This document shows positions 1 to 64,000 of a stretch of 64,000 bases of DNA, in pieces. Position numbers and translations under genes: made by a program. Origin of the DNA: an uncultured Gammaproteobacteria bacterium (GTDB taxonomy: Bacteria > Pseudomonadota > Gammaproteobacteria > Pseudomonadales > Pseudohongiellaceae); NCBI GenBank assembly GCA_903853385.1, contig CAINTJ010000029.1, positions 1 through 64,000 of the forward strand, written 5' to 3'. The notes beneath the pieces are model-generated. The model did no database searches. It worked only from the letters and a program-made list of their open reading frames with translations, and had not been told where the DNA came from. Each line of letters starts with the position of its first letter. Within the stretch, counting starts at the first letter, position 1.

Positions 1-2
1 AA

Positions 3-1160
3 TTCCGGCATATTGGCAAAGGCGGGCAGCATTTGTGGATACAGTCCACTTATGTACCTATCAAGAACAGCCGGGGTGAAGTGCTGAAGGTTGTTGAATA
101 CTGCACCGATATCACCCAGCAGAAAGAAACCCAACTGGAAATCGCCCGCCTGATTACAGCGGCCAAAGCTGGCCAGTTGTCGGAGCGTGCCAATCTCGTC
201 AACACCTCTGGCGACAATCTCAAATTGCGTGAAGACATCAACCAGATGCTCGACAGTTTTACCCACCCCTTGCAGGAAATTACCATGGTGATGAAAGAAC
301 TCACCAATAACAATCTGATGGAAACAATGCACGGCAACTACCAGGGTGAGTTGCAGGATTTGAAGCAATACGTGAATCAGGCACTGGACCAATTGCGGGA
401 GTCGCTCGGTAAAGTGCGGGATGCCGCTGCAGTCGTGAAGACCAGCGCCCAGGAAATTGCTTCAGGCAATTCCGAACTCAGCGCCAGAACCGAATCGCAA
501 GCCTCCACGCTGGAAGAAACTGCTGCAGCGATGGAAGAGATGACCGCGACAGTGCAGCAAACTGCTTCCAATGCCAAATTGGCCAATGACTTGGCCATCA
601 CAGCCAAAAACACTGCTGAACAAGGCAGCACGGTGGTGAGCAATGCTGTGACAGCCATGAACGAAATCATCAAGTCCAGCCAGAAGATCAGCAATATCAT
701 CGAAGTGATCGAGTCCATCGCCTTCCAGACCAATTTGCTGGCGCTCAATGCCTCGGTAGAAGCGGCGCGGGCTGGCGATCAGGGCAGGGGGTTTGCAGTG
801 GTGGCTGATGAGGTCCGCAAACTGGCCGGCCGCAGTTCCGGTGCTGCCAAGGAGATCAAGGCACTGATCGACGAGAGCAGTCGCAAAGTCAATGAAGGTT
901 CGGTTCTGGTCAACAACTCAGGCAAGGTGTTGGCGGAGATTTCCCAAGCAGTACAAAAGGTTTCCAGTGTGGTTTCCGAAATCATGAGTGCGGCCAATGA
1001 GCAGGCTGACGGCATATCATCGGTCAATGATGCAGTGCAGCAGATGGACGAGATGACCCAGCAGAACTCGGCGCTGGTGGAAGAGGCCGCCGCCAATAGC
1101 GAAGAACTCGGTAATCAGTCGGATCTGCTCCTAGACATGATGGACACCTTCCAGGTCTGA
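3..1160 (+). CDS. Methyl-accepting chemotaxis protein, 3' part (5' end outside window)
   Basis: Chemoreceptor that would relay a PAS-sensed signal to CheA/CheW. The frame is open to the window edge, so the true start lies upstream. The first residues ([13 protein letters not shown]) are the end of a PAS fold, followed by a linker and a coiled-coil signalling domain. The hairpin tip is clearly seen ([20 protein letters not shown], then [15 protein letters not shown]), the CheA/CheW-binding segment of the family. No transmembrane segment is visible in the part present and no CheR-tethering pentapeptide ends the protein, so it may be a soluble PAS-type receptor; the missing N-terminus could change that. 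Confidence 0.93.
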
Positions 1161-1234
1161 TTTGCAGCAAAGATCACAAATGCACGGGCGGATCCCGGCA
1201 GCTTGCGATGGACGCGAAGGCGACCGTTTAGTCC

Positions 1235-1252
1235 CGCCGGGGCTTGCCGGCG
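1235..1252. other. Hairpin in the gap between the chemoreceptor and MBL genes
   Basis: Perfect 6-bp inverted repeat (CGCCGG at 1235-1240, CCGGCG at 1247-1252) in the 272-bp gap 1161-1432. No T-run follows, so it is not a classical terminator. Just upstream, GGACGCGAAGGC (1210-1221) vaguely resembles the core of c-di-GMP-I riboswitches, but the other conserved half does not fit well. No ORF in the gap looks real. Confidence 0.35.
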
Positions 1253-1432
1253 TAAATGCCCCCCCTGAACAGGCTTTGACTATGGTCATTCAGCTGCGGT
1301 TAGCCGCTACCAACAGCCAATTGCGTTGACATTTTGCAAGTCAAATCCGGTCCTGATTACAGGCTTTTTGCCAAGTGTCGAAAGTGGTAACCTGACTCAG
1401 GTTATTGTAGATTTTCGATGCTAGAGGCTGTC

Positions 1433-2356
1433 ATGTACGTCAAGACACGTTTGCTCTCCCTGGGTGTTTGCTGGCTGGTTGCCGGTATGTGCCAAGTCGC
1501 CGCTGCGGCCGAGCAGTTTACTGCCCGCCCATTGGCAGACAATATCCAGCTCATTACCGGACCCAGTGGCAATACACTGGCGGCAGTAGATACAGATGGC
1601 GTAATCCTCATCGAAGGAGTTCCCGCCAAGCTGGCCGGCGACTATCTGGCCTTTGTCACCAAGCTGACCGGCACCGACAAAATCAAAGCCGTGGTCAATA
1701 CCCATTGGCACGATGAATCAGTTGGCCTCAATGCCAGGCTGGCCCCCAAGGGCGTTACCATCATCGCGCATGCCAACACCAGGCAATGGTTGGCAGCCAC
1801 GATCAGAAAGCGCGGCGAAGAAATCCTGCACAGGCCCACTCCCAAAGCACAGCTGCCCAACAAGACTTTCCGTGACAAGCTGTCTGTGCCATTCCGTGGC
1901 GCCAGCATTGAACTGGGTTATACATTCCAGGCTCATACCGATGGTGATATCTATGCGTACTTCCCGCAGCAGAATGTGCTGTTCACCGGGCCGACCGTGC
2001 GTACCGACACCTGGAGTGCAGTTGATGAAAGCAGTAATGGCTACATTGGCGGCTTTGTGGATTCCTATGATCAATTGGCGAGAATCGTCAATGACAAGAC
2101 TGTCATAGTGCCGTTGTCGGGTGCCGTCATTTCCAAAGTGGAATTTGATGAACAAAAAGCCATGTATGCGCAATTGACGAAAGAGATGGTGGCACTGTTA
2201 CGAAAAAGCCGCAGTGCCGAAGAAGTAGTGGTAGCCAATCCGGCGGTCGGATTGAAGCCGCAGTGGGGTGATCCCGCCGCGTTTCTTGATCAGGGTTTCC
2301 GCAGCTTCTACGGCAATCTGCGTGATGCCCGCCATCTTGGCGGGGCGATGCCTTGA
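1433..2356 (+). CDS. Exported metallo-beta-lactamase-fold protein with altered metal site
   Basis: A 307-residue MBL-superfamily protein with an N-terminal signal peptide (MYVKTRLLSLGVCWLVAG..., cleavage near AAAAEQ), hence probably periplasmic. The ATG at 1433 is chosen over the one at 1418 because AGAGG lies 5 nt before it and the signal peptide then starts properly. The metal motif is H91-W-H93-D94-E95-S96 instead of HxHxDH. A later AHTDGD (H168, D172) is kept, but the usual C-terminal GHG ligand reads PLSGAV. Hydrolytic activity is therefore doubtful. It lies 47 bp before the DUF1592 gene on the same strand and may belong to that operon. Substrate unknown. Confidence 0.8.
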   Translation: MYVKTRLLSLGVCWLVAGMCQVAAAAEQFTARPLADNIQLITGPSGNTLAAVDTDGVILIEGVPAKLAGDYLAFVTKLTGTDKIKAVVNTHWHDESVGLNARLAPKGVTIIAHANTRQWLAATIRKRGEEILHRPTPKAQLPNKTFRDKLSVPFRGASIELGYTFQAHTDGDIYAYFPQQNVLFTGPTVRTDTWSAVDESSNGYIGGFVDSYDQLARIVNDKTVIVPLSGAVISKVEFDEQKAMYAQLTKEMVALLRKSRSAEEVVVANPAVGLKPQWGDPAAFLDQGFRSFYGNLRDARHLGGAMP

Positions 2357-2403
2357 GCAGCCAGTGCTGCTTATTGCGTTTGTGTGAGTTTTGAGAGGTA
2401 GCA

Positions 2404-4848
2404 ATGAAGACAAAAATATCAATCCCGATGCTGATCTTGGTGGCTGCAGCCATTGCCATGTCACACCCGCAAGCTGCCTGGGCAGATGCGACTTCCCATG
2501 CAGATACTGTCGCCAAATCTTTCCCTCGCATCAATGAAAGCAAACAAGGATTTGCATTTCTGGAAGAGAACTGCGGCAAATGTCATAACTCCGAAGATTG
2601 GGCTGGCAGCCTGGCCTTTGACCAGATCGCCCCCAATGAGATTGCCGATAATCCGCTGGTGTGGGAGAAAGTGATCAGCAAGCTGAATGGCCGCATGATG
2701 CCCCCGGCTGGTCAGCCACGCCCTGACAACAAGGCCACCGAGAAATTTGTTGGCTGGATCACTGAGTATCTTGATCACGCAGCCACTTCCACTGTACATG
2801 CTGGTCGGGTTGGTTTGCATCGGGTCAACCGCAAAGAATACGCCAACATCGTGCGTGATTTGTTCGGCGTGCAAGTGGATGCCAGCAGTTTGTTGCCTGC
2901 AGATTCGTCAGTGGAAGGGTTTGACAATGTGGCAGAAGCATTGCGTGCTTCGCCGTCGCTGGTAGAGCAGTCATTGATCGCGGCGCGTGTAGTGGTTTCC
3001 CAGGCAGTAGGAAATCCGGCTCCGCGTGCTGGCGGCACTACTTATTTTGCTAGCGGCAACCAGTATGCACATATTGCCGGTTTGCCGCTCGGCACACGCG
3101 GTGGCTTGCAGGTTGAGCATTATTTTCCGGCCGACGGTGAATATATTCTCAATGTCGGCAACCTGGCTGGTGCGCTGTGGGTTACCAGCCAGGAGTTCAG
3201 CCACACCTTGGTCGCCACCCTTGATGGCGTGAAATTCTTCGAGCTCGAAATAGGCGGTGGCAAGGATCTCAAGGCCATTGACCAGATCGGTGACCCGGCA
3301 GTTGACGAAATCAACAGTCATCTCAAAAACATCAAATTTGCCGCCAAAGCCGGCCCGCACAAACTGGCAGTGACATTCGTACACCGGTCATTCGCCGAGT
3401 ATGAAGGTAATCTGCAGCCGCTGACGCCGGGCACTGGCGAGAATGTCATTGCAATTACCCAGGCTGAAGTGCAGGGTCCGTTCAATCCGGCAGGGTTGAG
3501 CCAGACACCTGCACGGGAAAAAATATTCACTTGCCGTCCTGCGTCTGCTGCCCAGGAAACCCCGTGCGCGAACCAGATCATCGGTCGCATTGCCCATCTG
3601 GCCTATCGAGGGCCAGTCGACAAGAGTGACATGGATAAATTGATGTCGATTTATGCGTCGGTTCGCGCCAGCGATACCTTCGAAATGGGCGTACGGCGCG
3701 CGTTGACTGCCATCATTGCCAGTCCTAAATTCCTTTATCGCGTGGAAGCCCTGCCAGACAATGCTGCGCCAGGTTCCATTCATCCGCTGAGCAATCTGGA
3801 GCTGGCGTCACGATTGTCATTCTTCCTGTGGAGCAGTGTGCCCGATGAAGAGCTGCTGTCGCTGGCCGAGGCGGGCAAACTGGTCGATGACTCTGTGTTG
3901 TCACAGCAAGTGACGCGCATGCTGAAAGATCCGCGTGCAAAATCCCTCACCACCAACTTCACCGGCCAGTGGTTGAACCTGAGTGCGATTGATGACATCA
4001 ATCCCGATCCGGCCTTGTTCCGCGACGTTGATCGCGGCGTGCGTGGCCTGCTAAAAGAGGAGTTGACCAATCTCGCCAGCGACGTTTTCCTTAATGACAA
4101 ACCCGTGACGGATTTGTTGACGGCTGATTACACTTATCTAAATGAAAGACTGGCCTTGCATTACGGCATCAATGATGTGAAAGGTGATGAATTCCGCAAG
4201 GTGCAATTGAGCGACTCAAGCCGCTTCGGCTTGTTGGGCAAGGGAGGCATCCTGATGGCTTCGTCCTATCCTGATCGCACCTCACCAGTATTGCGGGGCA
4301 AGTATGTGCTGGAGTACATCATGGGCACGCCACCGCCGTTGCCGCCCCCGAACGTAGAAGCTTTGGCGGACAACAAACCCGGCCAGAAGCAGATGACCAT
4401 ACGTGAGCGTTTGGCCATGCATCGCAAAAACCCCAGCTGTGGGGGTTGTCATGGCTTCATTGATCCGCTTGGTTTCGCGCTGGAGGGTTTCGATGCTGTA
4501 GGTCGCAGTCGCACCGTTGATCGCTGGGTGGGCAGCAAGGTGGACACCGATGGCATATTGCCGGACGGCACCAAGATCCAGGGTATCAATGATCTGCGTA
4601 CAGCCCTCACGGCCAGACCGCGCCTGTTTGTGGAAAACCTGACCCGCAAGCTGATGCTCTATGCTGTGGGCCGCACGATAGATGCCCAGGACTTTCCGAC
4701 AGTGCGCAGCATTGTCACCCAGTCGGAAAAGAACAAATACGATTTTTATGCGCTGGTGCAGGGCATTGTGAAGAGTGACCAGTTCCGCAAGGTGCAGGCT
4801 GAAATGCCTGGCAAAGATGCCAAGAAACAACTTACCCAGACACAGTAA
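2404..4848 (+). CDS. Planctomycete-type cytochrome c / DUF1592-DUF1588 protein
   Basis: An 814-residue exported protein with a signal peptide (about residues 1-27) and the multi-domain order DUF1587, DUF1595, DUF1592, DUF1588, DUF1585. Two CxxCH haem-attachment motifs are visible: CGKCH at 57-61, followed by MMPPAG that could give the methionine ligand, and CGGCH at 679-683 within the DUF1588 signature (PSCGGCHGFIDPLG). GAGAGG before the ATG supports the start. In planctomycetes and acidobacteria such proteins are encoded next to DUF1552 proteins, as here. A periplasmic redox role is likely; the reaction is unknown. Seen: domains and haem motifs. Inferred: haem binding and export. Confidence 0.85.
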   Translation: MKTKISIPMLILVAAAIAMSHPQAAWADATSHADTVAKSFPRINESKQGFAFLEENCGKCHNSEDWAGSLAFDQIAPNEIADNPLVWEKVISKLNGRMMPPAGQPRPDNKATEKFVGWITEYLDHAATSTVHAGRVGLHRVNRKEYANIVRDLFGVQVDASSLLPADSSVEGFDNVAEALRASPSLVEQSLIAARVVVSQAVGNPAPRAGGTTYFASGNQYAHIAGLPLGTRGGLQVEHYFPADGEYILNVGNLAGALWVTSQEFSHTLVATLDGVKFFELEIGGGKDLKAIDQIGDPAVDEINSHLKNIKFAAKAGPHKLAVTFVHRSFAEYEGNLQPLTPGTGENVIAITQAEVQGPFNPAGLSQTPAREKIFTCRPASAAQETPCANQIIGRIAHLAYRGPVDKSDMDKLMSIYASVRASDTFEMGVRRALTAIIASPKFLYRVEALPDNAAPGSIHPLSNLELASRLSFFLWSSVPDEELLSLAEAGKLVDDSVLSQQVTRMLKDPRAKSLTTNFTGQWLNLSAIDDINPDPALFRDVDRGVRGLLKEELTNLASDVFLNDKPVTDLLTADYTYLNERLALHYGINDVKGDEFRKVQLSDSSRFGLLGKGGILMASSYPDRTSPVLRGKYVLEYIMGTPPPLPPPNVEALADNKPGQKQMTIRERLAMHRKNPSCGGCHGFIDPLGFALEGFDAVGRSRTVDRWVGSKVDTDGILPDGTKIQGINDLRTALTARPRLFVENLTRKLMLYAVGRTIDAQDFPTVRSIVTQSEKNKYDFYALVQGIVKSDQFRKVQAEMPGKDAKKQLTQTQ

Positions 4849-4928
4849 CGCGCAGTAAAAAACAGCTAATTTAAACAACTGATAGCCGGTCGCTCAATAA
4901 GCGACCCGATCACAACCGGAGCTTTCCC

Positions 4929-6209
4929 ATGTTTATAGCCAGGAAACATTTGTCACGTCGTCATGTGCTGCGCGGTATGGGTGCCAGTATTGCCTTGCCA
5001 TTGTTGGATGCGATGACGCCGGCGATGAGCGCCCAGGCCGCGTCCAAGTTGCGACTGGGTTTTGTATATGTTCCGCATGGGGCGGTGCAGGATAGCTGGG
5101 TTCCTGCCACCAAGGGCGAGAATTTCGAGATGAGCAAAATCCTCACTCCCCTCAAGGATTTTCGCAACTACGTGACAGTGGTAAGCGGACTGCGCAACAA
5201 ACCTGCTGAAAGCCCGGATCCACACGGTATCAAGGCCGGTTGCTGGCTGCGTTGCGTGGCCCCGGCCGGTACTGCCAATCCGCAGGATGGCATCAGTTCT
5301 GACCAGATGGCAGCGCGCGTACTCGGTGCCAACAGCCCGTTCCCGTCTCTGGAAGTATCCACCGTGGAAGGCGGCTCCGGCAGCTATGCATCAACTGTTG
5401 CCTTCAAGACGCCGACCCAGCCGCTTCCCATGGAAGGCAATCCTCGCAAACTTTATTACCGTTTGTTTGGTCAAGGTGACACTGCCGACGAAAGGGCGGC
5501 CATCACGAAGGAAACCGGCAGTTTGCTGGATTTCGTGATGAATGATGCCTCCGCGCTCAACAAGACGCTGGGCAGTTCCGACAAGGTGTTGATGGCAGAA
5601 TACCTGGACTCCATTCGTGACATCGAAATGCAGATGCAGAAAATGTCGAAGCAAGACATGTCGAGCGTGCATATCCCGGATGCGCCGGTGGGCACTCCTG
5701 GCACTTTCCCGGCTCACCTTGATCTGATGTACAGCTTAATGGCGCTGGCCTATCAGGCCGACCTCACCCGCGTCATCACGTTCATGTCTGATCGCGAGGT
5801 CAGCATGCGTACCTTTACCCATATCAATATTTCCGATGCGTTCCATCCGCTGTCGCACCATCAGAATGATGCGGCCAAGATGGATCGTCTGGCCACTGTG
5901 CAGCAGTGGTACATCTCGGCGTTCGCCAAGTTCGTTAAGAAAATGTCCGAGACCAAGGACGGCGATGGTTCGCTGCTCGACCACAGCATGCTGGTATACG
6001 GTAGCGGCATCGGCAACAGCAACCTGCACAACTGCGAACAGGTTCCGCTGGTGATCGTTGGCAAAGGCAATGGCAAGCTCAAAGGCAACCAGCATGTTGC
6101 CGCCAAGCAGGATACCCCGTTGGCCAACGTTATGCTGACCGTGCTCGACAAAGCCAATGTACCAGTCGATCACTTTGGCGACAGTACTGGCCTGTTGTCA
6201 GAAGTGTAA
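4929..6209 (+). CDS. DUF1552 family protein, Tat-exported
   Basis: A 426-residue protein whose N-terminus carries a twin-arginine signal (LSRRHVLRGMGASIALPLL), so it is probably exported folded, possibly with a cofactor. The rest matches the DUF1552 family, which accompanies DUF1592/DUF1588 proteins in many bacteria. GGAG lies 7 nt upstream of the ATG. It follows the DUF1592 gene by 80 bp and precedes the ankyrin gene by about 50 bp. The family has no established reaction. Histidines and aspartates occur in HGIKAG and around SDAFHPLSHH; whether they bind metal is a guess. Confidence 0.85.
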   Translation: MFIARKHLSRRHVLRGMGASIALPLLDAMTPAMSAQAASKLRLGFVYVPHGAVQDSWVPATKGENFEMSKILTPLKDFRNYVTVVSGLRNKPAESPDPHGIKAGCWLRCVAPAGTANPQDGISSDQMAARVLGANSPFPSLEVSTVEGGSGSYASTVAFKTPTQPLPMEGNPRKLYYRLFGQGDTADERAAITKETGSLLDFVMNDASALNKTLGSSDKVLMAEYLDSIRDIEMQMQKMSKQDMSSVHIPDAPVGTPGTFPAHLDLMYSLMALAYQADLTRVITFMSDREVSMRTFTHINISDAFHPLSHHQNDAAKMDRLATVQQWYISAFAKFVKKMSETKDGDGSLLDHSMLVYGSGIGNSNLHNCEQVPLVIVGKGNGKLKGNQHVAAKQDTPLANVMLTVLDKANVPVDHFGDSTGLLSEV

Positions 6210-6261
6210 GCCAGACCCGATTTCACCAATGTTCGCAAGCAGATTCAGGTACGCAATAATC

Positions 6262-7746
6262 ATGAAAAAACTTTTACTGGGCATGATGCTGGCCCTCAGT
6301 CTGCCGCTGCAGGCGCAAACTCTGGCTGAGTTGGTGGAAAAAAAGGATTTCACAGCTGCAGCGGCCATGATCAAGGCCGGCACCGATGTAAACCGTGCCT
6401 CGGCCGATGGCACCACGCCTTTGCATTGGGCTGCCTATTACGGCAATGCTGATTTGGTGAAAACCTTGTTGCGAGTTGAAGCCAAGCCCAACTCACATAA
6501 CAACTATGGCTCCTCGCCTATGATGGAAGCAGCCACAGTGGCCAATGTTGAAATTCTCAAGTTGCTGCTGGATGCTGGTGCCGATGTGGAATCAGCCAAT
6601 CCGGAAGGGCAGACAGCGTTGATGGCTGTTGCCCGCACCGGCAGTTTGAAGGCGGCTGAATTGTTGCTGAAAAAGGGGGCCAAAGTTGATGCCGCTGAAC
6701 ATTGGGGTGGTCAGACTGCGCTGATGTGGGCTTCTGCGAGAAAGCAGCCTGAGATGGTCAAATTCCTGATCAAGCATGGCGCGGCGGTCAACAAGCGTTC
6801 AATTGACCGCAATTGGGAACGTCGGGTGACTGCCGAGCCGCGGGTAAAAGAAATGCTGACCGGGGGCTTTACCCCGTTGTTGTTTGCGGCGCGCGAGGAG
6901 TGTCTGGAATGCGTGAAAAACCTGCTTGATGCCGGCGCTGATACTAACAAACCTGATCCTGACAACGTCTCGCCACTGATTACGGCCCTGTTGAACATGC
7001 ACTTTGATATTGCCAAGTTGCTGTTGGAGCGTGGGGCAGACGTCAACCAATGGGATTATTGGGGCCGTACTCCACTCTATGCGGCAGTGGATGTAAATAT
7101 CCTGCCAGCAAGTGCGCGTGGTGATTTGCCGCCAGTACAACAGACAACCGGTCTGGAAATTGCGCGCATGTTGCTTGGTCGTGGCGCTGAGCCTGATTAC
7201 GCGCTCAAACTTGCGCCACCGCCGCGCAACATCGTCAACGATCGTGCCGGTGACAACCCGGTGATGACCTCGGGCTCTACCCCATTGCAGCGCGCGGCTT
7301 ATGGCGGTGACGTGGATATGATCAAGCTGCTGCTTGAACACAGTGCTGATTTGACCCTGGGCAGTGTTAATGGCGTTACGCCGATGATCGCACTTACCAA
7401 TAAGGGTGGAAGTCGCAATCGCAATAAAACTGAAGCAGCAGTCATTCAAGGCCTGGAGCTGCTGATCAAGGCGGGTGCCGATATCAACCAGAAAAGCGGG
7501 GCTGGTGGCGAAACACCCTTGCACACCAGCGCGCGTTTGAACTGGCTGGAAGTGGTGAAGTACATCGCTGCTCACGGTGGCGATCTCAATGCGAAAGATG
7601 GTCGTGGCTTGATTCCGCTCGACTATGCCATTGGCAAGGCTGACAGCCAATCCTTCGGCAATTTCAACGTAGTAGGCGAGTTGCCGGAAATGGCAGCATT
7701 ACTCAAGGGTCTGATGGGTATGCCGAGTTTGCCCGCCAAGCAATGA
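6262..7746 (+). CDS. Exported ankyrin-repeat protein
   Basis: A 494-residue protein with a short signal peptide (MKKLLLGMMLALSLPLQAQ) followed by about ten ankyrin repeats, recognisable by repeated TPLHWAA-, GADVN- and LLLDAGAD-like segments. The start at 6262 gives the signal peptide; the in-frame ATG at 6157 lies inside the preceding gene and is unlikely. Ankyrin repeats bind proteins, so this may be a periplasmic scaffold for the two large exported proteins encoded upstream. It overlaps the next gene by 4 bp (ATGA), indicating translational coupling. Confidence 0.87.
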   Translation: MKKLLLGMMLALSLPLQAQTLAELVEKKDFTAAAAMIKAGTDVNRASADGTTPLHWAAYYGNADLVKTLLRVEAKPNSHNNYGSSPMMEAATVANVEILKLLLDAGADVESANPEGQTALMAVARTGSLKAAELLLKKGAKVDAAEHWGGQTALMWASARKQPEMVKFLIKHGAAVNKRSIDRNWERRVTAEPRVKEMLTGGFTPLLFAAREECLECVKNLLDAGADTNKPDPDNVSPLITALLNMHFDIAKLLLERGADVNQWDYWGRTPLYAAVDVNILPASARGDLPPVQQTTGLEIARMLLGRGAEPDYALKLAPPPRNIVNDRAGDNPVMTSGSTPLQRAAYGGDVDMIKLLLEHSADLTLGSVNGVTPMIALTNKGGSRNRNKTEAAVIQGLELLIKAGADINQKSGAGGETPLHTSARLNWLEVVKYIAAHGGDLNAKDGRGLIPLDYAIGKADSQSFGNFNVVGELPEMAALLKGLMGMPSLPAKQ

Positions 7747-8315
7747 TCCGGCAGCTGGCCGATCAAGGGTTCGCGGTGATTGACGCATTTTTGCCTGCCA
7801 CCCAGTTGCACGCACTGCAACAATCTGCGCAACGCATACTTGCCGCACAGGCGAAACCGGCAGGTATTGGACGTGGTCCCTTGCGTGAACTCGATTCCAC
7901 AGTCAGACAAGATCACATCGTCTGGCTGGAAGTTGAGGACCAATGCAGTGCCGGCTTTCTCGATTGCATGGAGCGCTTGCGCCAGCAATTGAACCAGCAG
8001 CTGTATCTCGGTTTGTTCAGCTATGAAGCGCATTTCGCCTGTTACCAACCGGGTGCCTTCTATCGCAAACATCTTGATGCATTCAAAGGCGAACGCAACA
8101 GACGTTTGTCGACCGTTTTCTATCTCAATGCAGAGTGGCAGCCACAAGCCGGCGGCGAGTTGATGATTTACCATGCCGATGGCACATCAGTAGCAGCCAG
8201 CGTCACCCCTCTGGAAAACCGGCTGGTACTGTTTATGAGTGAGGAGTTTCCTCATGAAGTGTTGCCGGCTACGCGCCAGCGCCTGAGCATAGCCGGATGG
8301 TTCCGGGGTGCCTGA
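7743..8315 (+). CDS. 2OG-Fe(II) oxygenase (prolyl 4-hydroxylase-like)
   Basis: A 190-residue cytoplasmic dioxygenase of the 2-oxoglutarate/Fe(II) superfamily. The iron triad is visible as H110-x-D112 (YRKHLDAF) and H171 (FPHEVLP), with R178 or R180 (ATRQRLSIAGW) to bind 2-oxoglutarate. It contains the GGEL segment typical of SM-20/PHD-like hydroxylases, which act on protein side chains in better-studied members. It overlaps the ankyrin gene by 4 bp, and ankyrin domains are known substrates of a related eukaryotic asparaginyl hydroxylase (FIH), but here the ankyrin protein appears to be exported. It ends 15 bp from the convergent diguanylate cyclase gene. Confidence 0.88.
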   Translation: MIRQLADQGFAVIDAFLPATQLHALQQSAQRILAAQAKPAGIGRGPLRELDSTVRQDHIVWLEVEDQCSAGFLDCMERLRQQLNQQLYLGLFSYEAHFACYQPGAFYRKHLDAFKGERNRRLSTVFYLNAEWQPQAGGELMIYHADGTSVAASVTPLENRLVLFMSEEFPHEVLPATRQRLSIAGWFRGA

Positions 8316-8329
8316 AAACCAGGCTGGTG

Positions 8330-9670
8330 TCAGCCCCTGGCGCTTTGCAAGGCCTGCAGTTTTTCCTCCAGTCCAGGGGTGTAGATCACAGTCCTGTTGC
8401 GACCACTGGCTTTGGCATAGTAGAGCGCCACGTCAGCATATTTCTGTGACAGACCGACATCATCACCAAGACCTATGATACGAATGCCGAGACTGATGGT
8501 GAACTGGATAAGTTTGCCGCTGGACGTGGTCATGCGTATGCGTGCGGCGGTTTCCCGCAGTTTTTCTGCCATTGACCAAGCCTGGTTGGCATCTGCCAGG
8601 TTGCACAGGATCGTAAATTCCTCGCCTCCCATGCGCATCAGGATGTCGCTGGGTCTGATTACTTTTTGCAGGGTTTGCACCAAGGCCCGAAGCACCAGAT
8701 CACCCTGATCGTGACCGTAGCGGTCATTGATCAGTTTGAAATTGTCGATGTCGAGTGTGATGATAGCAAACGGCAGTTTGTTGCGGCGCAACTGTGCTTC
8801 CGCAATCACATAAGCTGAATCAAAGGCGCGGCGATTGAGCGCGCCTGTCAGTGGATCAGTGCGGGAATATTCCAGGAACATATCACGTTGTTTTTCCGCC
8901 ATATGCAGTGATTTGGTGACCAGCTCATGGTTTTTCAACACGCTGAAAGCAAGAAAAATGCTGGCAATGATTGTGAAAAAAATTGCCAGTAGCGAATCGC
9001 GTTCCAGCAAATTTATATTCTCCCGGTAGGAGTCAGCCGAAAAGACGCTGCACAGCAGTGTGGGATCACTGGCTGCAGAAACCGGCAATGATATACAGGC
9101 ACCCTGATAGTTTTTTATTCCGTTGAACGCCATGTCTTTTGCGTACCATAACCCGGTCTCGAGCACGAGCCGCAAGCCATCGCTTTCTTCCGGAGATGGG
9201 GTGTGGGGTTTCAGCAAGATACCTGATTGCTGACTAACCGGATTGGCACCGTTGGCCAGCTCGGTATCCAGCACCACGTAGAGTTTGTTGTCGCGAACCA
9301 GACGGGTAGAGAGTTGTCGTAACTCGGGAAATTGTGCACGAATACCGGCCAGCAGGCCCAGCAGTTCTGCATATTCACTACCGTTGCCGCCTTTGGCTAC
9401 CAGCTGTTCATGCTTGCCGGTATCAACCACCGCGGCAATGATCCGGGTAGTGGCAACCACCTGCTTGCGAAAATTCTGATCGACCTGGGATAGGGCTGCT
9501 GTGTAATAAAGTGTAAAGCTGGTCAGCGGTGCCAACGTAACCAGTAGCAATACTACAGTCCGCCAGAAGCGCGATTTGTCCAGATACTGCCTGATCTGGC
9601 CCCTATCCTTGCGGAATTGAATATCATCCTGATAAAGCGACTGCTGGTTGGTTTGATCAGGTTCTGTCAT
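8330..9670 (-). CDS. Membrane-bound diguanylate cyclase (GGDEF)
   Basis: A 446-residue c-di-GMP synthase. Two transmembrane segments (about 37-60 and 228-248) flank a periplasmic sensor region of roughly 165 residues with no recognised domain. The C-terminal GGDEF domain has an active signature (RMGGEEF) and an RPSD motif five residues before it, the inhibitory I-site, so product feedback is expected. No EAL domain is present. It lies 63 bp downstream of modC on the same strand and could be read from that operon, though a link to molybdate is not shown. Confidence 0.93.
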   Translation of the reverse strand: MTEPDQTNQQSLYQDDIQFRKDRGQIRQYLDKSRFWRTVVLLLVTLAPLTSFTLYYTAALSQVDQNFRKQVVATTRIIAAVVDTGKHEQLVAKGGNGSEYAELLGLLAGIRAQFPELRQLSTRLVRDNKLYVVLDTELANGANPVSQQSGILLKPHTPSPEESDGLRLVLETGLWYAKDMAFNGIKNYQGACISLPVSAASDPTLLCSVFSADSYRENINLLERDSLLAIFFTIIASIFLAFSVLKNHELVTKSLHMAEKQRDMFLEYSRTDPLTGALNRRAFDSAYVIAEAQLRRNKLPFAIITLDIDNFKLINDRYGHDQGDLVLRALVQTLQKVIRPSDILMRMGGEEFTILCNLADANQAWSMAEKLRETAARIRMTTSSGKLIQFTISLGIRIIGLGDDVGLSQKYADVALYYAKASGRNRTVIYTPGLEEKLQALQSARG

Positions 9671-9733
9671 CGGCTTTCAGTCGTAATCAGGTGGGTAGAA
9701 AAGCCAGGTGTTACCGGCATCCGTAGCCCGGAC

Positions 9734-10798
9734 TCAATGCAATACTGCCACGCTTTTGATCTGTGCATAAAGTTGTGTGCCCTTTGCCAGTTGCAATACT
9801 GTGGCTGACTTGCGGGTGATACGCGCCAACAAGGTTTGCCTGCCCACTTGCAATCGTATTGTAGTCTGGTGTCCTGATAGTTCGGCCAATTCCAGCACCG
9901 ATACCGGCAGAATATTGAGGATGCTGCTCATGGACGGAGGATTGAGAGCAAGACTTACATCCTGGGCCAGTATGCGAACCCGGACCTGTTGATTGATTTG
10001 CAGGAACTCACCGCCTACAAACAATGTACTGCCATCGCATTCCAGAATGTTCAGGCCAAATTCCCGGTCATGACCAGACACGCGCGCTTCCAGAAGGGAT
10101 TCTGCATCTGAACGTTGTGCCAGACCTTGATGCAAATCGGTAAGCAGCTCGTTGGTTGGCGCCACAACGGGCCCGTGACCATGCTGAAAATAGACCAGTG
10201 CATCCGCCATTTGGCTCATCTCGGCACTGGAGTGGGTGATATAGAGCGCAGGTATGTTCAGTTCGCATAACAGCGCTTTGAACCTGGGGAGAAACCCGTG
10301 TTTGAATTCTTCATCAACAGCAGAAAACGGCTCGTCCAGCAAAAGCAGCTCGGGCTTTTGCAGCAAGGCCCGGGCGATTGCCATTTTCTGCTTTTCTCCA
10401 CCGGAGAGATGTACGGGCATGCGAGAAAGCAGGGCTGACAGGTTCAGCTGTTCGATAACGCGGGCGAAAAATTCTGGTGGAGTGTGGGCACGCCTGGCGG
10501 CAAAGCGCAGATTGCCTTCACAACTCAGATGCTGAAAAAGATTATCCTCCTGGAATACATAGCCAAGTTTGCGTTGATGAACCGGTACAAAAATATGCTG
10601 ATCCTGCCAGGTTGAGCCGTTGATACAAACCTGAGCATCTGCATGCCGGTCCAGGCCGGCAATGGCCCGGAGCAGGCTGGTTTTGCCGGTACCGGATGCG
10701 CCGAACAATACCGAAATACCGTTACCTGACAAATCGAGCGCGACCGGCATCCGGAAGCTGCCACGGCTGATGGTGAGTTTGATCTGCAGACTGTTCAT
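9734..10798 (-). CDS. modC: Molybdate ABC transporter ATP-binding protein
   Basis: A 354-residue ATPase of the molybdate importer. Visible motifs are Walker A (GASGTGKTSL), the ABC signature (LSGGEKQKMAIARAL) and Walker B (LLLLDEPFSAVDEE). The C-terminal third is the TOBE/molybdate-binding domain typical of ModC and absent from shorter ABC ATPases. Its start overlaps the end of modB by 4 bp, so the two are translationally coupled. It energises uptake by ModB with ModA at the inner membrane. Confidence 0.95.
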   Translation of the reverse strand: MNSLQIKLTISRGSFRMPVALDLSGNGISVLFGASGTGKTSLLRAIAGLDRHADAQVCINGSTWQDQHIFVPVHQRKLGYVFQEDNLFQHLSCEGNLRFAARRAHTPPEFFARVIEQLNLSALLSRMPVHLSGGEKQKMAIARALLQKPELLLLDEPFSAVDEEFKHGFLPRFKALLCELNIPALYITHSSAEMSQMADALVYFQHGHGPVVAPTNELLTDLHQGLAQRSDAESLLEARVSGHDREFGLNILECDGSTLFVGGEFLQINQQVRVRILAQDVSLALNPPSMSSILNILPVSVLELAELSGHQTTIRLQVGRQTLLARITRKSATVLQLAKGTQLYAQIKSVAVLH

Positions 10799-11478
10799 AG
10801 CCGCACCAACCGCAGCCGGCCGCGTAAACTATAGACAGCCAGCAACAGGCAAAATGACAATAACAACATGCCACCGGCCAGCATGTGGGCTTGTGTATAT
10901 TCAAGCCTTTCTACATGGTCATAGATGGCTATCGACAACACGCGGGTTTCACCAGGGATATTGCCACCCAGCATAAGCACCACACCAAACTCGCCAAGGG
11001 TATGGGCAAAGCCAAGCATGGCCGCCGTGATGTAACCTGCATGAGCCATGGGAATTACCACGCTGATAAAAGTGTCCAGCGGCCCGGACCGCAAGGTGGC
11101 AGCAATTTCCAGTGGGCGTTTGCCGATGGTCTGGAACGTGTCCTGCAAGGGCTGCACAACGAAAGGCAGAGAATAAACTACAGAACCAAACAGCAGTCCT
11201 CCAAAGGTGAAGGCGAGTGGTTCGCCGCCGAACGTCTGGATCAAGGAGCCGAGCCAGCCGTGCGGACCCATGCTCTGCAGCAAATAAAACCCCAGCACTG
11301 TTGGTGGCAGCACAATCGGTAATGCGATTAATGTTTCCAGAATATAGCGGAAGCGCCAGCGGGAATGTGCCAGCCACCAGGCCAGTGGCGTGCCGATCAG
11401 CAACAGGATGCCGGTGGTAAGTGCTGCCAGTTGCAAGGTGAGCCACAGTGCGGTGAAGTCGGCAGGAGTCAGCATCAC
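10795..11478 (-). CDS. modB: Molybdate ABC transporter permease
   Basis: A 227-residue inner-membrane permease with about five to six hydrophobic segments and the EAA-type loop contacting the ATPase (RSGPLDTFISVVIPMAHAG followed by AHTLGEFG). Length and sequence fit ModB. It overlaps modA by 4 bp upstream and modC by 4 bp downstream, so the three form a tight modABC operon. Confidence 0.95.
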   Translation of the reverse strand: MMLTPADFTALWLTLQLAALTTGILLLIGTPLAWWLAHSRWRFRYILETLIALPIVLPPTVLGFYLLQSMGPHGWLGSLIQTFGGEPLAFTFGGLLFGSVVYSLPFVVQPLQDTFQTIGKRPLEIAATLRSGPLDTFISVVIPMAHAGYITAAMLGFAHTLGEFGVVLMLGGNIPGETRVLSIAIYDHVERLEYTQAHMLAGGMLLLSFCLLLAVYSLRGRLRLVRL

Positions 11479-12230
11479 GGCAGTGCATAGCCTGCATCTG
11501 CAATCGTGGCTCGGGCAGCGGCAGATTGCATGAAAGTCATGAAGGCCCGTGCGACAGCGCTGTCTTTCAGGATGACTGCGTCTTGTGTAATCGGACTATG
11601 CAGTTTAGCGGGGACCAGCCAGGGCGTACCTCTTTTTTGTACTGGTAATGCCAACCATTGTGCTTTTGCTATGAAACCCAGTTCTGCATTGCCGCTGTCG
11701 ATGAACTGCAAGGTCTGCGCTATGTTTTCGCCTGTCACCAGTTTCTTTTGCAGTTTTTCCCACAATTGCAGTGTTTCCAGCACTTGTTGGGCAGCCGCTC
11801 CATAAGGGGCCAGTTTGGGATTGGCAATGGCCAAATGGCGGAAATCTGCAGAAGCCAGCGTGGCCTGTGCATGGGTGCCGAGGTCAAGCATGGCGCTCCA
11901 AAGTACAAGTTGCCCCAGCGCGTAGGTATAGGCGGTACCTGCTACCGCTTTCTTCTCTGCGACCAGTTGCATGGGTTTTTCACTGTCGGCAGCAAAGAAC
12001 AGGTCGAACGGTGCGCCACTACTGATCTGGGCATAGAGCTTGCCGGTGGCGCCGCCACTCAACACAGCCGTGTGGCCGCTGGCCACTTTAAAATCAGCAG
12101 CGAGCTGTTCCAGCACCGGCGCAAAGTTGCTGGCGACTGCAATGCGCAGCTCTTCAGCTTGCGATGTTGGCAAGCATAACCATCCTGAGGCCAACAACAC
12201 CCAGCGCAGTTTGTTGAGCGCCAATTTCAT
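11475..12230 (-). CDS. modA: Molybdate-binding periplasmic protein
   Basis: A 251-residue periplasmic binding protein with a signal peptide (about residues 1-25). The mature start (ELRIAVASNFAPVLEQLA) and the LSGGATGKLYAQI and APFDLFFAADSEKP segments are typical of ModA, whose serines and backbone amides bind the oxyanion. It delivers molybdate or tungstate to ModBC. The gene starts 34 bp after ligJ on the same strand, leaving little room for a separate promoter, so co-transcription with ligJ is likely. No clear ModE-type operator was seen. Confidence 0.94.
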   Translation of the reverse strand: MKLALNKLRWVLLASGWLCLPTSQAEELRIAVASNFAPVLEQLAADFKVASGHTAVLSGGATGKLYAQISSGAPFDLFFAADSEKPMQLVAEKKAVAGTAYTYALGQLVLWSAMLDLGTHAQATLASADFRHLAIANPKLAPYGAAAQQVLETLQLWEKLQKKLVTGENIAQTLQFIDSGNAELGFIAKAQWLALPVQKRGTPWLVPAKLHSPITQDAVILKDSAVARAFMTFMQSAAARATIADAGYALP

Positions 12231-12264
12231 CGGGATCTTCCTGCGCCAGGCGACAAGTACAAGA

Positions 12265-13272
12265 TCAAAGCTTCATACGACTGAACACCTTGCGGATGTT
12301 GTGTTCAAAAATGTTGGCTTTGTCCTGCTCGCTGATGCGCGCGTTGTCAATGTAGCGTTTGGTGTCATCGAAGTAATAGCCCGTCTCCGGATCTATCCCC
12401 TGCACAGCACCGATCATTTCAGAAGCAAACAGGATGTTTTTGTTGTCGATTACATCCAGCAACAGGTCAATGCCGCGCTGATGGTACACACAGGTGTCGA
12501 AATAGATGTTTTTCATCACCAGCTCTTTGAGGTTGGGCAGTTTCATCATGTCGGCGAGACCACGGAATCGACCCCAGTGATAAGGCACTGCTCCACCGCC
12601 GTGCGGGATGATGAATTTGATGGTCGGGAAATCCTGGCACACAGTGCTTTGCATCAGTTGCATAAAAGCAGTGGTATCGGCACTCAGGTAGTACGAGCCG
12701 GTGGCGTGGAAGGCCGGGTTGCAGCAACCGCTGACGTGGATCATGGCCGGCACATCCAGTTCGACCATTTTTTCATAGATCGGATACCAGTACTTGTCGC
12801 CGAGCGGGGGCGAGGTCCAATGACCGCCAGAAGGATCCAGGTTGAGGTTGCACACCACGAACCCGAATTCCAGCACGCAACGTTCCAGCTCAGCGACTGA
12901 AGTCTGCAGATCGGTACCCGGTGATTGTGGCAGGGCACAGCCGCCAATGAAATTTTTCGGATACAGCTGGGTCACTCGATAGATCAGTTCATTGGTATGT
13001 TCGGTCCAGTATTTGCTGGTGTGAGCATTGCCGATATGGTGTTCCATCCAGCTGGCACGCGGGGAAAAAATGGTGGCATCGGTGCCGCGCTCTCGTTGCA
13101 ACTTCAGCTGGCCTTTCTCCAGGGTTTCGCGAATCTGGTCATCGGAGATGTTGATGATGCCTTTCTCACCCAGCTGTTTGGGGTCTTTTTTGAGTTCTGC
13201 TTTCTGTTTATTCCGATAGACGCCAAGGGCGTCTGGGGCGGTGGTGTAATGGCCGTGGCAATCGATGATCAT
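12265..13272 (-). CDS. ligJ: 4-oxalomesaconate hydratase (amidohydrolase superfamily)
   Basis: A 335-residue amidohydrolase-superfamily protein closely resembling LigJ, which hydrates 4-oxalomesaconate in the protocatechuate 4,5-cleavage pathway. Metal and catalytic residues known from LigJ are present one position later: H6 and H8 (DCHGHYT), H179 (MIHVSG), H224 (PHGGGAVPYHWGRF) and E285 (LFASEM). Glutamate in place of the usual aspartate is a LigJ hallmark. No other lig, pra or pca genes are in the window, so its pathway partners, if any, are elsewhere. It is the first gene before modABC and is divergent from the FimV-like gene. Confidence 0.85.
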   Translation of the reverse strand: MIIDCHGHYTTAPDALGVYRNKQKAELKKDPKQLGEKGIINISDDQIRETLEKGQLKLQRERGTDATIFSPRASWMEHHIGNAHTSKYWTEHTNELIYRVTQLYPKNFIGGCALPQSPGTDLQTSVAELERCVLEFGFVVCNLNLDPSGGHWTSPPLGDKYWYPIYEKMVELDVPAMIHVSGCCNPAFHATGSYYLSADTTAFMQLMQSTVCQDFPTIKFIIPHGGGAVPYHWGRFRGLADMMKLPNLKELVMKNIYFDTCVYHQRGIDLLLDVIDNKNILFASEMIGAVQGIDPETGYYFDDTKRYIDNARISEQDKANIFEHNIRKVFSRMKL

Positions 13273-13410
13273 GTAGTACTGGCTCCAAGGTGAAAATCGT
13301 CGCGAAGCGTATCAAATTTTCGGGCGTGCAGGCATGTTTGACTGCAATCGCCTGTGTCACTGTGACTGGCCATGTATAATAATCATTGCACATGGGGGCG
13401 GGAGTCATTA

Positions 13411-15033
13411 ATGCCTGTAGCTGAAGACACATGCCAGATGGGAGACTTGCCCGATAATTCTCGTGTGCGCGCAGCCCGGGGCAGGCCAGGTCTGCGTCCG
13501 GGGATGGCAGCCCTGTTGCACCTGGTCATCCAGCAAGTGATTGCTTGTTTACTGTTGATGGCGGTATCAAGTCCGTTGTTTGCACAGGGCCTTGGCGATG
13601 AAGTCATTTTGTCGCGGCTGGGCGACCCGGTTGAGCTCGAGATTGCGCTGAATGATTGGCAACAACTTGAGATGAGCAAAGTCAAGGTGGTGAATGCCAC
13701 CCGCGAGCAATATGAATCCTTCAAGCTCACCTACCTGCCCTTGCTGGATTCCCTTAATTTCAATGTAGTAGGCCCAACCCTGGCTGGAGAGGTGAAAATT
13801 CTGGTCAGCAGTCGCAAACCTGTAGCCGAACCTTATATGGATTTGCTGCTGGTGATGAAGTGGCCGGCCGGCTCGTCCATGCGCGAATATGTTCTGCTTT
13901 TTGATCCGCCCTTGCCAAATTTCAAAGGTGCGGGTGAAGCCGGTCAACGTTCCAAAGCGGCCGTAACCACGCCGCCCGCAAGCCAAGCCGATCAGCCGCC
14001 AGCGGCCATTGCAGCTGCTGACCCAGCTCCGCAAGTGCAGCCCAAACCACAGCCGGCCAAGACTGCGCAGCCGGATGTGCGCACCCAGACAGCGATCGAA
14101 GTGGAAAAAGTGAGTGCAACAGTTACTACGCCGGCAACCGACGGCCGACGTCAGTACCGGGTGCGCATCGGCGATTCATTATGGAATATCGCACGCCAAT
14201 TCCATCCGGCCGGCATCGGCGAAAATCTTTACCAGTTTCTGATCAGTCTGCACGATTTGAATCGCGAGGCATTCATTAACGGCAATATTTCGATGTTGAA
14301 AGCGGACGCGCAGCTGCACATCCCCTCAGCCCGCGACATAGCCACCATCAATCCCGGATCTGCGCAGAAGGTTTTTGAACAACTGTGGCGAGCGGGAGTT
14401 AGGAGTCCGGATGTCGCTGCTGGCGGAGATGCTCCCCAGTTCAAGTCATTGAATGAATCCGATGCCCCCACGCAGACAGCAGCCTTGGCTCCGACAGCAA
14501 AACCACCGCCAGGGACCGAGCAGCAAGCCAAGACTATCCCGGCTTCGAGCCCCTTGTTGCCGGCAGCCACTGGCGCAATCCCGGCAACCAGGTACCAACA
14601 GCCACCGGCTTCTGTTGCAAGCACCCCGGCTGAGCCGCCCAATGCTCCGGCGCTAGCAGTGGTTCCCCGGCAAATAACGCAGGATTTACCCGCGGCCAGT
14701 GCTTCCAGCACAGATGCCAACCCGTTTCTGCAGAAAATCAATGAGTCGGCTACTGCCATCCAAGGTTTGCTTGAGGTTCGACACCAACGGCTGCAGGCAC
14801 TTGAACAACAAATTCTTGCCCTGCAGATGCAGCTGCAACAGGCGCAAACTCGGGCGATTGAGCTCAATCAGGACGCAAAAGCCACCTTTGAGCAGAGGCG
14901 GGACGAGGTGACACGTCAAGCCATTCAACTGGGGCTGCTTGCTGCAGTGTTGCTGATTTTGCTGGGAACCGCGCTTCGTTATGCGGTGAAATGGCATCTT
15001 GAGCTACGGCGCAGGCAGGGTGGGGATCAATAA
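13411..15033 (+). CDS. FimV-like LysM protein (short form)
   Basis: A protein of about 540 residues with a hydrophobic export segment (about 32-55), a FimV/TspA-type N-terminal domain (GDEVILSRLGDPVELEIAL onward), a Pro/Ala/Gln-rich linker, a LysM peptidoglycan-binding domain (about 247-305, with RIGDSLWNIARQF), a second low-complexity linker, a coiled coil (about 450-495) and a C-terminal transmembrane helix (about 506-525). FimV proteins organise the cell pole and type IV pili, but usually exceed 800 residues with a cytoplasmic TPR tail; here the protein ends just after the helix. GGAG precedes the ATG at 13411; the upstream ATG at 13372 is less likely. Confidence 0.8.
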   Translation: MPVAEDTCQMGDLPDNSRVRAARGRPGLRPGMAALLHLVIQQVIACLLLMAVSSPLFAQGLGDEVILSRLGDPVELEIALNDWQQLEMSKVKVVNATREQYESFKLTYLPLLDSLNFNVVGPTLAGEVKILVSSRKPVAEPYMDLLLVMKWPAGSSMREYVLLFDPPLPNFKGAGEAGQRSKAAVTTPPASQADQPPAAIAAADPAPQVQPKPQPAKTAQPDVRTQTAIEVEKVSATVTTPATDGRRQYRVRIGDSLWNIARQFHPAGIGENLYQFLISLHDLNREAFINGNISMLKADAQLHIPSARDIATINPGSAQKVFEQLWRAGVRSPDVAAGGDAPQFKSLNESDAPTQTAALAPTAKPPPGTEQQAKTIPASSPLLPAATGAIPATRYQQPPASVASTPAEPPNAPALAVVPRQITQDLPAASASSTDANPFLQKINESATAIQGLLEVRHQRLQALEQQILALQMQLQQAQTRAIELNQDAKATFEQRRDEVTRQAIQLGLLAAVLLILLGTALRYAVKWHLELRRRQGGDQ

Positions 15034-15148
15034 TTCATCCTCATGATGTGACGCTTGCTGCATATAAAGGCCAGGGTAAATCGGCTATTATTTGCATCTC
15101 AAATTCCTGACCTAATATCTTTGGGCTTCGGCCCTGATCCGGACTTTA

Positions 15149-16159
15149 ATGAACTCAACAGTCCTGCCATCCACCAACCTGATTGACAAATACGGCCGTC
15201 ATATTGACTACGTGCGTTTGTCGGTTACCGACCGCTGTGACTTCCGGTGTGTGTACTGCATGTCGGAGAAGATGACCTTTCTGCCTCGCAATCAGGTTTT
15301 GTCACTGGAAGAAATATTCAAAGTGGCGCAGGCCTTCAGTCAGCTGGGTGTTCGCAAGATAAGACTTACCGGAGGTGAGCCCTTGGTGCGCAGTAACATC
15401 CTGTCGTTGGTGCAAAATATTGGTTTGTTGCCAAACCTGGATGAGTTGCTGATTACTACCAATGCTTCCCATCTTGAAGAGATGGCGGGGGCGCTCAAGG
15501 CGGCCGGGGTCACCCGTATCAATATCAGTCTTGATTCCCTCAATGCCGCCACCTTCAAAGAGATGACTCGCACCGGTGATCTAGGCCAGGTGCTGCGAGG
15601 AATTGAAGCGGCCAAGGCGCAGAATTTCAAAGGGTTGCGATTGAATGCGGTTATTCTCAAGGGCCGCAACGACCATGAGATCCTGGATTTGCTGCACTAT
15701 GCGATGCAGATGAAAATCAACATAGCCTTTATCGAAGAAATGCCGCTGGGAGACGTGTCAGACCATGACCGGTTGGAAACCAGTTGCAGTAATGACGATG
15801 TGCGTCGCGTCATTGAAGCAGTCCACCCATTGACTGAGCTGTCTATGCAAACGGCCGGGCCGTCCCGTTATTTCAGTGTTGCCGGCAGCGAGACCAGGCT
15901 GGGTTTCATTTCGCCGGTTTCGCATAACTTTTGTGAAAGCTGCAACCGGGTCAGGGTGACGGTTGAGGGGCGTTTGTTGCTGTGCCTCGGCAACGAGCAC
16001 TCGGTGGATCTGCGGACAATCCTGCGTGACCATCCCGATGATGGTCTGCTGCTCCAGCAAACTATACGAAATGCCATGGATATCAAGCCATTGCGGCATT
16101 ATTTTTATGAAAAGGATGCACCACAAGTGGTGCGTTTCATGAATATGACCGGCGGCTAG
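15149..16159 (+). CDS. moaA: GTP 3',8-cyclase (molybdopterin synthesis)
   Basis: A 336-residue radical SAM enzyme that converts GTP to (8S)-3',8-cyclo-7,8-dihydroguanosine 5'-triphosphate, the first step of molybdenum cofactor synthesis. Both 4Fe-4S sites are visible: C30-x3-C34-x2-C37 for SAM and C262-x2-C265-x13-C279 for GTP binding. The C-terminus ends in the conserved GG (MNMTGG). moaB follows after about 40 bp. No moco riboswitch fits in the 115-bp upstream gap. Confidence 0.97.
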   Translation: MNSTVLPSTNLIDKYGRHIDYVRLSVTDRCDFRCVYCMSEKMTFLPRNQVLSLEEIFKVAQAFSQLGVRKIRLTGGEPLVRSNILSLVQNIGLLPNLDELLITTNASHLEEMAGALKAAGVTRINISLDSLNAATFKEMTRTGDLGQVLRGIEAAKAQNFKGLRLNAVILKGRNDHEILDLLHYAMQMKINIAFIEEMPLGDVSDHDRLETSCSNDDVRRVIEAVHPLTELSMQTAGPSRYFSVAGSETRLGFISPVSHNFCESCNRVRVTVEGRLLLCLGNEHSVDLRTILRDHPDDGLLLQQTIRNAMDIKPLRHYFYEKDAPQVVRFMNMTGG

Positions 16160-16202
16160 CCGGTCACAGGCATTTTCAATTTCAGTGAACTGCAGGTGGA
16201 CC

Positions 16203-16727
16203 ATGGCAGACAAACCCCAATCCGAATTTCTCCCACTAAACATAGTGGTTGTTACCGTATCTGATACCCGCACTGAGGCGACCGATACTTCCGGCCATTT
16301 TTTACAAGAAGCGGTGGTCAGCGCAGGTCATCATCTGGCCGGTAAACACATCTGCAAGGATGATGTATATAAATTGCGGGCCTTGGTAGCAGGGTTGATA
16401 GCCGAAGATACGGTTCATGTCGTGTTGCTGACAGGCGGCACCGGCTTTACCAAGCGTGATAACACCGTGTTAGCAGTGACACCGCTACTGGATACCCATA
16501 TTGACGGGTTTGGAGAGCTGTTTCGGCAGGTGTCTTACGAAGAGATAGGTACTTCGACTATTCAGTCGAGAGCTTTTGCCGGCTTGAGCAACAGTACGGC
16601 TGTGTTTTGCATGCCTGGTTCAACCTCGGCTTGCAAAACAGCGTGGCATAAAATACTGGCCAGTCAGTTGGATAGCAGACACCGCCCCTGTAATTTTGCC
16701 GGGCGGCTTCTGGAAAAAAGCAATTGA
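16203..16727 (+). CDS. moaB: Molybdenum cofactor biosynthesis protein B
   Basis: A 174-residue MogA/MoaB-family protein that adenylylates molybdopterin before metal insertion. The family signature LLTGGTGFTKRD and the downstream PGSTSACKTAWHKIL segment are clear. The ATG at 16203 is chosen because AGGTGG lies 5 nt upstream; the ATG at 16185 would add six residues. It is co-directional with moaA. moaC, moaD, moaE and moeA are not in the window. Confidence 0.94.
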   Translation: MADKPQSEFLPLNIVVVTVSDTRTEATDTSGHFLQEAVVSAGHHLAGKHICKDDVYKLRALVAGLIAEDTVHVVLLTGGTGFTKRDNTVLAVTPLLDTHIDGFGELFRQVSYEEIGTSTIQSRAFAGLSNSTAVFCMPGSTSACKTAWHKILASQLDSRHRPCNFAGRLLEKSN

Positions 16728-16743
16728 TTACCAGTTAAGGTAA

Positions 16744-16796
16744 CCGGTAACCCACTTTGACCAATGAGGGGGGGTATGGCGCAGGAGGGTTACCGG
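16744..16796. repeat. Inverted repeat CCGGTAACCC / GGGTTACCGG
   Basis: Perfect 10-bp arms at 16744-16753 and 16787-16796, separated by 33 nt, between the convergent moaB and small-peptide genes. The left arm is part of a direct repeat GGTAACC-GGTAACC (16739-16752). There is no T-run, so a terminator is doubtful; spaced binding sites for a regulator are an alternative. Confidence 0.6.
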
Positions 16797-16805
16797 CAAC
16801 GACCA

Positions 16806-16913
16806 TTAAGAGAAGAGGGTCAACACTGGTACTGAAAGGAATATCATGCCTGTCAGTACTCCGATTGCTACTTCTTCGATCAGTTCGAGCTTGGTGGTTT
16901 TGGTGTTGTTCAT
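16806..16913 (-). CDS. Small single-pass membrane peptide (35 aa), unknown
   Basis: Unrecognised gene of 35 codons. The peptide has a charged N-terminus (MNNTKTTKLELIEE) and a hydrophobic helix to the end (VAIGVLTGMIFLSVPVLTL). Support comes from an excellent ribosome-binding site, AAGGAG with 7 nt to the ATG, and from the open frame ending at a clean TAA. It is convergent with moaB and divergent from the hemD-like gene, with a palindromic GGTAACA element in its upstream region. It may be a small membrane or regulatory peptide; function not known. Overlapping longer frames have no ribosome-binding site. Confidence 0.6.
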   Translation of the reverse strand: MNNTKTTKLELIEEVAIGVLTGMIFLSVPVLTLFS

Positions 16914-16997
16914 CTGTAGTCTCCTTAAGATAGATGAGTGACGAATTTGCACTCTTGGTAAGAATGCGAGGCATAAAGTAACACAAATTTGCGATTA

Positions 16998-17020
16998 AAG
17001 GTAACATATATTGTTACCTT
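16998..17020. promoter_or_regulatory. Palindromic operator candidate AAGGTAACA-N5-TGTTACCTT
   Basis: Perfect 9-bp arms around TATAT in the divergent region between the 35-residue peptide gene and the hemD-like gene. It overlaps the putative -35 box of the latter. A further half-site (TGTTACC) lies at 17072-17078. The arrangement is typical of a dimeric regulator's operator; no regulator gene adjoins it, and the motif is not one I can assign. Confidence 0.55.
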
Positions 17021-17039
17021 GCTGTAAAAATTGTGTAAA
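17011..17039 (+). promoter_or_regulatory. Putative sigma-70 promoter for the hemD-like gene
   Basis: TTGTTA at 17011-17016 and TGTAAA at 17034-17039 with a 17-nt spacer, about 85 nt before the ATG. The -35 box lies in the right arm of the palindrome at 16998-17020, so binding there would be expected to repress. Confidence 0.4.
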
Positions 17040-17125
17040 TTGGCGTTATGGGGATCAAATTTCATCAAATTTGTTACCGCGCGCCATCTCCCCGCTCACT
17101 TTTCCATCGACTTGCTGACTTTTAG

Positions 17126-17965
17126 ATGAGCCTGACCGATCAAGCAGCACCGCCAGTGGTAGCCGTCCCCGAATCAAGGGAGCGTGAAACCCTGAGTCTG
17201 TTATTGCGCAACCGGGGGATGCAGGTGGTAGAAGTGCCGTTGGTGGCGATCCTGGATGCACCGGATCCCCAGCCAGTTATAGCGTGGATAAAGCGTTTTA
17301 TTGTTCATCCTCCTTTCTTGCTGGTGCTGCTTACTGGTGAAGGCTTGCGGCGATTGCTTGCAGTAGCTGACAGGGCAGGACTCAGGCAGCCATTTGTAGA
17401 AAAGCTAAGTCAGGTGCAAACCCTGTGCAGGGGACCCAAGCCCGAAAAGGCATTACAGGAACTGGGTTTAAAGCCCAGTTTCCGAACCTCTGTGGCCACC
17501 AGTGTTGGTGTATTGGCTGAGACACAAACGCTGGATTTGGTGGGTAAAAAAGTTGCCTTGCAACTCTATGGTGAGGAGCCCAACCCAGGGTTGGTTAATG
17601 GGTTGCTGGGGAGGGGAGCGATTCTTGATGCTGTGGCGCCCTATGTGTACGCCAGTCAGGCGGACGAAGCCAAGGTTGTCGCTTTCATAAAAGTTTTGGC
17701 GGCAGGGCAAATTGATGTTTTGGCTTTCACCTCACAATCGCAGATCAAGCGCTTGCTGGCGGTGGCAAACACGCAGGGGTTGCAATCCGAACTTGCCGCC
17801 GGGCTGCGAAGCACGGTACTTGCTGCGGTTGGGCCCGTGGTCAAAGCCGAGCTGGAGCAGGCAGGGTACCCAGTATCCATCATGCCGGAACGACTTTTTT
17901 TCATGAAGCCCCTGGTCGCTGCGATTGTCAGGTATTTGGGTCTTGAGCAAGAGGTAATATCTTGA
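17126..17965 (+). CDS. Uroporphyrinogen-III synthase family protein (HemD-like)
   Basis: A 279-residue protein with the two-lobed HEM4 fold: an opening AVPESRERETLSLLLRNRG, and later CRGPKPEKALQELGL and DVLAFTSQSQIKRLL. Uroporphyrinogen-III synthase closes hydroxymethylbilane to uroporphyrinogen III in haem and cobalamin synthesis. It is not next to hemC or hemX, so it may be a second copy or a stand-alone paralogue; catalytic residues in this family are poorly conserved and cannot settle it. Its stop overlaps the TTG start of the cyclophilin gene. Confidence 0.75.
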   Translation: MSLTDQAAPPVVAVPESRERETLSLLLRNRGMQVVEVPLVAILDAPDPQPVIAWIKRFIVHPPFLLVLLTGEGLRRLLAVADRAGLRQPFVEKLSQVQTLCRGPKPEKALQELGLKPSFRTSVATSVGVLAETQTLDLVGKKVALQLYGEEPNPGLVNGLLGRGAILDAVAPYVYASQADEAKVVAFIKVLAAGQIDVLAFTSQSQIKRLLAVANTQGLQSELAAGLRSTVLAAVGPVVKAELEQAGYPVSIMPERLFFMKPLVAAIVRYLGLEQEVIS

Positions 17966-18576
17966 AAATTAAATTGGGCTTGATGATTTCGTGGTGGCTG
18001 CTGACCTGGGGCAGTATGGCCCATGCCCAAAATCAGGATGAACTGGTCGCGGTTATCAATACCGTGCGAGGCAGCATGGAATTCGTGTTGCGGACTGATG
18101 TTGCGCCACTGACCGTGAGTAATTTCGTTAATCTGGCCAGCCGGGGCTTTTATGACGGACTTAATTTTCATCGTGTGGAAGCCAATTTCATGGCGCAAGG
18201 CGGCGATCCGGCTGGTAATGGTTCCGGCGGCCCAGGCTATGAGTTCAAGGATGAAATTGCCTTACGGATGAACCAGGAGGGAATTCTGGCGATGGCGAAT
18301 GCTGGTCCAGGTACCAATGGCAGCCAATTCTTCATTACCCACCAGGCAGCACCGCACCTGAACGGGGCCCATACTGTGTTTGGGTTGATTCGTGCGGGCA
18401 AGCAGGTCATCAAACAGATCAAGATTGGCGATGTGATCACCAGCATCACCATTGAAGGCAGCGTGGGCCCTTTGCTGGAAGCGCATCGTCAGCAACTGGA
18501 GCAATGGAACAAGGTGCTGGATGAACGATTCCCCCAGCTGCGACCTTCACCACTGCCGGTTACTTCGGGGAATTGA
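17962..18576 (+). CDS. Periplasmic cyclophilin-type peptidyl-prolyl isomerase
   Basis: A 204-residue cis-trans prolyl isomerase with a signal peptide (MKIKLGLMISWWLLTWGSMAHA). Family segments FHRVEANFMAQGGDP, GPGTNGSQFFITHQAAPHLNG and HTVFGLI are present, including the catalytic FHR arginine. The start is TTG, overlapping the previous stop as TTGA with AGAGG upstream, which suggests coupling to the HemD-like gene. The end overlaps the convergent yciB gene by 17 bp. Confidence 0.92.
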   Translation: MKIKLGLMISWWLLTWGSMAHAQNQDELVAVINTVRGSMEFVLRTDVAPLTVSNFVNLASRGFYDGLNFHRVEANFMAQGGDPAGNGSGGPGYEFKDEIALRMNQEGILAMANAGPGTNGSQFFITHQAAPHLNGAHTVFGLIRAGKQVIKQIKIGDVITSITIEGSVGPLLEAHRQQLEQWNKVLDERFPQLRPSPLPVTSGN

Positions 18577-19171
18577 TCTCCGGTTTTTCCTGGTCGTTAC
18601 CAGGATCGGAATTCATGTAGGGATAGATGTAGGCGATTTGCGCGATGCTGGCCAGCAGCAACAGGCCCAGGCTGCCAAAAACCTTGAAATCAACCCAGTA
18701 GGCCGGGAAGGTGAAAGCCACAAACAAATTGGCACTGCCTACAATGAAAAACACCAAGGCCCAAGCCTGATTCAGTTTTTTCCAGCGGGCATTGGGCATA
18801 GTTACCAGTTGGCCAAACATGGTTTTGGCCATGTTGTCGGTACTGAAATACTCACTGCCCAGAAAGGCTATCGCCATGATCCAGTTCACGGCTGGAGCTT
18901 TCCACTTGAGGATGGCTTCGGAACGCAAAAACAAGGTCAGACTGCCAAACAGCAGTACTGCTCCCACGACCAGCCATTGCATTTTGCTAAGGCGTTTTTC
19001 CTTGATAAGCAGTGCGCCGTAAACCAGTACGGTTCCCAGCATCAGCACTGCGGTGGCGCTGTAGATGCCACCAAAGGTAAATGTAAAACCGGCAACATTG
19101 ATTACGCGCTCTGCCAGCTTGTAGGTAAGCAGGAAGAACAGTAGTGGAATGTATTCAAGGAATGCTTTCAT
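18560..19171 (-). CDS. yciB: Inner-membrane septation protein A family
   Basis: A 203-residue integral membrane protein of the YciB/IspZ family with about five to six helices. Diagnostic segments are MKAFLEYIPLLFFLLTYK at the start and LNQAWALVFFIVGSANLFVA near the middle. The family affects cell length and envelope maintenance; mechanism unknown. ATG at 19171 is preferred to the TTG one codon earlier. It is divergent from yciO, with about 110 bp between them. Confidence 0.93.
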   Translation of the reverse strand: MKAFLEYIPLLFFLLTYKLAERVINVAGFTFTFGGIYSATAVLMLGTVLVYGALLIKEKRLSKMQWLVVGAVLLFGSLTLFLRSEAILKWKAPAVNWIMAIAFLGSEYFSTDNMAKTMFGQLVTMPNARWKKLNQAWALVFFIVGSANLFVAFTFPAYWVDFKVFGSLGLLLLASIAQIAYIYPYMNSDPGNDQEKPEINSPK

Positions 19172-19284
19172 CAAATAGATACAAGTGAAGAGGGTGTACG
19201 ATGGTAGCCAATTTCGTTGAAAAGGTCTGCAAGCTGTGATGATCAGAATATGGTAGCGTTTTCATTTTGCCAGCAGGAAATGTC

Positions 19285-19905
19285 ATGGCTCAGGTGCTAG
19301 TTATTCATCCGGTCAACCCGCAACACCGCCTGATCAAGCTGGCAGTGGATTGCATCAAGGCGGGGGGAGTAGTGGTCTATCCGACTGACTCAGCTTATGC
19401 TTTGGGCTGTGCAGTCGGCAACAAGGCCGGTATGGAAAGGATCTCCCGCATCAGGCAGATCGACAACAAGCATAATTTTACCCTGGTGTGCCGTGATCTG
19501 TCGGAAATCGCCACTTATGCCAAGGTCGACAACAGTTGCTATCGACTGCTCAAGGCCCACACGCCCGCCCCCTACACCTTCATCCTCAAGGCGACTTCCG
19601 AGGTGCCAAGGCTCTTGCAGCATCCCAAACGCAAAACCATTGGCATCAGGGTGCCGGATCACCCGGTAGTGATAGCATTACTCAGGGAGCTGGACGGTCC
19701 GCTACTGAGCAGCAGTTTGTTGATGCCGGGTGAAACCGAGCCGCTTTTTGATGTTGAAGAAATTTCGAGAAGATTGATGCATTCTATTGATATATTTATA
19801 GATTCTGGTTTTTGTGGAATGGCAACCACAACTGTAGTCAATTTGGAGGAAGGCAGGCCGCAGATACTCAGAGAAGGAAAGGGCGATCCTGCGCCTTTTC
19901 TTTGA
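19285..19905 (+). CDS. yciO: YciO/Sua5 family threonylcarbamoyl-AMP synthase-like protein
   Basis: A 206-residue member of the YrdC/Sua5 fold, the same length as E. coli YciO. Signature residues KAGGVVVYPTDSAYALGC and KHNFTLVCRDLSE are visible. YrdC makes threonylcarbamoyl-AMP for tRNA t6A; YciO is a paralogue with an uncertain physiological role. The ATG at 19285 has AGGA 6 nt upstream; a TTG at 19267 is unlikely. The position beside yciB, trpS and scpAB matches pseudomonads. Confidence 0.9.
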   Translation: MAQVLVIHPVNPQHRLIKLAVDCIKAGGVVVYPTDSAYALGCAVGNKAGMERISRIRQIDNKHNFTLVCRDLSEIATYAKVDNSCYRLLKAHTPAPYTFILKATSEVPRLLQHPKRKTIGIRVPDHPVVIALLRELDGPLLSSSLLMPGETEPLFDVEEISRRLMHSIDIFIDSGFCGMATTTVVNLEEGRPQILREGKGDPAPFL

Positions 19906-19947
19906 AATACCAGTACTTATCAATGCCAAAGCCTTGGCTAAAATCGT

Positions 19948-19953
19948 TATAAT
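19948..19953 (+). promoter_or_regulatory. TATAAT -10 element upstream of trpS
   Basis: A perfect TATAAT about 92 nt before the trpS start, in the 140-bp gap after yciO. The -35 match at the expected spacing is weak (GCCAAA), so assignment is tentative. Confidence 0.35.
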
Positions 19954-20045
19954 CAACCTTAATTTAGCGGCAGGCTGGATCTCTGCAATGCCTGTCCGCT
20001 CCTTTTAAAAAAACAAGAATCCGCTTGATGCAGTAAGCCTGGGAG

Positions 20046-21266
20046 ATGAGCTTGAGTTCGATTGATTCACAGCGGCGCGTGTTATCCGGCATGCGCCCCA
20101 CCGGACGTTTGCATCTGGGGCATCTGTACGGGGTAATCCACAACTGGGTCAAACTCCAGCACGAGTATGAATGCTACTTCTTCGTCGCCGACTGGCATGC
20201 GCTAACCACCCACTATGAAAATCCCCACGGCATTGAAGCCAGTATCTGGGACATGGTGGTCGACTGGCTGGCAGCCGGAGTTTCGCCGAGCGCAGCCACC
20301 TTGTTTGTGCAGTCAAAGGTGCCTGAGCATGCTGAATTGCATTTGCTGCTGTCGATGATGACGCCTCTGGGTTGGCTGGAGCGCGTTCCCAGCTACAAGG
20401 ATGTCCAGGAAAACCTGCATGGCAAGGACTTGAATACCTATGGTTTTCTCGGCTACCCCTTGTTGCAAAGTGCCGACATCCTGATCTACCGGGCTGGTCA
20501 TGTGCCGGTGGGTGCAGATCAAGTTGCACATGTGGAACTCACTCGTGAAATTGCCCGCCGCTTCAACCATCTTTATGGCAAGGAAGCCGATTTTGAGGAG
20601 ACTGCGCGAGCTGCAGTGGCCAAGATGGGAAAAAAGATGGGCAAAATTTATGACGATTTGCGTCGAAAATACCAGGAGCAAGGGGATCATGAAGCCCTGC
20701 TCAGAGCCCAGGCGCTATTGAGGGAGCAGCAGAACATCACACTGGGCGACCGGGAACGCTTGTTCGGTTATCTGGAAGGCGGTGGCAAAATCATTCTGCC
20801 TGAACCTGCAGCAAAATTGACCGAGGCAGCCAAAATGCCGGGGCTTGATGGTCGCAAGATGTCAAAATCCTACGACAACGTGATCACTTTGCGTGATACC
20901 AGTGATGATGTCAGCAAAAAGATCCGTACCATGCCAACCGATCCTGCCCGCGTACGCAAGACCGATCCGGGCAATCCTGAAAAATGCCCGGTCTGGCAGC
21001 TGCATGAGATTTTTTCGACTCAGGAAACCCGCGACTTCGTACAGAAAGGGTGCAGGAGCGCAGGTATTGGTTGTCTGGACTGCAAGAAACCGGTGATTGA
21101 CAGCATAGTCGCAGAGCTGGCTCCTATTCGTGAGAGGGCCGCGCAGTACGAGTCCAGCCCAGACCTGGTGAAATCAATCATTCTGGAGGGTTCGGAAAAA
21201 GCTCGTGATACTGCACGCGATACCTTGCAGGATGTACGGCAGGCAATGGGTCTCAATTACCGCTAG
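20046..21266 (+). CDS. trpS: Tryptophanyl-tRNA synthetase
   Basis: A 406-residue class I synthetase that charges tRNA-Trp. The HIGH motif appears as LHLGH (RPTGRLHLGHLYG) and the KMSKS motif is exact (LDGRKMSKSYDN). It is about 70 residues longer than E. coli TrpS, because of an inserted helical region (about 180-245), a form found in Pseudomonas and Xanthomonas relatives. scpA follows within 30 bp. Confidence 0.96.
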   Translation: MSLSSIDSQRRVLSGMRPTGRLHLGHLYGVIHNWVKLQHEYECYFFVADWHALTTHYENPHGIEASIWDMVVDWLAAGVSPSAATLFVQSKVPEHAELHLLLSMMTPLGWLERVPSYKDVQENLHGKDLNTYGFLGYPLLQSADILIYRAGHVPVGADQVAHVELTREIARRFNHLYGKEADFEETARAAVAKMGKKMGKIYDDLRRKYQEQGDHEALLRAQALLREQQNITLGDRERLFGYLEGGGKIILPEPAAKLTEAAKMPGLDGRKMSKSYDNVITLRDTSDDVSKKIRTMPTDPARVRKTDPGNPEKCPVWQLHEIFSTQETRDFVQKGCRSAGIGCLDCKKPVIDSIVAELAPIRERAAQYESSPDLVKSIILEGSEKARDTARDTLQDVRQAMGLNYR

Positions 21267-21293
21267 CTGCACATGAGCCCACAGGAACAACAG

Positions 21294-22163
21294 ATGACCG
21301 AACCAGCGACAACCACTGAAGCCCTTGAAGCAGATGCTCCTTTGAGCCTGTTGGCGCGCGCGCGTCAGGAACCGGGCGTACAACAGGGTGAGTTGCCGTT
21401 TGCTTTTGTGGCCGGCAAGGCTATGACGGATTTGCCCAGGGATTTATACATTCCGCCGGATGCCCTGGAAGTATTTCTGGAAGCCTTTGAAGGGCCACTT
21501 GATCTGTTGCTGTATCTGATCAAACGCCAGAATGTCGATATCCTCGAGATCAATGTTGCTGAAATCACCGCGCAATACATTTCCTATGTCGATTTGATGG
21601 AAGCTTCACAATTCGAACTCGCGGCCGAGTATCTGGTAATGGCAGCGATGCTGGCTGAAATCAAATCCCGCATGCTGTTGCCAAGATCGCAAGATGAGGA
21701 AGAAGACGAAGAAGATCCGCGCGCCCAATTGATTCGTCGGTTGCAGGAATATGAACGCTATCGCGAAGTGGCAGAACGAGTGGATGCCTTGCCTCGCCTG
21801 TATCGTGATCTGTATCAGGCGTCGGCGCAGAGTCCTGAGCTCGAGCGCACCCTGCCCAGGCCGGAAGTGGATCTGCAGGATGTGCTGCTGGCTTTTGCCG
21901 AAGTGTTGCGACGGGCTGATCTCAATGAAAGTCATCATATCCAGCGGCAAAGTCTGTCAACGCGTGAACGTATGTCGCAGATACTGTTGCGGGTCTCTGC
22001 CGAGCATTTCACCCCCATGCTGTCATTGCTGATGAAAGATGAAGGCAGACTGGGAGTGGTGGTAACCTTTCTCGCCATCATGGAACTGATCAAGGAATCA
22101 TTGGTGGAACTCGTACAGAATGAACCTTTTGGCCCCATTCATATCAAGGCACGTGCAGCATGA
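21294..22163 (+). CDS. scpA: Segregation and condensation protein A
   Basis: A 289-residue kleisin that bridges SMC heads in chromosome condensation. The core FEGPLDLLLYLIKRQNVDI and AAEYLVMAAMLAEIKSRMLLP segments are diagnostic. The first about 55 residues are an extra variable extension. ATG at 21294 has AGGA 7 nt upstream; the ATG at 21273 lacks one. It overlaps scpB by 4 bp. Confidence 0.95.
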   Translation: MTEPATTTEALEADAPLSLLARARQEPGVQQGELPFAFVAGKAMTDLPRDLYIPPDALEVFLEAFEGPLDLLLYLIKRQNVDILEINVAEITAQYISYVDLMEASQFELAAEYLVMAAMLAEIKSRMLLPRSQDEEEDEEDPRAQLIRRLQEYERYREVAERVDALPRLYRDLYQASAQSPELERTLPRPEVDLQDVLLAFAEVLRRADLNESHHIQRQSLSTRERMSQILLRVSAEHFTPMLSLLMKDEGRLGVVVTFLAIMELIKESLVELVQNEPFGPIHIKARAA

Positions 22164-22912
22164 TTGAAACTCCCAAATTGCAGCGAATAATTGAAGGTGC
22201 ACTGCTTGCCGCGGGCAAGCCATTGCCCTTGGAAAAAATGGAAGAGCTGTTTGCGGAAGGCGACAAGCCGGAACGGAGCCAGCTGGAAGAGGCATTACAG
22301 GCTTTGGGTGAGGCTTGTGCCGACCGCGGCTTCGAATTGAAAAAAGTGTCGTCCGGCTACCGGTTTCAGGTACGCCAGGAGTTCAGTGAATGGGTGAGCC
22401 GGTTATGGGAAGAAAAACCCCAGCGCTATTCACGCGCCGTGCTGGAAACCTTGTCGATTATTGCCTACCGCCAGCCCATTACGCGTGGCGATATTGAAAA
22501 GATTCGTGGCGTGGCTGTCAGTACCCAGATTGTGCAGACCCTGCTCGAGCACGAATGGGTGCGCGTGGTTGGCTATCGCGACGTGCCAGGCCGTCCCGCA
22601 ATGTATGCCACCACCAAGCAGTTTCTCGATTATTTCAATCTGGCCAGTCTGGAAGAATTGCCGGCTTTGGCGGAAATACGCGATCTGGAATCCATCAACC
22701 GTGAACTGTCACTGGATGACACCAAGCCGCTTGGGCGCATCATTGAATTCCTCGAGCCCGATTCCACTGCCGAAGATGCTGCAGTAGATGAAGAAGAGGC
22801 CGCAGCTGCAGCCATTGGCACCCGCCCCATGAGTGAAATTCTCAGCATGGTTGACAGCCAGCTGGGTATCAAACCCGAACCAGATCCAGACGACTCAACA
22901 GTTTCCGAGTGA
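22160..22912 (+). CDS. scpB: Segregation and condensation protein B
   Basis: A 250-residue winged-helix partner of ScpA. The second winged helix (ETLSIIAYRQPITRGDIEKIRGV, residues about 95-118) is the family hallmark. An acidic, alanine-rich tail (about 200-245) is disordered in appearance. Coupled to scpA by an ATGA overlap. Confidence 0.95.
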   Translation: MIETPKLQRIIEGALLAAGKPLPLEKMEELFAEGDKPERSQLEEALQALGEACADRGFELKKVSSGYRFQVRQEFSEWVSRLWEEKPQRYSRAVLETLSIIAYRQPITRGDIEKIRGVAVSTQIVQTLLEHEWVRVVGYRDVPGRPAMYATTKQFLDYFNLASLEELPALAEIRDLESINRELSLDDTKPLGRIIEFLEPDSTAEDAAVDEEEAAAAAIGTRPMSEILSMVDSQLGIKPEPDPDDSTVSE

Positions 22913-22920
22913 CCTTCATG

Positions 22921-22964
22921 CGCTGGTCCGGGTCTTGACCAATTTTGCATGGTCTGGACCGGCG
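22921..22964 (+). other. Hairpin upstream of rluB
   Basis: CGCTGGTCCGGG (22921-22932) can pair along 12 positions, with G-U pairs, with TCTGGACCGGCG (22953-22964) around a 20-nt loop, between scpB and rluB. It is followed by AT-rich sequence but no T-run. It may be a weak terminator or a leader structure. Confidence 0.4.
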
Positions 22965-22995
22965 TCCTAATTAATTAATTTCGTGAGAAATCAAG

Positions 22996-23889
22996 ATGGA
23001 TGAAAAATTGCAGAAAGTATTGGCGCGTGCCGGCTACGGTTCACGCCGCGAGCTGGAAGAATGGATTGCCGCTGGCCGCGTCAAGGTAAACGGGACTGTT
23101 GCCACGCTGGGTGATCGTGTCACCGACAAGGACAAGATCATCGTTGATGGCAAGAAACTGGCGCATCGGGAGCAGGGTCCGCAAACCCATCCGGTACTGA
23201 TGTACAACAAACCGCTCGGTGAAATCTGTACCCGCAATGATCCCGAGGGTCGCCCCACGGTTTTTGATCATCTGCCGCGCCTGGCACATGCACGCTGGGT
23301 AGCCGTAGGCCGTCTCGATATCAACACTACCGGCTTGCTGCTGTTTACCACCGATGGCGAGCTGGCCAACAAACTGATGCATCCATCGATGCAGGTACAG
23401 CGCGAGTATATGGTGCGCGTGATGGGTGAGGTCACCGAAGAAATTCTGTATCGCCTTAAAAACGGGGTTGAACTGGAAGATGGCATGGCCAAATTCGATG
23501 GCATCCGCCACGGCGGTGGCGAAGGTGCCAACCAGTGGTATTACGTGATGCTGCAGGAAGGTCGTAATCGTGAAGTGCGTCGGTTGTGGGAATCACAAGG
23601 TCTGAAGGTCAGTCGTCTCAAACGTGTGCGTTATGGCAATCTGGTGTTGCCCAGTTTTGTGAAGATGGGCAAGTTTGTTGAATTACCCGCCACCGAAACC
23701 AGGGCTTTGTACGCCCAGGCTGGTTTACGCTGGCAGCCGCCCCCGCATACTGCTGAATACAGCGGCCGCTTTGTTGCCAAAAAAAGCGGTGACAAGGCAG
23801 TACCACCTCCGAGAGACAAGCGTCGCAGCAGTGCAGGCACCACCAAGGGCGATGCCAATAGCTGGGGCAAGGGCAGGAGTAAAAGCTAG
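22996..23889 (+). CDS. rluB: 23S rRNA pseudouridine-2605 synthase
   Basis: A 297-residue pseudouridine synthase with an N-terminal S4 RNA-binding domain (KLQKVLARAGYGSRRELEEW) and the RsuA-type catalytic domain. The catalytic aspartate is in GRLDINTTGLLLFTTDG. The basic, low-complexity tail (about 255-297) fits RluB. It is downstream of scpAB as in Pseudomonas and ends 4 bp inside the convergent yciK-like gene. Confidence 0.94.
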   Translation: MDEKLQKVLARAGYGSRRELEEWIAAGRVKVNGTVATLGDRVTDKDKIIVDGKKLAHREQGPQTHPVLMYNKPLGEICTRNDPEGRPTVFDHLPRLAHARWVAVGRLDINTTGLLLFTTDGELANKLMHPSMQVQREYMVRVMGEVTEEILYRLKNGVELEDGMAKFDGIRHGGGEGANQWYYVMLQEGRNREVRRLWESQGLKVSRLKRVRYGNLVLPSFVKMGKFVELPATETRALYAQAGLRWQPPPHTAEYSGRFVAKKSGDKAVPPPRDKRRSSAGTTKGDANSWGKGRSKS

Positions 23890-24632
23890 GCTTGCTGTGA
23901 AGAGAATTGACGGCCGTTTTCTGTGCGGCTGTCATCGCCCATCAGGTAAAGATAAGGAGCCATCAACATTTCAGGTCTGGGGCGCAGCGCCGGATCTTCT
24001 GACGGAAACGCGACGCGCCGCAGTGCTGTTGCACACGGCCCTGGGTTGAGAGAGTTGACGCGGATGTTGCTGGTGCTATGCAACTCGTCATGGAACAGCT
24101 GCATGAGGTTTTCCACGCCATGCTTGGCAATGGCATAAGGTCCCCAGTAGGCCCGTATTTCACGCCCGGCTGTTGACGAGGTGAACACTACCGACGCGCT
24201 GTCAGCGCGACGCAGCAGCGGCAGACAGTGACGAGTCAGCGCATAGCTTGCTGTCAGGTTTACCTTCAACTGCTGTTCCCAGCTTTCCAGTGTCACGTGT
24301 TCAAGTGGCAGTACTTGCGACATGGTGCCGGCGCTATGCAGCAGCCCGTCAAGCAGACCAAATTCGTTGGCAATCGTAGTAGCCACTTCCTGGTAACTAT
24401 TGTCATCAGCTTTCAGCAGATCCAGAACCATTACTGCTGGTTGCTTGCCGCCATGGGCTTCAATTTCGTCGTAGACAGCATTGAGTTTGGCTTCGTTGCG
24501 GCCCAGCAGGATAAGTGTGGCGCCGTGTTGTGCATATGCCAGGGCTGCAGCCCGGCCAAGTCCTGAGCTGGCGCCGGTGACCAGAATGATTTTGTTGGCG
24601 AGAAAATCGGGGGTGGGCCGGTACTCAAACAT
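23886..24632 (-). CDS. yciK: Short-chain dehydrogenase, YciK family
   Basis: A 248-residue SDR oxidoreductase. The NAD(P)-binding glycine motif (VTGASSGLGRAAA), HSAGTM, the catalytic serine (FTSSTAG) and YxxxK (YAIAK) are all present. E. coli YciK is the closest described relative; its substrate is unknown. It is the last gene of the mtaD-ubiG-mupP-yciK run on this strand, the same order as in Pseudomonas. Confidence 0.9.
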   Translation of the reverse strand: MFEYRPTPDFLANKIILVTGASSGLGRAAALAYAQHGATLILLGRNEAKLNAVYDEIEAHGGKQPAVMVLDLLKADDNSYQEVATTIANEFGLLDGLLHSAGTMSQVLPLEHVTLESWEQQLKVNLTASYALTRHCLPLLRRADSASVVFTSSTAGREIRAYWGPYAIAKHGVENLMQLFHDELHSTSNIRVNSLNPGPCATALRRVAFPSEDPALRPRPEMLMAPYLYLMGDDSRTENGRQFSSQQA

Positions 24633-24666
24633 TGGGCATCCTCAATGTGAACAGGGTGGATATTAC

Positions 24667-25338
24667 TCAGCGTGTTACAAGATTCTGCATGCACCAGCTG
24701 ATCAATTCTTGCGGATTATCCACGATCAGTTCGGCTCCCCATTCGGCCAGCGGCGGTTGTTCCGGTAGATAGCCCCAGCTCACGGCAACGCCGGGCATGC
24801 CGGCACGTTGGGCGGCTTCGATATCGCGCGGATGGTCGCCGACATAAATTGCAGATCCCGGTTCCACACCCAGCTGTTGGCATGCACGTACAATACCGGC
24901 CGGATCAGGTTTGCCAACGCCGACATCGTCGGGACATACCAGCGTGCCGGAAGTGGCGAAATTTTCAAATTTGGCCAGCAGCGGTTCACTGAAGCGGCGA
25001 TGCTTGTTGGTCATGATGCCCCAGCTAAGGCCATTTTCGACCAAGGTGGCAATTAACAGATCTATGTCATCGAATAAGGTGGCTTGCGTGATTGCAATCT
25101 GCTCACTGTAAAGCGACAGGAATTCCTGCAATAACCCTGGATAGGCGGGATCTGACAGCGCAATGCCGAAGCCATGCTGAACGATGGCTCCGGCTCCGGC
25201 AGAAACCGATTTGCGTACACTGGCGCCGGAGACTGGTTGTTTGCCGTGCGCAGCCAATTGCAGGTTGAGAATCAGCGTGAAATCCGCTTCAGTATCCAGC
25301 AGAGTGCCATCGAGATCGAAAATAACAGCTTGTAGCAC
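24667..25338 (-). CDS. mupP: HAD phosphatase, probable MurNAc-6-phosphate phosphatase
   Basis: A 223-residue HAD hydrolase with motif I DLDGTLLDTE, motif II TNK (WGIMTNKHRRF) and motif IV GDHPRDIEAAQRAG. Sequence is phosphoglycolate-phosphatase-like, but the location between ubiG and yciK is that of mupP in Pseudomonas, which acts in peptidoglycan recycling before AmgK and MurU. The name therefore rests partly on context; Gph is the alternative. Confidence 0.75.
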   Translation of the reverse strand: MLQAVIFDLDGTLLDTEADFTLILNLQLAAHGKQPVSGASVRKSVSAGAGAIVQHGFGIALSDPAYPGLLQEFLSLYSEQIAITQATLFDDIDLLIATLVENGLSWGIMTNKHRRFSEPLLAKFENFATSGTLVCPDDVGVGKPDPAGIVRACQQLGVEPGSAIYVGDHPRDIEAAQRAGMPGVAVSWGYLPEQPPLAEWGAELIVDNPQELISWCMQNLVTR

Positions 25339-25353
25339 GGTGATTCCTTATAG

Positions 25354-26064
25354 TCAGGTGGCAGCAGAAGTGCGCAGGTGTATCAAATAATTCACATCCA
25401 CATCCTTGCCTAGCTTGTAGGCATGAGTGATCGGGTTGTAAGTCATGCCGGCCAGTTCGCCGAGTTCAAACCCATGCTGCCGGGCCCACTGCATCAATTC
25501 GGATGGCTTGATGAATTTGCGGTAATCGTGGGTGCCGCGCGGCAGCATGCGCAAGATGTATTCGGCACCAACCACCGCCATAAGCCAGGCTTTGGCATTG
25601 CGATTGATGGTGGAAACGAACAAATGTCCTTGTGGTTTCAGCAATTGCTTGCAAGCAGCAATTACCAATGAGGCATCAGGTACATGTTCGAGCATCTCCA
25701 TGCAGGTCACTACATCGAAACTGCCGGCATGGCGGGCGGCAAAATCTTCGGCACTTATCTGCTCATAATTAATCTGCAGACCGCTTTCCAGCAGATGTAA
25801 TTTGGCAACTGCCAGTGGGGCCATCCCCATGTCTATGCCGGTTACCCGGGCACCACGACGTGCCATGGCTTCGCTGAGAATGCCGCCGCCACAACCGATA
25901 TCAAGCACCTGCTTGCCGGCCAAATCCACCTTGCTGTCAATGAAACCAACCCGTAGCGGATTGATATCGTGCAAGGGTTTGAATTCACTGTTGCGATCCC
26001 ACCATCGACTCGCCAGTTTTTCAAACTTGGCAATTTCGGCAGTGTCGATGTTGGAAGTAGTCAT
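25354..26064 (-). CDS. ubiG: Ubiquinone O-methyltransferase
   Basis: A 236-residue SAM-dependent methyltransferase that carries out both O-methylations of ubiquinone synthesis. The SAM site [18 protein letters not shown] and the opening [14 protein letters not shown] are typical of UbiG. The ATG at 26064, 4 bp after the mtaD stop, is preferred to the ATG at 26085 inside mtaD. It precedes mupP by about 15 bp. Confidence 0.95.
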
Positions 26065-26068
26065 AATC

Positions 26069-27409
26069 CTAGATTCCTGCTGCAATGCCTGCGCCCCAAC
26101 GTCGGGCTTCTTCCATCACCTGGACCAGATCCATTTGTGACAGTTTGTGATCGACTACCAGCGCCTGGCCATTCACCCACACGTGGCTTACTTGTGCAGA
26201 AGCGGCGCTGTAGGCGAGGGTAGAACAGGGGTCGTAAACCGGCTGGGTTCGCGGGTGGTTGAGATTGATGGCAATAATGTCGGCCAGTTTGCCAATTTCC
26301 AGACTGCCAATTTTGGAGTCCAGACCCAGCGCCCGGGCACCGTTGAGTGTGGCCATTGCCAACGCATTTTTGGCTGGAAGCGAGGCGGCATCATTGTTGT
26401 TGCCCTTGCATAACAATGCAGCCAGTCGTAGTTCCGACAGCATGTCCAGGGAGTTGTTGCTGGCACTGCCATCGGTGCCGAGTGCAACATTGACTCCTGC
26501 TGCTTGTAAATCAGTTACCCTGCAGTCGCCGTTGGCCAGTTTCAGATTGGAAGCAGGGCAATGAATGACATGTGCTCCCATCTCGCTTAGTAACCTGATT
26601 TCATCATCCAACAATTGCGTCATGTGTACGCATTGCAGTCTGGGACTGAGCAGCTCCAGCTGCTTGAGTCGTTTGAGTGGGCGCATACCATGTTTGTTCT
26701 GGGCTTCGCTGATCTCTCCGGCATTTTCATGAATGTGCATGTGAATGCCAATGTCGAGTTCTTCCGACAGCACCGCGATCTTGCGCAAGGGTTCATCGGA
26801 AACTGTATAGGGAGCATGGGGTCCGAAGGCGATCGTGATGCGCTCATGATGGCGATACTGGTCGAACAGGCGAGTGGTCTTGCTGATATATTCATCGGCA
26901 GAGCCGGCCCAGACAGTCGGAAAATCGAAAACCGGGCTGGCAAGCTGGACCCGCATGCCGGAAGCATCTACAGCGGCGGCAATGGTATCCGGGAAGAAAT
27001 ACATGTCACTGAACGTTGTGGTGCCACTGAGCAACATTTCTGCAATCGCTAGTCGGGACCCGGCCGCTACATAATTTTCGCTGAGCCATTGGGCTTCGGC
27101 TGGCCAGATTTTTTGCTCTAGCCAGGACCGCAACGGTAAATCATCGGCATAGCCCCTTAGCAAGGTCATCGGGCTATGGCCGTGGGCATTTACAAATCCG
27201 GGCATCACAACGTGATCATCGAGAAAGTACTCATGACCGGCCATGTAACGTCCGAGCAAGTCTTTGCTGGGGCCCATATCGACGATCTGGCCATTGGTGA
27301 TTGCGATGATCTGGTGTTCCAACACGCTTTGCTGTGGTTGCATGGTGATTACCCAGCGGGCATGCAGCAGGGTATCGGCATGCAGCATCAAAAGAGGCAG
27401 TTCAGTCAT
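26069..27409 (-). CDS. mtaD: TRZ/ATZ family amidohydrolase (MTA/SAH deaminase-like)
   Basis: A 446-residue metal-dependent deaminase. The HxH metal motif ([16 protein letters not shown]), the histidine in [13 protein letters not shown] and the aspartate in [14 protein letters not shown] are all in place. Members next to ubiG in pseudomonads deaminate 5'-methylthioadenosine or S-adenosylhomocysteine; the mtnA gene often beside it is not here. It heads the ubiG-mupP-yciK run and is divergent from gyrA across 360 bp. Confidence 0.87.
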
Positions 27410-27551
27410 TCCAGGGGCCAGTGTGAGCAGTTGCAGAAGCTGGTCAGTATAGCGATTAGCCTGTCAAAGCTGTACCGCCCGCCGGGAAAATCCGCCTGGA
27501 AAACCCGTGGATAATCTTATTGGATATTTACTGTTTTTCTGGTGTTTTTTA

Positions 27552-27582
27552 TTGCTGAAAATATGTGTCACTGTGCTAGAAT
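27552..27582 (+). promoter_or_regulatory. Putative gyrA promoter with extended -10
   Basis: TTGCTG at 27552-27557 and TGCTAGAAT at 27574-27582, an extended -10 (TGnTAGAAT). The spacer to this -35 is long (19 nt), but the TGn motif can compensate. It would give a leader of about 180 nt. It lies in the 360-bp mtaD-gyrA gap, which otherwise holds only the hairpin at 27632-27658. Confidence 0.5.
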
Positions 27583-27631
27583 CGGGCCAGTATTTTGGCG
27601 GATGTGGCGCAGGTCTTGCGGGCTGGTTTTT

Positions 27632-27658
27632 GCGCAAAACGAGTAGGTCGTTTTGCGC
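27632..27658 (+). other. Perfect 11-bp hairpin in the gyrA leader
   Basis: GCGCAAAACGA (27632-27642) and TCGTTTTGCGC (27648-27658) are perfect inverted repeats around GTAGG, about 50 nt after the likely transcription start and 110 nt before the gyrA ATG. There is no T-run after it. It may be an RNA structure or a protein-binding palindrome. Confidence 0.6.
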
Positions 27659-27769
27659 TTGGAAACGGTGCAGGCTTGTTGAGCAAAGGCGCTAATAGCT
27701 GGAAGCAAAAATCAATAAAAACGGTCTTCAAACCAGTAGTCAAACACACGCAGTCAGTCGGCAGAAAGC

Positions 27770-30481
27770 ATGGCAGAAAATCAGGATCAAGGCGCTAGCG
27801 GTTCCCTTCCCGGCGGCAGCATTCAGAACATAACAATCGAAAGCGAAATGCGGCAGTCCTATCTGGACTACGCAATGAGCGTAATCGTGGGTCGTGCGTT
27901 GCCCGATGTGCGTGACGGGCTCAAGCCGGTACACCGGCGCGTGCTGTTTGCTATGCGCGAATTGTCAAACGATTGGAACAAGCCTTACAAAAAATCGGCA
28001 CGCGTGGTCGGTGACGTGATCGGTAAGTACCATCCGCACGGCGATTCTGCAGTTTATGAAACCATCGTACGCATGGCGCAGGATTTTTCGTTACGCTATC
28101 CGCTGGTCGACGGCCAGGGCAACTTTGGCTCCGTTGATGGTGACTCTGCTGCGGCCATGCGATACACCGAAATTCGCATGGAAAAACTCGCGCATGAATT
28201 GCTGGCCGATCTTGACAAGGAGACTGTTGATTTTTCGCCCAACTATGACGGCACCGAGCAGATTCCGGATGTATTTCCCACTCGCGTCCCCAACCTGCTG
28301 ATCAATGGTTCCTCCGGGATTGCGGTAGGCATGGCCACCAATATTCCGCCGCACAACATGCGGGAAATCATCAGCGCCTGCATGGCCTTGATGGTGAATC
28401 CCGAGCTGACCATTGATGAACTGATGGAGCATGTCAGCGGTCCCGATTTCCCGACTGCCGGCATCATCAATGGCCGCGCCGGTATTGTGCAGGCTTATCG
28501 TACCGGCCGCGGCAAGTTGCAAATTCGCGCTCGCACCACGATTGAGACTGATGAAAAGACCGGCAAGGAAACCATCATCGTCAATGAACTACCTTACCAG
28601 GTTAACAAGGCCCGCCTGATCGAACGTATTGCGGATCTGGTAAAGGAAAAATTGCTGGAAGGTATCACTGAGTTGCGGGATGAGTCCGACAAGGATGGCA
28701 TGCGCATCGTGATTGAATTGCGCAAAGGCGAAATTTTGGAAGTTGTGCTGAACAATCTCTATGCCCAAACGCAAATGCAGGTAGTGTTTGGCATCAACAT
28801 GGTGGCGCTGATGGATGGCCGGCCACTGGTGCTCAATCTCAAGCAGATGCTGGAAGCCTTTATCAAACACCGCCGTGAAGTGGTGACACGCCGCACCGTG
28901 TTTCTGCTGCGCAAAGCCCGTGAAAAAGGCCATATTCTGGAAGGATTGGCGGTGGCGCTGGCCAACATCGATGCCATCATTGAGCTGATCAAGACCTCCA
29001 CCAATTCGTCTGAAGCCAAAGAAAAGCTGCTGGCACAGGCGTGGAATTCAAGTGGCGTGCTGGCACTACTCGGAGATTCACCAGTGGATGCCTGTCGTCC
29101 CAACGATCTGCCAGAGCACTTTGGCATGCATGGGGATGTGTACCATCTTTCGCCGGAACAGGCTCAAGCCATTCTTGAATTGCGATTGCACCGACTGACC
29201 GGCCTTGAACATGAAAAACTGCTGGCTGATTATCAGGAACTGCTGCGACAGATCATCGATTATCTCGACATTCTGGGTAGTGAAACCCGCTTGATGAGCG
29301 TGATACATGCAGAACTGGAAGAAATCAATGCCACTTACGGTGATGAGCGTCGCACTGAAATAACCGCTTCGCATCTTGATCTTACGATGGAAGATTTGAT
29401 CACTGAAGAAGATCGTGTGGTAACCATATCCAAAGGCGGTTATGCGAAGACCCAGCCGCTGACGGATTACCAGGCTCAAAAACGTGGCGGCATGGGCAAG
29501 GCGGCGGCTACCGTAAAAGACGAAGATTTTGTCGAACACCTGCTGGTGGCAAGTTCGCATGACACCTTGTTGTGTTTTACCAACCTCGGCAAAGTATTCT
29601 GGATCAAGGTTTACATGATCCCTGTGGCCAGCCGTACATCACGTGGCAAGCCGATTGTGAATATTCTGGATCTGGGGGAAGGCGAGAGCATCACCAGCTT
29701 GTTGCCGGTACGTGAATATGCTGAAAACAAATTCATCTTCATGGCTACCGCCAATGGCACCGTCAAGAAAACCGAACTCACCGCATTCGCCAATCAGCGC
29801 ACGGTAGGTTTGCGCGCCCTTGAACTGGACGAAGGCGATACCCTGGTGAAGACTGCCATTACTGATGGCAGTTGTGATGTTGTGCTTTACAGCAGCAGCG
29901 GCAAAGCCCTTAGATTCAACGAAACTGATGTGCGGGCAATGGGCAGAACTGCACGTGGTGTGCGTGGCATCCGCCTACCTGCAGGCCATCGCATGGTGGA
30001 CATGATCATTCCACAAGTGGGCGGCCAGATTCTGGCAGTCAGTGTCAATGGCTATGGCAAACGCACCAGCATTGAAGAGTTCCCGGTTCACGGCCGTGGT
30101 GGCCAAGGTGTCATCGGCATCCAAGCCAGTGAGCGCAATGGCGCAATTGTCAGCGCTGTACAAGTGTTCGATGGCAATGAAATCATGCTGATCAGTGACA
30201 AGGGCACGCTGGTACGAACCCGGGTTGATGAAATTTCTGTCCAGGGGCGCAATACCCAGGGTGTCAGACTTATACGTCTGAAAGAAGAGGAAACACTGGT
30301 AGGCGTAGTGAGGGTGGATGAGCCGGATGAAACCTATCCAGCACCGCGTGCAGCTTCTCAAGCTCTCCCTCCGGCAGATGATGTTTCAGAAGCAGACCAA
30401 GCTACAGGCAGTGCTGCTGATGCTGGTGACAACTCTGCGACAGCAAACGATGATGACCATGGCGACCCCGAACAAGCTTGA
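27770..30481 (+). CDS. gyrA: DNA gyrase subunit A
   Basis: A 903-residue subunit that cleaves and rejoins DNA in negative supercoiling. The catalytic tyrosine is Y132 (MRYTEIRM). The quinolone-pocket residues equivalent to E. coli S83 and D87 are S93 and E97, a natural wild-type pattern in many species. The GyrA-box reads QKRGGMG rather than QRRGGKG. The tail after the beta-pinwheel is acidic and Ala-rich. The 3' end overlaps pheA by about 20-30 bp. Confidence 0.98.
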
Positions 30482-31331
30482 CCCGGGCATTGGTGTCGCT
30501 TTTCTGGGACCAGCCGGCACCTATACTCATGAAGCGGCACAAAGCTGGTTTGGGGCGGAAGCGCCATGGGAGCCAGTAACCGACATTCGTGATGTTTTCA
30601 CTGCGGTGGAGACCGGCAAGGCAGATTGGGGTGTGGTGCCTGTCGAGAATTCGACCGAAGGATCCATCACCGTCACGCTGGATGCCTTTGCGGCATCTTC
30701 ACTGCAGATTTGCGCAGAGTATCTGCTTCGCATCCGGCATTGTTTGCTGGCAACACCGGCAATATTTTCGTATGGCGGTATCAAGCGCATCGTGTCCCAC
30801 CCGCAGTCTCTTGGGCAGTGCCGTGATTATCTGAATAAATACTATCCAGGTATTGAGCTCTGTGCAGTTAGCAGTAATGCCGAAGCCGCACGTTTGGCCG
30901 CACAAGCACACGGACAAGAAACACATGATGGTGTGGCGGCGATTGCTGGGCACGCCGCTGCCCGCTTGTATGGCTTGCAAATCGTGGCGGAGTCCATTGA
31001 AGACACGCATGACAACACCACCCGGTTCTTATTACTGGGCCGCGCGTGCACTACCAGCTCTACTGGCAAGGACAAAACATCGCTGTTGATCTCGGCACCG
31101 AATGAGCCCGGAACACTTTTTCATGCGCTGGAGCCGTTCCATCGTTATGGTGTCAGTCTTACCAAACTTGAAACCCGGCCATCACGACGCACCGCGTGGT
31201 CCTTTGCCTTTTATGTTGAATTTGAAGGGCATGTGCTGGACGAAAATGTAAAGTCGACCTTGCATGCATTGCAAACCCTCAAGCTCGAGGTCAAATGGTT
31301 GGGTTCCTATCCGCAGGCTATGGCAGTATGA
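30459..31331 (+). CDS. pheA: Prephenate dehydratase (monofunctional, with ACT domain)
   Basis: A protein of about 290 residues that turns prephenate into phenylpyruvate in phenylalanine synthesis. The dehydratase motifs [24 protein letters not shown] and TRFLLLG are present, followed by an ACT regulatory domain ([22 protein letters not shown]). The start is uncertain among ATGs at 30453 and 30459; anything longer lies inside gyrA and does not look like protein. The chorismate mutase domain fused to PheA in E. coli and Pseudomonas is absent, so mutase activity must come from another gene. Confidence 0.92.
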
Positions 31332-32233
31332 GTGTGTCCCTGTCCGGCAAGAAGATAGTGATCATGGGGCTTGGCCTGATCGGTGGCTCGCTGGCACGTG
31401 CACTTAAAGATCTGGATCTGGGCTGTAAAGTATTTGCAGTCGGGCGTAATACCGAAGTACTTGCACAAGCACTGGCAGACGGCACCATCCTGGGGTGGAG
31501 TACAGATGCAAAAGACCTTTGCCTGGATGCAGATCTGATTGTGCTGTGCATGCCGGTATTGAGCATAAAACAAAATCTGCAGGCCCTGGTGCCCATGTTG
31601 GCCGCGCATACGGTAGTGACCGATGTCGCCAGTGTGAAAGGGGCTGTAGTGGAAGCAGTAATTGAAGTCTTTGGTGCCGTCCCTGTCAATTTTGTGCCTG
31701 GACATCCTATCGCCGGATCCGAACAGAGCGGGTATAGCGCCTCCAAACCCGAGCTGTACCAGGGCCGCAAGGTAATACTTACCCCGCTGGTCCATACCCT
31801 TCCATCTGCGGTGGAACTCGTCGCTGCACTATGGATGGCAGTGGGTGCCGAAGTGCTGACAATGAGTGTCGAACATCATGATGAGGTTCTGGCTGCTACC
31901 AGTCATCTGCCCCATTTGTTGGCATTTGCATTGGTAGATACCTTGTCACAACAAGGGACCCGCGAAGAAATATTTCGTTATGCAGCCGGCGGATTCCGGG
32001 ATTTCACGCGCATTGCTTCAAGTGACCCGCAAATGTGGAGAGACATCTTTGTCACCAATGCCGATGCTACCGTCCGTATCCTTGATGAATACATGCTGGA
32101 TCTGCAGCGACTGCGTGAGCTGCTGCTCAAGCGTGATGCTGATGCGTTGTTCCTGACTTTCAAGCGTGCCAATGCATCGCGAGACGTTTTTTTGTCTTTC
32201 AGCAAGAACCAGAATTCAAAGCATACCAAGTGA
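31328..32233 (+). CDS. tyrA: Prephenate dehydrogenase
   Basis: A 301-residue enzyme that oxidatively decarboxylates prephenate to 4-hydroxyphenylpyruvate for tyrosine. The dinucleotide motif GLGLIGGSLARAL and the active-site segment GHPIAGSEQSG are clear. The ATG overlaps the pheA stop (ATGA). In Pseudomonas this domain is fused to AroA; here they are separate frames that meet at a GTGA overlap. Confidence 0.95.
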   Translation: MSVSLSGKKIVIMGLGLIGGSLARALKDLDLGCKVFAVGRNTEVLAQALADGTILGWSTDAKDLCLDADLIVLCMPVLSIKQNLQALVPMLAAHTVVTDVASVKGAVVEAVIEVFGAVPVNFVPGHPIAGSEQSGYSASKPELYQGRKVILTPLVHTLPSAVELVAALWMAVGAEVLTMSVEHHDEVLAATSHLPHLLAFALVDTLSQQGTREEIFRYAAGGFRDFTRIASSDPQMWRDIFVTNADATVRILDEYMLDLQRLRELLLKRDADALFLTFKRANASRDVFLSFSKNQNSKHTK

Positions 32234-33591
32234 GCAGCCCTATGACTGACAATTCGCAGCCGCAAGAACATCATGACCTTGTCTACGAGGTGCAGGCGGG
32301 CGGCAGCCTTGGCGGGGAAGTGCGAGTGCCAGGCGACAAATCCATCTCGCATCGCTCCATCATGCTGGGATCCCTGGCCGATGGTCTCACGACTGTGGAT
32401 GGTTTTCTGGAAGGTGAAGACAGCCTCTGCACTTTACAGGCCTTTCGTGACATGGGCGTGCAGATCGAACGCCCCAGTGCCGGCAAGGTAGTGATCCATG
32501 GCGTGGGTATGCGTGGCTTGAAAGCACCAAACAAAGCCCTTTATCTCGGCAATTCCGGCACTTCTATGCGACTGTTGTCAGGGTTGCTGGCCGGGCAGTA
32601 TTTTGCATCGGTGCTGACCGGCGACAGTTCGCTTGCCAAGCGTCCGATGAAGCGTGTTTCCGAACCGCTCAAGCTCATGGGGGCCAAACTTACCTTGCAG
32701 GCAGGTGGATTATGTCCAATTCACATTGATCCCGCGTCGCTGCACGCTATTGACTATGCCATGCCAATGGCCAGTGCACAGGTAAAATCCTGCCTGTTAT
32801 TGGCGGCAATGTATGCTGAAGGGGAAACCCGCTTGCTAGAACCAGCACCATGCCGTGATCACACGGAACGCATGCTGCAAGGCTTCGGTTATCCGGTGAA
32901 GGTCAATGCCAGCGAAATTCGTATTAAAGGTGGTGGCTCACTGAAAGCCGGCCATATTGATGTGCCGTCTGATATTTCCTCGGCGGCATTTTTTCTGGTG
33001 GGTGCCAGCATCAGTCCGGGCTCGGATCTCATTTTGCGTCATGTCGGAATCAATCCGACCCGTATTGGCGTGATCAATATTTTGCGGGCTATGGGCGCAG
33101 ACATCCGCTATTTGCGTGAGTACGTGGCTGGCGGCGAACCAGTTGCTGATCTGCAAGTCCGCTACTCACCCTTGCGCGGCATCAGAATTGCCGAAGACCA
33201 GGTGCCCCTGGCCATTGATGAGTTTCCGGCCTTGTTCGTCGCGGCTGCCTGTGCCGAGGGCACGACCATCCTATCCGGTGCGGAAGAGCTCAGGGTCAAG
33301 GAAAGCGATCGTATCCAGACCATGGCAGATGGGTTGGCTGTGCTCGGGGTAAATCATCAGGTCAAGCCCGATGGCATTGAAATTCAGGGTGTCGGCCCAG
33401 CTGGCAAGCTGGGCTCCGGCACCATCAATAGTCATGGTGATCATCGTATTGCGATGTCATTCACGATGGCAGCCCTGCGGGCAAGTGGCGCAATCAAGCT
33501 GCTGGATTGCAACAATGTAGCAACTTCTTTCCCCGGCTTTTCCGAGCTGGTTAACCGCTGTGGCATCCGGCTCTCGCAGCACAATGAATGA
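32230..33591 (+). CDS. aroA: 3-phosphoshikimate 1-carboxyvinyltransferase (EPSP synthase)
   Basis: A 453-residue shikimate-pathway enzyme joining shikimate-3-phosphate and phosphoenolpyruvate. Signature segments PGDKSISHRSIMLG, LGNSGTSMRLL and LRVKESDRI are present. The GTG at 32230 overlaps the tyrA stop; the ATG at 32242 is an alternative start four codons on. Its end overlaps cmk by 8 bp, so tyrA, aroA and cmk are likely co-translated. Confidence 0.96.
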   Translation: MSSPMTDNSQPQEHHDLVYEVQAGGSLGGEVRVPGDKSISHRSIMLGSLADGLTTVDGFLEGEDSLCTLQAFRDMGVQIERPSAGKVVIHGVGMRGLKAPNKALYLGNSGTSMRLLSGLLAGQYFASVLTGDSSLAKRPMKRVSEPLKLMGAKLTLQAGGLCPIHIDPASLHAIDYAMPMASAQVKSCLLLAAMYAEGETRLLEPAPCRDHTERMLQGFGYPVKVNASEIRIKGGGSLKAGHIDVPSDISSAAFFLVGASISPGSDLILRHVGINPTRIGVINILRAMGADIRYLREYVAGGEPVADLQVRYSPLRGIRIAEDQVPLAIDEFPALFVAAACAEGTTILSGAEELRVKESDRIQTMADGLAVLGVNHQVKPDGIEIQGVGPAGKLGSGTINSHGDHRIAMSFTMAALRASGAIKLLDCNNVATSFPGFSELVNRCGIRLSQHNE

Positions 33592-34264
33592 TAAAGGCCT
33601 GCCTCCTGTAATAACAATTGATGGCCCGAGCGGGACTGGCAAGGGCACTATCGCCCAACTGCTTGCCAATGAACTGCATTGGCACATTCTTGACAGCGGA
33701 GCTCTCTACCGGATCGTCGGCATCGCTGCTATGCATAACCGAGTGGATGCCAATGATGCGCAAGCCCTATGTGGACTTGCGCGCAACATGCATGTGGAGT
33801 TTTCCAGTGTTTTTCCCGGCTCAATCACGCTCCATGGCCTGGAAATTTCCGGGGAGGTGAGGCTGGAGCAAGCAGGTGCGCTGGCTTCCAGAATCGCCGC
33901 GATACCGCAATTGCGTGCAGCCTTGTTGCAGCGGCAGCACGACTTTCGCCAAGCGCCGGGGCTGGTAGCCGATGGCAGGGATATGGGCACAGTTGTGTTC
34001 CCCGATGCGGTTTGCAAGTTTTTCCTCACAGCCAGTGCTGAAACAAGGGCACAAAGGCGCTATAAGCAGTTGAAAGATAAGGAAGTTAGTGTTAGCCTGC
34101 CCGGCCTTTTATCTGACATTCAGGCACGTGACGAGCGCGATTCAACTCGTGCAGTTTCACCACTGAAGCCAGCAAAAGACGCGTTGATCATTGATACAGG
34201 CCCTCTGGCAATTGAGCAAGTAATGGCAATCGTCAGGCAAGAGCTCAAGTCACACCAGTTGTAG
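33584..34264 (+). CDS. cmk: Cytidylate kinase
   Basis: A 226-residue kinase that phosphorylates CMP and dCMP. The P-loop GPSGTGKGT, the LDSGALYR segment and the DGRDMGTVVFPDA motif identify it. The ATG at 33584 overlaps the aroA end; the GTG at 33560 is unlikely. rpsA follows after 156 bp, the usual order in proteobacteria. Confidence 0.96.
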   Translation: MNDKGLPPVITIDGPSGTGKGTIAQLLANELHWHILDSGALYRIVGIAAMHNRVDANDAQALCGLARNMHVEFSSVFPGSITLHGLEISGEVRLEQAGALASRIAAIPQLRAALLQRQHDFRQAPGLVADGRDMGTVVFPDAVCKFFLTASAETRAQRRYKQLKDKEVSVSLPGLLSDIQARDERDSTRAVSPLKPAKDALIIDTGPLAIEQVMAIVRQELKSHQL

Positions 34265-34420
34265 TCCTCTAGCCCGTCCAGAGACTGCCGCTGATGAACA
34301 GCGCACCAACCCGTCCTGCCAGCCCTGGCCGGGTTTCATTAACCAGACCCCCCGTATTGGCTGGAATGCGGAAAGTGTTGTGCCTGAATCCATCGTGATC
34401 AGCACAGCCCAGGAAATCCT

Positions 34421-36139
34421 ATGAATACAACAGCTATATCTACTGCTCCAGAGAATACAGGAATGGAAAGCTTTGCTGACATGTTCGAGCAGAGTTTGAA
34501 TGACCTCGACATGCAAACCGGTTCCATTGTGACCGGCACCATTATCGAAATTGATAACGACTGGGTTACGGTGCATGCCGGCCTCAAGTCTGAAGGTGTT
34601 ATCGCAAAATCCGAATTCCTCAATGATGCAGGTGAATTTACCCTGCAGATAGGCGACAAGGTCAAAGTATCCCTTGATGCCGTTGAAGATGGCTACGGCG
34701 AAACCAAACTGTCGCGTGAAAAAGCCAAACGTGCTGAAACCTGGCTGGTGCTGGAAGAAGCGTTCGAGAAAGGCTCACCGGTAATGGGCGTTATCAATGG
34801 CAAGGTCAAAGGCGGCTTTACCGTTGACGTCAATACTATCCGTGCGTTCCTGCCGGGCTCTCTGGTCGACATCCGTCCGATCCGTGACACCACTCACCTG
34901 GAAGGCAAGGAACTTGAATTCAAACTGATCAAGCTGGATCAGAAACGCAACAACGTGGTGGTTTCCCGTCGCGCAGTGCTGGAATCGGTCAACACCGGCG
35001 AACGCGATGCGCTGCTGAACAGCTTGCAGGAAGGCCAGTCTGTCAAAGGCGTGGTCAAGAACCTCACAGATTACGGCGCCTTCGTTGATCTCGGCGGCAT
35101 TGACGGTCTGTTGCATATCACTGACATGTCGTGGAAACGTATCAAGCATCCAAGCGAGATCGTAGCTGTTGGCGCGGAAGTTGAAGTCAAGGTTCTCAAA
35201 TTCGATCGCGAACGCAACCGCGTATCTTTGGGTCTGAAACAGTTGGGCGAAGATCCATGGGTCGAAATCAAGCGTCGCTACCCTGAAAACACCAAGGTCA
35301 AGGCAGTGATTACCAACCTGACCGACTACGGCTGCTTTGCGGAGCTGGAAGAAGGTGTGGAAGGTCTCGTACACGTGTCCGAAATGGATTGGACCAACAA
35401 GAACATCCATCCATCCAAAATCGTCCAGCTGGGCGATGAAGTGGAAGTGATGATCCTGGACATCGACCAGGAACGTCGTCGTATTTCTCTGGGTATCAAG
35501 CAGTGCAAACAGAATCCATGGGATGCTTTTGCCACCAAATACCAGAAAGGCGATCGCATTTCCGGCAACATCAAGTCCATCACTGACTTTGGCATCTTCA
35601 TCGGTCTTGAAGGTGACATCGACGGCCTCGTCCATCTTTCCGACATTTCGTGGGATGAGCCAGGCGAACAGGCCGTACGCCAGTTCACCAAAGGCGACAA
35701 GCTGGAAACCGTTATATTGTCTGTCGATCCGGAGCGTGAAAGAATTTCGCTTGGCGTCAAACAAATGTCTGGCGATCCGTTCGTTAATTTCCTGAGCTCG
35801 AACGAGAAGGGCGCAGTAGTCAAAGGAACCATCAAATCAGTGGATGCCAAAGAAGCCATCGTCACACTGTCAGAAGGTGTTGAGGGTATTCTGAAGTCAT
35901 CGGAAATCAGTCGTGAACGTGTGGAAGATGCACGTACCGTTCTGAATGTCGGCGACCAAATTGATTTGATGATTACCAATGTGGATCGCAAGAACCGCAT
36001 TTTGAATCTGTCCATCAAGGCCAAGGATATGGAAGAGGAAAAAGATTCGGTCAAGGAACACAACAGCAAGATGAGTACAGCCAATGCTGCGCCAGCTACT
36101 GTTGGCGACCTTATCAAAGCCAAGATGAACAAGGAATAA
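34421..36139 (+). CDS. rpsA: 30S ribosomal protein S1
   Basis: A 572-residue RNA-binding ribosomal protein with six S1 repeats, visible as recurring [12 protein letters not shown]-, [12 protein letters not shown]- and [11 protein letters not shown]-like stretches. It helps mRNAs bind the 30S subunit. AGGA lies before the ATG. It is about 15 residues longer than the E. coli form, partly an N-terminal extension. ihfB follows after 130 bp. Confidence 0.98.
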
Positions 36140-36207
36140 TAGCTGGAATGGACGACCCGGTTACTGGTGTCGTCTTGTGAGTAACTGAGTAAGCAATATA
36201 GAGAACA

Positions 36208-36233
36208 CCATCCGGCACGCAAGTGCCGGATGG
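36208..36233 (+). other. Stable hairpin between rpsA and ihfB
   Basis: CCATCCGGCAC (36208-36218) pairs perfectly with GTGCCGGATGG (36223-36233) around a GCAA tetraloop. Only GCTTTA follows instead of a T-run, so it is at most a weak terminator; it may protect the rpsA mRNA 3' end or separate rpsA from ihfB expression. Confidence 0.55.
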
Positions 36234-36269
36234 GCTTTAGTAAGTAAGCTCGATTACCAAAGGATCGTT

Positions 36270-36557
36270 ATGACCAAATCTGAACTGATCGAACAAATTG
36301 CAGCCAGACATACCCAGCTGTCAGCCAAAGACATTGAACTGGCGGTAAAAGCAATTATCAATTACATGACTGATGTCTTGTCAGAAGGCGGTCGTATCGA
36401 AATCCGTGGTTTTGGCAGCTTTTCGCTGCATTACCGTGAACCACGCACAGGTCGTAATCCGAAAACCGGCGAGCCTGTGGTTTTGAGCGGCAAATATGTG
36501 CCACATTTCAAACCTGGCAAGGAGCTACGCGACCGGGTCAATGCCAGTATCGTATAA
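36270..36557 (+). CDS. ihfB: Integration host factor beta subunit
   Basis: A 95-residue DNA-bending protein that pairs with IHF-alpha, encoded at 51598 in this window. The arm with the intercalating proline is seen in [10 protein letters not shown], after [19 protein letters not shown] precedes the ATG. Position after rpsA is conserved in gammaproteobacteria. Confidence 0.97.
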
Positions 36558-36624
36558 CTTTCAGCAGGTTTCCTGCCTGGGTGGTTGCATGCCAGCACGA
36601 CCGGCAATATCCGCAATAAAATAA

Positions 36625-37845
36625 ATGGAACAGCCTGCATCAGTGTTTTCATTTCTGCTGGTCCTCATAGCCATTGGCTTGGCATGGCTGGCTGGTTACC
36701 GAAGCCGATTTCATCATTTCCCAGGGCTCAAACGCAGCCCACAACAGGATTATTTCGTTGGCCTGAACTATCTGCTTAATGATGAGCCGGATGATGCCAT
36801 CGATATTTTCATTGAAGCCCTTGAAGTCAATTCCGACACGTTGGCAACGCATCTGGCGCTGGGGACTCTGTTGCGGCGTCGCGGCAAGGTGGATCGTTCC
36901 ATTGCCCATTACCAGCAACTTCTGGATAGCTCCACCTTCTCGGGCCGTGAGCAATGTGAAATAAAAATCCAACTGGTGCGCAGTTATATTGCTGCGGGTT
37001 TGCTTGATCGCGCTGAGCGTCTGCTGGAAGAATTGGTCAAAACTCCACCGGCCAGCCGTGAAATTGCACTGGGATTGGCAGTCACCGTATTCCAAAAAGA
37101 GAAAGAATGGCTGAAGGCGCTGGCTGCAGCCAATGAGTTGCTGCAAATTTGCCAGTCTCACATACGCTCGGAAATCCAATTGCAGGCATCACATTTTCAT
37201 TGTGAACTGGCAGAAACTGAACTCAAGACGTGTAATTTTGATGCTGCCCGTGAAGAGTTGCGCAAGGCGATACAGGTCTGTCGACACAACGTCCGCATTT
37301 ACCTGATAGAAGGCAAACTGGAATCATTGGTCGGGGCACCCAGAGAGGCAGTGCGGGCCTTGCTCAAGGTCGGTCAGTTTGATCCAGCTTTTGCGCATGA
37401 AGCTGCGGAAGATTTACGGGTCAATCTGCAGAAATCGGGAGTAGACAAACAGTTGTCTGGCTTGATGGAGGATAAAGCGGAGTTGGGCAGTGAATCCAGG
37501 CAGATCCTTGATAATGTTGCCAGCATTGCCCGTCAGCAAGGCGAAGATGAGGCTTTGAACTTCCTGTTGCCACAACTCAAGGTCAGGCCTTCGTTATCGT
37601 TGCTGGCCCAGTCGTTGTCGCTATCGATCAAGCAGGATTCCAGAATGCAGTCCAGGGTATTGGAGTTAGGCGCTTCCTTGCTTACTCAGCACCTGCTCAA
37701 TTCACCACATTACCGCTGTGAGAATTGCGGGTTTGAGCTCAGGAGCATGCATTGGCTGTGTCCTGGTTGCAGTCGCTGGGGCATGGTGAAGCCACTGGAT
37801 GATCGTATCAGCTACAGTCACGAGGATTTGTCCACTCCATCGTGA
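36625..37845 (+). CDS. lapB: LPS assembly/regulation protein LapB (YciM)
   Basis: A 406-residue inner-membrane protein with one N-terminal helix (about 6-24), TPR repeats through the cytoplasmic part and a C-terminal rubredoxin-like metal site (CENCG...CPGC). In E. coli LapB presents LpxC to FtsH, setting lipopolysaccharide synthesis. The partner gene lapA, normally just upstream, is absent: only about 65 bp separate ihfB from lapB. pyrF follows, as in E. coli. Confidence 0.94.
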   Translation: MEQPASVFSFLLVLIAIGLAWLAGYRSRFHHFPGLKRSPQQDYFVGLNYLLNDEPDDAIDIFIEALEVNSDTLATHLALGTLLRRRGKVDRSIAHYQQLLDSSTFSGREQCEIKIQLVRSYIAAGLLDRAERLLEELVKTPPASREIALGLAVTVFQKEKEWLKALAAANELLQICQSHIRSEIQLQASHFHCELAETELKTCNFDAAREELRKAIQVCRHNVRIYLIEGKLESLVGAPREAVRALLKVGQFDPAFAHEAAEDLRVNLQKSGVDKQLSGLMEDKAELGSESRQILDNVASIARQQGEDEALNFLLPQLKVRPSLSLLAQSLSLSIKQDSRMQSRVLELGASLLTQHLLNSPHYRCENCGFELRSMHWLCPGCSRWGMVKPLDDRISYSHEDLSTPS

Positions 37846-37895
37846 GGAGCGTTATACTTGCATCCTGTTTTCCTTAGCGTCCCCATTCAATTTGC

Positions 37896-38597
37896 ATGCG
37901 TGAAACCAAGCCTCTTATCATCGCCCTTGACTTTGCCAATACCCGCGAAGCCTTCCTTTTGGTTGATCAATTGGACCCGGCTCTGTGTCGCGTCAAAATT
38001 GGCAAGGAGATGTTTACCCGTTTCGGTCCGGATCTGGTCAAGCGTGTAATCAATTCAGGCTTCGAAGTCTTTCTTGATCTGAAATTCCATGACATCCCCA
38101 ATACTGTTGCCGGTGCCGTTGCGGCTGCAGCCGATCTGGGTATCTGGATGGTAAATGTCCACGCAAGCGGTGGTCGCGCGATGATGGAAGCGGCCAGAAA
38201 TTGTCTGGGAGAAAATCCCACCACCAAATTGATTGCAGTGACCGTTCTGACCAGCCTTGCCTCCAGTGACCTGCATGAAGTGGGAGTGCAAGGAACCGCT
38301 GAAGAACAAGTTATGCGACTTGCCCGTCTGGCAGCGGATTGTGGTCTGGATGGCGTGGTCTGTTCTGCCAGGGAAACTGCACTGCTGCGACAGGGCCTTC
38401 AACCGGATTTTTTGCTGATTACCCCAGGCATTCGACCGGTTGGAGACAGTGCCGGCGATCAAAAACGCACTGAAACCCCTGCAGCTGCGCTGGCAATGGG
38501 CAGTAATTATCTGGTCATCGGCCGTCCGGTAACCCAGGCTACCGATCCTCTTCTCAAACTCAAACAGATCCTGCACGAAATCCACAGCAAAATCTGA
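37896..38597 (+). CDS. pyrF: Orotidine 5'-phosphate decarboxylase
   Basis: A 233-residue enzyme that makes UMP from OMP. The active-site motif [11 protein letters not shown] holds the catalytic Lys and Asp, and the phosphate-binding end ITPGIRP and YLVIGRPVT are present. It lies 50 bp after lapB in the usual order. Confidence 0.97.
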
Positions 38598-38654
38598 GGC
38601 CTCTGCTATGTTGAGCTGGCAGCAATATCGCTGCTAATTTCTCAAGGAGGATGC

Positions 38655-38975
38655 ATGAAAACACTAATTTCAACACAGGCTTTGAAACTCCTGCTTGTGG
38701 CCAGTCTGGCATTGGGCATTGGTATCACCCCAGTCCGGTTGCTGGCCGAGGAGCATGTCAAAGAACATGCAGTGGCCAAACAGGTGAATATCAACAAGGC
38801 AGATGCCCAGACCATCGCAGATCTGCTGGTGGGAATAGGGGTTGCCAAAGCCAAAGCAATTGTCAAATTCAGGGAGACCCATGGCCCCTTCAAGAGCATT
38901 GATCAATTGCAAGAAGTAAACGGCATTGGTGAAGCGATTATCGCGACTAACCGGCAAAGAATAACCCTGGAATAG
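38655..38975 (+). CDS. ComEA-like helix-hairpin-helix protein
   Basis: A 106-residue exported protein with a signal segment (about 10-31) and two helix-hairpin-helix motifs (VNINKADAQTIADLLVGIG, and LQEVNGIGEAII) that bind DNA without sequence specificity. ComEA acts in DNA uptake in naturally competent bacteria; short forms like this occur beside wbpM in Pseudomonas. AAGGAGG before the ATG is strong. A terminator follows at once. Confidence 0.93.
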   Translation: MKTLISTQALKLLLVASLALGIGITPVRLLAEEHVKEHAVAKQVNINKADAQTIADLLVGIGVAKAKAIVKFRETHGPFKSIDQLQEVNGIGEAIIATNRQRITLE

Positions 38976-38985
38976 TTGCAAAGTG

Positions 38986-39012
38986 AAAAGGCGTCGAAAG
39001 ACGCCTTTTTTC
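38986..39012 (+). terminator. Rho-independent terminator after the comEA-like gene
   Basis: AAAAGGCGTC (38986-38995), loop GAAA, GACGCCTTTT (39000-39009) and further Ts. The 10-bp stem with T-run ends the lapB-pyrF-comEA transcript. Confidence 0.92.
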
Positions 39013-39098
39013 TTGGACAAGACGAGTCAGGACACTAGAATCACGAGCATCCGTAATGATTTCCTGTATATATGAGCGGGATATTGGAGAGCTGGTTG

Positions 39099-40109
39099 AT
39101 GTCCCTGGTTTTAATGCTAACGATAGCTTTTCTGGCGGCCTTTACGCTCACGGGGCTATGGTTGTTTGCAGCTCGCGCCAGAGCCTGGCTGGATCATCCT
39201 AATCTGCGTAGCTCCCATGAAATCCCGACTCCGCTGGGTGGCGGAGTCGGGATTGTGGCAGCATTTCTTGCCTTGTGGTTTTGGCAACAATATCCAGCTT
39301 TCAATTCACAAGAGTTTCGGGCCATTGTGGCAGTGCTGGCACTGGCGCTGGTTGGATTGCTTGATGATTTTTACAGACTCGGGATCAGATTGCGGCTGTT
39401 ACTGCAAGTCATGGCAGTAGGATCACTATGGCCGTTTCTGACAGGATTGCCGCCGCTGATGTTGCCATTTGCTCTTTCATTACATGGAGACGTGTTGGCA
39501 GCGTTGTTGTCTGTGGCAATTCTGTGGTTGGTAAATTTATACAATTTCATGGATGGCATTGATGCGCTGGCTGCCGCGGAAGCCATTTTTGTCAGTTGTG
39601 CTATCTCTGTGCTGGCAATACTGGGGGGCCTTCCCGTGCTGGATTCAAAAGCACTTTATCTGGGCGCAGCTGTAGCAGGCTTCCTTTTCTTCAATCTGCC
39701 TCCAGCCCGCATTTTCATGGGCGATGTTGGCAGTTATTTTTTGGGCTTTACCATCGCAATAATAGGTTTGCAGGAAATCTCGCAGGGGAGGCTGGGTTAT
39801 TGGTCATTACCAATACTGCTGGGTACATTTGTTGCCGATGCCACCACCACACTTTTGGGGCGGTTTCTGTCTGGTGCCGTGTGGTACCATCCCCACTGTA
39901 GCCACGCATACCAGTTGCTGGTCAGGCGCTGGCAAAATCATGGTCTGGTTGTGTTGTTTTATATGGTGGTAAATGCACTGTGGTTGTTTCCACTTGCATG
40001 GTGGTCGGAACGGCAACCGGATTATGGTTTCTGGATCACGATGTTGGCGTGGTTGCCGCTGGTAACAGGAGTCGCGTGGATCCGAAGAGTAAATTTTGTG
40101 CCATCCTGA
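39099..40109 (+). CDS. wbpL: Polyprenyl-phosphate glycosyl-1-phosphate transferase (WbpL-like)
   Basis: A 336-residue multi-helix membrane enzyme of the MraY/WecA family that starts O-antigen or capsule units on undecaprenyl phosphate. Motifs seen are DHPNLRSSHEIPTPLGGGVG, the Asp pair LLDDFYRLG, NLYNFMDGIDALAA and FLFFNLPPARIFMGDVGS. The ATG at 39099 has GGAGA 8 nt upstream and starts a clean membrane helix; 39072 is an in-frame alternative without one. It is paired with wbpM downstream; no other O-antigen genes are present. Confidence 0.9.
   Translation: MSLVLMLTIAFLAAFTLTGLWLFAARARAWLDHPNLRSSHEIPTPLGGGVGIVAAFLALWFWQQYPAFNSQEFRAIVAVLALALVGLLDDFYRLGIRLRLLLQVMAVGSLWPFLTGLPPLMLPFALSLHGDVLAALLSVAILWLVNLYNFMDGIDALAAAEAIFVSCAISVLAILGGLPVLDSKALYLGAAVAGFLFFNLPPARIFMGDVGSYFLGFTIAIIGLQEISQGRLGYWSLPILLGTFVADATTTLLGRFLSGAVWYHPHCSHAYQLLVRRWQNHGLVVLFYMVVNALWLFPLAWWSERQPDYGFWITMLAWLPLVTGVAWIRRVNFVPS
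39221..39254. repeat. Perfect 13-bp inverted repeat inside wbpL
   Basis: AATCCCGACTCCG (39221-39233) and CGGAGTCGGGATT (39242-39254) with an 8-nt loop, about 125 nt into the coding sequence. It encodes part of the conserved PTPLGGGVG segment yet forms an unusually stable hairpin. Confidence 0.7.
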
Positions 40110-40200
40110 TAAATCATGTCGGCGTTTTGCATGGTTATCAGTGCTTCCCGGGCGTTAATAACCGGGAAACGGATTACCCTGATTGGAGAAGGATCAGCTC

Positions 40201-42159
40201 ATGAAAATAAGCTCATTTGAATTATCAAGGTCAATCAAACAGTTGTTGCTGATGGTTGTAGATGCCACTTGCATGATGACTGCACTTTGGCTGTCAGTGA
40301 TCCTGGTCAGCCCGGAATATTTCACAAACAATCCGCTGGTGGATCTGCTTCGTTTCTTTCTATTCTGCACTTTCACCAGTCTTGTTTTTTTCCAGATTGC
40401 AGGACTTTACCGCACTGTCCTTCTCTACATGGGGTTGCAATCGGTAATAGTGATTCTGAAAGGCATCTCGCTGGGCGCCCTGGTTTCTACCTGTGCGGTC
40501 CTGCTGACGGGTACGTTGAATTTTTCTCCCCGCGCCATCCTCGTTTTCTGGATGATGTCGTTGTTGATGGTGGGCGGTTTGCGCTTTGCTGCCAAGCTGG
40601 CATTGCGCAGCATGATGCAAAATTTCCGTCCGCGTGAGCCGGTTATTATCTATGGCGCCGGCAGTTCCGGCATGCAGTTGGTTGCTTCAATTATCAATGG
40701 TGATCAATATGTGCCAGTCGCTTTTATTGATGATGATGAGACCGTTATTGGCAATGCCGTGCATGGCATAAAGGTTTATGCCCCGGTTTCACTGCGTGAA
40801 TTGATAGATAATTTCAGTGTCAGGCAGATTCTGCTGGCCATACCGTCCGCCACCCATGCTGAACGCAAACAAATCCTCAACAATTTGGAAAAACTGCCAG
40901 TACATGTCCGCACGGTTCCAGACCTGTTCGATATTGTTTCAGGCAAAGTCAGAGTCGATGAAATCCGCGATATCGACATTGAAGATTTGCTGGGCAGGGA
41001 TATTGTCCCGCCAGATCCGCAGTTAATGAGTGCATGTATAGAAGGCAGTAATGTGCTTATTACCGGAGCCGGGGGATCGATTGGTTCCGAGCTGTGCCGT
41101 CAGATAATACTGCTCAAACCCAATCACATGATCCTTTTTGACAATTCCGAATACGGCTTGTACACCATTGAAAATGAATTGCGTGAAACCTTGCGGTCGC
41201 TTGATGTCGGCAAAGAAATCAGGATAACCGCGCTGCTGGGGTCTGTATGCAACCAGAAGCTGGTTGAACATGTGCTGAGAAAATTTCCAGTGCGTACAGT
41301 CTATCATGCTGCAGCTTACAAGCAGGTGCCGATGGTGGAGAAAAACATTATCGAAGGCGTGCAAAACAATATCTTCGGCACGCTTATCCTGGCCAAAGCG
41401 GCTGCAAAATTCATGGTTCAAAATTTTGTTTTCATTTCAACGGACAAGGCGGTCAGACCTGCCAACGTGATGGGTGCTACCAAACGCTTTGCGGAGCAAA
41501 TACTGCAGGCATTGGCAGTAAAAGAAAAAACAACCCGGTTTTCAATGGTGAGATTTGGCAATGTGCTGGGTTCTTCAGGATCAGTAGTGCCGCTATTCCG
41601 CAAACAGATTTCGCAGGGTGGTCCCATCACCGTCACACACTCGGAAGTTACCCGTTATTTCATGACTGTGCAGGAAGCGGCGCAGCTGGTTATCCAGGCG
41701 GGTTCCATGGCGTCAGGTGCCGATGTGTTCGTACTGGACATGAACGAGCCGGTTCGTATCGTCGATCTGGCCAGAAAAATGATTCATCTGATGGGTTTTA
41801 TGGTGAAAGATGAGCGCAATCCCAATGGAGATGTGGCAATCGAATATACCGGGTTGCGTCCTGGCGAAAAACTCTACGAAGAGCTGCTGATTGGTGAGCA
41901 AGTCACCGGCACTGAACATCCCAAGATCATGAGAGCAGAAGAAGATTTTCTTTCATGGGAGCAGTTGCAGGCGTTATTGGCTCGTCTGGAGTCTGCTTGT
42001 GAAGAGCTGGATCAGACCAATATCCGCGAAGTGCTGGCGGAAGCCATAGGCGGCTTTGTGTCCAAGGAAACGCCCAGTGATCCCTTGTTCGAAGTGCAAG
42101 CCTATGAGCAATCCCTGGATGCCAAACGGGCAAAAATCCTGCCCCTGTTCAAGAATTGA
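40201..42159 (+). CDS. wbpM: UDP-sugar 4,6-dehydratase, WbpM/PglF type
   Basis: A 652-residue membrane protein with four N-terminal helices, a first Rossmann-like region (about 150-270) and a C-terminal SDR dehydratase domain (TGAGGSIGSELCRQI; STDKAVRPANVMGATKR with the catalytic Met/Lys; MVRFGNVLGSSGSVVPLF). WbpM makes the 4-keto-6-deoxy intermediate of rare amino sugars in surface polysaccharides. GGAGAAGGA precedes the ATG at 40201. A small hairpin (TTCCCGG 40145-40151, CCGGGAA 40162-40168) lies between wbpL and wbpM. Confidence 0.94.
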   Translation: MKISSFELSRSIKQLLLMVVDATCMMTALWLSVILVSPEYFTNNPLVDLLRFFLFCTFTSLVFFQIAGLYRTVLLYMGLQSVIVILKGISLGALVSTCAVLLTGTLNFSPRAILVFWMMSLLMVGGLRFAAKLALRSMMQNFRPREPVIIYGAGSSGMQLVASIINGDQYVPVAFIDDDETVIGNAVHGIKVYAPVSLRELIDNFSVRQILLAIPSATHAERKQILNNLEKLPVHVRTVPDLFDIVSGKVRVDEIRDIDIEDLLGRDIVPPDPQLMSACIEGSNVLITGAGGSIGSELCRQIILLKPNHMILFDNSEYGLYTIENELRETLRSLDVGKEIRITALLGSVCNQKLVEHVLRKFPVRTVYHAAAYKQVPMVEKNIIEGVQNNIFGTLILAKAAAKFMVQNFVFISTDKAVRPANVMGATKRFAEQILQALAVKEKTTRFSMVRFGNVLGSSGSVVPLFRKQISQGGPITVTHSEVTRYFMTVQEAAQLVIQAGSMASGADVFVLDMNEPVRIVDLARKMIHLMGFMVKDERNPNGDVAIEYTGLRPGEKLYEELLIGEQVTGTEHPKIMRAEEDFLSWEQLQALLARLESACEELDQTNIREVLAEAIGGFVSKETPSDPLFEVQAYEQSLDAKRAKILPLFKN

Positions 42160-42219
42160 TTGGTATTGCTAACCTGGCAGCCGCGAGAAATCAGAGCTGG
42201 TGTGAAGGGAATTCAAGAT

Positions 42220-42294
42220 TGGCTGCCCAACCTGGGCTCGAACCAGGAACCAAGTGATTAACAGTCACCTACTCTACCATTGAGCTATTGGGCA
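42220..42294 (-). tRNA. tRNA-Asn (GUU)
   Basis: Cloverleaf on the minus strand including encoded CCA. Acceptor TGCCCAA/TTGGGCA, anticodon loop CTGTTAA with anticodon GTT closed by GGTGA/TCACT, and T-arm CCTGG-TTCGAGC-CCAGG all fit. It lies between wbpM and uvrB. The remaining gap to uvrB (42295-42485) shows no gene and no LexA-box. Confidence 0.95.
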
Positions 42295-42485
42295 GTGTCT
42301 GAAGCAAAAAAGTTGCGATGCGACACATCAATAATCTTGAAGGCGCGCATGGTAATTACATTTGAATAGCAGGTCAACGGGTGCGATCGCTTTCAACTAC
42401 ATGCTTAAGCTCATTTTGGTAAAAAAGTGCTGAAAATCCGGTTCGTGAATTAGAATCCCTGTTTCCGCTTTCCTTTTGCAGCTGC

Positions 42486-44507
42486 GTGAACAAGTTATTC
42501 AAACTCAAGGCACCATTCCTTCCGGCCGGCGATCAGCCCCAAGCCATCGACAAGCTGTTGCAAGGGCTCAGGGATGGCCTGGCGGCGCAGACACTGCTGG
42601 GTGTGACCGGATCCGGCAAAACCTTCACTATTGCCAATGTGATTGCCGAATCGCAGCGGCCATGCCTGTTGATGGCGCCCAACAAAACTCTGGCTGCCCA
42701 GCTCTATGCCGAGCTCAAGGAGTTTTTCCCGGACAATGCCATCGAGTATTTTGTTTCTTACTATGACTACTATCAGCCGGAGGCTTATGTTCCATCCTCC
42801 GATTCCTATATTGAAAAAGATTCCAGCATCAATGAGCACATAGAACAAATGCGCTTGTCTGCGACCAAGTCTTTGCTGGAGCGGCGGGATGTAGTGGTTG
42901 TCGCGACGGTTTCCTGCATTTATGGTCTTGGCGATCCTGCCGCCTATCTGAACATGGTGCTGCAGCTCAAAGTGGGTGCCAAGCTGGACCAAAGAACTTT
43001 GTTGAAGAAGCTGTCCGAACTGCAGTACACGCGCAATGAAATGGATTTATATCGCGCTCACTATCGGGTCCGGGGGGATGTAATTGACATTTTTCCCGCG
43101 GAATCAGATGAAAATGCCATCAGGATAGAGCTGTTTGATGATGACATTGAAAGTTTGGCCTATTTCGATCCTTTGACGGGGGCCATCATCAGCAAGGAGC
43201 AGGAACTTACCATTTTTCCCAAGTCCCATTACGTTACACCCAGGGACAGGATGCTGAGTGCTGCCGAGCAAATCAGGATTGAGCTGAAACAGCGTTTGCA
43301 AGTGCTGCTGGAAAACAATCAGTTGGTTGAAGCCCAGCGTTTGCAACAACGGACCCAATTTGATTTGGAAATGATCCAGGAATTGGGTTATTGCACCGGT
43401 ATTGAAAATTACTCCCGGTTTCTGTCGGGGCGGGATGCCGGTCAGCCACCGCCCACTTTGTTTGATTATTTGCCACTTGATGCATTTGTGGTGGTTGACG
43501 AATCACATGTGGCAATCCCGCAGATTGGAGCAATGTTCAAAGGTGACCGCTCCCGCAAAGAGACCCTGGTGCAATATGGGTTCAGACTCCCATCAGCCCT
43601 GGATAACCGTCCATTGCGGTTTGACGAGTGGGAGTCTCTGGTGCCCCAGTTGATCTTTGTATCTGCGACCCCCGCGGCCTATGAAGCGGAAAAGCAGGGA
43701 CAACTGGTTCAGCAGCTGGTGCGTCCCACCGGCCTGATTGATCCGGAGCCGGAAATCAGGCCCGCACTGCATCAGGTGGATGATTTGCTGGCAGAAGCCG
43801 GATTGAGAATTGCTGTTGGTGAGCGCGTTCTGGTTACTGTATTGACCAAACGCATGGCGGAAGATCTTACCGATTACCTGGCTGACCATGGAATCAAAGT
43901 CCGTTATTTGCACTCCGACATCGATACCGTGGAAAGGATGGAGATCATCAGGGATCTGCGCCTGGGAGTATTCGATGTGCTGGTAGGCATCAATTTGTTA
44001 AGGGAGGGGCTGGATATACCCGAAGTGTCGCTGGTAGCCATCATGGACGCCGATAAAGAGGGGTTTTTGCGTTCCGAGCGCTCGCTTATCCAGACCATGG
44101 GGCGAGCCGCACGTAACCTCAATGGCAAAGCAATTCTGTATGCAGATAGAGTGACAGGATCCATGGAGCGCGCCATTGCTATGACGCTGGAGCGCAGAAA
44201 GGTTCAGACCCAGTTCAATCTTGATCACGGAATTGTGCCGCGGGGCGTGCGTAAAACCATTAATGAGTCTCTGGATCAGGGCTACACAGATCAGCAAGCG
44301 AAGCAGGAGCTGGTGCTCAAGGCACGGTCTGGTAAAGGCAGTGGTTTCCTCAAGCCCGGTGAGAAGTTAACCACAGCCCAAATGAGTGCGCATATCAAGG
44401 AGTTGGAACACAAAATGTTCGAGCATGCCAAGAATCTCGAGTTTGAGGCTGCTGCCGCCATTCGGGATGAATTGGCACGATTGAACCAATTCCTGTTAAC
44501 GATCTAA
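42486..44507 (+). CDS. uvrB: Excinuclease ABC subunit B
   Basis: A 673-residue helicase-like subunit of nucleotide excision repair that takes damage from UvrA and loads UvrC. Walker A (GVTGSGKTF), the beta-hairpin region ([20 protein letters not shown]), the helicase motif GRAARN and the C-terminal UVR coiled coil (about 630-665) are present. The start codon is GTG. No CTG-N10-CAG LexA box is seen upstream, unlike E. coli. Confidence 0.97.
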
Positions 44508-44724
44508 GGCTTGTACGCGGCCAGACTTGCGCTCCCAACAGTAATTCTCGATGTAATCAGCCAAAGCGGTTGATTTCCTTGTAGTTTGGCAGACTGGCCA
44601 ATATAATCGCCAACCTTTTGCAGCCGAAGCAGGTGCGCGGAATGCTGTTTATGTATAACTCGTCGTTTGTGTCCAAAGTCGAGTTGCTACATGAGCGGTT
44701 TTTGCGGGCTTTTCGGCTGGATAC

Positions 44725-44801
<77 letters not shown>

Positions 44802-44818
44802 CTTTTTGAAACATATAA

Positions 44819-46738
44819 ATGATTGTTATTACGCTACCAGATGGCAGCAAGCGTCAGTTTCCTGCTGCTACCACAATACAACAAGTGGCCGAATCCATTG
44901 GTCCAGGCTTGGCAAAGGCTGCCCTGGCTGGCAAGGTGGACGGGCAGTTGTGTGATACCTCTCATCTGATTGAAGGGGATGCAAGCCTTAGCATCATCAC
45001 TGCACGTGATGCCGAGGGGCTTGAGGTTGTCCGCCATTCCTGTGCGCATTTGATGGCGCATGCAGTCAAGAAACTGTTCCCTGCTGCGCAGGTCACCATA
45101 GGTCCGGTAATAGAAAATGGTTTCTATTACGACTTTTCCTTTGAGCGCGCTTTCACCACCGAAGATCTGGTGGCAATCGAAGCGGAAATGGAAAAACTGG
45201 TTGGTGAAGACATTAAAGTTGAACGTTCTTTGATGACGCGAACGGATGCGATTACTTTTTTCGAAAAGCTGGGCGAAACATACAAAGTAGAAATCATTGC
45301 GAGTATTCCTTCCGAACAAGGCTTGTCCTTCTATCGCCAGGGCGACTTCATCGATCTGTGCCGTGGCCCCCATGTGCCTTCTACCGGACACATCAAAGCC
45401 TTCAAGCTCATGTCGGTTGCCGGTGCTTATTGGCGTGGCGATTCCAAGAATGCCATGTTGCAGCGCATCTATGGTACTGCCTGGACCGACAAGAAAGCGC
45501 TCAAAGATTACTTACACATGCTGGAAGAGGCCGAGCGGCGCGATCACCGCAAAATCGGCAAGAAACTGGATTTGTTCCATTTCCAGGAAGAAGCACCCGG
45601 CATGGCGTTCTGGCATCCAAAAGGCTGGAAGATTTATCAGAGTATTAAAAAATACATGCAAGAGCTGCTGATTCAGCACAACTATCATGAGATCAATACT
45701 CCGCAGCTGGTCGATTATTCACTGTGGGAAAAGTCTGGCCACGCCGACAAATTTGCTGAGCAAATGTTTCAGGTTGAATCGGAAAGCAGGCTCTACGCCA
45801 TCAAGCCAATGAATTGCCCTTGTCATATCCAGGTCTTCAACCAGGGACTCAAGAGCTACCGGGAACTGCCGTTAAGGTTCGCTGAGTTTGGATCCTGCCA
45901 TCGCTACGAGCCCTCCGGCAGCATGCACGGCTTGATGCGTGTCAGGAGCTTCACGCAGGATGACGGGCATATCTTTTGTACTGAAGCGCAAATCCAGTCC
46001 GAAGTTTCTGATTTCATAAAGCTGGTGTACGAGGTGTATCAGGATTTCGGCTTCAATGAGATCACGCTCAGATTGTCCACGCGCCCAGCCAAACGGGTAG
46101 GCTCTGATGAAGTGTGGGACAAGGCAGAAGAAGCATTGAAAGTAGCGCTCGACAGCACTGGCCGCAAGTGGCAGTTGCTGCCTGGTGAAGGGGCTTTCTA
46201 TGGCCCCAAAATCGAATTTGCGCTCAAGGACTGCATGGGCCGTGAACAGCAATGCGGCACCATCCAGGTCGACTTTTCAATGCCAGGTCGCTTAGGTGCC
46301 CAAGATGTGGCTGAAGATAACCACAAGCACACCCCGGTAATGTTGCATCGGGCTATTTTTGGCTCATTTGAGCGCTTTATTGGCATTTTGATTGAACACT
46401 ATGAAGGTTCTTTCCCGGCCTGGTTGGCCCCGATGCAAGTCGAGGTAATGAATATTACCGATCGTCAGGCCCAATATTGCACAAATGTTGTGAAAGCCTT
46501 GCAAAACAACGGCTTCCGAGCAGAAGCTGACTTGAGAAATGAGAAGATCGGCTTTAAAATTCGTGAACACACAATTCAGCGTGTCCCGTTCATGCTGGTA
46601 GCGGGCGACAAGGAAGTAGAAGCAGGCACTTTGGCTGTCAGGGATCGAACCGGCAAGGACTATGGCGTCATGACGCTGGAAGCCTTCATTGAGCTGCTCA
46701 CTGCAGATGTGGCAAAGCTGGGCAGACAGTCTGCCTGA
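44819..46738 (+). CDS. thrS: Threonyl-tRNA synthetase
   Basis: A 639-residue class II synthetase with an N-terminal TGS domain (1-60), an editing domain with [12 protein letters not shown], the catalytic core (motif 2 [20 protein letters not shown]) and the anticodon-binding domain. Zn ligands lie in MNCPCH and downstream histidines. It opens the thrS-infC-rpmI-rplT-pheST-ihfA run conserved in gammaproteobacteria. Confidence 0.98.
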
Positions 46739-46764
46739 AGCAGTGCAACATGAGCTGCACGACA

Positions 46765-46818
46765 TTGGTAAAAGACCAGTAGTTGGTAAAAGACAAAAAG
46801 TCGGTAAAAGAGAAGAAG
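46765..46818 (+). repeat. Three tandem 18-bp repeats between thrS and infC
   Basis: Units start TTGGTAAAAGACCAGTAG (46765-46782), TTGGTAAAAGACAAAAAG (46783-46800) and TCGGTAAAAGAGAAGAAG (46801-46818). They share GGTAAAAGA, grow more purine-rich toward infC and end just before its Shine-Dalgarno sequence. Confidence 0.85.
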
Positions 46819-46837
46819 TCGACACGAGGTAATGGTT

Positions 46838-47380
46838 ATTAACAAACGAGAAAATGACAAAAGCAAGCGCTCTCCCATAAACGAAGAGATTGATGCTGCC
46901 AATGTGCGGTTGATTCTTGACGATGGAACGCAGCAGGGCATCGTGACTCTGAAAGAGGCATTGGAAGCTGCCCGCGCCGTCAAACTGGATTTGGTGTTGA
47001 TTTCTCCGGAAGCTGATCCTGTTGTATGCAAGGTCATGGATTACGGCAAACATGTATTCGAATTGAAGAAGCAGAAAGCCGCCAATCGCAAGAAACAGAA
47101 AGTAATTGAAATTAAAGAAATGAAGTTTCGCCCAGGGACGGAAGAGGGAGACTATCAGGTAAAACTACGCAACCTGATTCGTTTCCTCACTGATGGTGAC
47201 AAGGCCAAGATAACTTTACGTTTTCGCGGTCGTGAAATGGCACATCAGGAAATCGGGGCCGAAATGATGTTACGTCTTAAGGCAGACTTGGCAGAGTTCG
47301 GAACAGTAGAGCAGGAAGCCAAAATGGAAGGTCGTCAACTGACCATGGTGCTGGCCCCCGGTAAAAAGAAGAAGCCATAA
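46838..47380 (+). CDS. infC: Translation initiation factor IF-3 (AUU start)
   Basis: A 180-residue factor that keeps ribosomal subunits apart and checks start codons. The [13 protein letters not shown] and [14 protein letters not shown] segments are diagnostic. The best start is ATT at 46838: GAGG (46826-46829) lies 8 nt upstream, whereas the ATG at 46832 is only 2 nt from it. AUU starts are the known basis of infC autoregulation, as IF-3 rejects non-canonical starts. The peptide would begin [12 protein letters not shown] after the initiator, like Pseudomonas IF-3. Confidence 0.93.
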
Positions 47381-47498
47381 CCCGTAACAGTTCCTGCAAA
47401 TCAATGATGTTGATCAGCAGGAATGAAGTGCAGGGTTGTAGCTATCACTAAACTCAAGACCGCCTCCGTAGTGGCGAGTCTTAATGCGGAGTATGAAA

Positions 47499-47693
47499 AT
47501 GCCCAAAGCAAAAATGCACAGTGGTGCGTCCAAGCGCATCAAGAAAACAGGATCAGGTTTCAAGCGCAAAAGTGCGTTCAAGAGCCATATCCTCACCAAA
47601 ATGACCACGAAAAGAAAACGCCAATTGCGCGGTACATCAGCGGTTCATGCGTCTGATGTGGGCCGTGTAAAGCGTATGTTTCGTGAAAATTGA
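47499..47693 (+). CDS. rpmI: 50S ribosomal protein L35
   Basis: A 64-residue basic ribosomal protein starting [14 protein letters not shown], the family pattern. GGAG lies 7 nt before the ATG at 47499; ATGs 6 and 15 nt earlier are not used by the family. It is followed by rplT after 30 bp, the usual IF3-L35-L20 operon. Confidence 0.96.
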
Positions 47694-47723
47694 TCTGACA
47701 TTTATTGGTAGAGGAATCTAAAA

Positions 47724-48086
47724 ATGGCACGTGTAAAACGAGGCGTCACCGCACGCCGCCGTCACAAAAAAATACTTAATGCAGCCAAAGGCTATTATGG
47801 CTTTCGTCGCAGCATCATCAGGGTTGCCAAGCAGGCTGTAACCAAAGCTGGTCAGTATGCTTATCGTGACCGCAAGGCCAAGAAACGTGTATTCCGCGCG
47901 CTGTGGATTACTCGTATCAATGCCCAATCACGCGTTCATAACATGTCCTATAGCAGACTGATCGCGGGTCTCAAACTGGCCTGTATAGAAGTGGACCGAC
48001 GCGTATTGGCTGATCTGGCCGTGCACGACAAGGATGCATTTGCAGCCATCGTTTCCCGGGCAAAAGCTGCCTTGGGCGTAGGCTGA
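47724..48086 (+). CDS. rplT: 50S ribosomal protein L20
   Basis: A 120-residue basic 23S rRNA-binding protein ([20 protein letters not shown]), full length. GAGGAA precedes the ATG. In E. coli L20 represses its own operon by binding the rpmI leader; no attempt was made to fold that site here. Confidence 0.98.
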
Positions 48087-48093
48087 TCAATCT

Positions 48094-48121
48094 CCCCGTC
48101 CTGCTTTGTCGCAGGGCGGGG
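48094..48121 (+). terminator. Hairpin between rplT and pheS (weak terminator or attenuator)
   Basis: CCCCGTCCTG (48094-48103) pairs with CAGGGCGGGG (48112-48121) over 10 bp with one G-T pair, then TATTT. It lies 13 nt before the pheS start in a 48-bp gap. It resembles an attenuator but has a poor T-run, and no Phe-rich leader peptide is visible. Confidence 0.5.
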
Positions 48122-48128
48122 TATTTGA

Positions 48129-49151
<1,023 letters not shown>

Positions 49152-49171
49152 CGGATCATTGAGGCGAAAGC

Positions 49172-51541
49172 ATGAAATTCAGTGAACGTTGGCTCAGGGA
49201 ATGGGTCAATCCTGCGATTGGCTCGGATGAACTCAAGCATTTGTTGACCATGGCCGGTTTGGAAATTGAATCGTCCGAAGCCGTTGCCATCGATTTTTCC
49301 GGTATTGTTGTTGGCAACGTGCTGGCGGTGTCCCAACACCCTGATGCCGATAAATTGCAGGTCTGCACCGTCAGCGATGGCGAGAATCAATTCCAGGTTG
49401 TGTGCGGCGCGCCCAATGTAAGAGCGGGACTTAACGTTCCATTTGCCAAACTTGGCGCCAAACTTGGAAACGAACTGGTAATCAAGAAAGCCAAATTACG
49501 CGGCATAGAATCGTTCGGAATGCTGTGTTCTGCTGCAGAGCTGGGAATTGTCGAAGCTGCTGTCGGATTGCTGGAACTGCCGGAGTCAGCTCCGGTTGGC
49601 AGGGATGTGCGTGACTATCTGGGTTTGGATGACCAATCCTTCGAAGTCAATTTGACTCCCAACCGCGGCGACTGTCTTGGCCTGGCTGGCCTGGCCAGAG
49701 AGGTTGCTGTGCTAACCCGCACGCAAATTACTCCGCCGCAGTTCAAATCAATCGCGCAAGTGGTGGATGAACAAAGACCGGTAACCATCGAGTCGCCCGC
49801 TGGGTGTCCGCGTTATCTTGGGCGTGTTATCCGCAATATAAATCCCCATGCGGAAACTCCACTTTGGATGAGTGAGAAATTGCGCCGTTCAGGACTTAGA
49901 AATATCGATCCGGTTGTGGACATCACCAATTATGTTCTGCTGGAACTTGGACAGCCGATGCATGCATTCGATCTTGCCAAGCTGGATGGTGGAATCAGGA
50001 TCAGACAAGCGCTAGCCAATGAACAGCTAGTGCTGCTGGATGGAAAACAAATCACTTTGGATCCGGAAGTGTTGGTTATTGCCGATCAAAGCAAAGTGAT
50101 TGCCATGGCTGGCATCATGGGAGGCTTGCAGAGTGCTGTTGGCCCGCTGACCACTGATGTTTTTCTTGAGTCCGCATTTTTCAGTCCGGCTGCAATTGCC
50201 GGCAGAGCCAGACGCTTCGGCTTGCATACTGATGCGGGTCATCGTTATGAGCGTGGAGTTGACTACAACTTGCCAGCATGTGCCATGGACCGTGCTACCG
50301 CGCTATTGCTTGAGATAGCGGGTGGTCAGCCAGGCCCAGTGACTGTTTGTGAAGCTCAGCTACCCGCAACCATCACTGTGCGACTAAGGCGCCAGCGTAT
50401 ATCCCGCGTTCTTGGTGTTGAAATATCGGATGCCGATGTCGAGTCAATTTTGGCGAGACTCGGTATCCAGAAAACTGCAATGGATGGTGAAGGTTGGCAC
50501 TTCCAGATCCCGTCATGGCGTTTTGATCTAAGTATCGAAGCCGATCTGATCGAAGAATTGGCGAGAGTGTGGGGCTATGACAATCTACCGGTTACAACCC
50601 CGGCTGCCAGACTGCCGCTGCACTCCAAGCCTGAATCCCACATTAGCGTAAGGCAGGTGAAGCAACGCCTGGCCAGCTTGGGATATCAGGAAGTCATCAC
50701 TTACAGTTTCGTGGATGCCGATCTGGAAGCTGCTGTGGGCGAGCCAACAACTCCTGTATCCCTGGCAAATCCAATTTCCCAGGATATGGCAGTCATGCGC
50801 ACCAATCTCTGGTCAGGTTTGCTGCGTGCCCTTAAATATAATCAAAACCGGCAGATGACCCGTCTTAAGATGTTTGAAGCCGGCCTTACATTTATAAATA
50901 AAAACAATGTCTTACGTCAGGATATTAAAGTTGGATATATGATGTGGGGAGCAAAAAACTCCGAGCAATGGTGTGGCTCTAATGATCAGTTTGATTTTTA
51001 CGATCTTAAAGGTGATATCCAGTCCTTACTGGGTTTGACACTGGCGGCAGATGAATTTGAATTTATTGCCGATGTACATAAGGCCTTGCAACCTGGACAA
51101 ACAGCCAGAGTAGTGCGGGGCGGCCAGTCGGTTGGTTGGGTAGGGGCTTTGCATCCGTCCCTTCATCAAGCTCTTGATATACCTGGCAAAGTATTCCTGG
51201 CGGAGCTGGATTATGCTGCTTTGCAGCCCGCCAGAATCCCGCTGGTGGAAGATCTTTCCAGATTCCCTTCAGTCCGCCGCGACTTGGCTCTGGTTGTTGC
51301 CAACGACATAACTGCCGCGTCCCTGTTGCAGGAATTACGAAATAGCGCCGGCCCGGATCTTAAGGAATTAACACTTTTTGATGTGTACCAAGGGCAAAAT
51401 ATTGAAACTGGCAAAAAAAGTTTGGCTTTAGGCTTGACCTTTCAACATGCTTCGCGCACCCTAGCTGACGCCGATATAAATCCAATAATTGATAGCTGTA
51501 TCAAGGCACTAGAAGCTAAATTTAATGCAGAGTTAAGGTAG
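49172..51541 (+). CDS. pheT: Phenylalanyl-tRNA synthetase beta subunit
   Basis: A 789-residue subunit with the tRNA-binding OB fold (about 40-150), B3/B4 editing domain, B5 domain and C-terminal FDX-ACB anticodon-binding domain ([12 protein letters not shown] onward). It is full length and lies within the pheST-ihfA operon. Confidence 0.97.
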
Positions 51542-51597
51542 TTTCTCAAGATCGTGTTTTGAAGCAGACTGAATATCGTTCAAGGCAAGAAGGTTCT

Positions 51598-51915
51598 ATG
51601 ACTGAAACCACAATTGTTGCCCTAACAAAAGCAGAAATGGCAGAACGGCTTTTCGATGAAATGGGGCTCAATAAGCGCGAAGCCAAGGAGTTGGTTGAGC
51701 AGTTTTTTGAAGAAGTTCGCAAAGCGCTCGAGGCCAACGAGCAAGTTAAATTGTCAGGATTTGGGAATTTTGACCTCAGGGACAAGCGTCAGCGCCCTGG
51801 TCGTAATCCCAAAACCGGCGAGGAAATTCCAATCAGAGCCCGGCGGGTGGTGACTTTCCGACCAGGCCAAAAGTTGAAAGCAAAGGTAGAAAGTTATGCT
51901 GGAACCAAGTCATAA
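51598..51915 (+). CDS. ihfA: Integration host factor alpha subunit
   Basis: A 105-residue DNA-bending protein, partner of IHF-beta at 36270. Core [28 protein letters not shown] with the intercalating proline is seen. The ATG at 51598 has AGAAGG upstream; the ATG at 51559 would add 13 residues not typical of the family. It overlaps the MerR gene by 20 bp. Confidence 0.96.
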
Positions 51916-52309
51916 CGCTGAATTGCCGGAAATACCGGCCAAGCGGTATTTCACAATTGGTGAAGTAAGCGAATTATGTGAAGTAAAACCGCATGTGCTG
52001 CGTTATTGGGAGCAGGAATTCAGCCAGCTCAAACCAGTCAAGCGGCGTGGAAACCGGCGCTATTACCAGCGTCAGGATGTAATTCTGATCCGCCAGATCA
52101 GAACCTTGCTTTATGAGCAGGGGTTTACCATCGGCGGTGCTCGCCAGCGTATGGCTGCTAGCGTAGGCAATGTTTATGATGATGCGGCTGGCAAGCTGAC
52201 CCTGCAAGCGCGTAGCAGTACTCAAAGCGTTCTGGCTGCAGCGCTGGATGCACAGCAGATCAAAGAGCTCATAGAAGAAGTCGAGGAAGCCCTTTCGCAT
52301 CTTGCTTGA
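51896..52309 (+). CDS. MerR-family transcriptional regulator
   Basis: A 137-residue protein with an N-terminal winged helix ([25 protein letters not shown]), the second-helix segment [15 protein letters not shown] and a short coiled-coil tail. It has no cysteine-rich effector domain. A MerR regulator directly after ihfA and before tRNA-Pro is a conserved gammaproteobacterial arrangement; targets are unknown. The overlap with ihfA implies coupled translation. Confidence 0.92.
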
Positions 52310-52327
52310 GCAGATTTTCAACAAATC

Positions 52328-52404
52328 CGGAGTGTAGCGCAGTTTGGTAGCGCACTTGCCTGGGGGGCAAGTGGTCGTGGGTTCAAATCCCGCCACTCCG
52401 ACCA
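52328..52404 (+). tRNA. tRNA-Pro (GGG)
   Basis: Cloverleaf with acceptor CGGAGTG/CACTCCG, anticodon stem CTTGC/GCAAG, loop CTGGGGG with anticodon GGG, a canonical T-loop (TTCAAAT) and encoded CCA. It closes the conserved thrS-ihfA block; variable genes follow. Confidence 0.95.
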
Positions 52405-52437
52405 ATTCCAAGTCTCATGAAGACTAAAGAAGTACAT

Positions 52438-52466
52438 AAGCCCGCTGCACTAGCGGGCTTTTTTTT
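52438..52466 (+). terminator. Rho-independent terminator after tRNA-Pro
   Basis: AAGCCCGCT (52438-52446), 5-nt loop, AGCGGGCTT (52452-52460), followed by a run of eight or more Ts. Between it and the insertion sequence (to 52645) no gene is supported. Confidence 0.93.
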
Positions 52467-52711
52467 GTCTGTTAGTTCTGTGCAGTCCAACAAAGTACCC
52501 TGTTGGCAGTCATTAAAGAAAAAGCCCTTAGGCCGGATACATACGAGGTTTTCATCGGGCGGAACCAGCAGGCTGTAAAGGGCAGATAGAATCAATCGGT
52601 AGGGCGCGTTTCTATCCCGCGTGGTTATTGTCCGGATTTGAGGTTTGGCAAGCCCCCGATATTCTAGACACTTGATAGCGTTACACTAACGCATCAAAGA
52701 GGTGTCTGACC

Positions 52712-53005
52712 ATGAGCGGTAAACGCTATCCCGAAGATTTCAAGATTGAAGCAGTAAGACAGGTAACTGACAGAGGCTACAAGGTAGCCGAAGTCGCCCA
52801 GCGGCTGGGGGTCACAGTCAAAAGCATGCATGACTGGATCAGCAAGTACGGGGCTAACAGTAGCCAACATCAGGCGCTGACAAGTCAGCAGGAAGAGATC
52901 CGCAAGCTGAAGTCAGAGCTACGCCGCGTGACTGAAGAGCGCGACATCCTAAAGGAGGCCGCCGCGTACTTTGCCGGGGAGTCAAAGAGAAGTACGCGTT
53001 CGTAA
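52712..53005 (+). CDS. IS3-family transposase OrfA
   Basis: A 97-residue DNA-binding protein with a helix-turn-helix (KRYPEDFKIEAVRQVTDRGY, VAEVAQRLGVTVKSMHDW) and a leucine-zipper region (about 66-90). The frame ends at TAA 53003-53005. An A-AAG slip site at 52984-52987 lies in the overlap and would shift ribosomes -1 into the orfB frame to make the OrfAB transposase. Confidence 0.94.
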   Translation: MSGKRYPEDFKIEAVRQVTDRGYKVAEVAQRLGVTVKSMHDWISKYGANSSQHQALTSQQEEIRKLKSELRRVTEERDILKEAAAYFAGESKRSTRS

Positions 53006-53862
53006 AGGATTGGCTCCATCGCTTTTCTATTGCAGCCATGTGCAGGATATTGGATATCGAACGCACAGGGTTCTATGCCTGGCTGGCAGAGCCGCTGAGT
53101 CCCAGGGCTTTGGACAACGTGAGACTGACAGGCCAGATCAAACAGTACTGGCTGGAAAGCGGCTGTGTGTATGGCTACCGGAACATCACGAAGGATATGA
53201 AGGACGGCGGTATGCCCTGCAGTGAGAACCGGGTGTATCGGTTGATGAGAGAAGCGCGGATCGCCTCAGTGCGTGGTTATAAACGTCATCCTGGCTTCAA
53301 GGGTGGTCTGGTTTCAACAGCGGCAGCCAATACGCTCAACCGTGAGTTTGAGGTCAATGCCCCGAACAAAGTCTGGGTCACTGACTTCACGTACATCAGA
53401 ACCCATGAAGGTTGGTTATATCTGACGGTAGTGCTTGATCTTTTCTCTCGACAGATCATCGGCTGGAGCATGAAGAACAACCCAAGGGCGGACTTGGTGA
53501 TTGATGCACTGGTGATGGCGTTGTGGCGCCGCAAACCGAAAGAGAAAGTCCTGGTGCATTCAGATCAGGGCATTCAATACACCTGCAGTGATTGGCGCAA
53601 GTTCCTGACTGATCACAACTTGGAAGCCAGCATGAGTCGTCGCGGGAACTGCCATGACAACGCAGTAGCGGAAAGTTTCTTCTCGCTGCTGAAGACAGAG
53701 AGGATCAAGAAGCACATTTACAAAACAAGGAACGAAGCCCGGGCAGATGTGTTCAACTACATCGAGCTGTTTTATAACCCGGTTCGAAGACATGGTAACA
53801 ACGACGGCATACCACCAGCGAAGTTTGAAGAGCAGTACTTTATGAAGCTGTCAGGTGTATAG
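52984..53862 (+). CDS. IS3-family transposase OrfB (expressed by -1 frameshift)
   Basis: DDE transposase catalytic part. The frame is open from before 52984, with the first ATG at 53038 (274 residues from there). The acidic triad can be placed in WVTDFTYI, HSDQGIQY and HDNAVAESFF. Codons read KEKYAFVKDW just after the slip site, matching IS3 fusion proteins. It appears intact and so possibly mobile. Confidence 0.93.
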   Translation, partial: KEKYAFVKDWLHRFSIAAMCRILDIERTGFYAWLAEPLSPRALDNVRLTGQIKQYWLESGCVYGYRNITKDMKDGGMPCSENRVYRLMREARIASVRGYKRHPGFKGGLVSTAAANTLNREFEVNAPNKVWVTDFTYIRTHEGWLYLTVVLDLFSRQIIGWSMKNNPRADLVIDALVMALWRRKPKEKVLVHSDQGIQYTCSDWRKFLTDHNLEASMSRRGNCHDNAVAESFFSLLKTERIKKHIYKTRNEARADVFNYIELFYNPVRRHGNNDGIPPAKFEEQYFMKLSGV

Positions 53863-54090
53863 GAAATCGGGGGCTTGCCACCACAGTGGGGTCATTGAAC
53901 TCCTGAATCGTCCAATTACCTCCCGCGTGTTCGAGTCCTGGAAAATGGGCTTTGCAAGAATAGGGCTGGATATAAGGCTGGAGCTTACTAAAGCCATAGC
54001 TAGCACCAGTCCCGATGCCACTAATAAAACCCCTGCCAGTCTGACTTTAATGAAGAGTTTTATCAGTGCTTTGTAGTGGTCCACATTCAT
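53851..54090 (-). pseudogene. Small membrane-protein gene truncated by the IS
   Basis: Minus-strand frame of 79 codons, starting MNVDHYKALIKLFIKVRLAG with one hydrophobic helix (about 18-44). Its last ten codons lie in the IS end (from 53880 downward), so the native 3' end is missing. Left of the IS the same strand reads a few codons and stops (NLKSGQ stop), which could be the original tail. No strong ribosome-binding site is seen. Family unknown. Confidence 0.4.
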
Positions 54091-54137
54091 TTGTGCTGAA
54101 TCGCCCCCTGGTTTTCTTCACTCCTTCACCGCCCATT

Positions 54138-54166
54138 AAAAAACCCGACGCAAGTCGGGTTTTTAA
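54138..54166 (-). terminator. Terminator downstream of the RND operon
   Basis: AAAAACCCGAC (54139-54149), GCAA loop, GTCGGGTTTTT (54154-54164). A/T runs on both sides let it work on either strand; it ends the minus-strand adaptor-RND transcript. Confidence 0.88.
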
Positions 54167-54204
54167 ATGGCAAACGGTGGGAGGCTGGCAACGACCCCTC
54201 GCAA

Positions 54205-57200
54205 TTACCGGGTAACTACTGCTGTTTGCTGCCCATGCCCGCGGAAAATCCGCAGCCGCGATTGCAGCGTGTCGAGGTAGGTGTACAGCACTGGCGTGAT
54301 ATAGAGCGTGAGCAATTGCGAAAACAGCAAGCCGCCCACCACACACAGCCCCAGCGGACGCCGTGAATCTGCGCCCATACCACTGCCAAGCGCAATCGGC
54401 AGCGTGCCCATCAGTGCACACATCGTGGTCATCATGATCGGGCGGAAGCGCACGATGGCGGCTTCGTAGATCGCCTGGGTTGCCGTGATGCCGGTGCCCT
54501 CACGTTGCAGCGCGAAGTCGATCATCATGATCGCGTTCTTCTTGACGATGCCGACCAGCATGATCATGCCGACGAAGGCATAGATCGTCAGCGGCAAGCC
54601 GGCCAGATACAGCGTCAGCAAGGCGCCGAGTGCAGCCGATGGCAGCCCTGACAGGATGGTCAGCGGATGGATGAAGCTTTCATACAAAATGCCGAGAATG
54701 ATGTAGACCACAAGGATCGCCACCAGCAGCAACCAGGCCATGTTGGAGGTGGAACTCTGGAACGCCGCCGCGGTGCCGGCAAAAGTGCCTTGCACGCTGG
54801 TGGGCAGGCCGATGCGGTCGATGGTGGTGTTGACGCCGGTAACGGCATCACTCAAGGCCTTGCCGGCCGCCAGATCGAAGGACACGGTGATGGCCGGAAT
54901 CTGGCCGGAATGGCTGATGACCGGTGGCATGGTGCTGCGCTCGATGGTGGTGACAGACGTCAGCGGCACCATCACACCGCCAGTGCCTGGCAAATACAGG
55001 CGCGACAGTGCAGTGGCATCGAGCTGGTATTGCGGTAGCAGTTCCAGGATCACCTGATACTGGTCGGTGGTGGCATAAATCTGCGACACCTGCTGGCCAC
55101 CAAAGGCCAGCGACAGCACGTTCTGGATTTCCTGAGGATTGATGCCAAGCGCGGCAGCGCGGGCGCGGTCAATGCTGACTTTTATTGAGGGGGCCTGTTT
55201 GTCCTGGTCACTGCTGACGCCAACAAAAGTCGGATCTTCCTGCAGAGCCCGGACCAGTTTGTCGGCAGCCGTTTGCAGCTCGCCCAGGTCGAGTCCTTGC
55301 AGTGTGTATTGGTAGCTGGAGCGCGAGTTGCGGGCACCGACGCGGATCATCGGCGGATTGGTGAACGTGACGGCAGTGCCGGGAATATCGCGTGTCACCC
55401 GCCGTAAACCGGCGATGACCTGGTCGGCTGACAGCTTGCGCTCTCCCAGTGGTTTCAGCGTAATCAACAACTCGCCGCCTTCGTCACCCCTGACGTTGGA
55501 GACATTGGGATCTTTCTGCACAATGCTGGAGACCTGGCGGATATAGTTGACTGACTGGTTGAACGAGGTGCCGGTGGCGGTCTGCACGTTGGCCCTGACC
55601 ATGCCGGTATCATCACTGGGCAGGAAATCCTGGGGCATGATGGAAAACAGCGCGTAGCTGGAGATCACACTGAGTACAAACACGCCCAGTATCAGCGGGC
55701 GGTGCCGCAGTGCCCATTGCAAGGTGCGGTCGTAACCATTCTGCATCGCCATAAAGGCCGCTTCGCTCCACCGGTAGAAACGGTTGTGGGCTTCGTGCTT
55801 TTCATCACGCAGTACACGCGCGCACAGCATTGGCGTCAGCGTCACTGATACGAAACCGGAAATCACAATCGCGACAATAATGGTGACGGCGAATTCGTGC
55901 AGCAGGCGGCCGATGATGCCGCTCATGAACAGAATCGGAATAAAAGCCGCAGCCAGCGACAAGGTCATCGACAGAATAGTGAAGCCGATTTCCTTTGAGC
56001 CCTTGAGTGCGGCCTGGAACGGCGTATCGCCCTGTTCGACGTGACGCACGATGTTTTCCAGCATCACAATGGCGTCGTCGACCACAAATCCCACCGAGAG
56101 CGTCAGCACCATCAGTGATAGGTTGTCGAGATTGAAGCCGAACAATGACATGCCACCGAAAGTGCCGATCACCGAGATCGGCAGCGCCAGCGACGGGATG
56201 ATGGTGGCGCTGACCTTGCGCAGGAACAGGAAGATGACCGCCACCACCAAGCCGGCGGCGATCAACAGTGAATATTGCACATCATCCACTGCGGCGCGGA
56301 TGGTCTGGCTGCGATCGTAGAACACCTGCATCTTGATGCCGGCCGGCAGTTGCGCGGCAAAGGCAGGCAAGACTTTCTTGATTTCGTCAACGATGGCGAT
56401 GGTATTGGAATCAGGCTGGCGTTTCACGGCAATGGTGACGGCGCGGTGGTCGTTCAGCCAATCGATGGAGCGCACGCTCTCGAAGCTGTCCACAACATTG
56501 GCCACGTCACCGAAGGTCACCGGTGCGCCGTTGCGGTAGGTGACGACCTGCTTGCGGAATGCATCGGCTGAATCCAGCTGACCTTCGGTCTGGATGATTG
56601 AAGTCCTGGTGGTGCCATTAAGAGTGCCGGAGGCCTGGTTGGAATTGGTTTGTGCTACCGCATTTTGCAGATCCAGCAGGCTCATCTGGCGTGCGGCTAG
56701 CGCGGCTGGATCAGCCTGGATGCGGACTGCGAAGCGCGCGCCACCAAAGATGTTGACCTGCGCCACCCCTGGCACCGTTGACAATTGTGGCAGCAGCAGG
56801 CTGCGCGCATATTGATCCACCTTGGTGATGGGCACAGTGTCTGAATACAGTGATACCAGGAAGATCGCCTGCGAGGACGGATCGTTTTTCTGCAGTGAAG
56901 GTGGATTGGGCATTGCGCGCGGCAAGCGGCGCGATTGGCTGGAAATTGCCGATTGCACATCCTGTGCGGCAGCGTCGATGTTGCGCTCGAGCCGGAATTG
57001 CAAGGCAATATTGGTAAAACCCTGACCACTGGTTGAGGTCATCGTGCTGAGGCCGGGGATGGAGGCGAACGCATTCTCAAGCGGCGTCGCCACTGCCGAG
57101 CCCATGGTTTCCGGATCGGCTCCCGGCAGGTTGGCCTGCACGTTAATGGTCGGGAAATCGATGTTGGGCAGCTCGCTCACTGGCAGGGTGACGTAGCCAA

Positions 57201-57279
57201 ACAAGCCAAAGATGACCAGTGCCGCCATGACCAGGCAGGTCATCACCGGGCGCAGGATGAATTGTGAGGAAATGTTCAT
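54205..57279 (-). CDS. RND multidrug efflux pump, inner-membrane subunit
   Basis: A 1024-residue proton-driven HAE1-family transporter with 12 expected helices and two large periplasmic loops. The proton-relay aspartate pair is in VLTLSVGFVVDDAIVMLENI, and the start (FILRPVMTCLVMAALVIFGL) resembles the MdtB/MdtC-MuxB/C branch. Only one pump gene is present, not the MdtBC pair. Its start overlaps the adaptor stop (ATGA). No outer-membrane TolC-type gene is adjacent. Confidence 0.95.
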   Translation of the reverse strand: MNISSQFILRPVMTCLVMAALVIFGLFGYVTLPVSELPNIDFPTINVQANLPGADPETMGSAVATPLENAFASIPGLSTMTSTSGQGFTNIALQFRLERNIDAAAQDVQSAISSQSRRLPRAMPNPPSLQKNDPSSQAIFLVSLYSDTVPITKVDQYARSLLLPQLSTVPGVAQVNIFGGARFAVRIQADPAALAARQMSLLDLQNAVAQTNSNQASGTLNGTTRTSIIQTEGQLDSADAFRKQVVTYRNGAPVTFGDVANVVDSFESVRSIDWLNDHRAVTIAVKRQPDSNTIAIVDEIKKVLPAFAAQLPAGIKMQVFYDRSQTIRAAVDDVQYSLLIAAGLVVAVIFLFLRKVSATIIPSLALPISVIGTFGGMSLFGFNLDNLSLMVLTLSVGFVVDDAIVMLENIVRHVEQGDTPFQAALKGSKEIGFTILSMTLSLAAAFIPILFMSGIIGRLLHEFAVTIIVAIVISGFVSVTLTPMLCARVLRDEKHEAHNRFYRWSEAAFMAMQNGYDRTLQWALRHRPLILGVFVLSVISSYALFSIMPQDFLPSDDTGMVRANVQTATGTSFNQSVNYIRQVSSIVQKDPNVSNVRGDEGGELLITLKPLGERKLSADQVIAGLRRVTRDIPGTAVTFTNPPMIRVGARNSRSSYQYTLQGLDLGELQTAADKLVRALQEDPTFVGVSSDQDKQAPSIKVSIDRARAAALGINPQEIQNVLSLAFGGQQVSQIYATTDQYQVILELLPQYQLDATALSRLYLPGTGGVMVPLTSVTTIERSTMPPVISHSGQIPAITVSFDLAAGKALSDAVTGVNTTIDRIGLPTSVQGTFAGTAAAFQSSTSNMAWLLLVAILVVYIILGILYESFIHPLTILSGLPSAALGALLTLYLAGLPLTIYAFVGMIMLVGIVKKNAIMMIDFALQREGTGITATQAIYEAAIVRFRPIMMTTMCALMGTLPIALGSGMGADSRRPLGLCVVGGLLFSQLLTLYITPVLYTYLDTLQSRLRIFRGHGQQTAVVTR

Positions 57280-58490
57280 TGTTGATTCCTCTTGCCTTCA
57301 CGCTTGGGTGCTTCCAGTTCGGTGGCAGTAGGGGAGTCAATGACACGGACTTTGCCATCGGGTATTACACGTAACTGGCCTTCAATGATGACCTCGGCCC
57401 CCGGCATGAGTGCACCGGAGATCGCGGCATTGGTACCGTCATCAAACAGCACTCTGACCGGGATCTGCTTGGCCTGATCGCCAGCGATCATGAAAACAAA
57501 AGTGCCGTTGGGGCTGTCGTTGATGGCTTCGCGCGGAATCACCAGCGCGTCATGAACGTCGGCCAGTTGGACGGTGGCATTGACCAATTGCCCTGGCACC
57601 AGCGACAAATCATTGTTGGGGAAAGTCGCGCGCAACTCGATGGTGCCGCTCTGGCTGCTGACGATATTGCCGATGAAGTCGACTGGGGCGGTCAGATTAT
57701 GGCCGCTAACATCCTGCACATCGAGTATCGCCAGGATCTGGCCATTGCGTTGGCGCGCCTGGATGCGGGGCAGCTCGGCTTGCGACAGCGTGAAAGAGAC
57801 TTTTACCGGATGCACTTCCGCGATGGTCACCAGTGGTGTGCCATTGGCGCCGCTGGCGTTGATCATGTTGCCAGGCTGGATCAGCACGGCACCGGTCTTG
57901 CCATCAATGGGCGAACGGATTTGGGTATAGCTCAAGTTGAGCTCGGCCAGATCCACGGCCGCCTTGTCGGCAGCCACAGTGGCAGCCAGCATTGAGGCAT
58001 TGGTGCTGGAGGAATCTCGCTGTTGGGCAGAAGTTGAGCCTTGCATCTTCTGGTTGAGATCCACAAAGCGCTGTTTATCGCGCAGTGCGTTTTCCAGTTG
58101 GGCCTGATCACGCTGGTAGTTTGCTTTCGATTGGGCCAAGGCCACCTCGAATGCTCTGGCGTCGATCTGGAACAGCAGCTCACCCTTTTTGACGAACTGC
58201 CCTTCCTTGAACATGGCTTTCTCCAAGGTGCCCTGAACCCGGGCCGAGACCTGCACCAAGGTATTGGCCAGCACTGTGCCGAGGCTGCGGTCAATCACTG
58301 CCATATCCCGTTTTTCAACCTTGGCAACGCGTACCGGAGCAGTATTGTTGTTGATGCGGTTGGTGTTGCCGGTTTCGGGACGGTTGAAATACCAATAACC
58401 GCCCAACACTGCAGCGAGAGTAAGTGCTCCGGCGAACCATATCTTGCCGCGCGAGCGGGTCGGTGGCGAGCCAGCAGTCGAAGTGGACAT
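57276..58490 (-). CDS. RND efflux periplasmic adaptor (MdtA-like)
   Basis: A 404-residue membrane-fusion protein with an N-terminal membrane anchor (about 14-34), lipoyl half-motifs around a coiled-coil hairpin (about 90-190) and a beta-barrel domain. The ATG at 58490 is chosen because AGGA lies 6 nt upstream; the frame is open further but gives an odd N-terminus. It is the first gene of the adaptor-pump operon. Confidence 0.93.
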   Translation of the reverse strand: MSTSTAGSPPTRSRGKIWFAGALTLAAVLGGYWYFNRPETGNTNRINNNTAPVRVAKVEKRDMAVIDRSLGTVLANTLVQVSARVQGTLEKAMFKEGQFVKKGELLFQIDARAFEVALAQSKANYQRDQAQLENALRDKQRFVDLNQKMQGSTSAQQRDSSSTNASMLAATVAADKAAVDLAELNLSYTQIRSPIDGKTGAVLIQPGNMINASGANGTPLVTIAEVHPVKVSFTLSQAELPRIQARQRNGQILAILDVQDVSGHNLTAPVDFIGNIVSSQSGTIELRATFPNNDLSLVPGQLVNATVQLADVHDALVIPREAINDSPNGTFVFMIAGDQAKQIPVRVLFDDGTNAAISGALMPGAEVIIEGQLRVIPDGKVRVIDSPTATELEAPKREGKRNQQ

Positions 58491-58770
58491 GAATGTTCCT
58501 GTAGCTGGTTGCGTTTCTTGCCAGTTGGCTTTACGCATGGGGGCTATCCTAGTCGAAAGTGGGCCAGTGCCATACCTCTGCGCGGCCGCTTCCATTAAGT
58601 TTGCAATTAGTGACGTGATGACGCTTGCGAGCGGCATAGTAATCAATGGTGCCTTCTCATTTCCGTCCATATGGCATAACGGTTGCTGATCATCCAATGG
58701 CCGCACTTTCCAGCCAGCAGTGGGCGGCGGGTTGCGGATTTGTTGCGGGAACATGGTTGTGAACCTCAAT

Positions 58771-58789
58771 GCGAATGGTTGTCATTTGC
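58771..58789 (+). promoter_or_regulatory. Fur-box-like palindrome
   Basis: GCGAATGGTTGTCATTTGC matches 12 of 19 positions of the Fur consensus and keeps the GAATG/CATT core symmetry; the surrounding AATGCGAATG...CATTTGCATAA is also near-palindromic. It lies 13 bp before the cupredoxin ATG, suggesting iron repression. The 312-bp gap 58491-58802 shows no gene. Confidence 0.6.
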
Positions 58790-58802
58790 ATAAAGGGTGC
58801 CT

Positions 58803-59191
58803 ATGAAGCCGCTATTGTTGTTACTTTACCTGGTGTTACTGACTAGCCAAGTTGCAGAAACCAGGATAACGCTGAGTATTCGTGATCACCGGTTTGTGCC
58901 GGCAGAAGTGAAAGTTGCTGCCGGACAAAAAGTCCGGCTAATGGTGCATAACCAGGATCCAACACCGGAAGAATTTGAAAGTCACCAGCGCAACCAGGAA
59001 AGCTGATCGCACCGGGTACCAACACCGGCATAATGGCCGGCATGCTCGGCGCGCTCATGGTGGCGGCTGTATTTGGCAAGTTTCTGCTCGTCCACCATCA
59101 GGCCATCCGGTACAAGGCGGCATGGTTGCTGGCGACTTCGCAGGCTGCCCACGATCACACGCTGCGCGTGCAAATGGAGTACGAATTCTGA
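58803..59191 (+). pseudogene. Frameshifted cupredoxin (iron-uptake type)
   Basis: A signal peptide (MKPLLLLLYLVLLTSQVAE) leads into a cupredoxin domain (ITLSIRDHRFVPAEVKVAAGQKV, then EEFESHQRNQE) like those encoded with FTR1 ferrous/ferric permeases. The frame stops at 59004-59006. Restoring one A near 59000 would give EKLIAPG, the family's expected continuation, so a single-base loss is likely. The tail then runs to TGA at 59189-59191, but after APG it no longer resembles a cupredoxin, so a deletion may also have occurred. AAGGG precedes the ATG at 58803. No FTR1 gene remains nearby. Confidence 0.7.
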
Positions 59192-59203
59192 TATCGACAG
59201 CTG

Positions 59204-61429
<2,226 letters not shown>

Positions 61430-61587
61430 CTAACTGGTTGCTGAGTTTTGCATCCAGGCACCGAGAGTGCCAATTGACGCTCTCAATGGGATTGATAGAG
61501 GAGACCAGTGGAGTATCCAGTGGCCATAAAGGAAGCTTTATAGACTAACCATGTTGCCGGCATGCTGATGCAGCTCAAGCAACGGAC

Positions 61588-61617
61588 AAAAAATGCCCGG
61601 CCTTGGCAGACCGGGCA
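61588..61617 (-). terminator. Terminator after the GST-like gene
   Basis: Read on the minus strand: TGCCCGG, 10-nt loop, CCGGGCA, then six Ts (61593-61588). It ends the 61640-62296 gene and insulates katG. Confidence 0.9.
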
Positions 61618-61639
61618 AACCCCGAGCAGTAAAGAGTTG

Positions 61640-62296
61640 CTAGCCGGCCTTGGCGAATCTTACGGTATTCAGTTCCAGTTGGGCTTCATACAGCCACTCT
61701 TGCACATGCGGGTTGCGCAGCAACAACTGGCAGTATTCTTCGGCTGGAGCAGTCAGCTGGGCGCCATGACTGTCGAGGGTGATGGCAAATGGTGCCAGAA
61801 AGGCATCGACGATGCTGAACTTGCCGAACAGGTAGTCGCCACCGTCACCAAATTTGCGGCGGCAGCAGCTCATGATCGAGTCGAGGCGAGCAATTTCACG
61901 ATCCAGCGCCGCATCAGTGCGGGCCACCAGCCGCAGATGGCACTGCATTGGCCACTGCTGTTTGAAACTGTGGAAATCACCGTGCAGCTCAGCACACACT
62001 GAGCGGGCCGCAGCCCGCTTCTTTTGATGGCTTGGCCAGCCGCGGCCTTCCAGAAACGATTCATTCAGGTATTCGCAGATTGGCTGCGCATCCCATACCT
62101 TGATGTCATGATGAATGAGCACCGGCACCTTCAGTGACGGCGAGAACCAACCGAGTTTCTCAATGGCGTCATCACGAAACAGATCGATACTGATTTCGTT
62201 GAACGGCAGGTCGAACTGCTTCAGCAGCAGCCATGGTGTGAGAGAAGCGGCGGAAACGCTGCGATTGCCACTGACCAGGTTGAGTTCATGCATCAT
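61640..62296 (-). CDS. Glutathione S-transferase family protein
   Basis: A 218-residue protein with an N-terminal thioredoxin-like domain (HELNLVSGNRSVSAASLTPWLL, then VPVLIHHDIKVWDAQPICEYL) and a helical C-terminal domain. The cis-proline and D/S region that contacts glutathione (KVPVLI, WDAQPI) are visible; the start resembles the maleylacetoacetate isomerase/YfcF-like group. AGGAG lies 7 nt before the ATG. Substrate unknown. Confidence 0.85.
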   Translation of the reverse strand: MMHELNLVSGNRSVSAASLTPWLLLKQFDLPFNEISIDLFRDDAIEKLGWFSPSLKVPVLIHHDIKVWDAQPICEYLNESFLEGRGWPSHQKKRAAARSVCAELHGDFHSFKQQWPMQCHLRLVARTDAALDREIARLDSIMSCCRRKFGDGGDYLFGKFSIVDAFLAPFAITLDSHGAQLTAPAEEYCQLLLRNPHVQEWLYEAQLELNTVRFAKAG

Positions 62297-62558
62297 GGGA
62301 AGTCTCCTGTATGTTAGTACTGCTGCTGCCCCCGTGCTGGCGGGCAGGGTTGCCGGGTGTTGCCTGACTTGAGCGTATTCAACACTCCGACTCGTGCAAT
62401 ACTAAGGACCAAAACAGGCATCGCCCTGATCAATAGTGGCAAAATTCTGGCAAGCCCCCACAAGCCCACTCTGAAGGTGAAATTTGGGCTATATTTCTCT
62501 CCAGATGCTGTATTCACTGAGGCCCCAAGCCTTTGATCATTCAAGCAGGATTCCAAAG

Positions 62559-63272
62559 ATGACCCGCCGTATCGCCATCGTTGAAGACGAAGCCGCCCTG
62601 CGCGAGAATTACGCCAGCGTTTTGCGTAAACAGGGCTATGACGTCAGCACCTATTCCAACCGCAAGAAAGCGCAAACTGCCTTTGAACTGCGCTTGCCAG
62701 ACCTTGCCATCATCGACATCGGCCTTGAACACGAAATCGATGGTGGCTTCCTGCTGTGCCAGAGTTTGCGTTCGCTGTCGGAGGCTTTGCCGATCATTTT
62801 CTTCACAGCCCGCGACAATGACTTCGATACAGTCAGCGGTCTGCGCATGGGGGCCGATGATTATCTGACCAAAGACATCAGCATGCCGCACCTGTTGGCT
62901 CGCATTGCCGCGTTGTTTCGCCGTCAGGATGCCATGGATCAACCGGCTGCTCCGGAGAACCAGCTGGTGCGCGGTGAACTGGCGCTCGATCTCAGCCGGC
63001 TTACCGTGAATTGGAAAAACCGTACTGTGTCGCTGACGGTGACGGAATTCTGGATGCTGCACGCGCTGGTGAAATTTCCCGGCCATGTCAAAAGCCGTGA
63101 TGCCCTGATGCAGGAATCCAAGATCTATGTTGACAACAGCACCATAACTTCCCATGTGAAGCGTATGCGCAAAAAATTCATCCAGGTGGATGAGCATTTC
63201 GACTGCATCGATACTGTCTACGGCATGGGTTATCGCTGGAACCAGACTCCTTTGGGCAAGACACATGACTAG
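62559..63272 (+). CDS. pdsR: Dedicated sortase system response regulator
   Basis: A 237-residue OmpR-type regulator: receiver with phospho-acceptor D53 (LAIIDIGLEHEIDGG) and winged-helix DNA-binding domain (about 140-232). The sequence matches the proteobacterial dedicated sortase regulators, whose genes lie with a sortase and its substrate. The ATG at 62559 starts the receiver (MTRRIAIVEDEAAL); the earlier ATG at 62484 is not supported. It overlaps the kinase gene by 8 bp. Confidence 0.83.
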   Translation: MTRRIAIVEDEAALRENYASVLRKQGYDVSTYSNRKKAQTAFELRLPDLAIIDIGLEHEIDGGFLLCQSLRSLSEALPIIFFTARDNDFDTVSGLRMGADDYLTKDISMPHLLARIAALFRRQDAMDQPAAPENQLVRGELALDLSRLTVNWKNRTVSLTVTEFWMLHALVKFPGHVKSRDALMQESKIYVDNSTITSHVKRMRKKFIQVDEHFDCIDTVYGMGYRWNQTPLGKTHD

Positions 63273-64000
63273 CTTGCGGGCTTTGCGGCCTGGAATGCGT
63301 AGCAAGCTGCTGCTGCTGTCTTCATTGTTGCTGTTGCTGCCCTGGTTCGGCTACCAGTACGTCAAAGAGATGGAAGCCACCTTGCAGCGTGCGCAAGAAC
63401 AGATGGTGGCGAGTCTGGCACAGGCCTTGTCATTGGAGCTCAACGACAAGCCGAATTTGTTCAATGCTGTGAGTGAGGGAAAACCCGGTGGGGGTTTGTA
63501 TGTCTACCCTTTGCCGTTCATGCCCTCGCTGAACGATGCCAGCCTCGATGACTGGCAGCAATTCCGGCAGTTTGAACAGCCCTGGCAAGAAGGGAGTGAG
63601 AAACCGTATGCCGGTAACGCCACTACCAGTTTTCGCAGCGCTGCAGCAATACCAGGTGATCCGCTGGAATTCCGGCTGCTGCTGGGTGAACGCAATAACA
63701 ACCTGTTTATCTATGTGCGTGTGCGCGACCAGTTCGTAGTGCAGTCACCATCAACCCTGCTGCATCTGGGTGGTATTGATGCCCTGGAGTTGGCGCTGGT
63801 AGCCAGTGATGGCGAAGCCAGCCGTTATCGTCTCGGTGTTTTGCCTGACGGCTCTGTGCATGCCTGGCGTCAGGGTGCCGACCGTCAAAATATGCAGGGT
63901 TATGTGCCCGAACCCCGCATTGTCGGCCAGTACTTTGCCACTACGGACGGTTATGACTACGAAGTGAAATTGCCAATGAGTCTGGCGCAGCGCTCGCTGG
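63265..64000 (+). CDS. pdsS: Dedicated sortase system histidine kinase, 5' part
   Basis: The first 245 codons are in the window and the frame is still open at the edge. The N-terminus has a membrane helix (about 12-30, RSKLLLLSSLLLLLPWFGYQ) then a periplasmic sensor region. The start and VKEMEATLQRAQEQ stretch fit the PdsS family; the kinase core is outside. It overlaps pdsR by 8 bp. A sortase and its target gene would be expected beyond 64000. Confidence 0.78.
   Translation, partial: MTSLRALRPGMRSKLLLLSSLLLLLPWFGYQYVKEMEATLQRAQEQMVASLAQALSLELNDKPNLFNAVSEGKPGGGLYVYPLPFMPSLNDASLDDWQQFRQFEQPWQEGSEKPYAGNATTSFRSAAAIPGDPLEFRLLLGERNNNLFIYVRVRDQFVVQSPSTLLHLGGIDALELALVASDGEASRYRLGVLPDGSVHAWRQGADRQNMQGYVPEPRIVGQYFATTDGYDYEVKLPMSLAQRSL

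Follow-up and report, generated by a model that had tools for sequence, protein, structure and literature searches.

A conserved, repeated gene module around DUF1592 and DUF1552 proteins, with ankyrin and MBL-fold companions, and its relation to Cbp2D

Introduction

The five genes at positions 1,433 to 8,315 of the window (the whole analyzed stretch of DNA, 64,000 nucleotides) raise the question of whether they belong to one functional unit and what such a unit would do. The sequence-only reading described them as same-strand genes with short gaps and a final 4-bp overlap, apparently forming one operon and suggesting an envelope redox complex. Their layout agreed with that description. All five genes were located on the + strand, with spacings of 47, 80 and 52 bp between the MBL, DUF1592, DUF1552 and ankyrin genes and a 4-bp overlap between the ankyrin and 2OG genes, and the five gene identities were confirmed by Pfam. 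The features are:

1433..2356 (alternative start 1418), + strand: MBL-fold protein (metallo-beta-lactamase superfamily), Pfam Lactamase_B, Sec-type signal by eye
2404..4848, + strand: DUF1592-type two-haem protein; by Pfam a cytochrome c-like domain, DUF1587, jelly-roll insert, then DUF1595-DUF1592-DUF1588-DUF1585
2572..2586, + strand: first haem-attachment motif CGKCH of the DUF1592 protein, residues 57-61, from the bases and conservation
3019..3492, + strand: jelly-roll insert of the DUF1592 protein, residues 206-363, from VIA fold comparison
4438..4452, + strand: second haem-attachment motif CGGCH, residues 679-683, inside DUF1588, from the bases and conservation
4929..6209, + strand: DUF1552 (HXXSHH) protein with Tat-type start, from Pfam, predicted model, VIA and conservation
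4956..4961, + strand: twin arginine R10-R11 of the DUF1552 Tat-type signal, from the alignment
5844..5861, + strand: HPLSHH motif of DUF1552, residues 306-311, putative metal ligands, from conservation
6262..7746, + strand: ankyrin-repeat protein (Pfam), the module's third core member, with a signal peptide judged by eye
7743..8315, + strand: 2OG-Fe(II) oxygenase (2OG-FeII_Oxy_3), from Pfam and a PDB match; a neighbour outside the module

For the ankyrin gene, the start at 6262 was judged by eye to be likelier than the longer ORF from 6157. Export signals of the window proteins were likewise assessed by eye. The proposal of an exported set is supported, comprising a cytochrome, a possibly metal-carrying Tat protein and an ankyrin partner. 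A scan of the five-gene stretch gave six promoter-like matches (4.9 in shuffles) and nine terminator-like matches (6.8 in shuffles), both inside the shuffle spread, with one weak terminator-like site between the MBL and DUF1592 genes.

Recurrence of the module

The MBL, DUF1592, DUF1552 and ankyrin genes form a conserved repeated module, and the 2OG gene lies outside it. A total of 19 DUF1552 genes were detected in this genome. Eighteen were clustered with an ankyrin gene (missing at L043) and 18 with a DUF1592 gene, the 19th being truncated at a contig end, while an MBL of this type accompanied seven and a 2OG oxygenase one. The search profiles were built from the paralogues found in this genome. 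In the count over assessable loci, neighbours were accepted on either strand within 4.5 kb (DUF1592) or 5 kb (ankyrin and MBL). After exclusion of DUF1552 genes near contig ends, 14 of 19 genes were assessable in this genome and 34 of 86 elsewhere. The 34 fully flanked loci of near relatives encoded DUF1592 in 32 cases, ankyrin in 33, MBL in 21 and 2OG in none; L059 was a locus outside this genome without the ankyrin gene. The sequence-only reading named repeated linkage of DUF1552 to ankyrin and 2OG-oxygenase genes as a check; at these loci the ankyrin linkage recurred and the 2OG linkage did not.

Eleven genus genomes, this one included, each had 10-20 copies of the module, which was also present at no fewer than 80 loci in other genomes, chiefly MAGs of Gammaproteobacteria and Acidobacteriota. 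These loci are the best 80 of more by similarity to the query, and the ankyrin and MBL rates given above apply to near relatives. The ankyrin gene was also present at all 18 family loci that we picked from the high-scoring end of the matches listed, one per genome and leaving out weaker DUF1552 matches (E ~1e-40); in three of the 18 it lay on the opposite strand.

The recurrence of the four genes is far beyond chance. Presence of ankyrin and of MBL each required two changes on the DUF1552 tree, versus shuffled means of 6.9 and 34, respectively; the tree was built from proteins covering 75% of the profile, leaving out most Cbp2D-linked ones, and 129 (ankyrin) and 103 (MBL) of its 146 members were scored. 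Distance correlations among the module proteins were 0.82, 0.78 and 0.72 across 87 modules, versus at most 0.18 when permuted. Partial correlation over the same 87 modules placed DUF1552 as the hub (0.59 and 0.47 versus 0.24), and within the 16 modules of this genome the values were nearly equal (0.43, 0.45 and 0.39).

Among 22 loci outside the window's family, which we picked from many more listed, the DUF1552 gene adjoined a DUF1592 gene in every case, while 16 of these more distant pairs lacked ankyrin and all 22 lacked MBL. The objection that the pair usually stands without the other genes, foreseen in the sequence-only reading, fails for ankyrin and MBL among near relatives and holds for the distant pairs. 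The ankyrin and MBL genes thus accompany this DUF1592/DUF1552 subfamily in a clade-specific manner.

Genes flanking the module copies

In the ankyrin-type clusters of five Cellvibrio-family genomes and C. japonicus-type kin (L167, L173, L176-L179), a cytochrome c'-like gene was found in 6/6 and a b561-like gene in 5/6; c' was checked by Pfam in L167 and L173 and b561 in L173, the remaining Cellvibrio-family calls being made by eye. Three of the 19 modules of this genome have a small cytochrome-like gene behind DUF1552. L037 has DUF3570, redoxin and DUF4266 genes as neighbours, and L160 has DUF3570 and ApbE genes; genes of these types are known as a flavin electron-transfer set. A LigB-type dioxygenase beside L040 and an RPE65-type oxygenase beside L044 point in part to aromatic compounds, and AAHS-like transporters were seen by eye at seven loci. 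PQQ dehydrogenase was considered as a module partner and rejected, with no clear enrichment near modules: 40 matches correspond to about 25 genes by hand count, of which about five lie within 10 kb of a module versus three to four expected by a rough hand estimate. Examination of the recurrent flanking families DUF6152 and 'PDLQGVW' found no function.

The 2OG oxygenase

The 2OG gene product matched the Pseudomonas putida prolyl hydroxylase PPHD (PDB 4iw3/4j25) over residues 3-188 with an E value of 5.6e-48. It is a near full-length homologue of PPHD, its nearest solved relative, which hydroxylates EF-Tu, a candidate substrate of the window protein. The sequence-only reading proposed that this oxygenase modifies a module partner before export, within a five-gene operon. 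The 4-bp overlap with the ankyrin gene speaks for this, as does the position of the 2OG gene directly after this ankyrin in seven of the eight genus genomes that have it, including this one. However, the genes beyond 2OG show equal synteny, no 2OG gene was found beside the other modules of this genome or at the 34 assessable loci elsewhere, and in the congener G189 (81% complete) the 2OG gene persists although the module is missing from the locus, on a contig that spans the junction. Hydroxylation of a module protein by this enzyme is thus very improbable, and the 2OG gene was rejected as a module member. On sequence grounds it is an unrelated, EF-Tu-hydroxylase-like neighbour, tied to the module by synteny alone. 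Of the five genes, the first four recur together; the promoter and terminator scan does not set the five-gene stretch apart from shuffled sequence.

The two-haem DUF1592 protein

The DUF1592 protein carries DUF1587, DUF1595, DUF1592, DUF1588 and DUF1585 in PSCyt3/PSD order, all five above the curated Pfam cut-offs, plus a weak PSCyt1 match. Exactly two CxxCH motifs were present in 100 of 101 homologues. C57, C60, H61 and M99 were invariant across 89 aligned sequences, as were C679, C682 and H683 of the CxxCH in DUF1588; M99 is a likely axial haem ligand. The predicted model (pLDDT 91.3) had no Foldseek match below 1e-3, and its VIA matches were mostly to jelly rolls. The jelly-roll insert resembles CBM35/36/6 folds at a borderline level (VIA Z 8.0 over 104-111 residues, rmsd 3.2-3.6 in the top three matches). 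No CBM2 or CBM10 was found in the window protein by Pfam. Among PDB sequences, neither DUF1592 nor DUF1552 had a convincing relative (best E 0.5 and 0.9, respectively), the N-terminal haem part reaching E 0.22 at best.

Cbp2D has an uncharacterised half, X183-X132, to which the protein is homologous; the DUF1592 block is CAZy X132, the C-terminal domain of Cbp2D. The window-family DUF1592 profile matched a Cbp2D-like protein with an E value of 1.9e-55, and the DUF1587-1595-1592-1588 Pfam block is common to window, Cbp2D-like and TERTU_2913-like proteins. In the genome taken for C. japonicus, cbp2D has a DUF1552 gene behind it, and a separate locus holds an ankyrin-type module with genes for cytochrome c' and b561 after it. 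Both cbp2D and cbp2E are needed by Cellvibrio japonicus on insoluble cellulose, and mutants are published. The verdict of no described function therefore needs amending: a function for the whole module is still inferred, while its DUF1592 block is the X132 of a protein with a cellulose-growth phenotype. According to the available part of PMC10916295, X132 of Cbp2D has no characterised homologue, and the literature found, some of it in excerpt, contained no biochemistry for DUF1552 or X132.

The DUF1552 Tat protein

DUF1552 scored 279.6 bits in Pfam (cut-off 30), with the HxxSHH motif at residues 306-311, and the twin arginine R10-R11 was invariant in 108 sequences. Its model (pLDDT 88.6) has a predicted alkaline phosphatase/sulfatase-like core, with VIA Z up to 16.7 (~245 residues) to sulfatases and NPPs and a Foldseek E value of 3.1e-6. 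The conserved histidines are H99, H306, H310 and H367; H..SHH occurred in 128 of 145 DUF1552 proteins, and H306 and H310 were kept in all 11 of a chosen set. In these 11 sequences, position 50 after strand 1 is H, G, D, N or C.

The ankyrin and MBL partners

CxxCH was absent from all 105 ankyrin proteins. One clade of modules is accompanied by an MBL subfamily to which the window MBL belongs. Its match to subclass B1 metallo-beta-lactamases (60.4 bits) was below the curated cut-off of 200, and in the alignment it has HWHDE instead of the zinc motif HxHxDH, which was present in one of the seven MBL paralogues.

Proposed function and alternatives

We tentatively prefer the reading that the products of genes 1-4 form an exported metalloenzyme complex that is fed with electrons and acts on polymers of the carbohydrate type; complex, metal, catalysis and substrate are all putative. 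The Tat-exported DUF1552 would be the likely catalytic subunit, a sulfatase fold with its metal site rebuilt from histidines. The DUF1592 two-haem c-type cytochrome would pass electrons to or from DUF1552 and hold the substrate via its carbohydrate-binding-like jelly roll, while the ankyrin protein may be an exported scaffold or maturation partner docking on both, and the MBL an accessory hydrolase in one clade of modules. The quinone pool might supply or receive the electrons, via cytochromes b561 and c' in relatives with those genes in the cluster. The redox part of this reading is supported by the two invariant haem motifs, the c'- and b561-like genes of the Cellvibrio-family clusters and the small cytochrome-like genes of three modules of this genome. 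The recurrence and co-inheritance of the module and the predicted DUF1552 fold speak for the reading as well. The target would most likely be a polysaccharide or polysaccharide-linked polymer, to whose different linkages the ~19 paralogues may be tuned; this is supported by Cbp2D, which shares the DUF block, whose gene is followed by DUF1552, and which is required with Cbp2E on insoluble cellulose. Counting against this reading are the lack of CBM2 in the window protein, the borderline jelly-roll match and the judgement, in the available part of PMC10916295, that the Teredinibacter proteins are unlikely to feed electrons to LPMOs. The aromatic-type neighbours of single modules, the missing ankyrin gene at L043 and L059, its opposite strand in three of the 18 family loci and the near-equal partial correlations within this genome weigh against it too. 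A more far-reaching version, which we hold to be doubtful, makes DUF1552 the catalytic subunit in a new class of secreted enzymes that cleave polymers oxidatively, its sulfatase fold and all-histidine metal site being connected to a two-haem X132 protein. Cbp2D would then have DUF1552 as its missing partner in cellulose degradation, and the ankyrin-MBL form would be an expanded version, the redox counterpart of a polysaccharide-utilisation system.

Envelope oxidation or demethylation of aromatic plant compounds (lignin fragments, polyphenols), in place of polysaccharides, would suit the LigB- and RPE65-type oxygenases, the AAHS-like transporters and the PQQ dehydrogenases near modules. Such neighbours, however, vary from copy to copy, the PQQ genes are not clearly enriched by the hand estimate, and the sole relative found with a phenotype acts on cellulose, which makes aromatic substrates unlikely. 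We give about the same low credence to an electron-transfer or respiratory device without catalysis of its own, serving extracellular acceptors or LPMO-type enzymes, with DUF1552 structural or metal-handling. Two haem motifs, the c'- and b561-like genes that follow the ankyrin-type modules and the flavin electron-transfer genes at L037 and L160 are consistent with such a device, but DUF1552 stays with DUF1592 in all the chosen outside loci, its histidines are kept on an enzyme fold, and 19 diverged copies would be hard to square with a generic wire.

An oxidative-stress system, in which the ankyrin protein serves haem loading or cytochrome protection as proposed for AnkB-KatB and Cj1386-KatA, is less probable again. 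An exported ankyrin protein does adjoin a haem protein here, and according to the available text of PMC7567364 ankyrin proteins are required for catalase activity in Pseudomonas aeruginosa and Campylobacter jejuni; but by Pfam the module has neither a catalase nor a peroxidase family, and its copy number and clade structure seem unlike those of stress genes. A chaperone role of the ankyrin protein is compatible with the preferred metalloenzyme complex too.

Comparison with known systems

The sequence evidence unites three puzzles, namely the planctomycete-specific cytochrome genes (PMC5615132, as far as its available text goes), the X132 domain of Cbp2D (PMC10916295, likewise in part) and the ankyrin module. 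Since the genome taken for C. japonicus combines the Cbp2D form with the ankyrin form, and cbp2D and cbp2E mutants are published, function is testable there by single-gene deletions.

Cbp2D and Cbp2E of C. japonicus and TERTU_2913 and TERTU_3803 of Teredinibacter turnerae have the same cytochrome c domain followed by DUF1587-1595-1592-1588 with CxxCH, and the X183-X132 genes have a DUF1552 gene directly adjacent, as in the window. In contrast to the window protein, proteins of this type carry CBM2/CBM10, YceI, GSDH or Cip1-like parts (TERTU_2913 itself is reported, in the available text, to lack CBMs). Their Cbp2D-like members L172, L174 and L175, which have CBM2 (checked by Pfam in L172), skip the jelly-roll stretch of the profile; alongside such loci neither an ankyrin nor an MBL gene was found.

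PSCyt3 proteins with PSD domains from Verrucomicrobia and Planctomycetes share the Pfam block names of the window DUF1592 protein but belong to other phyla, and the available text of PMC5615132 mentions no ankyrin or MBL partner. It states that PSCyt3 genes usually adjoin one family of unknown genes, which is probably DUF1552; the 41 copies reported for R. baltica are PSD1/PSC2, a different type from PSCyt3.

AnkB (beside KatB) and Cj1386 (with KatA) resemble the module in linking an ankyrin protein to a haem protein, as far as described in the available part of PMC7567364, but their partner is a catalase, unlike the DUF1592 cytochrome. With sulfatases and nucleotide pyrophosphatases of the alkaline phosphatase superfamily DUF1552 shares the predicted fold, whereas identity is ~10%, Asp is not conserved at position 50 after strand 1, and histidines make up most of the best-conserved polar positions.

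Genes and predicted structures

ORF reading and Pfam searches bore out the five genes that the sequence-only reading had placed in one cluster, and their close spacing was confirmed (the first four genes are separated by 47, 80 and 52 bp, and the last two overlap by 4 bp):

MBL gene, start 1433 or 1418: Pfam Lactamase_B
DUF1592 gene: Pfam DUF1587-1595-1592-1588-1585, two CxxCH
DUF1552 gene: Pfam DUF1552
Ankyrin (ANK) gene, start most likely 6262 rather than 6157: Pfam ankyrin
2OG-Fe(II) oxygenase (2OG) gene: Pfam 2OG-FeII_Oxy_3

The DUF1552 model (pLDDT 88.6) displayed a sulfatase/NPP fold (Z 16.7, ~245 residues, rmsd 3.6-3.8). Residues R10, R11, H99, H306, H310 and H367 were invariant among 108 sequences; in a chosen set including Cbp2D-linked DUF1552 proteins, H306 and H310 were present in 11/11 and H99 and H367 in 10/11. 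The full HxxSHH motif occurred in 128 of 145 DUF1552 proteins and was mostly absent from the Cbp2D-linked and out-of-family ones. In DUF1592 (model pLDDT 91.3), both haem motifs and Met99 were invariant among 89 sequences, and residues 206-363 of the predicted model showed a borderline resemblance to CBM35/36/6 (Z 8.0).

Module copies in the window's genome and in other genomes

A profile search of the window's own assembly (2.95 Mb, 143 contigs) detected 19 DUF1552 and 23 DUF1588 matches, the latter comprising 19 above 100 bits, one truncated where its contig ends and three weak. On C9, a contig with a weak match, the protein with sub-threshold PSCyt3 and PSD1 matches, adjoined by DUF1501, is of another type. 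DUF1592 neighbored 18 of the 19 DUF1552 genes, the remaining one starting a contig, and a same-strand ankyrin gene was likewise found at 18 (exception, locus L043); one extra ankyrin gene (L182), close to a contig end, had no partners. An MBL of the module sort was located near 7/19; its position varied (upstream, in the interval separating DUF1552 from ANK, or downstream), so it was retained although its place shifted. Module L029 has an MBL-superfamily gene of a different sort nearby. Small cytochrome-like proteins with weak, sub-threshold Dehyd-heme_bind or CBB3 matches are encoded directly behind DUF1552 at three loci; those of L030 and L038 have ANK on their other side:

L030, 6342-6917
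L038, 8806-9450
L043, 3202-3756

PQQ-dehydrogenase-type genes form another large paralogue family in this genome (40 matches, many of them split, counted by hand as about 25 genes).

A scan of named genomes identified at least 80 loci, mainly from Gammaproteobacteria and Acidobacteriota MAGs. Among the matches listed, the best 80 loci contained 86 DUF1552 genes, 34 of them with 5 kb on both sides. Around these 34, DUF1592 was detected at 32, ANK at 33 (same strand in 32), MBL at 21 and all four genes at 19, and the most frequent order was that of the window, MBL-DUF1592-DUF1552-ANK (11/34). The 2OG gene was found at none of the 34; of the two linkages to DUF1552 to be checked, the ankyrin one held and the oxygenase one did not. 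At 18 high-scoring family loci that we chose among the matches listed, from 18 other genomes, ANK was always present (three on the opposite strand) and MBL once. Two out-of-family loci had the DUF1592/DUF1552 pair without ANK or MBL. DUF1552 occurred in 70/99 genomes of the family, with 10-20 copies in each of the 11 genomes of the genus, and in 3/150 genomes of a phylum sample, the window's genome being included in both latter sets.

Four loci (L067, L069, L075, L095) each hold two modules on opposite strands. Locus L104 (CAMDML010000032.1) has the module on a contig titled Klebsiella pneumoniae MAG, a label that is probably wrong. Proteins of the GKPNLNGVW/PDLQGVW type without Pfam match recur in the flanks (24 genes, 18 loci), and DUF6152 is a second recurrent flanking family of unknown function. 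Examples of recurrent flanking families are:

L075, 5199-6038
L140, 4339-5379
L123, 14189-14626

Evolution of the module

The module evolves as a unit. Of 124 modules, 87 had near-full-length copies of all three proteins; across these 87, distances correlated at 0.82 (1552-1592), 0.78 (1552-ANK) and 0.72 (1592-ANK), against a permuted maximum of 0.18. The corresponding partial correlations (0.59, 0.47 and 0.24) suggest DUF1552 as the hub; however, in the 16 modules of the window's genome the three values are alike (0.43, 0.45 and 0.39). A FastTree phylogeny of 146 DUF1552 proteins showed two changes in ANK presence (122 of the 129 scored have it), compared with a shuffled mean of 6.9 and minimum of 5. 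MBL presence (55 of 103 scored) also changed twice (shuffled mean 34, minimum 26).

2OG lies next to the module rather than belonging to it. The five-gene set proposed earlier, with 2OG perhaps modifying a partner, was not supported: only 1/19 DUF1552 genes in the window's genome had 2OG nearby, and in genome G189 (81% complete; the contig covers the junction) 2OG is present at the locus while the module is absent there. Among 11 genus genomes, 2OG occurred in eight, in seven of them, the window's included, behind the orthologous ankyrin gene. The genes that follow it are also syntenic in congeners (names by eye):

9734-13272 and 15149-16159 of the window: modABC-, amidohydrolase- and moaA-like genes

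The best solved relative of the 2OG protein was PDB 4iw3/4j25 (E 5.6e-48), described as a P. putida prolyl hydroxylase acting on EF-Tu (PMC6235002).

Redox genes and proposed function

At 22 loci selected by us in other families of the order, DUF1552 always adjoined DUF1592, and MBL was found at none. ANK was detected at exactly six, those with a DUF1592 match over the whole window profile, and not at the other 16. Behind all six came a small protein of the cytochrome c' kind with one CxxCH, assigned by Pfam in L167 and L173 and by eye in the rest; at five of them a cytochrome b561-like gene followed too, supported by Pfam in L173 and otherwise recognised by eye.

The DUF1592/DUF1552 pair is encoded together at nearly all loci checked and clusters with cytochrome c' and b561 genes in relatives. 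DUF1592, an exported two-haem protein, and DUF1552, exported through Tat, rich in histidines and predicted to have a sulfatase fold, would most likely form a redox enzyme on polymers outside the cytoplasm, with a putative metal, chemistry and substrate. The ankyrin protein would most likely hold or mature the pair; ankyrin proteins beside catalases are reportedly necessary for catalase activity (PMC7567364).

Upstream of the orthologous module, L152 (genome G157) and L154 (genome G163) carry cytochrome c maturation genes (by Pfam, CcmI/CycH type and CcmF, respectively) and an MFS gene. Similar ORFs were seen by eye in L155-L157; the window contig begins too late to cover this region. The flavin electron-transfer set of PMC8238504 (DUF3570/redoxin/DUF4266/ApbE) lies beside DUF1592/DUF1552 at:

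L037, 14049-15966: DUF3570, redoxin, DUF4266 (Pfam)
L160, 802-3647: DUF3570, ApbE (Pfam); redoxin by eye
L164, 7662-10543: all by eye

Relationship to Cbp2D

Cbp2D carries an annotated Pfam DUF1587 (PMC8981238), and a Cellvibrio CBM2 protein was annotated DUF1592 in a lignocellulose community study (PMC6004670). For the X132 domain, a single CxxCH is described, and the authors knew of no characterised homologue (PMC10916295). In the literature searched on the module's DUF families, DUF1552 was not found joined with ankyrin or X132. Genome G432 encodes a 1413-aa protein, which we take from its sequence to be TERTU_2913: parts of it are identical or nearly so to 8q2a and 8q1v, two crystallised domains, and its C-terminal region carries DUF1587-1595-1592-1588 (Pfam). 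Genome G480, taken for Cellvibrio japonicus, encodes a CBM2-YceI ORF of 350 aa from the chosen ATG (368 aa if read from the earliest start). It also encodes a 1122-aa protein with the order CBM2-YceI-cytochrome-DUF1587-1595-1592-1588, and the two fit the lengths reported for Cbp2E and Cbp2D, respectively (PMC12542752); DUF1552 lies 47 bp behind the Cbp2D-like gene. Growth on insoluble cellulose reportedly requires both cbp2D and cbp2E, and a novel mechanism of direct cutting was proposed (PMC12542752). The Cbp2D-like proteins differ from the window DUF1592 in skipping the stretch that forms a jelly roll in its model.
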